A DNA stretch of 64,000 nucleotides from Mucidula mucida (taxonomy: Eukaryota > Basidiomycota > Agaricomycetes > Agaricales > Physalacriaceae), in the NCBI GenBank assembly GCA_015501055.1, contig JADNYV010000185.1, positions 1 through 64,000 of the forward strand, written 5' to 3'. Under the pieces are notes generated by a model that saw only the letters and a list, made by a program, of their open reading frames with translations, searched no databases and was not told the origin of the DNA. The number at the start of each line of letters is the position of its first letter. Within the stretch, counting starts at the first letter, position 1. Shown here piece by piece: positions 1-64,000 of the stretch. The translations under genes were made by a program, and so were the position numbers.

Positions 1-879
1 GATTCAAACAGCGGCGGTAGATGTAGACAAAGACTTTGTGGCTGCGCAAGGCGAGCCCACTCAGAGTGCGGGACATGGTGGTCATACGCTCGTGTCCAAT
101 TTCCGCCCGATGGTCTCACCGGCATTTACAGAAAGGCTCACGTCCACCTTGCTGACGACTATAGCAAGGAAGACTGATGAAATCCTTATGTACAGCAAGA
201 GTCCTAGACAAACTGGTCATTTGCCACGTCCATATCCCGCCCAATTGTATGTTGGCTCTTGGTTAGGGGAACATTTAAGACCAGAGAAGAGTGCGGGGTC
301 CATTGATGCCTTCCAGAGCATTTACACGAGAATTTCTGTAACAATACCGAAAGAGGTGGTAGCAGTGTCGGCTGCTGCGGAACTTGTGTGTAGCGGGGGC
401 GCTAATGATGTTTTAGAGAGTGGGCTCAACATCAATGAGGCGCAAAATGACGTAGGGAAAGGCGGCTTTGTGCGGAGCGGTGGGGGTACGAAGAAACCTG
501 CGCTCACGGATTCCAGCGAGTTTGATCAAAGTCGACTTCGGCTGAGATTGATCTCTGTCAAATGAAGACGAGGCACCTGTTTTCTTCTCGCTCAGATTGC
601 GCCTCGTTAAAATGAACGCGGAAGAGAAAAAACGCAAGGCATCACTCTTCAACGAGGAGGTAGTTAATAACCGGCACGGATGAAAGTTTGCTTGAAGATG
701 GATATGAGGCGTAACATGCAAATCAGACGGACTCGGGGCCTGTCCCAACGATTTCTCCAGTACCCATCACCTATACTGGTATAATCAGCCGATATAAAAC
801 TTTAGCAACTGTCACAAAGAGGCGAAAGATCCATGCGCAGACGATGAGAAGATAGAACACAAGCACGAAGCGCCAAAAT
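1..879. other. Unassigned sequence at the left edge
   Basis: No recognisable domain in any frame. A 175-codon plus-strand frame is open at 38-565, and shorter minus-strand frames overlap it, but none shows a family motif, a signal peptide or a convincing set of introns. It could be the end of a gene that continues left of the window. I do not assign a gene. Confidence 0.4.
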
Positions 880-2240
880 GCTCGACCATATGGGTGGACA
901 CAATGGCGCCAAAGACACCTGCTGTGGCATATCCAAGATGGAGCATGTCCGACTGCATATGCCCCTAGAGCACAGACAACTGCCATGCCTCGCAGCGCGC
1001 GTACCAAAAGCCCTACTAGCCAGCTGCGCTCATAAGCGGGACATCATGCGTCCATGCGATGTACAGCCAATGTCAGCACACAGGCAGGTAACGGTAAAAA
1101 TGGGCGATATAGCGACCCACCGGCGCTCCATAATGGGAGCCTCGAATCTGACAAGGATGACGGCTCTTCGTTGCATCTCAGCAGCAGTGGTATATGTAGA
1201 GTTTGCTGCTGCATGAGACGAGGCAGATCCTTGCAGAGTTCGGGACATGTTGGCCATCCACGCATGACCCAATGGTCTCTTTTCCCACTGTGGAGTACAT
1301 TCGGAATCGGGAAAAGAAAGCGATGTACGATAATACGGCGCCAGTAACGAGGACGGGGCATATTGAGAAACTGTCGGAAAAGACGCGGACATGCTGGTGA
1401 CCAACCGCCGCCGCGGCGCAGTATGCAAGGAGGGAACGAGCAGCTCCTGCTAAGTGTACAGCCCCTGGTTAGTAAAACGCAAGCTAGACGCAGACAACAT
1501 ACCAATCTCTGGGTATCATCCTCATACACAACTTGTTCTCTTGTGTTAATCAGCATCTCCAGCAACGCTGACGGCCATCTCGTCGAAATTCCGTCCGCAC
1601 TGGCAAAATTAGTAATGGCGTGTATGCCGGTAATGAAGAGGGTGGTCAACAAAGGAACAGAGTGGACAACCTGGCAACCGGCCACCGCCACCGCAGAACG
1701 GAAGGAAAGAGTTCTGTTACATAGCCCGTCAGTTTAAAAAGCCAGCGCGAAAGCAGACGACATACCAATTCCTAGCCGTTGTTCTGATACATAATTTCTC
1801 CCTACATCGTCAATCAACATGTCCAGCAAGGCCAACGTCCATCTTGGTCACGCGAGTTTATATGAAAAGATGGAGGGAATACATATGCGCGTTCCAGGAG
1901 GACAAAGGTGAAAGTGGATCTCAGGATGCTAGTCAAATAGGGCCTGTTCAAAGTAGATCTTGCAAACTATGAACATTGTAAAGACATGCTGACATACCCG
2001 TAATTCTGCGCGCTGCTTTGATAAAACAGGAGTCTACGACATGGCACTAGTTGAACAACAATCCGTCGAATAACTGCTTTCCATTGGCAATCATTGTGTT
2101 ATTGGTATCTGTACCACCGCCCAAAGCTGGTGTCAATGCCAAGTCGATGAGGATCTCATTTGAGAACGATCACGGTCAAGCCAAATATGAGATAGAGAAT
2201 GGATGGCCCAGGGCATAGTATGAGCTTGCTGGCAAGAAGG
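880..2240 (-). repeat. Decayed duplicate locus, copy A (paralogue at 13990-15125)
   Basis: This stretch aligns by eye, in the same orientation and order, with 13990-15125. Shared landmarks: an accaat(t/c)-phased block at 1500-1583 and again at 1765-1846, a GC-rich cgccgcc block near 1405, and a shared 'ttgtaaagacatgctg' near 1977 and 14871. Minus-strand frames contain hydrophobic stretches (771-1007 and around 1560-1690), and one piece (LLEMLIN context) faintly resembles the DUF6534 type of fungal membrane protein, but stops and frame changes prevent a gene model. I read both loci as broken copies of one multi-exon gene of unknown product. Orientation and family are inferences. Confidence 0.5.
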
Positions 2241-3461
2241 AAAGGAAAGGAAACCCCGGTGGTGATGGTGATGCGAGGTGACTAGATCACCGTGATGTTC
2301 TCTGCTTCCTGCCCGAATACTTGGGAAACTATCAACTCTTGTTTACGTCCAGCGTGTACTACCTGTTCACTCACTCTATGATAATCTATCAATGGTACAC
2401 TTCACAATCGACGCTGAGCAAACTTCCGGAATCTGCAACAGGCCGCGATATTCTCTCTCTTATACCTCCTGCGCAATAATCTCATTCAGTGCTGGCTGGA
2501 ACGACTCACTCGGCTTTCTTGTTGTCTCCAACGGGGCCTTCCATGTCTACTTCCAGGTCCCAATACCTCTTGCTGCTCATTATTTTCTATTTCTTGTCTT
2601 CTTTGGTGAGTTGAATGTCTTTGGACCTCAGCGCGGAGGCAGACAAGCCGAAGCTTCCTGCATCACAGAATATCCAAGTGGAGAATTCGATAACAGCATC
2701 CAATCAGGTGGGTCATTGACGGCTCGCGGGCAGAAGCCACACTTTCTAAGACCCGCAAGCATAGATTCCTTGTCGGTTTGGTGAGATTTTTCCTGCCATA
2801 TCACCGGACTCATTATACCCCAACAATATCAAGACTTCTTCCCTTGTCAATGACTACGCACTAGCCCATTCTCCTGTGAATGGCATCCGTGGCAAGTACA
2901 CCCTCTCATTCTTAGAAATGCGACTCTTGTGTCGGGCTTCAACCACCTAATCATGGCAATGATGACTCGGGAGTAGGAGATGAGGCGTTGTCGTTGCACC
3001 TGGCCCTTGGCCCTTTTGCATAGGACGAACCAAATTGTGAAAGGCTACCAGATACCTCCTTTGGATTTCTGGATTCCTATGCGTCTGCATCTCCTCAACG
3101 CCCCTACCTCTCATGAAACGGCTTAGCCATGCCATCTCACCACCCATGGAGGTGGATCATATCGAAGGACCTATTTGCATATGACTAGTACTGTTAGCAC
3201 CATCGTCAGTGTCTCAGGCTTGGTGCATATAGATTGTTTTCTGGAACTAAATTATCTCGGTTAGGCAAAGGACCCGGAGAGTCCGTGCATACTCAGCGTT
3301 TGAAAGTACGACTTTCAGATATGGTATAAGTACATGTTCGGATACGCAACTTCAACGCACTGGAATCATTATGATACACATGATACAATCTCAATTATAT
3401 GTATCCATTCAACTGAGACTGGATCTCATAGTCACCAAAGTGCCAATAGAAATGCAAGTAG
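2241..3461. other. Intergenic, no supported gene
   Basis: A 130-codon plus-strand frame (2392-2784) with a hydrophobic middle is open, but it lacks any motif, an expected intron pattern or a paralogue in the window. The last five bases (3457-3461, AGTAG) are the left target-site duplication of the adjoining copia element. Confidence 0.4.
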
Positions 3462-3770
3462 TGTTGTAAAGAGAAGATGTTAGACTCAGTCGTGCACAGC
3501 GGAGTGGTAGCAACTCGTATATTGCAACATGCTGTACCTGTTGTAAAGAGAAGATGTTAGACTGTAGAGTATTGTCAGTGTCATGAATTGTAAGTATCGT
3601 AAGTAATACACACCTCAGTTGTGCACAGCGGAGTGGTAGCAACTGAGGTGTGTCGAGGCCGAATTGGGATGGATAAAAGAACGAAAATGAAATAGACCAA
3701 AACGGGTCATGACCGCTCCACTGTCGGGACTCAGGTCATACCTCTCAACATGGTCGGGTCTCCTTCAACA
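3462..3770 (-). repeat. 3' LTR of the copia element
   Basis: 309 bp, same length as the partner at 8984-9292, same termini. About 93% identical by eye; most differences are C/T or G/A, many at CpG. Confidence 0.95.
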
Positions 3771-3780
3771 CTCCCCCAGA
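3771..3780 (-). other. Copia polypurine tract
   Basis: Minus strand TCTGGGGGAG immediately before the 3' LTR: the expected position and composition for the plus-strand primer of reverse transcription. Confidence 0.8.
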
Positions 3781-3792
3781 CCCGACAGCTCC

Positions 3793-5242
3793 CTAAACCC
3801 GTCTAATCCCCAACTCCTCCATATACCAAACATGGGCGTCTCTTGCAAGTGGCTTGATGAAGACGTCGGCTGGGTTCTTGTTGCCTCGGACGAAGTCAAC
3901 TTGAAGTTTGCCCAGATTGACTAGCTCCCGGATGTAGTGGTGACGAATGCTGATGTGCTTCACCTTAGAATGGGATTGAGTCGTCTTTGTAAGGTTGACA
4001 GCACTGTGGTTAACACCCTTGAGAACTCCCAGCTTCTCTTGTCCCATTCCAACTTCCTCCATCCAGGACAACATCCATACCATCTGTTGCGCGACATGCG
4101 TCAACAAGATATACTCCGCTTCTACAGTGAATAGAGAAATGGTGGCCTGCCTCTTTGACAACCACGAGACTGGGCTCCCTGCCATAAGAAAGACGTGTCC
4201 AGATGTTGAACGTCCCGTGTCCTTGCATCTGCCGTAATTGGTGTCAACAAATCCAAGTGGTTTCAACGGGAATCTGCAAGAGTAGACAAGGGCACAATTA
4301 AGTGTTGTTTTGATGTATCCCACAATGTACATCAGCTCACGCCAGTGGGCGATGCCTGGGTTGGATTGGAATCACAAAAGTAGGCTGACTGCGTAAGATA
4401 AGTCGGGATGCGTGGCAAGCTGTCCCCACATTACACAGCCAAGGATAGAACAATATGGCTTGTTGTTCATCTTGTACCGTCCGGTGGTCATCTGAGGTGA
4501 CATAAAAGAGTGGAGGCAGAGTCCAACTGGTAGGGGTGTCAAGCACGGCGTAACATGGTCAAGGTTATAGTCGGTCAGGACCTTCTCAAAGTACGCGCAC
4601 TGGGATAGAGTAACAGTACCTGCATTCAGGTCCTGTTTGATGTGCATACCCAAGAGACACCCTGTTCCGTGTACATCCTTCACATCCCAGATCTTCCCAA
4701 TCTTGCTCTTTCTCTTTTTTGCTTCCTCCTTGGATGATAATGCTCCAAACATGTTGTCCGTATATGTGTCTGTCAATGTAAATGAGCCATTATCTAAGCC
4801 TATAAATTGTACACAAGGATCAGCTTGCAATACCACATATCCCAGGTTATCGTAATGTCTCCGCCCAATCACGTCCCCCCTGCATTGTACCATAAATTGT
4901 CTTCTTCAACCGGCATGCCAATCCCTCGTTCCCTTTCTTGACATACCCCTTCGGCTGCTCCATCCAGATCTCCTCTTTTGTTGTGCTGTTAAGGTAAGCA
5001 GCTTCAAAGTTGATCTGCCACAAATGAAGGTTGCAACTGGTGGCAATAACAGCGGTTATCCGAATAGACTTGAGTTGGGCCACTGCCGCCCAGGTCTTGT
5101 GGTAGTCAACTCCAAGCTGTTGCGTGAAACCTTTGCCAATGAGTCTTGCCTTGTCGCAAATCCAGTTTCCTTTGCCATCTTTCTTGACATCATATACCCA
5201 CCGACTCCCCATGATATTTGCCCCTGCAGGCGGCTTCCCCAA
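3793..5242 (-). pseudogene. Copia reverse transcriptase and RNase H (catalytic residues lost)
   Basis: Three minus-strand frames cover the RVT_2 domain (5242-4847, then 4893-4372) and RNase H (4332-3793). RT starts with SRWVYDVKKDGKG and runs to the palm motif, where the canonical FDAAYL reads FEAAYLN and the YVDD box reads YTDN. Both catalytic aspartate positions are therefore changed. RNase H ends with the standard KHISIRHHYIREL, and the region reaches almost to the polypurine tract. Frameshifts separate the three frames. The substitutions show loss of function, not only frame decay. Confidence 0.9.
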
Positions 5243-5415
5243 TTCTTATGTACCTTTCTTCTTATGAAGGTCCATCTCCATGTCCATTGCCTTTGTTCAT
5301 TGCGTGGTGTTGAGTCTTATAGCCTCTGTGTAATTCTTTGGTGTGTAGAGTTGTTTCGGTGAGGTATTTGTTAATGCAATGGCATTGTTGAGTTTGGCAG
5401 ATAGTCAGTCAAATG

Positions 5416-5944
5416 TGTTATGAATTGCCATATTTTCACATTTTCACATTTTCATCATATCTTATTGGGGCTTGTCTTATCAACCAACGGACTGTTTCAT
5501 CATATGTTTCATCACCAATCATACTTCTTTTCATTACCAAAGCCGTACTTATGTTGGACACACATCAAACACATGGATGACATTATACATGCTGATACCT
5601 TATGGACTTCCTATTGTATACACACCACCAACACTCGTAGCACACATAGTCGTTTCAGTATTATTACTTACATGCAGTTACCACTTGTATTTAATGGTTT
5701 CACGGACTAGTAGCATACAACACTGGATCAAGGACGTGGAGCATTCCTAGCGGAAATACATATGGACAAGGAGTCCCAAACACAGACTTACTAGTATATA
5801 AGCAGTAGTGTAGTATCATTGTACTTTAGTTCCAATCTTGTTTATACACCTGGCCTAGCCTAGTCTTACAAATACGAACACTTTCTCCTTTAGTTCTTGC
5901 TGTGGTACCTGGTTTAGTCTTGTGGCTATAGTTAGTTGCTAACA
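5416..5944 (+). mobile_element. Solo gypsy LTR nested in the copia element
   Basis: A 529-bp LTR beginning TGTTATGAATT and ending TTGCTAACA, flanked by a perfect 5-bp duplication AAATG (5411-5415 and 5945-5949). It is the same LTR family as at 57853-58278 and 61315-61842, next to chromodomain gypsy pol. No internal region remains, so it is a solo LTR left by LTR-LTR recombination after insertion into the copia pol region between integrase and RT. Short plus-strand frames inside it are not genes. Confidence 0.93.
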
Positions 5945-6313
5945 AAATGGGTTGCACACAAGATTTGCCGTTTGTTCCAAGGAATTAGATGCCCAATCTT
6001 CTTCTAAGGACTGTGCAGTGTCTTTGTGTATCTGGTATTCAACTGAATACAATGCACTTTGTATTGGGATGGCATTCCTGGCTGAGCGTTGGGGAGGTGG
6101 TGGTGGCTGAGGTTAAGCGGCTGTAAGACCATCAATAGAAGGAGTTAAGGAAACAAGAATATAAGACAATACACCTGGAACTAAGTCCTGAGCACTATTG
6201 GATGGAACCGTGTCCACAGGTGTTGCATCATCAATATCTTCCCACAATCTCTCCCCCACATTCATTGTGTGATATGGCATGTCCTTGTCAAACTCCACCA
6301 AACACAATTTAAA

Positions 6314-7093
6314 TTAAACCCCGTGTTCATCCAAAAGGATATAGTTCCCCGCGCCAGATCCATACCCGATAAGGGTTGCCGGAATCCCACGCCCGTCCAA
6401 CTTGCTAAGACCATTCACCATCAGCACCCCAGCAGAGCACCGACTACCAAAGACACAGAGATGGGAGACACCCTGCTTCCTCCCCATGAACACTTCCTCT
6501 GGAACTGCATCAGGATGGCGGCGCATTGACATAAGATTTCCTGCATATACCGCTGCTAAAGCCGCTGCCGCCCAATATGAGTGGGGAAGATCAGACTTGT
6601 GAAGAGATGCACAGACGTCCTTGATAATAGTACAGATAGCACGCTCTGCCAACCCATTTTGAGCAGAGGAATGCGGCACCGTCTTCTCGTGGATAATTCC
6701 GTAAGTTTTGAAGTATTCTTTCCATGCATGGGAGTTGAAGGTGTTATCAGTCCGGACATGTTTGATCTTTTGCCCCATCTGATTCTCGGCAAGGATATGG
6801 TATGCATTGAATGCCGGTATAGTGGACTTGTTTGATTTATCTTTCAGAAAGTTAACATGCTTGTGTAACGTCCCACTATCCGCCACAACCATCATGTAGA
6901 GGTTACCACCTCTGGAAGCCACCCCACTAGGCTCCCAGAGATCAAATGCAACAAGATCCAACACCAATACATTGGGTTCTAACTTCTTGTTGTACGGTTG
7001 AGCGTGCTGGCATCCCTTTTGGCAGCTTATGCACCTGCCTTCAAGAGACGTGTCTGTAATGTTGAGGCCGCTGACTAGACCTTTGCTGAACAT
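6314..7093 (-). pseudogene. Copia integrase (rve) region
   Basis: A 259-residue open frame on the minus strand with the zinc-binding C-x2-C (CISCQKGC, residues about 22-29) followed by the integrase core. The three acidic residues can be placed: Asp in LVAFDLWEP, Asp in VRTDN, and Glu in AQNGLAERA. Downstream is the conserved SHLCVFGSRC region. This part is the best preserved of the element, but its reading frame is separated from gag and RT by breaks and it lies in a dead element. The stretch 5945-6313 continues the same polyprotein in degraded form towards RT. Confidence 0.88.
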
Positions 7094-7135
7094 CTTGCAA
7101 ATCCTGTCTGGACTTGCATGAGCAAACCTACAATG

Positions 7136-8540
7136 TCATGTCTTCAAATCTATAGGCACCACGGTTGACAGACTTGCGTGTGCATGTCCTTTGTTGAGAA
7201 TATACATCCCCGCAGAGTCACGCCCTTTTAGAAGGGTCTTTCCATCACTGCCTTTGCAAATAACTACCTCGCTGCCACCAAACAGCAAGTAGAAACCACT
7301 CCTGTTGAACTGACTGACTGAGATCAGATTCACAGCAAGAGCTGGAGCGTGAAGAACATTGCGGAAGGTAAGCCTGATTGTTCTATCTTCCAAGTAGTAG
7401 GTTTTTGTAACTGAACCTTTCCCTATAATAGTGAAGTCCCCTTCAGTGGACAACACCAATGTACCGTACAATATGGAGTTGCCTCATACAAGGTGAAGTT
7501 GGCACAATCACGGAACAAATAATCACTTGCCCCAGAATTGTAAAAGGTAGCATGTGAGGCTGGCATGCTCTCAAACGTACACCCGGCTACTGCGGCTGCA
7601 GCAATGGGGGTGTCGAGAATATACTCCACAATGAAAGGACAAAAGTCTTCTACTTCATCCTTATCAGACGAATATGTGTTGTCGTCTTTGTCTTCACCAT
7701 CGCTGACATCCTGTAATGCTGGCATTTTGTTGTTGTTATTTGGGAAGACATTAACCCACTCGTTGTCACTTCCCTCCCTTGACAAAGTCTCCTTGACACA
7801 GATACTTTCCATGGACGGAGTGCATTGGAATAGAGGAGGAGGAGGAGTAATAAAGATCTCCTCAATAACTATGCCAGGTTCTTGTTTGGCATCCTTGCCA
7901 TCTTTAACAGTGGCGCGGTAAGCAGAGAGAACACAAGACTTGACTATTGGTGTGTCTTGTGCACCCAAAGTTTGGTTGGCCTGAGAAGTGGGCAGCTTGC
8001 GCTTTCTAAAGTTGGCGGGAAACTGCCCTTCTTTATCTTCCTCGGGCCAGTAGCAGTTCTCAATAATATGGGAAGACTTTTGATTACCTTGCAGTTTGGG
8101 TTGGTGCATCTTCAACCAAAGGAGCCAGAGACAAACACTGTAGTGGTGGCCTTCTCCTTTGGCATTCTAACATTGATTGTGTGGGCTTTAATTGACGTGA
8201 TTGTCAAATTGGAGTCTGGGAAAGTGTACAGGGCTGCTGCCAGTCCCAACCATTCTGGCTTGGGAGGCAGGGAGTGAATTATGATGTTCTTCAGCTCCTT
8301 GTCCTCAATGTCCTTGCCAAGCATTCAGACGCTGTAGGCAAGGTTGAACACCTCATTGAAATGGAGGTTAAGCTTGTCATGTGTTGTGCCGGTGAATTTT
8401 AACAATGTAAACTCTTCTTTGGCCAAGGAGAGTGCGGCATTGCTCTTTAGGGCGCACACAGAGGCAACGGATTTCCAACACTCCAAAGCAGTGCCATCTC
8501 TTTTGATGCCAAGACCAATTGGGTTGATGATATTGGTCAC
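7136..8540 (-). pseudogene. Copia gag, protease and pre-integrase region (broken)
   Basis: Three successive minus-strand frames (8540-8325, 8324-8112/8115-7423, 7471-7136) read through gag-like sequence, a decayed zinc knuckle (SSHIIENCYW near 8050, its first two cysteines not visible), then a retropepsin-like motif with NSGASDYL around 7530. Copia protease needs Asp in D-S-G; here it is Asn, a G-to-A change. The last piece (RNVLHAPALAVNLISVSQ) is the typical segment between protease and integrase. Frame breaks and the lost Asp make this a pseudogene. Confidence 0.85.
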
Positions 8541-8971
8541 AATGACAGATTTAGCAACGCCATTGCGATAGTCCTATTCCTCCTGGGAGGGGTTACGCGA
8601 GTAGACGGTGGTGGAGGTGGGGGTAGTAGTAGGGGTGGTGCTAGGGCGGGCAATGGTAGGGGCGGTAGTCCCATCGGACTGTGTTGTTTTAGTGATATAC
8701 AACTTGATACCTTTGCCAGCAAGGTATCCTTCAACTTGGACCTTTCAAGTGGGATAATTCCCCTTGTTGTCCGTGAGCTGGTGGTGGGTGAATAATTGCG
8801 CCATTGAGATGATCCCGGACAACATGGTAGGTAGGTGGTTGGGTGATATGGGGTGTATGTGGGTTGGGTGGGTAGTGATGTGTGGGTGGATGTGGGTGTG
8901 GTGTTCTTGAGTTGCCCAGGGATATTCCTGATGAGTGCTGTGACTTCTCAATAGTAGATTAAACGGTTACA

Positions 8972-8983
8972 GGGCCCATAACC
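8972..8983 (-). other. Copia primer-binding site for initiator tRNA-Met half-molecule
   Basis: On the minus strand the 12 bases directly after the 5' LTR read GGTTATGGGCCC. This is the complement of the anticodon stem-loop of eukaryotic initiator tRNA-Met (GGGCCCAUAACC, anticodon CAU). Priming from an internally cleaved initiator tRNA, rather than its 3' CCA end, is known for copia-type elements. The site touches the LTR with no spacer. Confidence 0.85.
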
Positions 8984-9292
8984 TGTTGTAGAGAGAAGAT
9001 GTTAGACTCAGTCATGCACAGTGGAGTGGTAGCAACTCGTATATTGCAACATGCTGTACCTCTTATAAAGAGAAGATGTTAGACTGTAGAGTATCATAAG
9101 CATCATGTATTGTAAGTATTGTAAGTAGTACACACCTCAGTTGTGCACAGCAGAGTGGTAGCAACTGAGGTGTGTCGAGGCCGAATCGGGATAGATAAAA
9201 GAATGAAAATGAAATAGACCAAAACGGGTCATAACCGCTCCACTATTGGGACTCAGGTCATACCTCTCAACATGGTTGGGTCTCCTTCAACA
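8984..9292 (-). repeat. 5' LTR of the copia element
   Basis: 309 bp, starts TGTTGTAGAG and ends CTTCAACA in window orientation. Contains internal short repeats (gagaagatgttagact twice; agtggtagcaact twice). The matching copy is at 3462-3770. Just outside it at 9293-9297 lies the AGTAG target duplication. Confidence 0.95.
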
Positions 9293-10136
9293 AGTAGGCT
9301 TCAACTCGATATTAAGTCGAGTCAAGAGAATCTGGAACAGGAACAAGGGTCAAGAGTAAGCTGATTTTGGGGGCAGTAGATTAGAACTGCAACTTTTACG
9401 GGCAAGAATACAGCGAGCATATAAGAGACGGTCATTAGTGGAGGGCGCAGTGACTACAAATGCGAGCCATATGCAAGACATATCTAGACTAGTCTTGGAC
9501 TAGAACAACACGCCAACAGCGTCTTGTTGAGATTGGGAGGGATTGCAGAGATATCTTGAGTCACAGAGCTATGGTGACTGGCTAGGCGCAAGACAGCGAA
9601 GGAAGATGGAGATGTGAGTGTACAATTGTACTTACTACAAAGATCTAAAGCCCTAACCCGAAATGCCGCCGCGTGACTGCTTACCAAGGAAGGCGTCGCT
9701 GTCACACGAGGTCGCCTTGTCTTCTGCCCACCCCCAGGATTCAGGAAATCAGTGATTCTTTCGCCCTTCTCCAGTCGCTTAATGTAGGAGAAAATCAAGC
9801 TGCAGGTGATCTTATCCGCTACTTAAAGCCTCCATGGCGGTGGGCGGGATCTCCTCACCACTGCAACGTGAAAAGCTGTGGAGACGATGTTCCCGATTTA
9901 GTACACGTCCGCTTCGTCAAATCGCCATCTTTGGAACTGCGCATTTTCTGACAATCTACCTGGTATTGTCGGCTTCTGTCTCCGTTAACATTTTCGGACA
10001 GATCCGGTGGGACACGAGACGCTGAGCCGTGTAAATCTACCGTGTGATCCCACCCCATTCAGGTACACGCACGGCACTACTTTCCTATCGCATATCGCAT
10101 ACCGCTTCCTGACTCCTGGTGTGCTTGCTATCCGCC
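9293..10136. other. Intergenic region upstream of the first NACHT gene
   Basis: No gene supported. A 104-codon minus-strand frame (9484-9798) has no recognisable feature. The last 50-100 bases before 10137 are pyrimidine-rich, as in many fungal leaders, but I see no clear TATA element. Confidence 0.4.
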
Positions 10137-13100
10137 ATGTCTGTCGACCCGACATCCATCATATCCATGATCGAGCAATGCATCAAGATCTACGACTACA
10201 TCGAAGCCGTCAGGGAATCCTTTAAGGAGCGACAACGCTTCATGCAGGAGGTAGCCGCCTTGAGAGATGTGCTCGTCAATCTCCAAGGCCTCCTCCAAGA
10301 CGACGCCTTCACCCAAAACCGTTCGTCGATGGCACCTCTCAAGGTCTTTTTCGACCCGACGAAGCCTTTCGTTGGATTGATAGAGAGGGATCTTGGTGAG
10401 CTGGAAGGAAAGCTGCGTGGAGCGACGAAAAAGGATAGGAGCGGCTGGCGTTTGTCATGGACGAAGGTGGTAGCCGCTGGGATGTGGCCACTGGACAAAG
10501 CCGAGAGCGAAGTTTTGTTCATTCGTCTCGAGCGTCACAAGAGCTTGATTTCATTAGCTATGCAGCACGACATCGAGTGAGTCTGATAACAGCGCACTTG
10601 AATATCATTGACATGAACTTTAGTCGGCTCATACACGCGGTTCTCGAGATGGCTGCAGATAGCAAGGGGCAACTGCCCGAGGTCACAGCAGCGGTTGCCG
10701 AGTTGACTCAAGTCATCGGAGTTGCTATCAGCTGTGCGTACATAATTCTCAAACATCTAGCCTTCGAATCCTCATGATCCTCAAGACGAAGAGCGCCGGA
10801 AAGTGGCCGAATGGATTTCAAATGTCACGTTCTCCGCTTACCATGCTGAGAACTCGCGCAAGTGGTTGAAAGGGACTGGCGGCTGGGTACTGGAGAGCTC
10901 GGAATTCCAGTCATGGGTGACCGGGACCTCGTCGCCGCCTGTACTGTGGTGCTACGGAGACGGTGAGTCGGTCTTCGATGTAAATCGGCGTTTTAGCTGA
11001 CTACCAGCCATCTCAGCGGGTGCTGGAAAGTCCGTTGCTGCGTGAGTTGCATCATATACACACCAGAGAGCAGTACTTAACATCGCTCTTCCAGTGCCAT
11101 GATTGTCGAGCACCTGCGATCCATCGCAGGGAACATAGTACTCGTCATTGTGTGCCGATATAACCAGAATCATGACTCCCTTCGCGAGACGCACGCCTTC
11201 ATATGCTGCCTGCTTCGTCAGCTGCTTCAACTCGACGCCACCTCAAGCGTCCCGCCATCGTTATTGGAATTGTACCGAAAGGATATATATCCATCGGAAG
11301 ATGGCGTTCGTACCCTCTTAATCGAGGCAGCCCGGCTCATTTCACGGCCCATTTTCATCGTTCTCGACGCACTCGACGAATGCCCTCTCGGATTTGATCT
11401 CGTGGCCGCCATTGAAAGTTTGGGACACGATTTTAATCTCCTCATTACCTCCCGCGACGTCTTCTCCCAGATAAAAGATTATCCATCTCTCCCCATTCGA
11501 GCTGCAGATCGTGACATCCTTGCTCTCGTTGATAGCAAGATCTCCAAATTGCGTTGGGTTTGTGAGGACGAGGATCTGCAAAGTGCCGTTCGCAGCGAGG
11601 TTGTTGCGAGAGCGAACGGCATGTTTCTGTTAGCGAGTCTAACGCTATGGGAGCTTGAGCACAACGTCGCCAGTAAAGTTGATGTCCGAAGGGTGCTCAC
11701 ATCCATTCCTGTCAGTTTAGATGATGCATATCACCAGATATTCGTGCGCATTGGCAAACAAGGTGCTAGGATGAAGCAACTTGCTCTTCAGGCCATTATG
11801 TGGATTTATGCCGATTTTGGCAACCCGGTTGACTGGAATAAGCTGTATTGGTGGGAGCTCAGGCTCGTTTTTGCTTGCAACATGATATCTATGTCCGGAT
11901 CTGACTTTCCTGAACCGCCATCCGCAAACACGATTGTGGATGCCTGTGGTGGCCTGGTCAGTGCTCCTAGAAATGTCGCATTTGCACCTGCATTCATCCG
12001 TACGCCGTGTTCTAGGTCTACACATTCATAGTTACTGATAAGTATACAGATTATTCGGTCCAGGAGTACATTTTCCGCTTTCAGTCTTCTGTGTTTCCCG
12101 AAGATCCCTATGAATTTGCTTTCAAATTCTGTATCACCGCTCTTTCCCGCATAGAAGGGCGCTATGCGGCTCACTTACGCCCAAGACTACAAATTGTATG
12201 GTATTGTCTTGCTCACAAACTGGATTCATACCAGCCTGTTGTTGTTCACTCTGCCTTGGCAGACGAAAACTTCACGAAATGCTTGAGCTATCGCGAGCAG
12301 ATCATCGGTTCACTTCGCCAGGGCGACGGCGGTCTCACTCCTCTTGATTACGCCGCAATACTCGGAATTCCTCATACATTTGGACTTGCTCAAGAAGTAC
12401 AGGCTCCGGACGAACGTCATTTTCGTCGCGTCACGACCGTCTTGATAAAACGGGATTACTGGGACGTCGTGCATAAGGTTTGGAAATGCGGGGACTATGA
12501 CATCAATATTTTCTGTGACGAGATCGGCTGTACCACTGCATGTAGACTTGTCACTTTCTCCACCTTTAGGGTCAGTGTGGAACTCTGTCGGTCATTCATT
12601 GACCATCCAAGTACTTCCCTATGTTGCCCGCGCCATGATAGCCTACTTGGCTGTGCATTATGTTACTGGGATGCGCGTCGGTGGTCCTGGTATGAGTGCG
12701 ACAGAGCACTCGAGAACATCAAATTAATCCTCGAACGCCTGTCCCGCGATACAACCAGTAATCCCTATCAGCCAACGCGGTTCCCGGTATATTCCCCTCC
12801 AAGTCCTCCGAGATCCCACCCCCCAGATATCCTCCATGTCATCGCAGTATTCCTGCAGAGAGCTAAGATAGATTTTGATGCGCACATCACGCATATGGTA
12901 CCCCCAGAGATCTTGCTTGCGCTGTTGATGCTTCCATGGCACACCCATCTCGATACACGAAAACAGGTGATACTGGAAGTACTACGTCCATACGCGCGAC
13001 GCCCGGTTGCCAATGTCCCCGATGTCAGCATTTCCGACCAAGTTCGCAATACAAAAGTGCTTGCCCATAACGCCATTTCCGACCGTGCGCCGCAAGTGCT

Positions 13101-13458
13101 TAAAGCAAGCGATATCTGTGCTACGGTTGAAGCAGGCCCCGCCGGCAGTATTCCCAACCCTGCGCATCCTAGTCATATTCCCGGTGATAACGCGCATGTC
13201 GTTCCCCAGACCGTAGAAGCGATCGAAGCAAAGGATAGCTCTGCGCCGGCGATCGAACCAGTCCCTGCCGACAGCACTCTTGCTCACATTCCTTCCGACA
13301 AGGTACTCAATGACCTTGCCGTTTCTCATACAACGCAGGCTTCTGGAGGAGTGGATACGTATCGTATGACTGCGGTTTTTCTTGTCGCTGGAGCCGCCAT
13401 CGCCCTCTATTTATACGTGGCGCCGCCAGCGCTAGTCGTGCGCCTATCAATACAATAG
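10137..13458 (+). CDS. NACHT-type STAND NTPase with C-terminal membrane anchor (six exons)
   Basis: Modelled exons 10137-10576, 10624-10733, 10786-10962, 11017-11041, 11095-11999, 12050-13458; phases are consistent and give 1021 residues. The N-terminus (MSVDPTSIISMIEQCIKIYD) is the alpha-helical domain common before fungal NACHT modules. Walker A (GDAGAGKS, about residue 245) is assembled across three exons, the middle one only 25 nt. Walker B is IFIVLDALDEC and the following strand ends LLITSRD. After the NTPase comes a helical region, a Ser/Pro/Ala-rich linker and one hydrophobic segment near the end (TAVFLVAGAAIALYLYVA), suggesting membrane anchoring. STAND NTPases act as switch-like sensors in fungal non-self recognition; that role here is inference. 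I start at ATG 10137, which gives the family N-terminus. Paralogues lie at 25.6 kb and 56.4 kb. Confidence 0.88.
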
Positions 13459-13989
13459 AAGTTCATCAGAAGACTATAAACAGTGTAGTACGGATATTTG
13501 GATTTGTACGAAAGAATTTTATGTATGCACATTAACGAAGGACATGGCGGGAAATCGATCGCTCAATACGCGACTATAAAGGGAGACGAATATACGAACA
13601 CAACGGCTTTCGGCCTGTTCAGAGCATGTATCGCCCGTAATCGCTGCCCTCAAGACGATGTCTGCACTACCGTATCCACTGCGGCCATCAAGGCTCAACC
13701 ATAAGCACAAAGTGTACACGATGCTGGTATGACCTTAGTAGGATTGAGAGGGTCAACCGAAACTCGTTGGGTTCGTCACAGATCCAGGACGCCAGGATCG
13801 CCTGGAGTCGATGTATGATCGCCCGAGTAATGATGGGCGAATAGCAATCGAGCGCAAAGCGCGAATTGTCGACGTCAAGACGGCGGGCACCGACTGCGAC
13901 TATAGGACGTGATGGTTGCCCCAGAAAGTCTCTGGAGCTGTTATCCAAGATGTCTCGGATTTTAAACGGGTAGAGCCAAGTATGACCAC
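13459..13989. other. Intergenic, no supported gene
   Basis: Short open frames only, with no motif, and no resemblance to the 3' flank of the second NACHT copy. Confidence 0.4.
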
Positions 13990-15125
13990 CTGTTATGTCC
14001 AAGCGCACAGACGACTGCCACAACTCCGTATACAGACTCTCTAGAAGCACACCTAGAGCCCCGTCGAAATGGCAAGTCTGCGAGACTCCCTAGCAGAGCT
14101 GGACCATGTGCGGATTCATATGCGGGTGGTAAGCTCGCGTAGACAATCAGCGAGGTCGCAATGTCTGGGGAGATCGCCGTTATTCGAGGTCGATATACGC
14201 GTGGAGCCCTGTCAGACAGACAACTTGTGCATGTCGCGCTCGACTTGGTGCATTGAGTACGTTCCATGCCCCATTCAGAACTGTATTGAGTGCATTTGGA
14301 ATCGGGCACCGCCGAAGAGGAAGCCTGATCGTACATCGTACTTAGAAAAGGCCTGCCTGAACGCAGACCGCGTACCAATTTCTGAGCGTCATTCTAAAAC
14401 ACGACTTGGCTTGGGTCAATCAGCATCTCCAGTAAAGCTGATGTTTATCTCGTCGGTATTCTGTCCGACATGATAGTATTGGTACGGTGGCACGGTACTT
14501 GTGTGTTCGAGAAGAGCGTATACGACCATGCGATGGAGATGACACCAATGAAGAAGGCTTTGAACAGTCAGATGTAGACGACCTGGCGACCAGCCGCCGC
14601 CGCGCAAATATGGACAGGAGCGAGGGAGTTCTATGAGAGAACCGTGAGTTGGAAAAAACCAGGGTGAAAGCAGAAAACACACCGATTTCTAGGCGCTATT
14701 CTGCTACACGATTTCGCCGTACATCGTCATCAACATCTGCGGAAGGCTAACATCCACCTCGGCGACGTAAATACATCAAAAAAGACGGATGGAATCCATG
14801 TGTGAGTTCCAGAAGGACAAAGGTAGATGCGGATGCCTGCGCAAACTGCAAAGTAAGTTTTGTAAACATTGTAAAGACATGCTGGCATACCCAGTTTTCC
14901 GCGCGCTAATTAGAGTCGGTAACGAGTCTGCAAATGGGTTCTAGTTAACAAAGAATCCGTCGAGGAATTCTTTCCATATCCGCACGGTATTAGTACCGAC
15001 AACGTGGCGTCGGTGCAAAGTCGACGAGTATCCCGTTCGAAAACGAGGCGGAAAAGAGCTGAGGCCGGAAGCGCGAAAGAGAATGGGTGGCACCATAGCA
15101 ATTTGGTGGCAGGAAGGAAACCTGA
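13990..15125 (-). repeat. Decayed duplicate locus, copy B (paralogue at 880-2240)
   Basis: Aligns with 880-2240 in order and orientation. Like copy A it contains two exon-like blocks (14375-14452 and about 14680-14765) that also resemble each other. On the minus strand each block ends in or near a stop after a (D/A)VSxAGDAD-like run. Frames are broken throughout (for example stops near 14430 and 14710). Copy B is shorter and slightly more GC-rich than copy A. I take it as a pseudogene of the same unknown multi-exon gene. Confidence 0.5.
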
Positions 15126-15295
15126 TGAGTGACAGTCACGCACAGTCACCAGAATATCGACACGCTGAGAAGAAGAAGAATGCGATGCAATCAATGAAAG
15201 TAAATACAAGTTGTCCGTATGTAAGTAAAGTCCTAGATCAGAGCGAAGTCCGTGGTACATAGTTATAGGTATAGGTTAGCGCACGACGATCATGG

Positions 15296-15931
15296 CTAGT
15301 GGTAGTACTTGTCGTCGTGCTTGTCCTTCCCGTCGTGCTTGTCTTTCCAGTCATGCTTATCCTCCCAATCATGCTTATCCTCCCAATCGTGCTTGTACTT
15401 TTCGTCATGCTTGTCCTCCCAATCGTGCTTTCCCTCCCAGTCGTGCTTGTCCTTCCAATCATTATCCTTCCCGTCAGTGCGCTTGTACTTCCCATCGTGC
15501 TTATCCTTCCCGTACTTCTCTTTGTCGTCGTATTTATCCTTCCCGTCATGCTTGTCTTTCCAATCGTGCTTATCCTTCTCGTCGTGCTTATCATTGTTGC
15601 GTCTGTACTTCCCGTCGTATTTGTCCTTATCGTCATGTTTATCCTTCCAATCATCGTGTTTGTCATTCCAATTCTGAGTACGGAGACGGCGTTAGCAAAA
15701 CCGCTAAGCGCCGAAGACTATATGCATACCACCCTTGTCCTTGTAGTCTTTGTCTTTGTAATCTTCATCCTTGTCGTCGCAGTCCGTGTCTTTGTAGTCC
15801 TTATCCTTGTAGTCCTTGTGATCATAGTATTCTCTTCTGGCCACAGCGCGTGCGTCAAGTCGAGCGTGTAAGGCCGGGGCTGCGAGAGCAACCGCGGAGA
15901 GTGTTAAGACGGAGAGGATGTTGACCAACAT
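15296..15931 (-). CDS. Secreted Asp/Lys/His-rich repeat protein
   Basis: Starts at ATG 15931 with a clear signal peptide (MLVNILSVLTLSAVALAAPA), a short pro-like region with R-R, then runs of DYKDKDYKD. After a probable intron (GTATGC at about 15729 to CTCAG at 15674) the frame that is open to the TAG at 15296 is a long series of KHDW, KDKHD and KYDGK repeats, about 125 residues of almost only D, K, H, W, Y and G. The obvious splice leaves the two parts out of phase by one codon position, so the exact junction is unresolved, or there is a frameshift. A TATA-like TATTTAAG lies about 65 bp upstream. Function unknown; the composition would allow metal binding. The long plus-strand frames over this region are antisense shadows of the repeat. 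Confidence 0.65.
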
Positions 15932-16075
15932 GTTGGTAGAGATGGATTGTTGGAGGAGTGGGAAGGATAGTATTGAGTTAACTAAATGTTCAGTGCTTAA
16001 ATACTCGACGCAAGAAGGTACACCGACTGAGGCGTCGAGCACACATGGCCATGACGATGGTCAAGCCATGTATAG

Positions 16076-16240
16076 TGTGTTCGGGCATGCAGCGAGCTTT
16101 ACCTTGGCGCGGTCACGTTGCCAGGATGAGACATTTGAGCTACGCCTCCATTGAAATTGCGGATATAACGAGCCGTTGACAATGTCTTTAGCCGAGAAAG
16201 GCGGAGAGAACGTGGGCGCTGAGGTTGCAGAGGTACCTAG
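16076..16240. repeat. First unit of a tandem duplication, left part
   Basis: Matches 22067-22230 in direct orientation (shared gtgttcgggcatgcagcgag, then taccttggcgcggtcacg). The unit is interrupted at 16240 by the MULE insertion and resumes at 21786. Its last nine bases (GGTACCTAG) are the target duplication of that element. Confidence 0.75.
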
Positions 16241-16296
16241 ATTATGGGCAATCGCACCCTCCTGGCTAGCGGATTAGATAATCAGTTCCCACGACG
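16241..16296 (+). repeat. MULE left terminal inverted repeat
   Basis: Begins ATTATGGGCAATCGC directly after the GGTACCTAG duplication. Pairs with 21730-21785, with one mismatch near its inner end. Confidence 0.93.
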
Positions 16297-16806
16297 TCGC
16301 CGCGGGCGTCTTAGCGGAACTTAGCTACTGTCTGTCATCGAGCCAGTTCTCCCCGATGACTACGATGCTCTTTTGATATGTACTACTCTAGTCCATGAAT
16401 AAAGTGTTTTGAGTACTATCTTTCCATGTCCTGGACCCTGTCCGACGCCGCTTCTCTCGTCCAATGTCCCCACCCACATCCTCTACCCGACCAAAGATGT
16501 CCCGCAAAATCTTGCCCATCTTCGGATGCACACCTGTCTTGGACTGTGCTACACCTAGCATATCCTCAAAGCACCGCTTGTAGTGTAGAATCTCGGCATC
16601 GCTGAAGAAGATCTGGAACATCTGTCATAAGGCTATTGGCTCCGGATATCTAGCACTGCACTCACGCGTTCAGGACCCTCTTCTTCGCTATGTGCCCCTT
16701 CTTGATCAATGTCGATTGCATTATCTAGATCCATTTCGGGCTCGGGATCGACAATCATCGGCGGCTCGGAATTGACATCCATTGACTCCGGAACAGTCTC
16801 CTTTGG

Positions 16807-17012
16807 CTAGAGATGGACACGAGTCCATACTCGAGTATATTCGGACTCATCGTATGAGTAACTCTTACCTCAAACCCAATACTCAAGACTCGAGTCTTCA
16901 CTCGAGACTCTACTCGAATATCTACTCTACTCGAGAGTACTTCATGAGTCTCGAGTATTCGAGTACTCGAGTACGATCCGAGTATACTCGAGTATACTCA
17001 CGTATCAGCAAG
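16807..17012. repeat. hAT left subterminal repeat array
   Basis: Many overlapping copies of ACTCGAGTAT and its complement, several palindromic (CGAGTATACTCG). The counterpart is at the right end, 18555-18774. The plus-strand frame here is low-complexity, not a gene. Confidence 0.8.
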
Positions 17013-17095
17013 CAAATTCAAACATAAAGACAGTGAAGATTAAAGTAAGTAGGTCGTAAGTGTATCAAGTTATATCCATATCAGTAGCATCCATA

Positions 17096-18490
17096 TCAGT
17101 AGTATCCTGAGGTGAAGAAGCAGGCTTGCGCCGTCGAACCATCAACGACCGCAGCACGCGAGGTCTGCGCCCAAAGAGCCTCGAGTTCGTCTTGCATTTT
17201 CTGATGCTTTGTCGCCGCCACCTTCTCGGCCAGTTCCTCCTCTTCGTCAAGCTCGTCGGCGACCGGATCATCCTCCCATTCATCGACATCCTCCGCATCC
17301 TCGGGCTGCATCAGAAGCTCTTCCTCCGTCTTCTTCTTCTTCTTCTTTTCCGGTTCGAACTGAGAGCAGATAGCCTATGAATTAATTTGTTAGGGGTCGG
17401 GAAAGAAAAGCGAATCAGTGAAACTTGCCTGATAGACCAAGTTCAGGATGTGCCCAAAGCACCGTACTTGGGTATCCCACCGACCAGATATGGAGGCCTC
17501 GTAGTGACCGTAGAGACGATTGAGCTCGTCAAGCATGGAGTCGTTGTTGGTGGCATTGTCGCCAACGTGGCCAAGAGTGCGCTCGACAATTCCGAACTCT
17601 TTGAGGAGCTCGAATGCCGCCTTGGCGAGGTTCTTCCCAGTGTGTGCAATCGTCATCCTAAATAAGTGTTTAAGATATATCAAAAAAAGAGAGGAGAGAA
17701 AGACTTACTCGATCATATCCAATGTGATAACAAATAGCTTGCCCTTGTGGATAAATGAGGCGAGAATGCCCATGAACTCGTGTCCGTTCGGGGCAGTCCA
17801 GCAGTCAAAGATGAGGTTGAAGCGCCCCTCGTATTCATCGAGAAGCTTCTGCACCTCCTCACGAGTCATCTTGAAGGCCTCGTGGATGTCGCGGCGGAGA
17901 GTTCGACGAGATGGGGGCTCAGCCTCGGGGTTAAGGTAGGTGACGACGTCGATGAGCCCGTCATCGTTGACAGTGGAATAGGCGCGGTGGCTCTTTGCAA
18001 TCCATTTAAGGAGTTTGAAACGATAGGTGCCTTTGCGGAAGCGACGAGGCAGCTTGTCCGTAAGCTTGGTTTGAACGGGCTTCTTGTCCTTGGCAGCATG
18101 CTCGAGGTCGCATTTCCTGACGTGCTTCAGGATATTCGTGCCAACACTGCTGTCCCATGCGCGTGGGATTTTGGTGCCATGACTGAAATAGAAATCAATA
18201 CAACGCCACAGAAAGCAAGAAATACATACTGAGGACAGACAAACATATGGTAAAACTTCTGCTTATCCTCATTCCATTCAACCTCGATTTTGGGGAAGTG
18301 ATGATACATCGCCGAGCTCCAGCGCGCGCGGAGCTTTGCTAGAGAACGTGTCAGGGAGAATATGGAATAAAAGAAGGAAAAACTTACGAAGGTTCCATTC
18401 GTGCCACTCCTTTGTTCCTTTCTCGGGGATACTCGCATCCGCTGGTGGAGCATCGTCGACCCAGTCCTGCTCAGCTTGCGCCTTCGCCAT
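17096..18490 (-). CDS. hAT transposase, C-terminally shortened (five exons)
   Basis: Exons 18490-18388, 18338-18230, 18182-17709, 17657-17429 and 17374-17096 splice in frame to 397 residues. The fourth intron uses a GC-AG pair (CAG/GCAAGT). An N-terminal zinc-finger-like segment has Cys in FVCP and the H/C pair in NILKHVRKCDLEH. The RNase H fold shows the first Asp in FNLIFDCWTAPNGHEFMG and the second in GHVGDNATNNDSMLDEL, then RCFGHILNLVYQ. After an acidic stretch the frame stops without the hAT C-terminal dimerisation region and its catalytic Glu, so the protein is probably inactive as a transposase although open. In-frame K/R-rich sequence lies upstream of the chosen ATG without another ATG, so the N-terminus may also be lost. 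Confidence 0.8.
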
Positions 18491-18554
18491 CTCCGCCTCC
18501 TTGGCGAGCTGAGCGGCAGTCTTGGGCTTCGCCGGTCCCTTGCGTTTCGCCGCC

Positions 18555-18774
18555 TTTACTCACGAATACTCACGAATATAAGAATACTCATGAGTATTCA
18601 CGAATATTTATGAGTATGAGTCTATCGAGTATTCGTGGCCCCAAACTGAAACTCTAGACTCACCATAGACTCTAGACTCTACTCTACTCACGTGCGAGTA
18701 TACTCTTGGCTTGCATGATGAGTATGAGTTTATTCGTGAGTACTTTTTTTATTCTATACTCGCGTCCGACTCTA
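18555..18774. repeat. hAT right subterminal repeat array
   Basis: Clustered copies of TACTCACGAATA and GAGTATTCGTGAG plus AGACTCTAGACTC units between the transposase 5' end and the terminal repeat. Confidence 0.75.
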
Positions 18775-21657
18775 CCTTTGGCTCGGACTGCACTGCAGAC
18801 GTGTTGGTCTTCCGTCGTGAGGCGTATCCTCCGAGAAGAATAACCTCAACCTCCCTATCCTCGCACTCCTCATCCTCAGAGCTCGTCGATTCCTTGTGAA
18901 TTCCAGGGATGGTGTAGTACGGTGCGTAGTGATTCCGTCGCAAGTTCAAGAAGAAGCGGTAATCATTGCACAGTGCATTATTTGTCAGCCGGTTTGCCTC
19001 TCTGACAAGATGCTTGCAAAGGAGAAACCGGCTGATGAGATAGGATGGACAAGAGCACGTCCAACGCTCCACCGAAGTGTGGTACTTCCCACGCGGTCGA
19101 TCACGCTCGGCTTCAATATCTGCAAGACGTTCTGCGCGTGCCGATCCCTTACGCGACGTGTCTTTAAGGCATGCAAGCTCCTGCTCCATGGATCGAAGCT
19201 CATTGGGCTTGCTCATGCTGCGCCAATCTTGAGCAAAGCTTGATTGCCACGGAGCAAGAGCTTTTGGTCGTCCCAGGCGTCGGTGATCTTGTAGGTAAGC
19301 CACCTTCCGATTAATCCGCGGAAGGAGAAACTTCAACATAACATGAGTTACCAGATCAAGACGTGGACGATTGAACTGCGGGAGGTCGCGCCGCTTGATT
19401 TGACGCCAGAGGGACTCCACAATCATTGTCGTCTTCAACCGCGGAATTGCATCACATGCAGCACGTGCCCACAGAATCCACTGTTTCGGAGTATACCAGC
19501 GGTTCCACAGGTATGCCCATACTTGAGATAGGTCCCGCTCAAAGCAGAAGTTGTAGATGTCTTGGACTGCCCGGCGATGGATTTCATCGCTGGAGAGCAT
19601 CGTCCCGGCGGTATCATTGATGGGGATGGAAGGGTGCTGATGGAGATGAACTCGGAATTTTTCGATAATGGGCTTTCGGTGCTCTTTAGGGCAAAAGAGG
19701 GGAAGATCTTGACTACGCGCGGCGGGAGGAGCTGGGTAAACCGGGGTACGAGTGTCACCCAGTTTAAGGATCATCACCGGAGGACGACAAGTTGGTACCG
19801 GCGGCGGCTTTAGAGGCTCGCGTCGTGGCTGAGGAATGTTCTCCATAGTTGTAAGATTGATGTGAATCTTGAGCGGCTCCAGTTCGTCAGGTGGATCAAT
19901 AGAGTCCGGATGGACACCATCCTCAACGAGACCAGATGTAACACCGGGTGCCCAGGTAGGATCAATGAAGTCGAAGATTTTGTTGGCCCTACGAGGGTCA
20001 TACGCCGCCGGGGGTTTATCCTCTCCAAGTCGCGTCTTGATGTAGCGAATCGAATGCCAATAGCAAAGCTGATGCTTCGCCTGCGGCATCTTAGCCTGAA
20101 ATGCATTGATCTCGGATGTCTCCTTATCCGAGTCGGTGAACTTGATATTCGGACATCGCTTTGCAATAAAATCGATGAAGTCCTGGAGCATGAGATCCTT
20201 GGTACCGGGCTCAGCAGTCCCGTCCGACGTTGTAAAAATAAAGGCAATAGGAACCGCACATCCATTGAGCTCTGCAACGAGGCTGTAAAGCTCATACCCG
20301 GCTTGATTGGTTTTCCCTATTCAGCTAGCTGTCAGAACGGCCTCATCTAAAATAAATCACGTACATGTTGAATCCATGGCTACCTCAGTAGTTTCTGCTC
20401 CAATTGCATCAAGCGGCTCTTTTAGTGCAAACGCGATGGCGTGGATTCCCGGACGCGGTGTGATCGGGATCACCTGAGTCGTGTAGTCTTCCACGCTCCG
20501 AATAAGTTTCTCGGCAGACTTAACTTGGTCATTGTCAAGCCTCCATTCCTTCTCACTCTGGTGCATCCATTCACTGTATACCTGCTTCTCCGTATATTCA
20601 TTGTCTGGGTTGTCGGCCAAGATTTTATCCCAAATCTAGGTAATTAAATGTAAGAATCAGAAATATTGGAAGGACATCATAATCACCTTCGATGGGGCGA
20701 GATGCTTGAGATCCCTTATGAGATCCTTCTGTTTCTGCCCAAGATTGATGTCCACGTATGGTGTATGCGCGTGGTGATGCATCAATTGAATGCGCGCGGT
20801 AGATGCATCATCATTCGCGAAGGTCACGCGCAACCATCCGTTACAGGCAAAACGATCCATCTTCATTCGCATACGCTGCCTCTTAGGGTCTTCTACAAGC
20901 CTTTCCTTTGTCTCCTGCCCTTTGAGCTGGGCACAGAAGAAAACAAATGTTCTGGATCCGGAGTCACTGTCACGGTAGTGCTTATATCTGTTCCGTGGAA
21001 CATTAGTACATAAAGAAGGAAATCTGATGGATACACGTACATGAATCGATAGTCTGTCAGATTTCTGATCTCGCGGGCCACTTGACGCGCCATGAGAGCA
21101 CTTTCCACGGGTTGAGTCACATGATCAGCTGGATCGCTGACCGTATCATCATTTGCGGTGACTTGTATCTCGGTCAGAAGCGCGTCAAGATGGACAACTG
21201 CTTCGAATTCGAAGGCATGGCCCTTATGGTCACGTATCATCTTAGCCGCTTCATGCCATTCCATTTCTGATAGCACACCCGTGGTTGGTGGCCGAGTAGA
21301 CGTTTGGGCAGAAGCGGAAGTACTATTGTTCTCCTTTGACGCGTCGGATGTATTAGTGTGCCTTCGAGTCGTGTCCCGGGTATCGCAGGAGACACATTTC
21401 TTCTTATATCCAAGGTTTTTAGTGCGGGGGAAGGTCGAGACTTTGCCACGGTATTTGCAGTGGGAGCACTTGCGCTCTTCTAATCATTTCAGTAGAATGC
21501 AGGGTATAAGTAATGACAGTAGTATCACTTACCTTCCTCTTTCGACGTGTCAGATGCGTTATTACTCATACTTGCAGAGGACAGCAGTCTATAGACGCAC
21601 ACAAGTACATATTCCGGCACCAATTTGTCGTGGGAATTGATTAACTAATCCCATAAG

Positions 21658-21718
21658 ACGGCAGGCAAAATTTGGGCAGATTTCGACCGTCGAAATCTGC
21701 CCAAATTTTGCCTGCCGT
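21658..21718. repeat. Perfect 61-bp palindrome (30-bp arms)
   Basis: Arms 21658-21687 and 21689-21718 are exact reverse complements around a single C. The arm contains GGCAGGCAAAATTTGGGC. It lies just inside the right MULE terminal repeat and has no counterpart at the left end. A diverged member of the same family is at 57650-57727. Confidence 0.9.
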
Positions 21719-21729
21719 GAACCCGACTA

Positions 21730-21785
21730 CGTCATGGGAACTGATTATCTAATCCGCTAGCCAGGAGGGTGCGATTGCCCATAAT
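21730..21785 (-). repeat. MULE right terminal inverted repeat
   Basis: Reverse complement of 16241-16296, followed directly by the second GGTACCTAG at 21786-21794. Confidence 0.93.
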
Positions 21786-22066
21786 GGTACCTAGGTTTAG
21801 GATGGCGTGCGCATATTCGTGCTTGAATATCTCGTGAATGCCAGCTTGGCGCGCTCATGCAAAGGAACACGTAGATGATTTGAGGATAGATTGATCAAAC
21901 GGCTCACGCTGTTCATCATTGTAGCGCCACAAACCTTGGAGTTAGTTCTCGCTTTTGGGAGACTTAGGTTGAGCGTGACTAATGTGATAGGTTAGGAGGA
22001 AGTGTTGACGAGGGAGGCAATTGCTTGGGCGGAGGCGACCGACCGAGGCAAGGCGATGTGTAGGGC
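21786..22066. repeat. First unit of the tandem duplication, right part
   Basis: Begins with the MULE duplication GGTACCTAG and continues the unit broken at 16240. Shares cttggcgcgctcatgcaa and gcgccacaaaccttgga with the second unit (about 22262 and 22408). Confidence 0.65.
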
Positions 22067-22470
22067 GTGTGTTCGGGCATGCAGCGAGCTTTACCTTGGC
22101 GCGGTCACGTTGCCAGGATGAGACATTCGAGCTGCACCTTCGTCGAGGGTGCGGATGTAACAAGCCGTTGACAATGTTTTAGCCGAGAAAATCTGTTGAG
22201 GGTCAGCGAACGTAGACGCCGAGCCCTAGTACGTAGTCATGTGTATCTGAGAGCTCGCGAATGCTACCTTGGCGCGTTCATGCAAGCCTCAGCAGAGCAC
22301 GATAAGCCGCTTGGTACTGAAACTAAGGATAGACTGTTTTTCGTTGAGCATGTATCCTTCGAGTAATGCAGAACAAAAGTTTACTATCAGTGTCTGTGAA
22401 TCATTATAGCACCACAAACCTTGGAAGTAATCCTTGATGTTAGAAGACTCGCGCGGTCCGAGAGTTTACG
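22067..22470. repeat. Second unit of the tandem duplication (uninterrupted)
   Basis: Diverged direct copy of 16076-16240 plus 21795-22066, which gives the order of the locus before MULE insertion. No gene recognised. The reverse complement of the shared block has a possible exon end (GCGCCAAG/GTA) but no longer frame. Confidence 0.6.
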
Positions 22471-25400
22471 CGGTGAGAGAGGAGAAGGGGATCTGTCAGG
22501 GGACGACGAGCTGGTTTGGGCGACGCGACGCGTCGCGTCAATTTGCCACATTGTCATCGATTTCCGTAAAATTTAACGTGCGCCTGCTTGCAAGACTACG
22601 AAAGTTGTTTTTACCGGTCGACATCCTCGTCAGAAACCGAGTTAAATTCTATGCATGAGTGGCCATTCAAAGTTGGTGGCATCAGCGAGCGAATATCACC
22701 GTCAGTGAAATGTAATAGAGATCATACATACAATCTGCGCCTTTCCAGTCATTGGCCAATGAGATGTTGTTGTTTTCTTAATCTTGCGGCAGGAACTGTT
22801 TGGCGGAGTACGCGTCGAGATCATTATCGTTGGAAGAGAGAAGGTTCAGGGTCGGTGTCACTGCCTCTCTTACCATCACCATCACCAACGATGACCAGAG
22901 GTTACGCCAGGCCAGAAAGGCGACCACACGCCAGCTAGCATTTTCGAGCCTTTCGACGAGCCGCGCCGCCCAGGAAATATGAACCTCTGGCATGAGCACA
23001 TTATTATCTCCCAATACGCTCGGAAAAGGGAAAACAGATTTATCGCCACCATTCGCTCGACAGCGCCCCGGCAGGAAGCGGCACCTCTGGCAGGCTTCGT
23101 GGATTTGGAGATGCAAAAAATGACAGTTCGTGTTATCGAAATGGACGGCACGGGCGCGTCTTGCGGAATTGGTGCTCCGCTAAGCATGGTACGCCGCTGT
23201 CGATTCTCCTACCTTCGTTCTCATCCTTTTCGTTGCAGACTTTATAGGGTCAAGTTGTAAGCCGCGTAACATGCCTTGTTCGAATATCCCACCGCTGGCG
23301 TACGCGTGTTCCCGCTACATTGACGCTTTTACCCTGGTGCGCGCCTAGTATCTGATAAAGCTTCCAGTCATCGTGAGTCGGAGCCGTATACTAGGAGACA
23401 CGTTGATCGACGACCAGTATTGCAAGAATCATGGCCTCCCGCTGAATATTGCAATAGTCCCAGCGATGAAGATTCTTGGAGTGGGCCGACGTTGATGGTA
23501 CTCATCTCAGTTCACGTTGTATACGCCGAGGCTACCAAGGCTAGATGCTTGGTTTGCGTACGTTGCTATGCGTACACCTTTCGCCCTTGACTAACCCTAT
23601 AAAGTTTGGCTGGATGCTTCGAACGCGTTTACTGGTCCGTCATGATCACAAAATTTGGATCGACACATGGATTTCTACCCCAAGCATTTGCTGTCACATC
23701 ACTGTACTTTATCACTCTGCCGTCGTGCTGCAAGTCGCCACCTTTGTCGGCTCAGTGCACATCGCGTTTTCGATATAGGAACGATGCAAAAGATCTTAAT
23801 TGTCGGGGGCTGTGGCTATAGCGTGTACATCGCGCTTCTTTCTAATGTTCTTCGGTATCTAATATCAGTCTTAGCTTTCCTCCCCCCGTATCATACCGTG
23901 TGTGCATTACGGCCCTCAAGTCCATAATCGTTTTCGAAGCCCTCGCTGTCACTCTCATGCCCTACCTTATTCAGAGCGGACACCAAGGTGAAAGTGAGTT
24001 CTACAACCTCGCCCGGTGCTTGTCTTTGGCTTTCCGTGATGAATAAATGACTCAGCTCACTTCGACGCACTGCGCATGAGACCATTTTCTTGTTTACTCT
24101 GACTTTATTATTCTTGTCTATCCTTGTTCTTGTTGGGAAATCTGACACCTGTTTTCAAAGATTCGCTATGGCGGGAAGTTGGTCGACGCAGGAATGCGGT
24201 GCTGCTTCCAGCGACAACATTGTTCATCTCTACAGAATGACCGTCGCGAGGTACGGTTTTCATATGGCACGCGGGAATGCCTCTCGAAGTACTCGACATG
24301 ATACATCGTCTCTGCGGTCAACTGGTCCATGGCGCGAGGCAAGGCTTCGCTCGAAATATGTGAAAGCTTGCACCGGCAATGAGGAGCATTTTGGGCGGAT
24401 GATTACCGAATATGTACTACAGGTCAGATTTACGCGGTAGTGTCTCCTTTCAAGGCTCATGTTTCCAGTAGTGCCACCATTGAACGGACCTGTTAAGCCG
24501 ACTGGGGTGCATCCATCATCCTCCACCGGACGCACCTCCCGCCTTTCGTTACGTGAATGTGAATTATTTTCAGCGACAATTCTGAATCCGAGCATCAGAC
24601 TACGGTGGCTACAGTTGAAGTTGACCACGACGACAACGAGACAGTGTTCGCGATGCGGTAAGCTCTTGTTTCTAATATTCACCGTCCTCGTGCTAAACCG
24701 CGTCAAAGATGCTAAACTTCCGGCGCTGCTCGCTCGACACATTCGTCAAACACCAGTACTCTCAACGCTGGGCATCTCGTCAAGTGCCAGCGCGCGGATG
24801 CTGGGACTGGAACCCTTTATGATCACGGGAATCCCGAGCATGTCATTCGATTCCGAACTACATCTACGGAGCGAAATCTTATGGATGTAGAGCTCGAGTG
24901 TCGCACGGAAGAAAGCAGGAAGCTGAGCTCGTCGTCGGTGACGAATTGTAACAGTATTGGCCGGCGAAGTTGGTTGGCCGTCAGGATCTTTCTGGTAATG
25001 TTATCAACATTCACCGTAGCTCCCACTCGCTCCAATGATCTTCCTCAGTCAAAAGCGGACATATTTCTGATTAGTTGTCCGATGTGAACGAGTTTTCTTT
25101 TCGAGCGAAGAGACCGGTTGAGGGGGATCTTCCTCCGCATGGCTAGCTTAGAGGACTTTTTCACTTACTTAACACCTTCACCTCGTCACTGCATGTTCTT
25201 ACTTTCATTCTGCCTAGAGACTAGCTATTTACTCTCTCTATATATAGTCTCCACGCGCACTGGGTTCACGAACAGTACGAGGCTACACGCGATACGTGAC
25301 TTACCTGTGGCGTAGGTACGATTGCTTTCAATAAGATCAGTTAGGAACCTTTGAGTATCCCCCGAATTGAATCCATATATCGAGGTGCCGCCGAGAGGAG

Positions 25401-25620
25401 TAGTCATGGATAAAGCGGGGAAGTCGGACATGCATTGCGTTTGCTTGAGCAGAAAGCAGAGTACAAATCGCCTCGCTTTCCTCTCTAAACATCCAACTGA
25501 TAGCAGCAAAACATCCTGGTTCGTCTCAATCAACATCGAGTTCTTGGTATCACTGTTTCCCAATTCATCTCGTGAATGCGCCTTGGCAAAAAGCGCGTTC
25601 AGTTCCCTGAGAATATAGAT
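22471..25620. other. Unassigned 3.1-kb stretch
   Basis: Many overlapping short frames on both strands, the longest 160 codons (24260-24742 minus) and 143 codons (24459-24890 plus), without domain motifs, signal peptides or credible intron sets. There may be fast-evolving or decayed genes here, but I cannot support any. Confidence 0.4.
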
Positions 25621-27850
25621 AGTACTCGTGATTGTTTGCCGGTATAACCAAAATCGCGATTATTTTTGCGAGACGCACACCTTCATCTGCTGTCTGCTTC
25701 GTCAGGTGCTACAACTCGACGCCGCTTCAAGCGTCCCACCTTCTTTGCTGGATTTGTATCGAAAGGACATACAGCCATCGGAAGATGACGTTCGTACCCT
25801 CTTGATAGAGGCAGCCCGGCTCATTTCACGCCCCGTCTTCATTGTCCTGGACGCGCTTGACGAATGCCCCCTGGGTTTCGCGCTTGTAGCTGCTATTCAG
25901 GGCCTGGGAAACGGATTTAATCTTCTCGTCACCTCTCGAAACGTCTTCTCCCAGATCAAAGAATATCCATCTCTCCATATTCGAGCCGCAGATCGTGACA
26001 TCCTTGCGCTCGTCGATAGCAAGATCCCCAGTTTACGTTGGGTATGCGAAGACGAGGATCTGCAGAGTTCCGTTCGCAGTGAAGTTGTGGCAAAAGCGAA
26101 TGGGATGTTTCTCTTAGCGAGTCTCACGCTATGGGAGCTGGAGCACGACCTCACCAGTAAAAGCGATGTCCGCAGGGTGCTAGCATCCATTCCTGCTAGC
26201 TTAGACGACGCATATCACCAGATTTTCGTGCGCATTGGCAACCAAGGTGTGAGGAGACAGAACCTTGCTCTTCACGCCATCATGTGGGCCTATGCCTGGC
26301 ACAAGTCCCGTGTTGAAGTGTCGTGGGCGATGCTCAGAGTGTTTCTTGCATGCGGGATCTCTACGTCTGAGCCTGGATTTCAGGACGACCGTATGCCTTC
26401 TGTGGATGATATTGTAAACACCTGTGGTGGCCTGCTTAGTGCCGTCGCGACGGACTTTACTGAAGCTAGACCTTCATTCATCCGTACGTGCTCTATGTTC
26501 AAACATTCTTAGTTACTAATGAGTATCCTTGAATTTGCAGATTATTCAGTTCAAGAGTACATTTATCGCTCTCAATCTTCCGTATTTCCCGAAAATCCCT
26601 TGGGCTTCATATTCAAGAACTGTACCGCTGCTCTGTGTCACATGGAACACCTGAGACGTCGCGATTTACGCGTTCTCATACCACGTTTATGGCTCGACCT
26701 TGCTCGTATCATGGATTCTCATCAACCAATTCTTTTGCAATCTGCCTTGGCAGACAGAAACTTCACTAGTAAACGCATAGTCCCGTTTCGCAAGGCGGAT
26801 TATTGGTATTCTACCACTTGGGGAATTTCTTCCCTTTGGGTCAGAGATTTACTCCACAGAGGCGACAGCAGTCTTACTCCTCTTGATTACGCTGCAGCTT
26901 TTAGACTCCCTCATACGTTTCAACTCGCTCGAGAAACCCAGGCTCCGGACGAGCATCAGTTTCGTCGGGCAATGACAATTCTGATTAGAGAACATCACTG
27001 GGACCTCGTCCATGACCTTTGGGCACACGGGGACTACGATATTAACATTTTCTGCGACATCATGGGCAACACTGCCGTATGTGAACTCGTCGCTTACTCA
27101 GAACAGTGGCCGTCGCAGTCTATTGAGGAACTCCGCCGGTCATTTCTTCATCACCCAAGTACTTCACTGTATTGCCCGCGGCACGAGAGCCTGATCGGCT
27201 GCGCAATCTGTCACTTGGACACACCGTGCGGGTGCAGATACCACAATGATCCTTGCAACCGAGGATTCGAGAACACTATCGCAATCATCCTCGAACGCAT
27301 CTGCCGCGATACAACCAGTAAACCAGGTCAGTCAGCCCGCTTCGCGGTCTATCCTCCCCCAGATTCTCCAAGATCCCACCCCCCAGATATTCTCAATATC
27401 ATCGCAATATTCCTGCAGAGAGCAGATATCGATCTCGATGCGCACATCACGCAGATGATGCCCCCCGAGATACTGCTCAGCTTGTTAGCAGTGTCTTGGT
27501 ACAATGCATCATGGTACCTGTTGCATAGGTCTTTCAGAGGTCTCCTTCGACCGTACGCACGACGCCCTGATATCCAGAACATCCGTACCCAAGTTCCCGA
27601 AGCTGACTGTCAGCCTCCTATCCTTGTTCCCACCACCACAGCAGTCGGAATAACGGATGGGGCCGCGCGACACGACACATCCGAATATGTCGAGGGCATA
27701 CCTTCTGGTGAAGCGCTTGACGATGTCATTGTTGACACATCGCTAATAGTTGGGGGAAGAATGACGCGTCGTGTTATGGCGGTCCTTCTTGTAGGAACCA
27801 TTCTCATTTGTCTATGGATGTTTTCGTGCACATGTCGTGGACATATATAG
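25621..27850 (+). pseudogene. 5'-truncated NACHT STAND gene, paralogue of 10137-13458
   Basis: Homology to the first NACHT gene begins abruptly near 25621 inside its large fifth exon (from LVIVCRYNQN) and continues to the end. Two exons remain: to 26483 and from 26541 to 27850, with the same splice positions. Walker B (VFIVLDALDEC) and LLVTSRN are kept, but the N-terminal domain and Walker A exons are absent and the upstream DNA is unrelated. The rest is open: 294 codons plus about 436 after the intron, ending in a hydrophobic segment (VMAVLLVGTILICLWMF) as in the paralogue. Without Walker A it cannot be a normal NTPase. The long open frames suggest recent truncation or use as a fragment. Confidence 0.85.
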
Positions 27851-30800
27851 GCGATAGAGTCGAAGGACAAATGCAGTGAACGTTAGATAACTTCAAAGTC
27901 GCAAGTCCAAGAACTCCACATAACACGCCATTCGCCAACACGGTAGCTCGGACGTCTGCCTCACCGCGACTAACGAGCCGATTGTAAGACAGCCGAGAAT
28001 AAAGCTCCCGTCTATGAAAGGAGCGTCAAAACGGAGTTCCAACCGAGGAAGAGAAAGGAAAGAAGCATAGACGTGGGCACGCCGCGTCACCTGACACCGG
28101 CACATGCTGCGTCGGCTTCTCCCGGACCCAGACCCAAATCACGACTACCAACACGGACTGGTCCTTTCCACGTACGGCTATTGGACAACGGACATTGGGT
28201 CATTTCTCATAGACGCGAGACTCTGTCGTTTCCAATGGGACAAGGTGCCCTATGCTCGATCAAGGGGCGGGTGTCTTTCGTGCTTTGGTTCGTCCATGCA
28301 ATGCCACCGCGTTGATCTCACGTCAGTGCGGTGTTTCTCATGTCCTTCAGCCCAATGCTTCTATCTGTAAGGGGGCCTTGCGGATTCCATAGAAGCGACT
28401 CATAAATTTACAAGCCTCCTATGATGAAAATTGCAAGACAATTGCAAGTCGGCTCCCTTCGATGCGTTATAATGCGTACGAGAATGACTTCTTTCCTAAT
28501 CTGATCTTCTCTTGCTTGCGACTCCTCCGAAAGAATTCTGACATCTTGACAGGCGTATAGATGAAAAGAAAAATATGACTGGGCTTGCTTGCGCATGCTG
28601 TACGTTCTGGTAATGCTTGGGTCTTCTAGCGTTAACACAGGGTCCGTGATTCCCTCGCCAATAAGCTGGTTCAATACTTGTTTCGCCCGTAAGCCGGTAA
28701 CAGCACTTACACTCGTATAATATGTTTGACCGCCAGTAACGTCAGGTTTTGATTACGCTCCTTACGCCATAATAGACGCCTTCGACCTCAACGTCGCAAA
28801 TTTCTCACCAGGGCCGAAATTAGGAAATAGGCATCCTATTCTCTTTTTCGAGGTTCGTCTTTCCTCATGATTTAATTCATCAGTCTCGGAGATTCTCCTT
28901 CATTTAGAACTGGGGTTCTCACTCATTACGTTTGATTTTGGAAGCACATCGCTGTTTATCGAATGCAGCACACTTGTCAGCATAAGAGGAGATTGGACCG
29001 CAGTGATGAAGCTCCCAGCGTAATGATAACCGGTCGTGTTGGACTTTTTTGACATATGGCAACAATGCGGGCGGTTGACAATGTATTTCTCGTGTTTTCA
29101 TGCTCGAAGGTCTTTTTGATTGGCCATCTGTTGAAGAGGCACGATTCTGATGGCTCTGTCACCAGGTAGCCGCGCTGTTACATTTCATGCATCTTGAGAG
29201 ATAACTGTCCGCGTATGTGCACGTTTGACTCCGCATTCTCGTCCACTGTAGAGCCAGTCGGAGGGTCGTGTGGATAACTGCGCCTCATCTTGAGCCTATA
29301 CGTATGTGTTAGGATAAGTTGTCCGATTAAGTAGCTTCGACGATGTCGACACGCCGCATGCATTCGACTTGTCAGACATGCCGTCCTCTATGGCTCGCTT
29401 GCATTCTGGTTTATGTAAAGGGCTATGGCCGTTCCCCTAGTTTCTCCAAGCGGAACTTCGTATGGACGCTCCTGCCCAACAGTGTTATGTATCTTAACGA
29501 GGTTTATCCTGTTTTGCTCTCTGACGTTGATATCCTACTCATTCTCATCTTAGAGCGGGCTGTGGTATGGCAACGGGGGTCACGATACGCTTGCACACAC
29601 GAGGATACATGCGATACAGTACGTGGCACAAAAACGTACGCCTTCACAGCCGTTAGGATAATGACCATAGGTCAGTGGAATGCGGCTTCCGTTTGATCCA
29701 GAGAACCGTACTCTACAACGATATATTGTTTCTTCCGCCTCCATGTTTGGCTCTACTTCGGTTCAACGCAGAAACTCGATGACATTCTTTGACATGTAGA
29801 ACGACAGGATGGGCGAGGCCCCGTTTTTTGAGAGATCACAGGGCTACGAGCCGAATACGGTATGAGAATGTGACTCGCACAAGATATTGAATACGCGTCC
29901 GTTGTGTTCAAGGCGCGGTCTCCCCCTCGGAGTCCTTCGGTCCCTTCCTTCAGATAGACACCTTCGCGTTATCTGTCTCATTGCCCTTAAAGTCGGGGGA
30001 ATACGCTGTCTTCCCCTTCCGCGTGCCCATCGGAACCATTAACTTCATAAGGTAGACACTCCCTCGATGCATCAGCGTCTACGGGAGCAAGGGCGCTCAC
30101 GACGTTTTATATACACATTGTCAACTATGGGATGGCAAAGACACAGGAAAGAGTCCTCAGCTTCTAGGTCCCGGACAGAGTACGTGTTCTCATTTCTACT
30201 CCAAAATCGCGTGCTGACTTTTCGTAGGAAAAATGCCCACCCCAGTCGGGACAGTGACACAATTTGATTTTAGAGGAAATTCGATGATACACGGGCGTGA
30301 CAAGAAGTACGAACGTTGGTGCGTCTGGGCCCGACAAGTAATGCTTCCACAATGTATCTTGTATACGACTCCAAGATGGCAGCTGAGGCTCTCAATCAAC
30401 TCAACGAGATTTCGTGTTGATTGGTTTGTGCGGTTTCACATTTGAAAAAAGTCTAGAGAGAGGCCTTTGTATGTCCGAACCTCTTTCTTGGACCCGTGAC
30501 GCGCCACACGTATCTGTACCCGGACCATGCGACTTGTAAGTAGATTGATTTACGCGATCACTGTCCTTGTTTGCTCCTTTGAGATCTGGCTTTGGGCAAC
30601 TTGCCGTCATTCATTTACAGTCCGTTCAAAAGAGACGCCACATGTTGTTTATTTCCGTGAGTCGCCGAGTATATGATGATACCGACATGAGACGATTTTC
30701 TCGCACGATAACTCCTTTCTGCTTTCGGTTGCGCGCTGTCGCCACAACTCTAGCAGCTTTAGGCGCCCTTCAAGGTGATGTCCTGTAATTGTGGCGTTGT

Positions 30801-32986
30801 CCTCGGATACAGGAATTTGTTTCCCTTATAGAGAGATTCTGGCTTAGTAAGAGGCAGGTAAATATCCTGTTCGGGCTTTTTTCCTGGATTCGTTCGCTTG
30901 TAGAAGACCTTCATAGCAAAGATTCGCGACTTCTGGATTCTGGCAGATGCCAGTAGACGTCCTACATTTCGTAACATTTGGGATCCAGACCTACTGGGCC
31001 ATCTCGGCCGCGTACTACGTCGTTGCTTTTGTCGCACACAGTTATATCGCTTGCTATTCTCGTATATTCGTATATAGGCAGAAATAATCAGCTCTCTCAC
31101 GTCTAAGTTCCAGACATCTCATCATCTAATTCAGGAACAAAGCTGGCGGCCTTCAATTCAGCCTTTCCTCGGCAATCCAGGACCTCCCACTGGTCTTCGA
31201 GTTCAGCGCCCACAACGGAACTCGCCTAGCTACACGACATGTGAACTACGCGCGGCATCGAAACTTGATGTGAGTCACTTTCCACAAGGCTCTTTAGGTT
31301 TAATTTCCAATTCCATGGCCTCCGCCTTACCCTTTCCAATTCAGTTAACGAAGCCAAAAGTTCCGCCGTAATACATACTCGACCTGACGACGAATGATGA
31401 TTCTCGAGACGGGCGTTATGTTGGTAACGGTTTCGTGTTTGCATCAGTACACTCAAAGATGAGGTCGGGGCGCCTACTGGCAATCATAGCGAGAAATCTG
31501 CCCACGTAGTACTCGGTGATACGGCGAGAAGGTGAGATCGATATCTGACTCCTTCCTATTATTACTATCATTGCTACAGTTTTAAACTTTGCTTGCTCGT
31601 ACGTGAGATGGATGCTGAGCTAGACGATAACGACGTGAGACGATGAGCTCAATTGAGTCGGAGCCTGATACTCACGATATCGTGATGAATATTACCGGGT
31701 GACCAGATGCAGTATTACCGGCGCTGCGCACGATATCATACACCGCCTTTTTGAGACCGTGATACCTGACGTGAGTATACGAAGACACACACACCAGAAC
31801 GGTAATCTCCGTGGGTCGGCGTGTATGTGTGTGTCGTCCATGTTCAACAACAGCGGTTTTGTATGACATTCCTAACAAGGTAACGTCAAGAAGTGAGCAA
31901 GGGTCACGATTCGATCTATTCAATAGATTACTGGACAATTGTGGAACTATGTCGAAAGAATCCGAGTACTACACCGAGCTGGAATGCGAGATACGCATCG
32001 TATGATCACAGAGCAACGTATCGTGAGATAGAGATGGAGCGGGTTCTTGCGTCCACTGAGTCCTACCGTGCATGAGATTCCAGCGCATACCTATTAGCAC
32101 GCAATTAGATCACGGAATTCCGATGAATCGGAATTCACAATCAAGTTTACAATTGATGCACGCTGGGAGCAAACTGCAACGCGTCTCCATTGAAGTTGAG
32201 ATCGGGTCAGAGTCTGAGGAGAAGTTGTACAGTCCCGAAAGATTCTTCCAGCTGGGGAAAAGGTGGGCCTTATCGGACGAAGTTAATTATGCCGTCGTTA
32301 AGGAGCTGAAGTACGAACGACGAGGATGAGGTACTCCGAAGAACTCTAAAGGCTGTACCGAAGATGATCCACCGTTGTCCCAGAAACGAAAGGGTACTCA
32401 CCGTTCTATCTTCGTGTGCTTCGGGTCTCTGATTTCTCGACGAGCGGGAAAGTCAACTAAGATGATCCACCTAGAAATCAACCCACTACGGACACGAGGT
32501 GCTCAACGAACCTAACGGGGATCCAAGCGGCCTTGTGCCTTGTGTGATGATGACCTCACAAGGGCATCCGGATTCTAGCTCCGGAACATTCTGTAGAATC
32601 AGTCGGAAAAGCGACCTGACGTGTGTACTCCCACCACTCACACTCTGACCTGTCGATGCGTCATAAGTGCACTCGAACGTGTCCCGTTTTTTGACCCTAC
32701 TGACCAACCTAAATGCATATCACCCGAGCAGATCGTACCGGATCATTATCATGCACAACCCCAGTGGGCTTGTCGACCTCCGGGGGTTGAGTGGTCGCCC
32801 GAGTTGATCAATACCTACGGGTGGAATATCAGATAAAGCAGCATTCTCACCAGGTGTCTGTTCCAGGTACCAATTGAATGGAACGTATCGAAGCAGATGC
32901 CGACGGCTCAGCCCAGCGCAGAAGGGTAAGCTCACAGCGACTTGACAAATCAGGTCCGAGAGTATTTCGATCACCGTGGGCGAGTT
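27851..32986. other. Unassigned 5.1-kb stretch
   Basis: No gene supported. Small frames (for example 28073-28315, 30759-31100 minus, 32072-32329) lack motifs. Noted structures: a 10-bp-arm inverted repeat of alternating CA/TG around 31780-31842 and a perfect 22-bp palindrome-like hairpin GAATTCCGAT-GA-ATCGGAATTC at 32115-32136. Confidence 0.4.
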
Positions 32987-32993
32987 TATAAAA
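32987..32993 (+). promoter_or_regulatory. TATA box of the repeat-peptide precursor gene
   Basis: TATAAAA 62 bp before the start codon at 33055, followed by a C-rich pyrimidine leader (accccccctcacacac). This is the arrangement of strongly expressed fungal genes. Confidence 0.6.
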
Positions 32994-33054
32994 ACTCCTT
33001 CCCATTCGACCGAGACCACCCCAGATACCCACCCCCCCCTCACACACTACCGCA

Positions 33055-34157
33055 ATGCGATTCGATATCTTCGTTGTCCTCACCTCTGTATTTGCTGCTG
33101 CTGCGGCTCTAGTAAGTCCCGTACCTGTCTCCGCAAGTCATGCAGCTGATCTGGGCACAAGGACGAGCGAAGCACCTGGAAACCTCGGGGAAGTTCCCAG
33201 GCGAGGGGGGAAGCCAGTGTTAGTGTTGGTGTCGCCGCCATGTAGTCCCTCTCAACCGCATCTAGGTCATTGAAGCGGAGAAGCGCACCGACGATATCCA
33301 CGTCAACGTAGGCATTAGGCTTTTCTTGTGCGCGCCGACGCTGACCGGCTTTACGGAATATGCAGCTTGTGGGTGCCGGACAGTCGTGGAAACGGGCGGT
33401 ATGCCGTTATCGCCATTCAGTATTCGCTGAATCTGTAACTGCTTGCGATAGGTGGTCGATGGGGATGACAATCTAAAGCGCGAGGCGGTGAGTGAAACTC
33501 CTAATCAATGCGGTCTTTGTCCTCATGAACATGCCAAGCTCGTTGGGGCTGGACAGTCGTGGAAGCGAGAGGCCGAAGCCGTACGTGGCGAACATATCGA
33601 CGCTATAAGTATGGCGACTTATGCAACACTGATAGATGGTCGGAGCTGGACAGTCGTGGAAGCGGGAAGCCGATGCCGTACGTCACAAATGTCCACAAGG
33701 AGAATTAACGTCTGATAAGTACTGACAGATGGTCGGCGCCGGACAGTCTTGGAAGCGTGATGATGCTGAAGCCGTGCGTGCATCGCGTGAACGCTGGTAC
33801 GACCTATACTCACGACACGTTAATAGGTTGAGTTGCGGAAGGTGTCCATGCGTGAGGCGGATCCCGTGCGTTGAGCTGATAGAGCAGGTATAATTACTGA
33901 CACCGTCATAGATGGTCGGCGCGGGACAGTCCTGGAAGCCGCGCGAAGCTGCACCTGTAAGTCGATGTTCATTCCAGAAGGACACAGCTGGATTAAATTT
34001 TGATCTTCTAGATGGTCGGTGCAGGCCAGTCATGGCGACGTGATCCTGAAGCGATGGCGAAGCCTGTCAGTGCCTTTCTTGCAAAACACCGGTATTGTTA
34101 GACTGACCAGCCGCGTAGATGGTTGGAGCAGGACAAAGTTGGCGTCGAGACGACTGA
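33055..34157 (+). CDS. Secreted Kex2-processed repeat-peptide precursor, one peptide per exon (11 exons)
   Basis: Exons 33055-33216, 33266-33307, 33366-33398, 33452-33487, 33539-33580, 33636-33677, 33729-33773, 33827-33865, 33912-33956, 34012-34065 and 34119-34157; every exon is a multiple of three and every intron (46-58 bp) is phase 0, giving 192 residues. Exon 1 encodes a signal peptide (MRFDIFVVLTSVFAAAAAL) and a pro-region ending PRRGGKP. Exon 2 holds VIEAEKR. Exons 3, 5, 6, 7, 9, 10 and 11 each encode (L/M)VGAGQSW followed by KR, RR or KPR and an acidic/Ala spacer such as EAEA, EADA or DDAEA. Exons 4 (VVDGDDNLKREA) and 8 (VELRKVSMREADP) are divergent units. KR followed by EAEA is the Kex2/Ste13 cue of yeast alpha-factor, so the expected product is many copies of an octapeptide ending in Trp. 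Role (pheromone-like signal, RiPP precursor or surface peptide) is unknown. No UstYa-like or other tailoring gene was recognised nearby. Confidence 0.85.
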
Positions 34158-36571
34158 TTACCACCGTAATCTTTTGCGCCGAGACGCGGAATCAGGAAAA
34201 ATCGACTCATAACCCAGGACGCTCCTTACCTCTCCCGTTTCTCTTGCTGGTTCTCGTCGTGTCCTGTCCCTCTTTTACGTTTTGTTCATCTTCCGGTGTC
34301 CCTTGTTGTATAATTCTACGTTCACCTTTGTTGTCTGAATACGATTAGCTTATGCCCTCTAGTACTTTCTAGAACATATTCGTAGTGAGCACGTCGTGTA
34401 AAATTTAACCATCAGGAAGATGTATACTTACATCTGCTGCCCGCCTAGCTCGCCTCATGTCCCTGTCACTGAAAGTGTGTTACCGTTTACGCTGTTCTGA
34501 TAGGTACATTGAGTACATTGAGCAGGTGACAGATCAAATGGCGCTGGTAGGTAGATCGAGCTCCGAACAGTTTTTAATTGAGTAGCCGTACCTTATGTGT
34601 TTTCGGTAGTCCGCGTTCTAATTGGCGTGCGCACGTACTCACGGACGAAGATTACGAAGCCTCGCTCCTTCGACGATGCCTGAAAGCGAACTGAGTACCA
34701 AAGTAACTCTGGGTAGAGACAGTCTTCAAGGTAACGTACACAGATAAACCCTATTAAACGTCGAGGATTTGCGGATCGTATCTAAAAAACGGTTATTCAA
34801 AAATGACCTGGGCACGTTCCATTTGACAGGCGTTCACGGTGATTGATTCCATACGTCTCGTTGCAACGAAGGCCGGAATGCGAGCGAAATCAGCAGCTTG
34901 ATTGCAATGCATGCGGACATAGCTGTCGCATTAAAGGAAGCTCCGTCAATTACGCGTGTGCACATCTTTCAAGCGGAACAGATAAGTGGGCCGCCGAAGT
35001 CCGTTTGGGTTGCAGTTGCGTCACCACACCGGTGGCCATAGAATTGGGGCCATCACGTTGTCCAAGGATGGAGGGAGGATTCAGGAGCAGTGATTGCTTC
35101 TGTTTGGTTGAGGGTTGTTGATGGTCACGTTTTGGGAGTCAAATCTAGTAATTCCTCTCCTTTACTCAAAATCTTGTTTTGTGACTATGGATTGAACCCG
35201 GCCCTTCAACACGGACCAGCTCTTCTCAGATCTTCCCCGGCTCTGTCTAGTCTTTCGTGTTGTGTTTCGACCACTTCCTAGTATTTTCTGTCGTGACTGA
35301 CGTCTTGGCCTTACTCGTGGATTCAAGGACTGGAGCGCATGAAACTCGGAAAATTGTGGAGCTAACGCTTCAGCGGGAGCGAAAGGAACATTGGGAATGT
35401 CATTGCCAGGATCCCCCGTTATCAGCTGTTAGCCGTTCCTCTGCTATGCTTCTCGTCCGTGGAAGTCTTCGTGTTGCTTCACAGGGTGCAAACATTAATA
35501 CTCAGTATTAGTCAAACTCATTAGGGGCGACGGAGAGCTGAAGGCCAACACTGACGAGCATAGACTCTCTATCACTGCAGTTACTGGTTGATCCATGATG
35601 TCCACCCAGCGGACCCTTTTGTTCGAGCGCGAAACATGCGATTTTCGATACACGGCGCGCATTTATGATAAGAAGCGCCTGGTATCCACTCTAACGAGCT
35701 ATTTTGTGAAGCACTAAAATTTTCAGTACTTACTTACTTCGACCGAGTCTCGACTCGGACTCCCATGACACTGCAGCCTATCCTCCACGCCTGACCACGC
35801 GATGATACTAGAAATGTTGCCGTCACTTCAGTACGAACAGTTCACCTTGCACGGGAGTGTCCTGCATGGAGGGAGCTCAAGAAGGATCAATGATGTCGAA
35901 AGACATGTGAGTAGTAAAGACTTCTCGAACTGTCGCCTGCGTGTCACCGATCCCTTCCAGAAGGCTGGCTTCATCCTCTTTCACGGTGCGGTGCATTCCC
36001 CTTGTCCGCCAGAATGGGAAATCTCGTGAATTTCCTTCTGCATTGCGGTGAGAAATAAACGCTTCGAACCAAAGGGTAGATTTGATTGTGGCACGATTTG
36101 CTCGCTCCTTAGCGCGCTCCCAAGCCCGACAGGGCCATCCTACAAGGCGCTCGCTCACGTCGTTCCTAAGGACTAGCCAAGGGAAGTAGTCAAGCGCTAA
36201 TCGACAATTCGTTTCTTCTCCTTCATTCGCTGCGCTACGGGCGAGGCGAATGCATCACGAAACGTATCGGTAAAGGAGCATGACTTGAGAGGTAGGATGA
36301 GAATCAGTATGCACTTTCGGATATCACAATCCCACAAACAAAACGGTAAATAAAGTCATTTCCAGAAAACAAGATGAGGGTTTCGACAATATCGATGCCT
36401 CGTTCTGACGGAGAAGTGGCCTCATTGTCGTGTGGTGGTAGACTGAGAGCGTGTACGAGGGTGCAATTTGGATTTCGGGGTCATTATGTCTCGCCGTACC
36501 AGAGCTAGATGTTTCTGGTTGTGGCGAATCCGACGGTGACGATGAGGCAGTCTTGACACGAAAAGCAATGA
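34158..36571. other. Unassigned 2.4-kb stretch downstream of the peptide gene
   Basis: Only short frames (34843-35121 plus, 35877-36158 minus) with no recognisable features. I looked for tailoring-enzyme motifs beside the peptide precursor and saw none. Confidence 0.4.
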
Positions 36572-36743
36572 TAGATGTCACATATGGAAGTCAACGTTGG
36601 CGATGTACTCATTGAGGGTAAGGTTCTTCCTGAAATCTCCGACCCATGAGAGTAATAGATGTCACATATGGAAGTCAACGTTGCGATGTATCTCATTGAG
36701 GGTAAGGTTCTTTCCTGAAAATCTCCCGACGCCATGAGAGTAA
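36572..36743. repeat. Tandem duplication of an 84-88-bp unit
   Basis: Units 36572-36655 and 36656-36743 both start TAGATGTCACATATGGAAGT and end CATGAGAGTAA. They differ almost only by single-base insertions or deletions (ggcg/gcg, tact/tatct, cttcc/ctttcc, ctccg/ctcccg). Confidence 0.85.
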
Positions 36744-37512
36744 CGCACACATCTCGTACTATCACATGCGAATAATATCGCCAGCAATAATCAGAATGCA
36801 ATGACGTCCGTCGGTGACGGTAATCCTTTGCCATGCTATAGAATGGTAGCAGAGCTCGAGCCGATACGGAAAAGGATGGCCTGGAAGAGCCACTCCTATC
36901 AGTACATGTACCTCCTTTCGAAGGATGACCATTGACAGACCTCTCACCAAGACTAATCTCGACCCGTCTTCCGCAATGGCCTCAGGAGGGACTCCATGTG
37001 TTTGGTCAAAGAAGCAGAACAGGCCCAAGACGGCGTGTTTTGAGAAACATATGGTCCTGGGTGGTTACGAGGTGCGATCTGAATGGACGCAATGCTGTGA
37101 AACGTAAAGCCTGACAGTGAACAGGACACCATAAGGTCTGCTTGCCCATGACCTTGTGGCTTGATAAGAAAGGAATACTTGTTATGAATTGTGCAGCGAA
37201 ATCGTAAGCATTAACGATGATCTCGGTCAAGTTAAAGGCCGTGCCATGCTTCGGCAATCAAACCGCGTATATCCGTCATAGAAATGACTCGGTCAACATG
37301 GCGACGAAAAAAAGAGCTCCACCGCTGGGGAGACTACTAACTCCTCAACGTACATAACGGCCCACCGTTTTCTCCGAGGGTGAATAGCGCACGAAAGCTG
37401 GTACCCAATGAGATATCGTACGTCTGGAGTATTGATAGACTGCGCCACGAGCAACACGCGCTACCGAGCGTCATTGGAGCCCGAAGTCATTGGTCCAATG
37501 ATGAGGAATATC
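36744..37512. other. Unassigned sequence
   Basis: Several overlapping 60-88 codon frames on both strands, none with a motif. Confidence 0.4.
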
Positions 37513-38467
37513 CTATGCAGAATCTCGGATGGACAGCGGCGCACAGCGAGTAACACAGGTCAGGGCAGGCCGGCCATGCTTAGGGAGACACTTTGAGTTC
37601 AACGTGAGAAGGCTGAACTCGTAGTCTACTTCTTTCAGAACGTAGAGGACATAAAAGGTTTGCCAATCGTCACTCATTGCGTTAAAGACAGCAAATTTTG
37701 CGCTGTATGGGCCGCATGGAGAGCTGTACGATGAAAGCGAGAAGTCTTTTCCGGATGAAGCAAGTAAGCTACACACGTTGGCATTGCAGGTCGTCGTCGA
37801 TGCGTCAACCGCACGATCCAATTCTAACGATGGATCGACATACTAGTAGAGAGCAAAAGGCTGATTATTTGCGGTATCAGCCCATGAGTGTGTCCTTCAT
37901 GCGAAGAACAATCCAGTAAGTACAAGAACGTTTGAAGAGGACTCTTGGTGAGAGTCGGAGTCGGAGAAGAAACCAAGGATCTTTAGGATGCACCAATAGT
38001 AAAGGAAGCTTTAACATCACTGCATCTTGATCTTTCCATGTGCTAGCCGATAGCAGGAAGGCGAACAAATCCTTGATTTCCTGGAAGTGGGCAGTGGCAA
38101 AGAATAAGGCGACCTCGTGACAAACAACGCGTTCCGGACCGGCGGCATTTAGGGTTAGGGTTTTAGACGTTGTCATTACTACTCCTCGGACCTCGACCAC
38201 CAATACTACTCCCAGGCGGTGGTGGCGACTAGTCGCTAGCTCGTCCACGTCTTTTCCATCACTCCTGCCATTGTCCTCGTTACGGGTTATACACCGCTCT
38301 TCTTCCCAGTTCCATATGTACCCGTAACCCAAGACCATGCTGTAGAGGCAAGAAATCAGCTGCGCCAATGTCACTAGCATATAACGCCAGATACACCTGA
38401 GCCCTATTAGAGGCGAGCTCCCCGGACATTTAGTCACCGCCGCCGAATGTGATCGTCTACCCAACAT
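37513..38467 (-). CDS. Hypothetical protein (tentative)
   Basis: Two minus-strand frames, 38467-37877 (196 codons, with a hydrophobic start containing WRYMLVTLAQLISCLYSMVLG) and 37821-37513, could be exons of one gene joined by an intron in between. No family is recognised. The long frame alone is modest evidence and the 5' part is basic and irregular. It may equally be chance. Confidence 0.2.
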
Positions 38468-39151
38468 GGCGCACTTGCAACTGGTTACCTAGTATTTCAT
38501 TGGCCTTTCCTTCATCGCATTGAGCTTTGCGTCCCGAATATCACTAACGCCGTGCTGACATCCGATGTCAGTCGGGCGCCCCGTGACTGCTGGTAGGGCT
38601 CTCGGTGTGCATGATCAGGAGCTAGTCTGGGATCGCGGCAGCGGAACGTCACTTCGCTCATCCGACATCATCTTCTGCATTGGCCGCCTTGTCTTCATCA
38701 CAAGCATCTATACCATACACCTCTCAAAAGGCCATGGAACCGCGAAGGCTTGCCGTGTCGTCAGATACGGCGGAAATATCGACACAAAGCCTGAATACTG
38801 CCGCAGCTTTCGCTGTGCACTCTAATCACGCAGGAAAAGACTTGTTGACAGCCTTCTGTGCGCCATGGCGTATGCAGGTGGATATACTTTCAGTACGTCG
38901 TCTTAGACAACACCCCGAAGTCCGCCCCATCTTGTCCGTCGCGTTCATCGTTGACCTGCGGAATGGGTAAGTTTGTCTCGAAAGAACTTGATGTTACATT
39001 ACTGCTGCTCCTGGTCCAGTCAACGTCGATTCTGTGGTCTGGGCACCATTCGCGCCTATGGGTGTTATGATCAGAAATTGAAGAAACGTATATTGGTGAG
39101 ACCAAAGGGATCAACGGAGCGGGGGATCCTGACTCCTCAGTACTGTCCGTC

Positions 39152-39186
39152 GTCGTGCCAGTGTAGCTCAGCCGCTACATCACGAC
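39152..39186 (+). repeat. Hairpin repeat copy 1
   Basis: Outer stem GTCGTG/CACGAC, inner stem TGTAGC/GCTACA, loop TCAGCC. Founder-like sequence of a family with six further copies between 40.9 and 42.2 kb. It is followed about 45 bp later by a pyrimidine tract ending CGCAG. Confidence 0.75.
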
Positions 39187-39433
39187 ATGCGTGTTTCAAT
39201 TCATGGTCCTCTTTTTTTCCTTCTCGTCCGCAGTGCCAAGAATAGCGTATCGAAGAGCGTTGGGGGAGTTGTGTGGGAATTACTTGACTACTTCACCTTA
39301 TGAATCAAAGAAGGTGTGTTGACACTCTTGGCATGGTCCTACGGACTACGGAGATGTCAATGCTTCTTAACGTGGCTACTAATTAGGGACAAGTGTATAC
39401 GACTGCAGATCCAATGCCCGGCTCAACCCAACT

Positions 39434-40603
39434 TTACTCTCTGCCTTTTTCCAAGTTGCCACGAAGCAGAGTGTGCTCGATAAAAGCCAGAGAAGCATGT
39501 TTGGCACCGTACACATCAAGCGACTGGATATGCAATCCGCTAGATACCAGGTCCTCCCAGAGTCGATTAGAGACATAGATGTTGGCGATCCTGAGGCTCC
39601 TCAAACGGCGCAGGAAAGGCAGAAGAGTGACGGCCTCCTCGTCGCATATGTGACCACAGAAAGAGCTGGTCCTCAAGCAGTCGATGTTGAGCATTTGCAG
39701 TCTAGGTGAGCTCTGGCCCCAGAGTCGGAAGGCGTCTTGGATCCTGAAGACTTGCTCTCGAAAGTGCCCCAGCTCTAGATGGGTGATGGAAGGGTTCGCA
39801 GAGAGAAGTGTTTCGACGGTGACGCTGTCGAAGCAGCCCTTGAGAGAGAGGCGCTGGAGGTTTTGAAATTCGGAACTCCTGCGCCATATGTCTGGATACC
39901 ATCCACCCTCAGGTCGATGACGCTCCGCATGGCAGTGACGATTTGACAGAGGGAGTCGAAATCTGGGCCTTCTGATGGTGGACTTTCCTGTATTTTCAGG
40001 CCAGGGATTATCAGAATCTTGAAGATGATGTGAAGAAAATAATGGACAGACCTGAATGTGCGGAGCGAGCAGAGCGAATGGAATTCTTTCAAGTTACTTG
40101 ATAGAACGCTCAACATCACACTCTGCCTTGACATGTCTCGTTTACGCAGTTCACAGTGTGGTGCCGCTCCGACGGCGCCACTGTGAGTGATTTCCAAGCA
40201 ATGAACATGTCGTGATAGCTCTGTCTCTCCCCGAGTTATGGCCTTCAGGAAACCCATCCTTTGATCGCCACCACAAGCTCTGTAAGTTGAAAACCGACGC
40301 TCGTGGCTCGAGTCCAGAATGACCTTGGTAAACAGCAGTGGCGTGCCAACGGCGCACATGAGCTTGCACTGGACGGAACGGATGTTTTTGAGGCTGAATA
40401 AATCAAGCTTGACGAGGATGAGAACGTAGCAGTAGACATAAATTGTCGCCCTCGCTCACCTCGTTGAACTCGCAGATTAGCCACCAAATTTCAGTCGGAA
40501 GAGTCAGCGGCGTCGCTTTCTCCAGGCGACTGTAATCCGAGCACTCTCCGGATGGTTTGCGGGCGGAGGTGTGGTGCAACAGTGGCTGAGAAAAGGGATC
40601 CAT
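39434..40603 (-). pseudogene. F-box/LRR-type protein, copy 1 (broken)
   Basis: From ATG 40603 the first exon encodes an F-box-like TPLTLPTEIWWLICEFNE and ends at 40460. Exon 2 starts at 40407 (LDLFSLKNIRSV) and runs to 40052. The next acceptor, by comparison with copy 2, is GG instead of AG. Near 39900 a deletion of about 13 bp relative to copy 2 shifts the frame, after which LRR-like sequence (FQNLQRLSLKGCF, LQMLNIDCL, LPFLRRLRSLRIANIYVS) continues to a stop at 39434. Copy 2 is at 50923-52483. These are members of the large agaricomycete F-box/LRR family (substrate receptors of SCF ubiquitin ligases in general; target unknown). Confidence 0.8.
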
Positions 40604-40994
40604 GGTAGTGGTGTGTTGCAGCCTTGTCATCTCCCCGATGTATAGGCCAGAAGGAGAACAATAGAGGACCCGCGTCAAAGATCAGAGCAGTACTAACCTC
40701 GGCCTGGGACATGAGGCGTGTGACAGTTTAAGTGGCGGACCTCGATTGATTCTGGACGTCGTGGACAGTGATATGGACACGGCGTGAGACCTGGTATTTT
40801 AACCTAGAGGTGTTGGTAAGGAATCTTGAGCTGGTCCTCCTCTTTCCTCAGCTTCGTCATTTATGGTGGCTTTGTCCGCTCTGTCAAAGTCCTTGTTCCC
40901 GACGCGAGTCGAGAACCTGCTGAGAGGGGCAAGAACGGACACTACTCAACGCGAGCAAGATGAGCTACCTTTGGGCTGTCACCTGTGGAAGGTT

Positions 40995-41034
40995 TGTCAA
41001 GACTACCATGGTTCAGCCGCTACAGTACGACATG
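40995..41034 (+). repeat. Hairpin repeat copy 2 (5' arm decayed)
   Basis: Retains TTCAGCCGCTACAGTACGACATG; the outer 5' arm is no longer complementary. Confidence 0.55.
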
Positions 41035-41161
41035 AACTCATTGAAATCCACCTCTTTTTCTTCCCTCTCAAAGTGGGGACATGCCGAGAACTTGTCTCAT
41101 TACTTCCCTAGATGGGGGTCATCCAGTGAACAATGATCCTGACCTCTCTGTACTGTCCATC

Positions 41162-41196
41162 ATCGTGCCAGTTTAGCTCAGCCGCTACAGCACGAT
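41162..41196 (+). repeat. Hairpin repeat copy 3
   Basis: Outer stem ATCGTG/CACGAT: both sides changed relative to copy 1, so pairing is kept. Inner stem TTTAGC/GCTACA has one mismatch. Confidence 0.7.
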
Positions 41197-41468
41197 ATGA
41201 CAGTGCGTCTCCCTTTTTGCAGATCTAGAGGTTCTGCTGCGTACTTTCGCCATGCGCGGGAGGAGCATTGGCTGTTGAGCCGGTCCTCCTCTCGTCAGTG
41301 GTCTACCTCGAAGTTCTTGTTCCGTGCACTAGCATCTACTTACTTTAGGGGAGAGTCGGTGTATTACTTGAAATTGGATGGAAAGAAACTGGGGAGATGT
41401 GCAATAACGGACCTTGAAGCGTACGAGTGATGATCTACACTCGACTCAGAGGATCCTGACTGTCTATC

Positions 41469-41503
41469 GTTGTGGCAGTGTAGCTCAGTCGCTACAACAC
41501 GAC
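41469..41503 (+). repeat. Hairpin repeat copy 4
   Basis: Outer stem GTTGTG/CACGAC (one G-U in RNA), inner stem TGTAGC/GCTACA, loop TCAGTC. Confidence 0.7.
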
Positions 41504-41660
41504 ATGAGAGTACGCCAATTCAAGGTCATGTGGTTGTTTTTCTTGCTTCTCCTCCGCAAAATAGGGGATTGCCGTAGAGTAGCACTGTATCGGGTTAAAA
41601 GACCACGACAAGTTGTGATTTCCACCCTTAATAGCTTCATCAATCCTTTCGCTGGCGTTG

Positions 41661-41702
41661 GTACTTGTCGGTGTGTAGCTCACCCGCTACAGCACGGCGT
41701 GG
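41661..41702 (+). repeat. Hairpin repeat copy 5
   Basis: Inner stem TGTAGC (41674-41679) with GCTACA (41686-41691); outer arms diverged. Confidence 0.6.
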
Positions 41703-41884
41703 GCGAGTGTTATCCACTTCTTCTTCTTCTTCTTGGTCAACATGCCGCCAGTGCAGAGAAGAACTGCTAAACGGATTAGCGCAAAGTTTGACATAGAATG
41801 AAAGATCCTGTGCTTTGCCCAAGTAAACGCCTCAAAAATCGATGCTGGAGGTGCTTCCACTCCACGTTGCTCTACAAGTGTACA

Positions 41885-41917
41885 TCGTGGCACTGTAGCT
41901 CAGCCGCTACGGCACGA
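41885..41917 (+). repeat. Hairpin repeat copy 6
   Basis: Outer TCGTG/CACGA, inner TGTAGC/GCTACG (U-G in RNA), loop TCAGCC; followed by a pyrimidine tract ending CCGCA. Confidence 0.65.
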
Positions 41918-42079
41918 ATGCAAACTGCGGCAAGATGGTCTGCAGCCCTTTTTCTTTCGTCTCATCCGCAATGTCCTGCGCGCTGGAGTGGTACAATTTG
42001 AAATTTCCATATAACGAGATACGTTTGTGATCCTAATATCACATACGAGTCCATTCACGTAAAAATAATCTACTTGATC

Positions 42080-42114
42080 GTCGTGGCAATGTAGCTCAGC
42101 TGCTATAGCGCGAC
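42080..42114 (+). repeat. Hairpin repeat copy 7
   Basis: Outer GTCGTG/CGCGAC and inner TGTAGC/GCTATA, each with one G-U type pair; loop TCAGCT. Confidence 0.65.
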
Positions 42115-42507
42115 ATTGTAGTCAGCCCAATCAATTTTTTTTGTCGTCAAATGAGAAACAAAAGGCCAGGTGCCTGAAAGTCATACTTCCCCAGAGTCGC
42201 GTATGCCATTCGAGAACCGACACAGAATGGAACATCTTTTGTCCAAGTAAGGGCATCAAATGTGAGGGAACTTCTTCCATTGCTCTACGTGATGTGTAGC
42301 GTAGGACATTCCTCACGCGATTTCCGAGGCTACATGACTTCGGTCTTGCTCGAGAATATGGCTATCGTCCTAAAAGACGCCTCGTTTAATGCTGGTCAAG
42401 AATAACAGACTCCAAATCATTATCAATCTACAGTAGAATACAGACAAAATCGAAAATCAACAAACATCCTCATGCAAACAAAAGAAACTGGTACAATACA
42501 AGCGTCC

Positions 42508-44174
42508 TCATCTCGCCGCCGCCAACCTCTGGAGAAGAGCTATCATCGCAGCAGCACCAATCTTACCTCCAGGACCTCTTCTTCCAAAGCCCTCCTCATC
42601 CGAAGTGTCTACGTCGTCGTCCATATCCTCATCCGAGTCATTTTCATCTTCATCCATATCCTCATCGTCATCGTCAGGCTGTCTGTACGGCCCCCACTGC
42701 TTTTCAGGGTCCAGCCCGACCATGCGCCGCACAAGCCCAAACTCGTTATCATTAGCACACGTCGGCAACGCCACAAACTTGTCATCATCACCGAACGTCG
42801 TGTAAAACTCCCTATCGCCAACCATCGACTGGTCCCTTGCATCGCTCGTAATCGCGTCCAAAGCGTACTCGACCTTGCCGCCCTTGTCAAAGAAGAACGT
42901 TGTCTCGTGCGAGTAGGCGGAAAGCGCGTGAGAACGAACAATATCTGCGGTAAATGGGGAAGAACGCTTGAGAATATCAAATGCAGCGCGGAAGACGGCA
43001 GTGAAGCCCCGGTAGAAGGAGAGATAGAGGCTTGGGTAGAGCGAGGGCGGGATAATTTCACCATTATACAGAGAGTCGACGTCAGAGCCGTCGATGATTT
43101 GTCGTCTCTCGAACATAAAAGCCCCCTCCATGGGCATGGTGTCCATACTGAAGGCGGCTTTTACTTTGATCCAGGCGTTAGAAAGACGCATGAATGGTGT
43201 ACGGCAACATACCGGTTGGCTGGAAGATCATTCGAGGTGAGAGCCATCCACCCAGGCAACGTCCGCAGGTGCATCCATACTTGTTCTGGTCGATATAATC
43301 TTGCACGGTCGCACAGCCAGTGTCCATCCCCATTGCGGTCTTTGCTGCGTACTCCATCGACAGATCGGCATCCGAGTACCCGGTCCAACTGGCAGAAAGC
43401 ATTGTCTCCATAAACTCGCGTCCACTCACCATACTATCGCGTAGAACTTGCACGGGCGTAGCTCCGTCAGTGTTGTGGTGATTCTGCAGGTCATCGACGC
43501 GTCCGAGCTCAAGAAGCGTGTCGAAGGCTAATTTGTTCTTCGCTTGGACCGCGACATGCATGGGTAGAAAGCCGACTTGGTCAGGCGCATAGAGTGACTG
43601 AGAATCGGCTTCGTGAGCGTGGCGGATGAGTTGTGCAATGGACCCGGACGCGTCTGAAACGATGGCGCAATGGATGGGGAAATTCTGCTGACGTTCGCGC
43701 TTGATGTTGTCTGACATCTCGTAAGGGTCCTGGCCGTTGGCGAGCATTTCGTGATAGGGAGGTTGAGGTGGAAGAGAAAATTCTTCCCTGACACTTTGCT
43801 GCACGTCTTCGGAAGCCAGAATTCGGTGGGAGGGATGTTCGGGGTCCATACTGTAACCGAAGAACTGCGTGCGTCCTATTCTTCTGAATCCGTTCTGGGG
43901 TCGAATCATTAGCATATACGCGCACGCTTGACCTGATAAACCAACCTTGATGAAGAAGGGCCACAGAGAACTCGTGCAATTCCTGGATTTCTTCGTCCAT
44001 CATCCCGAGAAAGTCTCCGCCAAGCATGCGTCAATAGATCAGGTACCCAGACAGAGTGGCGACCTCGCCGAGCGTAGGATGCGTAGCCGTCCCGCAGAGC
44101 GTTTGGAGCTGCCAGTTTTCATAGCCTTTTTCGAGCGTGAAAGAGTATACGAGGTCATTGAGTGAGGTCGACAT
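42508..44174 (-). pseudogene. Ankyrin-type protein with CxCxxC motif, copy 1 (premature stop)
   Basis: ATG 44174 (MSTSLNDLVYSFTLEK), an intron near 43950, then ankyrin-like repeats (NFPIHCAIVSDASGSIAQLI; GFLPMHVAVQAKNKLAFDTLLELG; NTDGATPVQVL), a YGCTCGRCLGGWLSPRM motif, an intron near 43190 and a C-terminal part ending in an acidic D/E run. Everything is open except codon TGA at 44031-44033, where copy 2 has CGA (Arg). A single C-to-T change thus truncates it after about 47 residues. Function unknown; the pattern looks like a lineage-specific family of intracellular proteins. Paralogue at 48560-50335. The 313-codon plus-strand frame over this gene is an antisense shadow. Confidence 0.8.
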
Positions 44175-44213
44175 GATGGTGGAAGGCAAGTGCAGTCTTT
44201 GCATTTAATGACG

Positions 44214-44770
44214 TCACCCCACATGATCGCGTCCCTTTCGACACACAGTCCCTAGTGTTTCGTGAACGGGAGCGTAATCATCTTCTTCAGAGTCGCTGGA
44301 TTCAATCTCCTCGTCGTCGGGCGAAGAGCTCAACTCGTCTACACTGTTTGGACAGAATTCTTGACTCCACGCATAACCGTTTTCTGGATTCGGGATGATA
44401 GTGTTACGTGGAAGAGCGGATGACGCTAGACGTGTTAAAAGCAGCGGTCTATCATCCATGTCAACGAAGATTTTGTGAAGGATGAAATCACCGAAACGTA
44501 CTGATACACATGTTCTGCAGCGGTGGCCGCACTGTGGTGCGCGACACTTGAATCAGTCGGATAAAAGTGGTTTGCATTATTTCTGCATACGATGAATGTC
44601 AGCCTCCAAGACATACTATCAGCAAGAATGGCAAGAACATACCGCGCGAGCGAGAGAAGGATGTCCCTGTGCCGACCTTGGGGGCCGCTAGGATCCACCA
44701 TTGTGTGCGTGCCAACGTGCCCTTGTCCGAAGCCATCATGTTGAAACGTAGACTGAGAGTGGGAGTCGAT
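44214..44770 (-). CDS. Hypothetical acidic-tailed protein, probably a fragment
   Basis: Minus-strand frame 44459-44214 encodes MDDRPLLLTRLASSALP followed by an acidic Ser-rich tail (SSSPDDEEIESSDSEEDD) and a short basic end. Upstream minus-strand sequence to about 44770 contains GTATGT...GCAG intron-like signals, but the exon phases do not join cleanly. It lies 40 bp downstream of nothing convincing and just 5' of the ankyrin gene. No family recognised. Confidence 0.3.
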
Positions 44771-46263
44771 GTTACAACTAGATGGGAGTGGTGGGGTAAG
44801 GTAGGGAAAGAATGGGCTAGGCAACACGTACCTAGGGTGGCTACTAGAATGATAAAGGCCTTCCTGGATTGGCGCCTGATCGCCTATCCAAAGGGCGTTT
44901 CTGTGCAGATCATCATCAGCCGCAAGGTGTATCTAGAATCGAAGATACGACTAACAGATTCTGGGATGAGGAAGAGTAATCTGACAAGTTGGACATGATA
45001 GGAATATGGTAGACCATACTCTCGCGCGTCGCGTCAATTTATAGTAACCCAGCGCGTCGTTACCTCACGTGAAGACAACAACGAAGGCGCTATACTATTG
45101 ACTGGCGGCGAACCCATTTTGGATATGAATGGGCTGATATTCGCTTACGGTACAACAATGGGAGCAGGATGAAAGGAACGATCACAGTCCACAAGCGCTC
45201 TGCAAAAGACCATTCAACGGCACAGCTGCGGGAATGGAACTTGCTAGTGCAGGTGGGTAACGAAACGTGCTGTTATGCTGGGGCTGGACTTCTGGGTTAA
45301 AGACATGGAGAACCAGAGAAAAGGTTTACCGTGGGCTCCACTTGCAGAAACGTAGTAGAGGTTTTACGACGATATGGCTATCGCCGGCAGACTGTATAGT
45401 TATGGAACGCGGCAGGGCGGAGCGCCGAATGCCGAGGCACGAGGCGATCGATATGGTGGCTGTGTTCCGTTCCACGAGAAAGGGAAAGAAACGTGGCTCC
45501 CACGGATATGAGGGAATGGCGGCCGGATTCCATGCCGGACAGAGACTTGGGACCACCGCCCATGACTGGCAGAGAACGGGAGCGCGACCTCGCCACCAAT
45601 GTCAGATGTGGCCCGTGACCTTTTGCCAATGCGGCCGCTCGAACGCGACTTGATACGTGACACCGCGCCCGAGGTCTGCTCGTGACAGAGACTACCCATG
45701 TCTGGACGTGAGCTCCTTCCTCCATGTCATTCCTAGCTCCTCCCCGCGAACGTGACCCTCCCAGAGAGCCTGTGGTAATGTGTCGAGATCCCACCACTGA
45801 TGCCCCGCCAAATGCGCCACAGGGAAGGCGCGATTCTGATCCCCAAGCGAGGCGAAGACCTCTCAGTCACCACGCAATACTCTTCATCCATAACGTTGGC
45901 GTCCTGGCTTAAGACCTCACTCTACCACCATAACCTCCCCCAGTTTGGATGGGTTCAATGCCCCTCCCGCCATTTTGCTCCACTTTTCTCCGTTACGTTC
46001 GCAGAGATTAGGAACAAGATAGAGAGTGGACTCGAAGTTTTGTTTACCGAGGTATGGGCTCGCAATCAAGGTTCTAACATGACGTTGACATTTTTCAGGA
46101 GCAATAGTACAAGATAATAATGAATAGAGATTGTATGTCGCTTATATCGTGTATGTAGCGGCGCTTGCTGATTTTACAAGAGAGGGTATGGATGATGTGC
46201 AGCAACGAGATTTACAAACTGGGCAACTGTGAATGCTGTCTTATTCTGGCAGATTCTTTGTTC
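44771..46263. other. Unassigned sequence
   Basis: Frames of 99-139 codons overlap on both strands around 45270-45800, a sign of compositional openness rather than coding. No motif seen. Confidence 0.4.
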
Positions 46264-47443
46264 TCAAACGATGTTGGCTTTGAGGTGTCCATCGACGAAC
46301 AAGAAGCCTCTCAATGTCTTCGAAGCGCGCGCGCCGCTCCGCCAGTACCACAATTTCACCGCGCGCACGGCCATCTGTGGATGGATGACCCCGTTCCCAT
46401 CCCACAAGACGTCCGTCGTGTCATCCGGAAACTGTACGTCAATATTGGCATATACGATGGTTCCGTCAGAAGCCTTCTCAAGTCGATATGAAGGGGTATC
46501 CAAGTAAGCGCCTGACGGGCGTCTTCCTCCGACGAGCTTCAGCACAAGTCGCGATGAGCCAAGTTTGGACGCATACCTTGTCTCGGATTCGGGAATGGTT
46601 CATGGCCCCTCCCATACGTGGCGCAGGGTAAGCGCAGGGTTACGACCGTACGCACTGTGCGTGTGTTTTCAGGATTTAACTCGGGGCGAGTGTGTGTCGT
46701 CAGAGCGGTTCTCGCTCGCATGGCCAAGTCTGTCGTCTGAAATGCTTCCCGCTCGCAATCAGGGCTGTTCTCGATGCGAAGCCTACCGGGTGTCAGTTGC
46801 TAATCGTCACCTTGCCTGTAGTCTGCCACGAAAAGGCCTCGTAGTGATTTGGCGGATGATAATGGGTGCGTTCAACGAGTGAGTGTTTTGGTTCCGGGCC
46901 ACGTTCATCACTGATCACGCTCGTAGAAAGATGATCTTCTCGCATTCTTGGAACGTCTCCATCGTCGTGAGACATGCCAATCAAATCGACGAGCGACAAT
47001 GAGCCCATCGCTCCATTCGCCACCTGCACGCTTGGACCGAATTCCACGCTCTTTGGCTCCACGCCGAACGAGGGACTTGGGTGCCTTCTCTCCCGTACGT
47101 GACTTGGATGTCGCGATGTGTCCTGGATTCCATCGCCATCGCTGAGGGCTTGGTTTCCTTGCCACATCACATTTGGCGCTGTATCGATTGGAGGGGGGGC
47201 CGATGCTGGGATATGCATGTTTTTGGTCGTGCTCGTTGCCGTGTCTGGCGTTCTAGCCGCTTTTAGACGGGCGGTAATGCTGCCCACGAACCCGGCGCTT
47301 ATTGGGATTTCGGTGAATATGGATATGTTTCTACGTCCAGCAATGAGGCGGTGCCCTCGGCTTTCAATTGGACGTGCATCCGCACCTTGTGTCCTTTGTG
47401 TCCGCCCCTCCTCGCTTGTACAGTTCCTCATGGCAAATTGCAC
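46264..47443 (-). CDS. Hypothetical multi-exon protein (tentative)
   Basis: A 216-codon frame (47443-46793) with low-complexity Ser/Pro/His-rich sequence and a segment SISIFTEIPISAGFVGSI-like at its start is followed by a frame piece ending PNPRQ at about 46580, a GTATGC...GAAG intron-like gap, and a 90-residue exon (46545-46264, with GAYLDTPSYRLEKASDGTIV and VLWDGNGVIHPQMAVRAVKL) that looks protein-like in composition. I could not verify the phase of all junctions. No family recognised. Confidence 0.3.
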
Positions 47444-47659
47444 GACGCCCGTATGGAAGTTGGCCGACTAGCGGTACTCTATCCACGCCCTTCATTAGCC
47501 GATCGTCATGGTGCTACCACACCGGCCGTCGTGGAATCTACTTTTTGCGTGTCCGTGCTCTGGCGATATATCTGCTTTTCGTCGGTCGAGTAGACCTTGC
47601 TCACCGGTGCTGACGCGATATTGATGGAACGGACCATTCCATACGTCCTCGCGCGTGTA

Positions 47660-47880
47660 TATTATCCATTTCGTCTACCTATACCGCCCTTGGCGTGTTA
47701 TACATTTATGGTTACCCTGTATTGGAGTCGTTCTGTGCACGTTCGAATATCCAAGGACTACGATTCATTTTTCGTCTACGTATGCGCCCTTTGCGTGTTA
47801 GATATTTACCTCTCTGTCCTACGTCCTGTTCTTACAAGACGTGTTGCTCGTCGTCCACCGCGTTTTAACTGTCCCTTTCG
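47660..47880. repeat. Diverged tandem repeat
   Basis: atttcgtctacctataccgc (about 47669) followed by gcgtgttatacatttat recurs about 105 bp later as attttcgtctacgtatgcgc and gcgtgttagatatttac. A further motif, gtccctttcgacaca at 47870, recurs at 44230 and 50530 beside the ankyrin copies. Confidence 0.5.
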
Positions 47881-48559
47881 ACACAATCCCTAGTATCAAA
47901 CCAAAACGCAATTCGAATTATTTGCTCGAATCACCTGCACGTCGAGCTGGGCAGGGATACTCACACTCGTACTCAACAACCAGCTGCACGCGTTCGGGAT
48001 TGCACTGTTTCTACGCCACAATTCTGTTTTTCTGAAGTCCCTATTCTCTTTACTCAAGTTAATACCATAAAGAGAAGGGCAAGTAAGAAGAAGGGTTTCC
48101 ATCGTAGGAGCTTATAAATTATTGCTCTGAGGATAGCGTAGAAGTGGAGAAACTAAGTGTATTCCCCGTCGACTCGATGGGTATCGATACTAGGTACAAC
48201 ATATACTACATACACTACTAAGTCCGGCGATAATCGAGCACTCGAGAGTCGCTCGTCGTGGCGTGAAGATTTCACACGGTGAGGTTCTTAATAGAAATTT
48301 TGACCTTGAAAAGATGCGCTCTCTGAATGTGTTGCAAAGGGTTACAGCGGGGCGGCCTACAGGTGAAGCGAGTCGGTGAAGCGCCGCTTCGCAAATGGGA
48401 AAGGAGACAGACACATTCAACGTTCATCGCTGGCCAACACAAAGCTTCAAGCAACATTGATTTACAGGACAGCACAAGCATAACGCAAAACTAGCAACAA
48501 CATTTATAAGTAACAAGCACTGTACACACGAAAAGAAACTTGTTCAATAGCCGAGTCCA

Positions 48560-50335
48560 TTACCCTTGATTCACCTGCAGCAACCTCTGCATAAACGCCA
48601 TCATCGCAGCCGAATCAAGCATCCCTCCCGAAGCCATTCCCCCAAAGACCTCCTCATCCGAATCGTCGTCATCTCGTGACCGGTTATACGGCGCCCACTG
48701 CTTCTTGGGATCCAACCCCACCATACGCCTCACAAGTCCAAACTCATTATCATTAGTACACGTCGGCAACGCCACAAACGCTTCATCATCACCAAACGTC
48801 GCGTAGAAGTCCCGATCCCCGATCATCGACTGGTTACTGGCACCGCTCGTAGTCGCGTCCAAAACGTACTCGACCTTGCCGCCCTTGTTGAAGAAAAAGT
48901 TCGTCTCGTATGTGTACCGCGTGCGAACGAACAGTATCCGCGGTCAGTAGGGAAGAACGCTCGAGAACCTCATACGCAGCACGGAAGACGACAGTGTAAC
49001 CACGGTAGAAAGAGAGATAGAGGTTCGGGTAGTGCAAGGGAGGGATGAATTCACCGTTGTACAGCGAGCGAACGTCGAAGGCGTCAATAGCTTGTCGTTT
49101 CTTGAACATCAAATCCCCGATAACAGGCATAGTGTCCATGCTGAGTGCGGCTTGTACTTTGATCTAGGCGTCAGGAAAACCCATACGTCACGGGCAATCT
49201 ACACACCTTCGAGCTGGTACATCATGCGAGGCGAGAGCCATCCGCCAAGGCAACGTCCACAGGTACATCCATGCTTGTTCTGGTTGATATAATCTTGCAG
49301 AGTCGCACATCCGGTGTCCATCCCCATCGCGGTCTTCGCTGCGTATTCCATCGAAAGCTCGACATCCGAGCACCCGGACCATTTGGCAGAAAGCAGCGTC
49401 TCCGTGAACTCGCGGTCATTCACCATACCGTTGCGAAGTAATTCCACGGGCGTAGCTCCATCAGCGTTGTGGTGATTCTGGAGATCCTCGGCGCGTCCAA
49501 GTTCAAGAAGCGTATTGAAGGCGATCGTGTTCTTCGAGCGCACCGCCACATGCATGGGTAGAAAGCCGACTTGATCGGGCGCGTAGAGTGACTGAGGCTC
49601 AGCTTCGTGAGCGCGGCGTATGACTTGTGCGATGGATTCGGACATGTCCGAAAACATGGCGCGATGGAGGCAGAGGAAATTCTTCCTTGACACTTTGGTG
49701 CACGTCATCGGAAGCCAGGAGTCGATGCGAAGGATGTTTGGGGTCCGTACGCCTATTCTTCTAAATCCGTTCTGTGTCCAATCATTATCAGAGAGCGAAC
49801 TGGGGACTAACCTTGGCGAAAAACGCATTCACTCCCGGGTCGTTTTTGGCAAACGGCCAGGACACGATATTCGATATTTGCGATTTATGCTCCGATTCGC
49901 GCAGTCCTTTTAGTAGGAGCGAGCCACTTCCTTTCCGGCGATACTTGGAAAAAATGAGCGCGCAATATAATTCAGATGAGCAAGGCTTACCTCGTCCTTG
50001 ACGGTAATGTCTGCGATATAAGCCAGCGCATCGTCATTCAACTCGTCGCCCCAACAACCAGTGCCGCTGCGATATCCAGTCTTGAGCCGAGGTTTTAGGA
50101 TTCCGTTTCTGTCAAAGAGGGCGATACCGAATTCGTGTATTTCATCGCTTTCCATGTCCATCATCACGAGAAAGTTGCCATCCAGCATGCATCGATAGAT
50201 CAGGTACCCAGAAAGAGTGGCGACCTCGCCGAGCGTAGGATCCGTAGCGGTCTCGTGCAGCGTTTGGAGCTGCCAGTGTTCGAGGCTTTCTTCGAGCGTG
50301 AAAGAGAATACCAGGTCATTGAAGGAGGTAGACAT
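48560..50335 (-). pseudogene. Ankyrin-type protein with CxCxxC motif, copy 2 (frameshifted)
   Basis: ATG 50335 (MSTSFNDLVFSFTLEES) opens a first exon of 141 codons that keeps Arg (CGA) at the site mutated to a stop in copy 1. After the intron the ankyrin part (GFLPMHVAVRSKNTIAFNTLLELG) and HGCTCGRCLGGWLSPRM are kept, but about 120 bp between NGFRRIG and the first repeat is deleted and shifted. Near 48925 an 8-bp deletion relative to copy 1 (after VRSHA) shifts the frame again before the C-terminal part (48862-48560). So copy 2 is dead for reasons different from copy 1. Confidence 0.82.
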
Positions 50336-50821
50336 GATGGCGTAAAGGAAGCGTGGTTTTCACGTCTTGCCTTTTATATTGTCACTCCCCATGATCGCGT
50401 CAATGTCGCGTGCATAACTAAACCCACTTCCGGCGTTCTGGAATCTGTACAGCTCACTCGACCGGGGTCGCCCCTTGTTCCTCTGCAAGTAGGTGTTTGT
50501 CGGGACGGAAGATCATGCGCTGTCAGTGACTGTCCTTTTCGACACACAGCTCCCAGTTTTTTGCCGCTTCTGCTCTGCCTCTCGTAAGAACGTATGTGTA
50601 TTGCTTCTGAATTGATTATTTGTCTGTCTCATCACTTCTTCTAAGGAAATGGGGGGTCAAGTACTTGATTCGCATCTGCATATCCTACTTTACACGGTAA
50701 GTATGCAATGCGACTCAGAGTCTACACCGCTTCAAATTAATCGCACGTGGTTACACCCACAGAGATCCTCATGGTCCTTCCCGGATCTTGATGCTGATTC
50801 TCGATCATTCTCCCACCTGCA
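50336..50821. other. Intergenic
   Basis: Shares with the 5' flank of ankyrin copy 1 the sequences catgatcgcgtc and gtcc(c/t)tttcgacacacag, so the duplication included flanking DNA. Otherwise nothing recognised. Confidence 0.5.
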
Positions 50822-50828
50822 TATATAA
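50822..50828 (+). promoter_or_regulatory. TATA box before F-box/LRR copy 2
   Basis: TATATAA about 100 bp before ATG 50923, followed by a C-rich leader. A preserved promoter in front of a broken gene. Confidence 0.55.
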
Positions 50829-50922
50829 GGCTGTCTGGACATGATGAGAAAAACTCACCATTCCACCTCCCTTCCTACGTCAATATCAACTCCCATAACC
50901 ACTATCCCACCGCGCCTCCCCA

Positions 50923-52483
50923 ATGCGATCACGTGAAGATCGCCCAGATCACACCCGTCAAGTCGAAAGGAGGCCTGCTCGCCCCGGCTGCCCCCTGAAC
51001 TTTGGTTGGACATCTGCGATGCGGTGAACCTCCACCAACTCTACTTTAAGCATTCTTATCGTTCCATAGCTAGATCTCCCCAGTCTTAAGAGCCTTCGTT
51101 TCGTCAACAAATCCCTGTGAGAGACTCTCCCGATGCTGTACACCAAGGTCGTGGTATACTCAAGCCACCGACCAATGCATTCAAATAAAGTGCGCCATAG
51201 AATGGATTTCTTGAAGGCTATCGTCGGGAGACCGCCTAGTACACATGTCGGAAAATATGTTCGTTGCTTGGAAATCACTTATAGAGGTATCGTAGCGCCA
51301 CAAGATCCGGCAGGACATCGACATCCTGACACAAGGGAAATAGAGAGGTTCCGTTATCAGAGCGTGATGTTGTATGGCCTTTTGAGAAAGGAATTCCTCA
51401 AACTCTGTCCGCTGCGCAAATTCAGGTTGGTCTTCGACAGATATCATTTTCAAGACTAAAACGAGCTTTTGGTGGTTCGTAGACTGCGAATAAAGGGGGA
51501 TCGTCCTTCACAGCAGGAACTCGAGCCCCTCCGTCAAGTCGTCACTACCATTGCCAATATGCCGACCGTTGTTGACCTGAAAGTGGACATCCCAGCACAA
51601 TGTTATCCCGATATATGGGAAAGTGTTTCCAAATTCCAGAAACTTCAAAGCCTCGTTCTGGAGGGCTCCTTCAATAGCATGACCGTCAACACACTTCTGC
51701 TTGCGAACCCGGCAATCAGCCATATGGACTTTGTAAACTTTCGAGAAAAGCTCTTCAAGATCCGAGACGCATTCCAATGGACGCCAACTTCGCCTACGCT
51801 ACAAGTGCTCAACATCGACTGTTTGACGATTCACAAGATTTGTGGCGCCATATTGGATGAGGATGGCCGCCGCTCTTCTTCCATTCATGCACAGCGTGAG
51901 GAGTCTCACGATCAGTTACATCTCTGTCTGCGACCGACTATGGGAACATCTAGCATCCAGGAAGCACTCTTACATTACGTCGCTCGAGCTACACAATGCT
52001 GGACCTGTCTCTCCATCCCTTCTCCAGTTTCTCACGTCGCACGGGATCACGGAAGAAACTCACTATCATATTTTCGAAATCATTGAGAGCCAATCCTACG
52101 ATGACGCAGACAAACATCCCAGCACGATTCTGGCACGACGTTCCGCGCTACGATCAGAAGACTCGTCAGTCTTTGGAGCTCCATCTACAGGACGAGAAGG
52201 ACGCCGACTTGTGGACCATCACCAAACACGGATTTCATGGACTTCGACAGTGTTCTCACTTGAGAAACGTACAGATCTGTTTGAGGGATCCCATACTTCA
52301 GGTGAGGCTTCCATTTAAGAGTGTATCATACAAATTCGTGGCCTGACAAAGAAACACTAGTGGGAGCTCAAGAAAGCACAGCTTCAGGGCGACTGGCGAT
52401 TCTTGTCTTTTATCGCCACTAATAATGTTTTACTACTGGTCGGGTTGGCAGCGCTCGCCCTGGTAGGCCGAGACAGCCATTGA
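50923..52483 (+). pseudogene. F-box/LRR-type protein, copy 2 (nonsense and frameshifts)
   Basis: F-box core LPPELWLDICDA at about 50988 is out of frame with the ATG at 50923, indicating an early indel. A GTGAAC...CATAG intron joins to LDLPSLKSLRFVNKSL, followed by TGA at 51118-51120 and then ETLPMLYTKVV in the same frame, so this is a point nonsense. After the intron at 51429-51480 the LRR part is open (LRIKGDRPSQQ to LQVLNIDCLTIH). A one-base shift near 51865 moves to the frame of LLPFMHSVRSLTISYISV. The last exon begins WELKKAQLQGDW after an intron ending at 52361 and has a hydrophobic tail (NNVLLLVGLAALALVG) before TGA 52481-52483. Paralogue on the opposite strand at 39434-40603. Confidence 0.8.
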
Positions 52484-53479
52484 TTAGGACTTTGTATATA
52501 CCAACTCAATAAAGTAAACTACTACATAGAGGTCGGGATCAAATGTATACTACTAGTACCGCTGTACCGGGGATAAGTTGTAAGCGACATATTCAATGGC
52601 GCGCATGCACATTCGTCGTGCTCAGAGAGGCACGACCTTTCAACGCTTGCGGAACTACAAATACCAGGATACGGATAGAAGATACAGCTGAATACATGCG
52701 CCACACCAGAGCGATGATGATAGACAAAGAAGATCCTCGCATCTTCATACAGCCCACAGACATAGTCAACCTCCGCGGGGACTCAAGGAACCTAGGGGTC
52801 CGTCACGAACAGCGGCGCTCGATTGGCTAGGACGGGAGAAAAATCCCGCGAGGTGGTCATGCCGTGACTTCAATGAAATGGCACAGAGGCCGATCGCTTC
52901 ATTTGCTCCCCCGTTCAGGAACGATTTATGTCACGCTCATCTCTATCGGCCTCGCCACTCTTCCTGATGACGGTCGGGTAACCTTTAGTAACGTACAGAG
53001 CGCGGAGGATAAACTTGCCGTGCCGTTTCCAATGGGATAAGCAAAAAGAATTGTAAAGGCGTAGACAAAGGACGCACAGCCAGGTATGGCCATCAGAACG
53101 CCCAGTATTTTCTATAACGTAGAGGAGGCGGTGCAGGATCGACTTGGGATGTCCAGCATAGCGCATGCTGTTACGACAAACACAGGATACACCTCGAGCG
53201 AGGTGGTGCGCCGATGTCTGAGGGGATGGGAAAATTCCAGAGTCTAAGTGTGTACGATTGGCGAGCTTTCTACGTATAGAGTACACCTTCACCGTCCCTG
53301 ATGCTCACATAGACCGAACAGTCTTATCACTCTTTTCCGCCGCTTCCCGGTGAGCTGCTACGGACTGATGACCGTCTTCGTCGAGCCTTTCCGATGTATT
53401 TGACGCCACTGTGTCGCTTATATCAACGGGCCAAAAACTCAGGGAGCTCTCGAGTGCTTGGCCGTTGCTCTTCTAATCA
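52484..53479. other. Intergenic, no supported gene
   Basis: A 125-codon minus-strand frame (52915-53292) has scattered Cys/His residues but no complete zinc-finger spacing. Nothing else seen. Confidence 0.35.
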
Positions 53480-54964
53480 TAATGGAAATGAAAGATGAGA
53501 AGCGCCATGTGATACGGAAATGAAGACCTCACCTCTTGGCTGCGAGCTCTGAAATATATCCCTCCGATCGTAGGTTCCTCGATGACGTTGGTTCCCCTTC
53601 GAAGGACGGCTCTTCCATTGAGGCTTGAATCAACGTTAGTAGGGAGGTTCACAAAATCATGCGATGCAATGTCACATACCTCGAGAGGACAGAATTCGAG
53701 TAGACTAAACAACGGATCAGATAAATCAGTTTTGACAAGCCTCGCTATGCTTACGCTTCGGGAGGAAAAATTGAATCGACAGCCAAATGACTATCATAGG
53801 TGTATCAGACATCATTTCCGATGACATCGATGGGAATGCATACAGTTGTCATGCATAGTCACGAACTAGCAGCGGTGAGCACGGGAGGGAGTCTAAGATT
53901 GGCAGTGTACTCACAGTAACGAGTAACATAATCGAGGCTATGCTACATGAGTAATGAGTTCTCGGAATGATGAACGAGGCGGTAGAGCGCAGCGTACGTT
54001 GTTATGAGTCCCGTCTCTGACATTTCGGTGAGCAGCGACCCGGAAAGAGCATATGATACTTACGAACAGTGGCAATGATGATTTTGTCGCATATTATTTG
54101 GGTACTAAGCAAAGCTAAGCATACCGAAAATGCGAAAACAAGTCAACGTACGATTTCGTTCCACTCTCTCTCCTAGATGCGCACCACCAGACAAGGGTCA
54201 CGGAGGAAACGATATCGAATACTAATGCTATAGCAAGCGTGGCTGGTATCAAGGCGAACATTGTCGGTGTGTATCCTGACGGCGATACTCTCTGAACGGC
54301 GTAGAGGCAGGACGTTAGTCCAAGACTGAGCGCGATGAGATCCATCGCCAACAGTATCCAGCCAAAGGTTCTATTTCTGGTGAGCTTCCAGATGCGGTGG
54401 GTATAGAACAGTCCAGCTGAGGATCATTGTGAGCTCTGCGCCAATTCACGTCGGATGACACGAAGCTGCTCACCGAGGAACCTCACGCCGAGCGCTGGGA
54501 TCAAATTTGAGGTAAGCGTCGTCGGTGGATGAGCCACGGCCGCCGGGTTATCATGATTCGTGATCGTAAGGATATAGAGAGGGTGGGTAACACATATTGA
54601 GTGCACAATATCTGACACACTGCACAAATACGATTAGCAGAGTTCGGTACTCCCCATGATGGTTGGAAAGCGCACAACATCCCGCCGACCTAAGAGGGAG
54701 GTTGAGAGATGAACGCGGTAAGGTAGTAACACTCACAAGAAGTTTGAGGCCCACCCAATCCTCGGGAAAAGTGCGAAAGTACGAATACGTCTGACTGATC
54801 AAGAGGCCGAGGAGCGCATACATGAATAAAGCACCGAGAAGAAGTGCGCCTGGTTCAAATAGAGATGAATTTGCTATATCGACGACAGAATGACAAGTCG
54901 ACACACCTAGGGTCGTGCCGTAGTGGGCCTCTGGTACTTGAGCGAGAGTAGCGTTCGAATTCAT
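53480..54964 (-). pseudogene. DUF6534-type fungal membrane protein (likely frameshifted)
   Basis: ATG 54964 (MNSNATLAQVPEAHYGTTLG), intron 54906-54850, then the family's first membrane segment ALLLGALFMYALLGLLISQTY with YFRTFPEDW. A later exon carries SDIVHSICVTHPLYILTITN, the next GLFYTHRIWKLTRNRTFGW and two more hydrophobic segments (LLAMDLIALSLGL; MFALIPATLAIALVFDIV), and a terminal part has SLNGRAVLRRG, the family's usual C-terminal motif. Around 54620 the segments LLIVFVQ and VSDIVHS are in different frames within one exon, suggesting a one-base indel unless an intron is missed. DUF6534 proteins are seven-helix-like membrane proteins of unknown function, expanded in Agaricomycetes. Confidence 0.72.
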
Positions 54965-56440
54965 TGAGAGTATGAGCGTAACAGTGATTCCAGGGTCATA
55001 TATGGCCCGTTGCACCCTCATCCCCAAGGGGTTCAGAATGGAGTAAACTCTATGCCTGCCTTCCTTCCATCAATCTTATGCGGAAGAACTGGCAAATTTA
55101 TCGCCGCGCCGCGCTTGGTTTTGCGAACTGCTATCAGTCTTGGCCCTGTGGGTTTCAAGCAATACGCGACATCTCGGCCAACCTCTTAGAACAACGAGAA
55201 CGATGTGTATACCGGATACCAATGACGGGAAGGGTGACGCAAAAATGATTGATTGCGTAAGTACTCATCGCGTCCGGCTGCGAGAATAACCCTAAACGGG
55301 TTCTAGAATAGAAAACACTGTGGATGGAGGTGGGACGTGGTAAGTACGAGACGATGGAGACTCGAGAGCCAAAGAGACCTTTGATGTATCAGACCCGTGA
55401 TAGTCGGCAGCAAACATATCGCCTCATTGCACAGCCTAAGTTCTGGAAGAGAAATATGATTGCCCAGGTTCCCAGGTTCTGAACCCATACTGAAAATCCT
55501 TTCGGTAAGGGCAGAGTCGATGAGACCCGCACTGTAGGGAGAAGGGAGATGCTAAGTGGTTTCTGAGCGACGCAAACTGGCGTATCCGCTAGTCGTGCGA
55601 AGTAGTTTGTATGGGATTCGTCGCCTCAATCACGCAGGTGCTGATGCCGACGGATACAAAGGTGGCTCTGTCGTAAACAGTACACCCATAGACTGCGAGA
55701 CTCCGATATGCGTCGTATCAAGCATGGGCAGCTCCAGCGCGTGTATATTGCACAGTATGGTACGGTCTGCCTGTCACATCAAAGACTGAGATTTAGGGAA
55801 CAAAATCAAATGAAACACACATTACGCGCTGATGACTCCATGACTTAACTCTGTGCAGCTGAACTCATCGGGAAGCTGAAGTGCCGCTAGGTAGTCCGCA
55901 TGTTGAACCACGTCGGCGCACATTCCGAGCTGTAGATTGATACATGTTCACGAGAGCTGACATAGAGCTGTGCAACGTATCACGTCGAAGATATCACCGT
56001 TTTCCCATACCAGCTGTGCACGTCACCTAGAGATCATAAATGCCCACAAACAGTCAGCAGGATAACAACAAGTTCAACAACGAGGAACCGAGGCAAGCCG
56101 CTATTCTAAGCAGTTGTCAATTAAGCAGCGAGTTTGATATGTCCCAATGTCGGTACAAAGCCATTTACTGAAGAAAGAGTGGATGGAGAAAAGAGAAAGC
56201 CCTAATTCTAAGTCCAGCCGGACTGCTGACTGCTGACTAAGGAGCGCATTGTCCATCACAAGGTCGCCTGGGATCCAATCCTCAATCATTTAACACCTTC
56301 AATGCGCAACAGCAGCGCACATTGTACCCATCTCTATGATACTTCAACTTCTTGGCCACCTGGAGAATACAATCTCGTCCCCTTCTCAAATTCTTTGATC
56401 AAATTCTAAGTACCGCCCTCCTCCATACTTAATTATATGT
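54965..56440. other. Intergenic, no supported gene
   Basis: Short frames only. The right part becomes clearly AT-richer towards 56.4 kb. Confidence 0.4.
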
Positions 56441-56449
56441 CAATCTACC

Positions 56450-57190
56450 ATGTCTGTTGAGCCAACAACCATTATGACTATGATATCCAGATCCACACAT
56501 ACATCAAAGCTCAGCACTTGCCACTCCTTGAACCCAATTATGACCGGAAGATCCACTTGTTCAAATCATGACTGAAAGATGCAGTAAAGAAGCTGCACCA
56601 GAGGATTAGAGAAAAACTGAAAAGCTGGATGAATATTGTGGCGCATATAATTTGGCCGGTGGAAAAAAGCTGGGTTAATCTGAGGAATGGTTGATTCTAC
56701 TAGACATGAAGTGAGTTTGAACAGCGCTCTACATGCTGTAGACCAATGAGAAAAGTCAGAGACACCATTGAAAGCAAACATCAAGGTAATCAAAACAGAA
56801 TCACAATTGACGGTGCGTCCAGATTGCTCATGAAGTCTTACTAATTGCCACATAATCTTCAATCAATGAACACTTTAAAATGTTGAATTGGATCTCATAG
56901 CCCTCGTAACATCAATTCAGTGCTATGATTCTTGCCCCAACACCTAAGTACTCTTAACATTACTTGCTGACATAAGATTACTTTTGCAAGACCCAGTGCT
57001 TACTGCTTACTGCTCAGCAGCTACTTCCAGTAAATGTTTTGGCCTATTTATTGGATCTGTATTGAAAGGACATCCATCCATCTGAAGAAGATTCTGTTTT
57101 TACCTTCCTAAATTGAGGAAGCCCATATGCATTATGCTTGGAACATAAATACCCTCTGCTTTTGAGCCTCTTCAAGTTCTTCATCACCTA
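56450..57190 (+). pseudogene. Strongly decayed NACHT gene relic
   Basis: At 56451 the sequence ATGTCTGTTGAGCCAACAAC still translates MSVEPTT, matching the NACHT N-terminus MSVDPTS at 10137. At about 57020-57190 it matches exon 5 of the intact copy (LLDLYRKDI region: here CTGTATTGAAAGGACAT, where CGA has become TGA). The middle is not alignable by eye. The region is AT-rich and poor in CpG compared with the other two copies, and shared codons differ largely by C-to-T and G-to-A. This is the oldest NACHT copy of the window. Confidence 0.75.
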
Positions 57191-57251
57191 CACTCCATAA
57201 CAAGCAACTCTCATGATTATTGTCTGACTAAGTACTGTACTATTTCGACCG

Positions 57252-57289
57252 GATGTTCAGAGGGTGTGACCAGTGACCCTCTGAACATC
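57252..57289. repeat. Perfect inverted repeat, 14-bp arms
   Basis: GATGTTCAGAGGGT (57252-57265) and ACCCTCTGAACATC (57276-57289) around a 10-base loop GTGACCAGTG. No poly-T or gene context indicates a terminator. It lies between the NACHT relic and the gypsy cluster, likely mobile-element debris. Confidence 0.85.
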
Positions 57290-57649
57290 TTCGGGACCAA
57301 GTTCATTCAGCCTTGGGACCTGTGACAGGTTGCGACACATGTTCAACTACTATTTCGGCTTGATTTCAGCCGAATATTGGCAGAACACGTAATACACTTG
57401 ACATTATTAGGTAAAATGTAGTTTCCTATTGGCTAATAGTCACTGAACAAGGCCAAAATTTTGCTATAGCGTCCGCGAGTAGAGCTTCCCGCGGTTAGTC
57501 GCTGTGGTCGTAGGATTAAGCTGTCCCGTTGGTACAGCGGAGACGTATGGGATTGTTTGTAATTTACACTCAGCATACATATTTTCTTGTATCCTGCATC
57601 TGTTTAACAAGTTGATTATGTGTTAATGTACAATTAGCATTTATCTCAA

Positions 57650-57727
57650 GCCCGGCAGGCAAATTTTGGGTGATTTTCAACTGACTAGTGACGTAGTCTG
57701 TTGAAATGGCCCAAATTTTGCCGGTGG
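57650..57727. repeat. Imperfect palindrome related to 21658-21718
   Basis: Left arm CCGGCAGGCAAATTTTGGG, right arm CCCAAATTTTGCCGGTGG, with inner TGACTA/TAGTCT. Same GGCA(GG)CAAAATTTGGG core as the perfect palindrome at 21.66 kb but with mismatches: an older member of the family. Confidence 0.75.
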
Positions 57728-57852
57728 CTAACATAGGCCCAGTAGGATTGTCTGTGACTCAGCCTGTGGCGTATAGAAGCCAAATTTGGCCTCTCTGTGA
57801 TAATTTGACCACTCAACGGGGTCCATGTTCATCGCGCCCGGTGACTAGTGAC

Positions 57853-58278
57853 TGTTATGAATCGCCATATTTTCACATTTTCAATCTTATCATATCTTAT
57901 CGGGGGGCTTGTCTTATCAACCAACGGACTGTTTCATCATCTGTTTCATTACCAAAGCTGTACTCATGTCAGATACACGTCCAACACATGGATGACATCA
58001 TACATGCCGATACCTCATGGACTCCCTATTGAATACACACCACCGACACTCGTAGCACACATGGTTGTTTTAGTATTAGTACTTACATGCAGTTACCACT
58101 CGTATTTAATGGTTTCACGGACTAGTAGCATACAACACTGGGTCAAGGGCATGGAGCATCCCTAATGGAAACGTGTATGGACAAGGAGTCCCAAACACAG
58201 ACTTACTAGTATATAAGCAGTAGTGTAGTATCATTGTACTTTAGTTCCGATCTTGTTTATACACCTGGCCTAGCCTAG
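57853..58278 (+). repeat. Truncated gypsy LTR, plus orientation
   Basis: Begins TGTTATGAATCGCC as the other family LTRs and follows them to CCTAGCCTAG, then lacks the last 90 or so bases. It joins an inverted LTR tail at 58279. Confidence 0.88.
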
Positions 58279-58323
58279 TTGTTAGCAATTGACTATAGCC
58301 ACATGACTAAACCAGGTACCACA
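58279..58323 (-). repeat. Inverted tail of a gypsy LTR
   Basis: TTGTTAGCAATTGACTATAG to CCAGGTACCACAG is the reverse complement of the LTR 3' end seen at 5900-5944 and 61315-61360. It is fused on one side to a plus-oriented LTR and on the other directly to integrase sequence. Confidence 0.82.
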
Positions 58324-59510
58324 GTCTTGTTTCTCGATGCCCTTTTCAGAGCGGTGCCTTTGTAGGGATGTCTGCCCATATCTGCAAAGAACGGAGTGAC
58401 TTTGGTCGCCGAGTGAACTCGATTGTTGTAAACAAATTCAGCAGAGGGTAGCCATTCGTGCCAGTCGTTCTGATGGTAGTTGACAAATAACCGTAAGAAA
58501 TGTTCTATCTCTTGGTTCAGCCGTTCCGTCTGCCCATTTGCCTGTGGATGATACGCCGTTGTAAAGTTTCCTTGTATGCCCAACAACTGGTACAACTCCT
58601 TCATGAAACGCGAGTGGTATTGTGGACCGCGATCATGTATCATCTGGCGTGGCATCCCATGTATGGGGAAAATGCGATCACGGTAAATGCGGGCCATGCC
58701 TTCTAACGTCAGAGTGGTGTGTGTCGGTATGATGCGTAATCGCTTTGTGAAATGGTCCACAAACGTGCTGATCGCGTTGTATCCTCCTGATTCCGGCAGT
58801 TCTCCAATCATGTCCGTCCCTACTATCTCCCATGGCTCGCTTGGCACATCAATAGGATGAAGAGGTGCAGCCGGCTTCGTGCGATGTGACTTTGTGGCCT
58901 GGCATTTTTAACACCCGTCTACGTATTTGCGGACATCTCGGCTGATTCCGGGCCACCAATAGGTGCGTGTGATCAATTCGAGGGTCTTGTATTGTCCTGG
59001 ATGCCCTGCAAGCTGTGCATCATGATGCATTCCAATAACTCTTCCCCGCAATTCCTTGTCCTTCGGTATGTAAATACGATCTTTCCACATAATAAGTCCA
59101 TTTTTCTTCTCTTCCCATCCTTTTTCTTTGTTTTCTAATGCTTTTTGTATGTATCTGTCTTTGTTTCCTTTTCTTTGTTTGATTTTGTTAAGTAATTCGT
59201 CCTCCGGTGTATCTACTGTATGTAAAGAGAATTGAATTTGTGAAATAAAAAACTCCGGTTTTAGCAAAACAATGTTTTCGTTATCTTTTTCCCCCTTCTC
59301 AAGGCCTGTCATCCTTGACAAGGCATCAGCTTTTCCCATCGTCCTGCCTGGCTTATAAATCATCTGTATGTCATATTCTGCCAACTCCGTAACCCATCGT
59401 GCCTGCCTCCGGTTCAACTTCTGCGGCTTCCTGAAGTACTGAAGGTTTTGATAATCGGTGAAAACCTCCACTGTCTCCTTAGCGCCGATATTGCCGCCAG
59501 TTGTCGATCA
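58324..59510 (-). pseudogene. Gypsy pol remnant: RNase H end and integrase, 3'-truncated
   Basis: Minus-strand frames 59471-58908 (FTDYQNLQYFRKPQKL, then the HHCC zinc domain with HHDAQLAGHPGQYKT) and 58847-58293 (integrase core with Asp in VGTDMIGEL, Asp in IHDRGPQYHSRF and Glu in NGQTERLNQEIE). Between them a CAA codon is TAA (58904 area, in GC-stop-KCQATK), a C-to-T nonsense. The sequence stops after FFADMGRHPYKGTA and runs into the LTR tail, so the integrase C-terminus and chromodomain are missing. It is nearly identical to the pol at 61854-64000. Confidence 0.88.
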
Positions 59511-60084
59511 AGTCCATAATAGCCATCATCTCTTGATAGCCGCAGCGGACTGGGCATTGATCAAAGGTTAACGTGGATTCCGTCCAGTTGATTGTGGGGT
59601 TGTGATATCGTAACCAATCTAGCCCCAAAAAGATACTTGTTTTGCCAAGATTGGTGACGGCCAACTCGATCTTTTCGGCGTGATCACCAATCTTCATTCG
59701 GACCTCCACAAAACCTTCGATTGCCCCTCCCTCGTTTAGGGTTCCATCCGCATTGTAAACAGGGAGCTTGACCGGTAACTCCTTGATCGGGAGTCCGTTC
59801 TTCTCGACGAATTCTTTATTGACGCAAGAACCCGTTGCTCCACCGTCAAGAAGGGCACTCGTTTCCCATTCAGAGCCTGTGTGCACGCTCTCTATGGTTA
59901 CTCGGAGTTTCATGTCTTGCCCCTTTGTTCCCCGAATGTACTTCCTTGACTTTTTCAACTCTGCCACAACTTCCACCGCAGCTTCCTTCGTCAACGCTCT
60001 GATCGCCATCACTTTCTCCTCCGTCGCTTCTCTTTCTCTCCGCTCCGGCATCCATGCTCTCAGAATTCCCACTGCTCTCGACAC
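59479..60084 (-). pseudogene. Gypsy protease region fused to RNase H by deletion of RT
   Basis: A 201-codon open frame contains the retropepsin motif as ALLDGGATGSCVN (usually D-S-G) and a C-terminal IFLGLDWLRYHNPTINW, then after CPVRCGYQ passes directly into MMAIMDLIDNWRQY, which in the intact pol lies within RNase H. About 300 residues of RT are therefore deleted in this copy. The open frame across the join looks like a gene but is a deletion product. Confidence 0.85.
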
Positions 60085-60319
60085 GTCATCCTCTCTTAGC
60101 CGTTGTGCGATTCACTCGGGCGTATTTGGCTCAAATCTTTCTTTCGCAGGTTTTGGTGGTAAAGTCGTCAATGATATTTTAGGTGTTTCAGTACCTGTAC
60201 TGTAAATAGAATCTGCATCTGACAACCCTCTCCTTGATGACTGCTCCGGCAGGACTGCGTCTACTGCGGGAGCTTCGCAAAACCCAACTCTTCGGCCAGC
60301 TTCTTCTTCTCTTCGTCAT

Positions 60320-60778
60320 TCATTTCGGTCCATAGACCCCGGTGAGCAGGATCTCAAACTTCTGGAAGAAATCTTGAGTGGTGTCTTGCCCCTGGTGCAA
60401 CCGCTTGATCTGGTCTTGCAAGTCTTGTGCAAGGTTGGAATGCACAAATCGCTCCTTCAAATGTTCCTTGAACTCCGTCCAAGAGACTGTCCATTTCTCT
60501 TCTTTCTTGTCCAAGTTCTGGTCCGAGTAGTTCTGGACCCATGCATCTATATGATCTCCTCGGATGTAGGAGAGAACAACATCAATCCTTTCAGAGTCAG
60601 ATGTGAGGTTGTTCTTCTTGTCACGAATGTATGTAAACATGGATCACCACCAGCTCTTGTACTTGGCCTTGTCCCCGTCATAGTCATAAGGCTTCTTGAC
60701 AAGGGATCGGCCTTTGGTTTTGACATTGGCATGATGAGCGGGTGCATGATGAGCGGTTTTGGGTGCTTCGCTGGACAT
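60320..60778 (-). pseudogene. Gypsy gag (in-frame stop)
   Basis: ATG 60778 (MSSEAPKTAHHAP) leads through PYDYDGDKAKYKSWW to a TGA near 60641, then MFTYIRDKKNNLTSDSERID and a retrotransposon-gag domain (SWTEFKEHLKERFVHSNLAQ). The stop interrupts an otherwise continuous frame; the likely ancestor codon is CGA or TGG. No zinc knuckle was recognised before the protease region. Confidence 0.82.
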
Positions 60779-61314
60779 GGTGAATCGGGGGTGATGAGAT
60801 CGGAGAGTGAAAGGGTGAAAGTGGTGATATAGGTGATGCGGATTTGGATGAAACGGGTGAGGGAATAGAGGTTTGGATGAATAAGGAGGAGTCACCTAGA
60901 TCTAAAATAGAATCCAGGACTTGGTAGGGTGGGGAATGATGATGTGTATCGTAAGGTAAGTAAAGTAGGTAGGTATCATAACTGTCTACACTATTTTACC
61001 GACTACTGACTACGTATCTACGGAGCCCAAGAGCTTGTCACAAGTTTGCAATTGCCCAGCCGACGTCCCTCTGGTGTAAGGTCAGCCGAAGTTTTCCTGG
61101 GAACGGGGGTTGACCCGTAAACAGTGCCCACTGAAGTGCAACTGCCAAAAGTTCGTTCTCGTGAGAGCGGCTACTTCCAGCACCCGAGGCAGTTATCTCT
61201 AACTGTTAGCCGGCGCTACTGGGACCAATACACATGTATGCGGATGTGTGCTGGAATTAGGAATCCATTACTCTGTAAACAGGGAAAAGAAATAGGGGAA
61301 TGTGCAATGATCAA
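60779..61314. other. Possible gypsy leader between LTR and gag
   Basis: Lies between the LTR at 61315-61842 and the gag start, where a 5' leader would be if that LTR served this copy. No tRNA-type primer site (TGG...) follows the LTR end on the minus strand, which starts TTGATCATTGC, so the assignment is uncertain. Confidence 0.4.
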
Positions 61315-61842
61315 TGTTAGTGACTGACTAAGCCACGAGACTCAACCAGGTACCACAGCAAGAACTGAAAGAGAAAACGTTTGCGTTCGTAAGACTAGGC
61401 TAGGCCAGGTGTATAAACGAGATCGGAACTAAAGTACAATGATACTACACTACTGCTTATATACTAGTAAGTCTGTGTTTGAGACTCCTTGTCCATACGT
61501 GTTTCCACTAGGGATGCTCCACGCCCTTGACCCAGTGTTGTATGCTACTAGTCCGTGAAACCATTAAATACGAGTGGTAACTGCATGTAAGTAATAATAC
61601 TGAAACGTCCATGTGTGCTACGAGTGTCGGCGGTGTGTATACAATAGGGAGTCCATGAGGTATCAGCATGTATGATGTCATCCATGTGTTGGACGTGTGT
61701 CCGACATGAGTACGGCTTCGGTAATGAAAAGGAGTATGATCGGTAACGAAACAGATGATGAAACAGTCCGTTGGTTGATAAGACAAGCCCCCCGATAAGA
61801 TATGATAAGATTGAAAATGTGAAAATATGGCGATTCATAACA
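61315..61842 (-). repeat. Complete gypsy LTR (528 bp)
   Basis: On the minus strand begins TGTTATGAATCGCC (61842) and ends CACTAACA (61315). Same family as 5416-5944. It is the 3' LTR of the pol at 61854-64000, and possibly also the 5' LTR of the damaged copy at 58.3-60.8 kb. Confidence 0.92.
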
Positions 61843-61856
61843 TCACCCCCTCTTTA
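61843..61856 (-). other. Gypsy polypurine tract
   Basis: Minus strand AAGAGGGGGTGA directly before the LTR end TGTTATG, overlapping the end of pol. Expected position for a plus-strand primer. Confidence 0.7.
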
Positions 61857-64000
61857 AGGCGCAAGTTCCATTCTGCGCCAGAGTCGCTCCATGAGGGCCG
61901 CAGAGGGTAGTGTGACGTCAAGGGGTTCGGTGTCAGGCAGTGGCATGGGTCGGAACAGATGTGATGGAAATTGCGACATGGGGACTTCAATGCGAGCAAG
62001 CGCGGGTGGCTTCGGCTTGTTCGGATATTGTTGGTGGAAATCGCTGATGGCTTCGTCGGCATTTTTGAGATTGCATGCCGGTTCCCATGTCTGCTCGTGT
62101 GTGCCATAACCCTTCCAGTGAACCTTGTATTGAAAACCCCCGCGGTACTTTCGGGAATTAACCACTTTCTCAACCTCCCATTCCGGTTCGGCTCCTTCCA
62201 GCACAGGTGGTGGACGCGTGTCTCGGGGTTGTGTCGGAAATTGGGGCTCGTGGTAAGGCATTAACAGGGCCTCATTGAACACGGGATGGATGCTTTTCCA
62301 CGTGTGAGGAATCTGGAGCTTGTAAGAGCTCGTCCCGACTTTCTTGATCACTTTGAACGGCCCGAAGCGTTTGTCATCGAGCTTCTTCATTGGTCGATCC
62401 GTGCTGAGATTCGTCCCTTCCAGCCATACTTTGTCGCCTTCCTTGTACTCCACTGCCTCTGTCCGTTTCCTGTCATAAAACCGTTTCATATCCTCTTTGG
62501 CCATCTTCAATGCCGACCCCACTTCGTCCCATGTTTTCCTCATGCCGTCGGCAAACTCCTGCGCAGTCTCATTTCTCGATGCCGTTTTCGGGGCGGTGCC
62601 TTTGTAGGGGTGTCTGCCCATGTCTGCAAAGAACGGAGTGACTTTAGTTGCCGAGTGTACCCGATCATTGTAAACAAATTCGGCAGAGGGTAGCCATTCG
62701 TGCCAGTCGTTCTGATGGTAGTTGACAAATATCCGTAAGAAATGTTCTATCTCTTGGTTCAGCCGTTCCGTCTGCCCATTTGCCTGTGGATGATACGCCG
62801 TTGTAAAGTTTCCTTGTATGCCCAACAACTGGTACAACTCCTTCATAAAACGCGAGTGGTATTGTGGACCGCGATCATGTATCATCTGGCGTGGCATCCC
62901 ATGTATGGGGAAAATGCGATCTCGGTATATGCGGGCCATGCCTTCTGACGTCAGAGTGATGTGTGTCGGTATGATGCGTAATCGCTTTGTGAAATGGTCC
63001 ACAAACATGCTGATAGTGTTGTATCCTCCCGATTCCGGCAGCTCTCCAATCATGTCCGTCCCTACTATTTCCCATGGCTCGCTTGGCACATCAATAGGAT
63101 AAAGAGGTGCAGCCGGCTTCGTGCGATGTGACTTGGTGACCTGGCATTTTTGACACCCTTCCACGTATTCCCGGACGTCTCGGCTGATTCCTGGCCACCA
63201 ATAGGTGCGTGTGATCAGCTCGAGGGTCTTGTATCGTCCGGGATGCCCTGCAAGCTGTGCATCATGGTGCATTCCAATAACTCTTCCCCGCAATTCCTTG
63301 TCCTTCGGTATGTAAATACGATCTTTCCACATAATAAGTCCATTTTCCTTCTCTTCCCATCCTTTTTCTTTGTTTTCTAATGCTTTTTGTACGTATCTGT
63401 CTTTGTTTCCTTTTCTTTGTTTGATTTTGTTAAGTAATTCGTCCTCCGGTGTATCTACTGTATGTAAAGAAAATTGAATTTGTGAAATAAAAAACTCCGG
63501 CTTGAGCAAAACAACGTTTTCATTATCTTTTTCCCCCTTCTCAAGGCCTGTCATCCTTGACAAGGCATCAGCTTTCCCCATCGTCTTGCCCGGCTTGTGA
63601 ATCATCTGTATGTCATATTCTGCCAACTCCGTAACCCATCGTGCCTGCCTCCGGTTCAACTTCTGCGGCTTCCGGAAGTACTGAAGGTTTTGATGATCGG
63701 TAAAAACCTCCACCGTTTCCTTTGCTCCAAGGAGATATTGTCTCCAGTCGTCAATCGAGTCCATAATAGCCATTATCTCTTTGTCGTAGATCTCATAATT
63801 GCGCTCTACTTCGTTCAGCGCGCGAGACCGAAAGGCTACTGGTCTCCATTTTCCGTCCACCAACTGGGAAAGAACCGCCCCGTTCGCATAGTTCGAGGAG
63901 TCTGCCTCAACTCGAAACTTGCCGTCGTCGCGTGGTACGATCAGAACGGGTTCTTCCGTCATCCTCCGCTTCAACTCCTCAAATGCCTCATGCTGCTCCA
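61854..64000 (-). CDS. Chromodomain gypsy (chromovirus) polyprotein, 3' part, runs off the window
   Basis: One open minus-strand frame of more than 700 codons to the window edge, with no stop or frameshift seen. Order: end of RT (AFEELKRRMTEEP), RNase H (FRVEADSSNYANGAVLSQ; VFTDHQNLQYF), integrase zinc domain (HHDAQLAGHPGRYKTLEL, then CQKCQ), integrase core with Asp in VGTDMIGEL, Asp in IHDRGPQYHSRF and Glu in NGQTERLNQE, a GPY/F-like module (KRFGPFKVIKKVGTSSYKL), and a C-terminal chromodomain (EWEVEKVVNSRKYRGG, YKVHWKGYGTHEQTWEP). The chromodomain is the chromovirus signature, used to target integration to chromatin marks. The frame ends 12 bp before its LTR. The most intact retroelement here; gag and protease would lie to the right. 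Confidence 0.95.
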   Translation of the reverse strand, partial: EQHEAFEELKRRMTEEPVLIVPRDDGKFRVEADSSNYANGAVLSQLVDGKWRPVAFRSRALNEVERNYEIYDKEIMAIMDSIDDWRQYLLGAKETVEVFTDHQNLQYFRKPQKLNRRQARWVTELAEYDIQMIHKPGKTMGKADALSRMTGLEKGEKDNENVVLLKPEFFISQIQFSLHTVDTPEDELLNKIKQRKGNKDRYVQKALENKEKGWEEKENGLIMWKDRIYIPKDKELRGRVIGMHHDAQLAGHPGRYKTLELITRTYWWPGISRDVREYVEGCQKCQVTKSHRTKPAAPLYPIDVPSEPWEIVGTDMIGELPESGGYNTISMFVDHFTKRLRIIPTHITLTSEGMARIYRDRIFPIHGMPRQMIHDRGPQYHSRFMKELYQLLGIQGNFTTAYHPQANGQTERLNQEIEHFLRIFVNYHQNDWHEWLPSAEFVYNDRVHSATKVTPFFADMGRHPYKGTAPKTASRNETAQEFADGMRKTWDEVGSALKMAKEDMKRFYDRKRTEAVEYKEGDKVWLEGTNLSTDRPMKKLDDKRFGPFKVIKKVGTSSYKLQIPHTWKSIHPVFNEALLMPYHEPQFPTQPRDTRPPPVLEGAEPEWEVEKVVNSRKYRGGFQYKVHWKGYGTHEQTWEPACNLKNADEAISDFHQQYPNKPKPPALARIEVPMSQFPSHLFRPMPLPDTEPLDVTLPSAALMERLWRRMELAP

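What the first reader, a model, noticed from the sequence alone, without database searches (positions are those of the whole stretch)
33055..34157. One-peptide-per-exon secreted precursor with alpha-factor-like processing sites
Seen: eleven exons, all multiples of three, all introns phase 0. Exon 1 encodes a signal peptide and pro-region; seven tiny exons each encode (L/M)VGAGQSW plus a dibasic site and an EAEA/EADA/DDAEA-type spacer. Known: KR followed by EA dipeptides is the Kex2 then Ste13 cue of ascomycete alpha-pheromone, and Kex2-processed repeat proteins (Ustilago Rep1, UstA-type RiPP precursors) exist in fungi, normally with repeats inside one or few exons. Inferred: peptide number here evolves by duplicating symmetric micro-exons, which cannot disturb the frame, and alternative splicing could change peptide dose or mix. 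Basidiomycete pheromones are usually farnesylated CaaX peptides, so an alpha-factor-like precursor in this group would be new.
Basis: partly seen in the sequence, partly recalled or inferred. Interest (0 to 1): 0.93.

Follow-up and report, generated by a model that had tools for sequence, protein, structure and literature searches.

The report
Mushroom peptide gene, one copy per exon
A gene in what is most likely the porcelain fungus appears to encode a secreted precursor cut into seven near-identical short peptides, each on its own tiny exon; precursors of this kind are already known from mushrooms, but this exon-by-exon layout was not found in the papers searched.

Summary
At 33055-34157 (+) eleven exons, all multiples of three and all phase 0, splice into a 157-aa precursor: signal peptide, pro-segment, seven exons each with one (L/M)VGAGQSW, and two exons without the core. 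The genome is most likely Mucidula mucida. The copy on contig C926 has identical exons. VGAGQSW is invariant in 7 of 7 copies although synonymous sites are near saturation (pS 0.83). Six of seven copies stand behind X-A/X-P dipeptides only, the Ste13 cue. The two public models found here contain no GQSW.

It works like an alpha-factor precursor, but that is not new for basidiomycetes. KEX2-processed repeat proteins with STE13 signatures and C-terminal Trp are published, and Pleurotus MSGVAADW/LSGVAADW were detected by mass spectrometry (PMC9769878). Two related genes in this genome carry several peptides per exon. Proteins of like layout turned up in six named basidiomycetes, three with E below 0.01. 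The apparently new part is one peptide per symmetric micro-exon. Splicing, processing and function are untested. Verdict: a new variant of a known kind.

The parts
32987..32992 (+). TATA-like element (TATAAA) 68 nt upstream of the ATG
   Evidence: consensus only
33055..33111 (+). exon 1: MRFDIFVVLTSVFAAAAAL, signal peptide
   Evidence: hydrophobic core seen by eye, no signal-peptide predictor run
33266..33307 (+). exon 2: VIEAEKRTDDIHVN, pro-segment with first KR
33366..33398 (+). exon 3: LVGAGQSW-KR-A, peptide copy 1
33452..33487 (+). exon 4: VVDGDDNLKREA, no core; gives KR-EA in front of copy 2
33539..33580 (+). exon 5: LVGAGQSW-KR-EAEA, copy 2 (acceptor CAAG, non-YAG)
33636..33677 (+). exon 6: MVGAGQSW-KR-EADA, copy 3
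33729..33773 (+). exon 7: MVGAGQSW-KR-DDAEA, copy 4
33827..33865 (+). exon 8: VELRKVSMREADP, no core; single R, then EADP in front of copy 5
33912..33956 (+). exon 9: MVGAGQSW-KPR-EAAP, copy 5
34012..34065 (+). exon 10: MVGAGQSW-RR-DPEAMAKP, copy 6
34119..34157 (+). exon 11: MVGAGQSW-RR-DD-stop, copy 7 (Ser codon AGT)

Best explanation
This is an alpha-pheromone-like KEX2-processed repeat protein (KEP) gene of the C-terminal-tryptophan class. Shown from sequence: a signal-like first exon, seven invariant cores, dibasic sites and X-A/X-P spacers. Inferred: the spliced precursor enters the secretory pathway, Kex2 cuts after KR/RR (and after PR or single R in exons 9 and 8), Kex1 trims the basic residues to leave a free C-terminal Trp, and a Ste13-type dipeptidyl aminopeptidase strips EA/DA/DP/AP/MA/KP pairs up to the first M-V or L-V. 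The products would be linear MVGAGQSW (5 copies) and LVGAGQSW (2 copies, the first perhaps left with an N-terminal extension). They most likely act as an extracellular signal to the fungus itself or to neighbours, recognised mainly through the C-terminal G-x-S/P-W end shared with the two related genes. Because each peptide sits on its own symmetric phase-0 exon, copies can be lost or skipped without breaking the frame.
For: Gene structure. Core identical in 7 of 7 copies with synonymous pS 0.83 over 21 pairs. Spacers in front of copies 2-7 (EA, EAEA, EADA, EADP, EAAP, DPEAMAKP; read by hand) give 13 of 13 X-A/X-P dipeptides; a permutation formula run on those counts gives 1.3e-6 (shared descent weakens it). 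Two related genes with phase-0 introns only: C1/C1000 (10 GQSW) and C804 (NGPGKSW, QYAPGGGKPW x2, QFAPGGGKSW). The public model P0007 of the C804 gene equals my splice, made beforehand, letter for letter. The assembly has Pfam matches for the kexin P domain and the DPPIV N-domain. Proteins of like layout: over P0008-P0018, 44 of 53 W[KR]R sites are followed by X-A/X-P (summed). Published processing of such precursors in Pleurotus and, on heterologous expression, for C. cinerea KEP 490115: PMC9769878.
Against: No transcript or peptide data for this gene. Copy 1 follows KR-TDDIHVN and breaks the Ste13 rule. Only 3 of 6 W[KR]R sites are followed directly by X-A/X-P; the others precede a core-less exon or the stop. 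The DDAEA spacer of exon 7 does not fit, though no core follows it. Some C1 spacers also break the rule (KR-DDEVEARA, RR-SN). Exon 9 lacks a dibasic site. One acceptor, one donor and several branch sites are off consensus. The C926 copy differs at no exon base, but with 5 substitutions in 2.8 kb that says little about selection. DPPIV_N and P_proprotein matches do not prove Ste13 or Kex2 activity. Six C. cinerea KEP knockouts had no phenotype, so self-signalling is unproven.
Confidence: 0.86

Rival explanations
1. Secreted peptides aimed at other organisms (competitors, bacteria, animals, wood hosts) rather than self-signalling; same gene and processing, different target.
For: The PMC9769878 discussion prefers interaction with the biotic environment because kep knockouts had no axenic phenotype.
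Against: Synthetic peptides of that study showed no antibacterial activity against the strains tested. A small neutral peptide held invariant over seven copies suits receptor recognition (inference).
Confidence: 0.35
2. Dikaritin/ustiloxin-type RiPP precursor: the cores are cyclised by UstYa-family enzymes and become a modified natural product.
For: Same precursor logic (signal, repeats, Kex2 sites). The genome has 15 exon-level UstYa (PF11807) matches. PMC7329392 states that 17 of 76 KEPs resembling the putative basidiomycete pheromones have a DUF3328 (UstYa) neighbour (passage).
Against: None of the 15 matches (a lower bound) lies on C144 or C926. The core lacks Tyr, the usual crosslinked residue (recalled). 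The closest published relatives give linear peptides.
Confidence: 0.06
3. A true mating pheromone of the alpha type acting through a Ste2-like receptor.
For: Alpha-factor-like layout; one W-terminal related gene (C804:11814-12208) lies about 15 kb from STE3 receptor sequence (C804:27191-28222).
Against: No STE2 (PF02116) match in the assembly, but no control genome rang either, so inconclusive. STE3 gave 27 exon-level matches, none on C144 or C926. Basidiomycete mating pheromones are stated to be a-type (passages).
Confidence: 0.05
4. Decaying or non-coding repeat array mistaken for exons.
For: Public models P0004/P0005 start here but contain no GQSW; exons 4 and 8 lack cores; some splice signals are weak.
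Against: No amino-acid change in 7 cores against near-saturated synonymous change; GT-AG at every unit; the C804 gene is annotated with the same splicing logic.
Confidence: 0.03

Closest known systems
Pleurotus ostreatus KEP 1091723 and P. eryngii KEP 1439342 (peptides MSGVAADW, LSGVAADW, SGVAADW; PMC9769878, Results parts 1-2 read)
   Same: Secreted repeat precursor, Kex2 sites, STE13 dipeptides, 8-residue cores with M or L first and W last; peptides seen by mass spectrometry.
   Different: Middle of the core differs (SGVAAD versus VGAGQS); exon layout is not given in the parts I read, and their sequences were not compared here.
Coprinopsis cinerea KEP 490115 (QYKAPSW, QMRPPSW; PMC9769878)
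   Same: STE13 spacers, C-terminal Trp; the C804 core QYAPGGGKPW starts with the same QY.
   Different: Peptides seen after expression in Pichia; gene structure not compared here.
Mucidula related genes C1:1016167-1016807 and C804:11814-12208
   Same: Exon 1 is the signal peptide, all introns phase 0, G-Q/K-S/P-W-KR-EA units.
   Different: 2-5 peptides per repeat-bearing exon (C1) or 4 in one exon (C804), not one per exon.
Ascomycete alpha-factor/alpha-pheromone precursors
   Same: Signal, KR + EA/DA spacers, tandem cores.
   Different: Core looks different and receptor class is not shown; repeats usually inside one or few exons (recalled).
Schistosome micro-exon genes (MEGs; PMC4350168, passages seen)
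   Same: Secreted products from many very small symmetric exons.
   Different: Architectural likeness only; MEG isoforms vary a protein, here each exon would be one releasable peptide.

Membership tests
KEX2-processed repeat protein (KEP) | N-terminal signal peptide | tested here: inconclusive
   Exon 1 looks like a hydrophobic signal by eye; no signal-peptide predictor was available.
KEX2-processed repeat protein (KEP) | Repeated cores separated by Kex2 sites | tested here: met
   7 identical VGAGQSW cores, 6 of 7 directly followed by KR/RR.
Alpha-pheromone-like KEP with STE13 signature | X-A/X-P dipeptides between the Kex2 site and the core | tested here: met
   Copies 2-7: 13 of 13 dipeptides; copy 1 does not fit; copies 5 and 6 follow a single R and P-R.
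W-terminal basidiomycete KEP class | Core ends in Trp at the Kex2 site | tested here: met
   7 of 7 cores end in W; 11 further proteins (P0008-P0018) have 2-8 W[KR]R sites each.
Ascomycete alpha-pheromone (mating) | Ste2-type receptor and role in mating | tested here: inconclusive
   PF02116: 0 matches, but no control genome rang; mating role not testable.
Dikaritin RiPP | UstYa-family gene beside the precursor | tested here: not met
   15 exon-level matches genome-wide (lower bound), none on C144 or C926.
Schistosome MEG | Homology to MEG families | not tested
   Only an architectural likeness from passages of PMC4350168.

The most novel reading that the evidence does not exclude
Basidiomycetes run a second peptide channel beside lipid pheromones, using fast-changing peptides that keep a C-terminal Trp. 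In Mucidula one gene has been turned into a cassette of symmetric micro-exons, so that alternative splicing sets the number and the M/L mix of peptides per precursor.
Probability: 0.15. Interest if true: 0.85.

Novelty: new variant of a known kind. Interest (0 to 1): 0.52.

Why it matters
The two public gene models found at this place contain none of the peptides, so KEP surveys built on predicted proteomes may overlook micro-exon precursors. This gene and its two multi-copy-per-exon relatives in one genome offer a natural comparison for how repeat number evolves, by exon or by in-exon repeat. The gene also gives defined octapeptides that can be synthesised to ask what W-terminal mushroom peptides do, which PMC9769878 leaves open.

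Tried and rejected
L081, the only relative returned from genome contigs (1 of 78 stretches), looks like a bacterial simple-repeat coincidence and was dropped. The viral contigs pattern scan gave 21 stretches with one exact match each, so no array by that pattern; I did not study them further. P0003 and P0006 look like unrelated repeats by eye and were not used. P0001, at first taken as a foreign homolog, is identical to the C1 gene read through its first intron and is not counted as independent. One search gave 68 hits (29 for the reversed control), 16 of them at the known KEP loci. I fetched regions around 19 of the other 52, plus C804. Apart from C804, none showed tandem W[KR]R in a repeat context; seven had two scattered W[KR]R matches that I judged unrelated by eye. 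Other micro-exon KEPs elsewhere in the genome are not excluded. The intron-homology test gave no support for recent exon-plus-intron duplication. No Pfam hit for the precursor at E 0.01 and no PDB sequence hit at E 1. The bacterial-type promoter/terminator scan does not apply to a fungus. No structure prediction was run.

The claim that the layout is not in print rests (0 papers each) and on the listings (6; 14; 9; 6), in a held open-access library only. Of the listed papers I opened PMC6339444, PMC7329392, PMC9769878 and PMC10885120 (passages or sections); PMC4350168 and PMC12929423 were opened from other searches (passages). The rest were seen as listings. In PMC6339444, PMC7329392 and PMC10885120 the words exon and intron were not found; in PMC9769878 exon was not found and intron occurs once, about cDNA cloning. 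No supplement was read.

Full report
Identity of the genome. The window is contig C144 of a 59.9-Mb, 1047-contig assembly, and the same gene lies on C926. Proteins P0004 and P0005, named Mucidula mucida (Agaricales, Physalacriaceae), start with this exon 1 read into intron 1. Window 29000-32200 matches only itself and C926:136750-139957, at 99%, and C926:140000-142800 aligns at 99.5%. I read C926 as the allele on the other haplotype of a dikaryon (inference).

The gene. Splicing by GT-AG rules gives eleven exons, all phase 0: MRFDIFVVLTSVFAAAAAL / VIEAEKRTDDIHVN / LVGAGQSWKRA / VVDGDDNLKREA / LVGAGQSWKREAEA / MVGAGQSWKREADA / MVGAGQSWKRDDAEA / VELRKVSMREADP / MVGAGQSWKPREAAP / MVGAGQSWRRDPEAMAKP / MVGAGQSWRRDD. 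The C926 copy has the same exons and protein; its 5 substitutions and 3 indels lie in intron 1, intron 8 and the flanks. Skipping any of the nine internal exons keeps the frame. Retaining an intron shifts the frame or adds a stop for 9 of 10 introns; only intron 4 (51 nt, no stop, in front of the odd AAG acceptor) would read through. That intron is the most likely place for a retained-intron isoform (inference). Splice signals are good but not perfect: 9 of 10 donors fit GTRNGY, 9 of 10 acceptors are YAG, and a CTRAY motif at 15-25 nt from the 3' end is present in 4 of 10 introns.

Selection. The seven cores are identical as VGAGQSW, yet they differ by 4.33 bases on average over 21 pairs, all synonymous, with about 5.24 synonymous sites (pS 0.83). 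The residue before the core is L (2 copies) or M (5). A star simulation of random changes that leave the peptide intact gives a joint probability near 3e-14. It is rough: it assumes a star tree, a consensus ancestor and equal rates, the core was delimited after seeing it, and the seventh copy was floored at 1/20000. Introns 2-10 show no clear mutual homology: 36 pairs, best z 2.9, mean 0.29. So the exons are old copies held by selection on the peptide, or the introns have turned over; the sequence cannot say which.

Processing logic. In front of copies 2-7 stand EA, EAEA, EADA, EADP, EAAP and DPEAMAKP: 13 of 13 dipeptides have A or P second, although the letters vary (read by hand; formula). 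Copy 1 follows KR-TDDIHVN and does not fit. DDAEA after copy 4 does not fit either, but it precedes core-less exon 8. Counted the other way, 3 of 6 W[KR]R sites are directly followed by X-A/X-P. The assembly holds DPPIV_N matches on C227 and C590 and kexin P-domain matches on C305 and C340, each probably one gene on two haplotypes (inference). Trimming should stop at M-V or L-V, giving MVGAGQSW and LVGAGQSW (inference).

Family. The same genome has two related genes. C1:1016167-1016807 (second copy on C1000) has four exons, all introns phase 0, and ten GQSW cores spread 5, 2 and 3 over exons 2-4; some of its spacers break the Ste13 rule. C804:11814-12208 has three exons, phase 0, with NGPGKSW, QYAPGGGKPW twice and QFAPGGGKSW. 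I spliced C804 before seeing the public model P0007 (CPB85DRAFT_1437440), which equals it exactly; whether that model rests on transcripts I do not know. The last exons of the window gene and of C1 both carry CAA-AGY for Gln-Ser followed by W-R-R (seen), a hint that the terminal exons are homologous. A profile search with the three precursors found 15 proteins with E at most 10 among the 7993 candidates scored, a capped list. Three of them are these genes or the window itself (P0007, P0001, P0002) and one is an unrelated-looking repeat (P0003). The other eleven (P0008-P0018) all have W before a dibasic site, 53 such sites, 44 of them followed by X-A/X-P (summed). Six come from named basidiomycetes: Amanita thiersii and Macrolepiota fuliginosa (E 4.9e-3 each), Sanghuangporus weigelae (7.2e-3), Volvariella volvacea (0.077), Marasmius crinis-equi (1.8) and Ceraceosorus bombacis (4.9) (sequences). 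The last three rest on layout more than on score, and common descent is not shown.

Literature. Le Marquer et al. 2019 (PMC6339444; passages and section 15 seen) report basidiomycete KEPs with STE13 signatures and suggest hormone-like roles. Vogt et al. 2022 (PMC9769878; abstract, Results parts 1-2 of 3 and Discussion read) detect MSGVAADW, LSGVAADW and SGVAADW in Pleurotus, mention many basidiomycete KEPs with STE13 motifs and C-terminal Trp, and find no phenotype for six kep knockouts. Umemura 2020 (PMC7329392; passages seen) counts 1680 KEPs in 317 basidiomycete strains, 103 of them with a DUF3328 (UstYa) neighbour. The class and its alpha-factor likeness are therefore known. I found no text on one peptide per exon (mostly as listings); subscription journals, preprints and supplements were not searched.

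Judgement. The gene is convincing in sequence terms. It belongs to a known class, with a gene architecture that I did not find described. Splicing, expression, processing and function remain to be shown.

Noticed in passing
G000 C804:11814-12208 and C804:27191-28222: A W-terminal KEP gene lies about 15 kb from STE3 receptor sequence; only one of three KEP loci shows this and it may be chance.
   Followed up: partly
window 33488-33538: Intron 4 is the only intron that could be retained without stop or frameshift, and its acceptor is non-YAG (AAG).
   Followed up: partly
window 15296-15691 (-): Open frame of K/D/H-rich repeats (KDKHDW-like) over an 18-nt tandem array, no Pfam hit.
   Followed up: no
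window 11081-12028 and 25619-26509 (+): Two similar-looking open frames, both matching Pfam NPHP3_N, a domain I recall from NACHT/NLR-like proteins of fungi.
   Followed up: no
window 18752-20320 (-): MULE transposase domain match, a DNA transposon remnant or copy.
   Followed up: no
window 43181-43999 (-) and 49202-49828 (-): Two open frames sharing the stretch GCTCGRCLGGWLSPRM and other similar parts, likely a local gene duplication, no Pfam hit.
   Followed up: no
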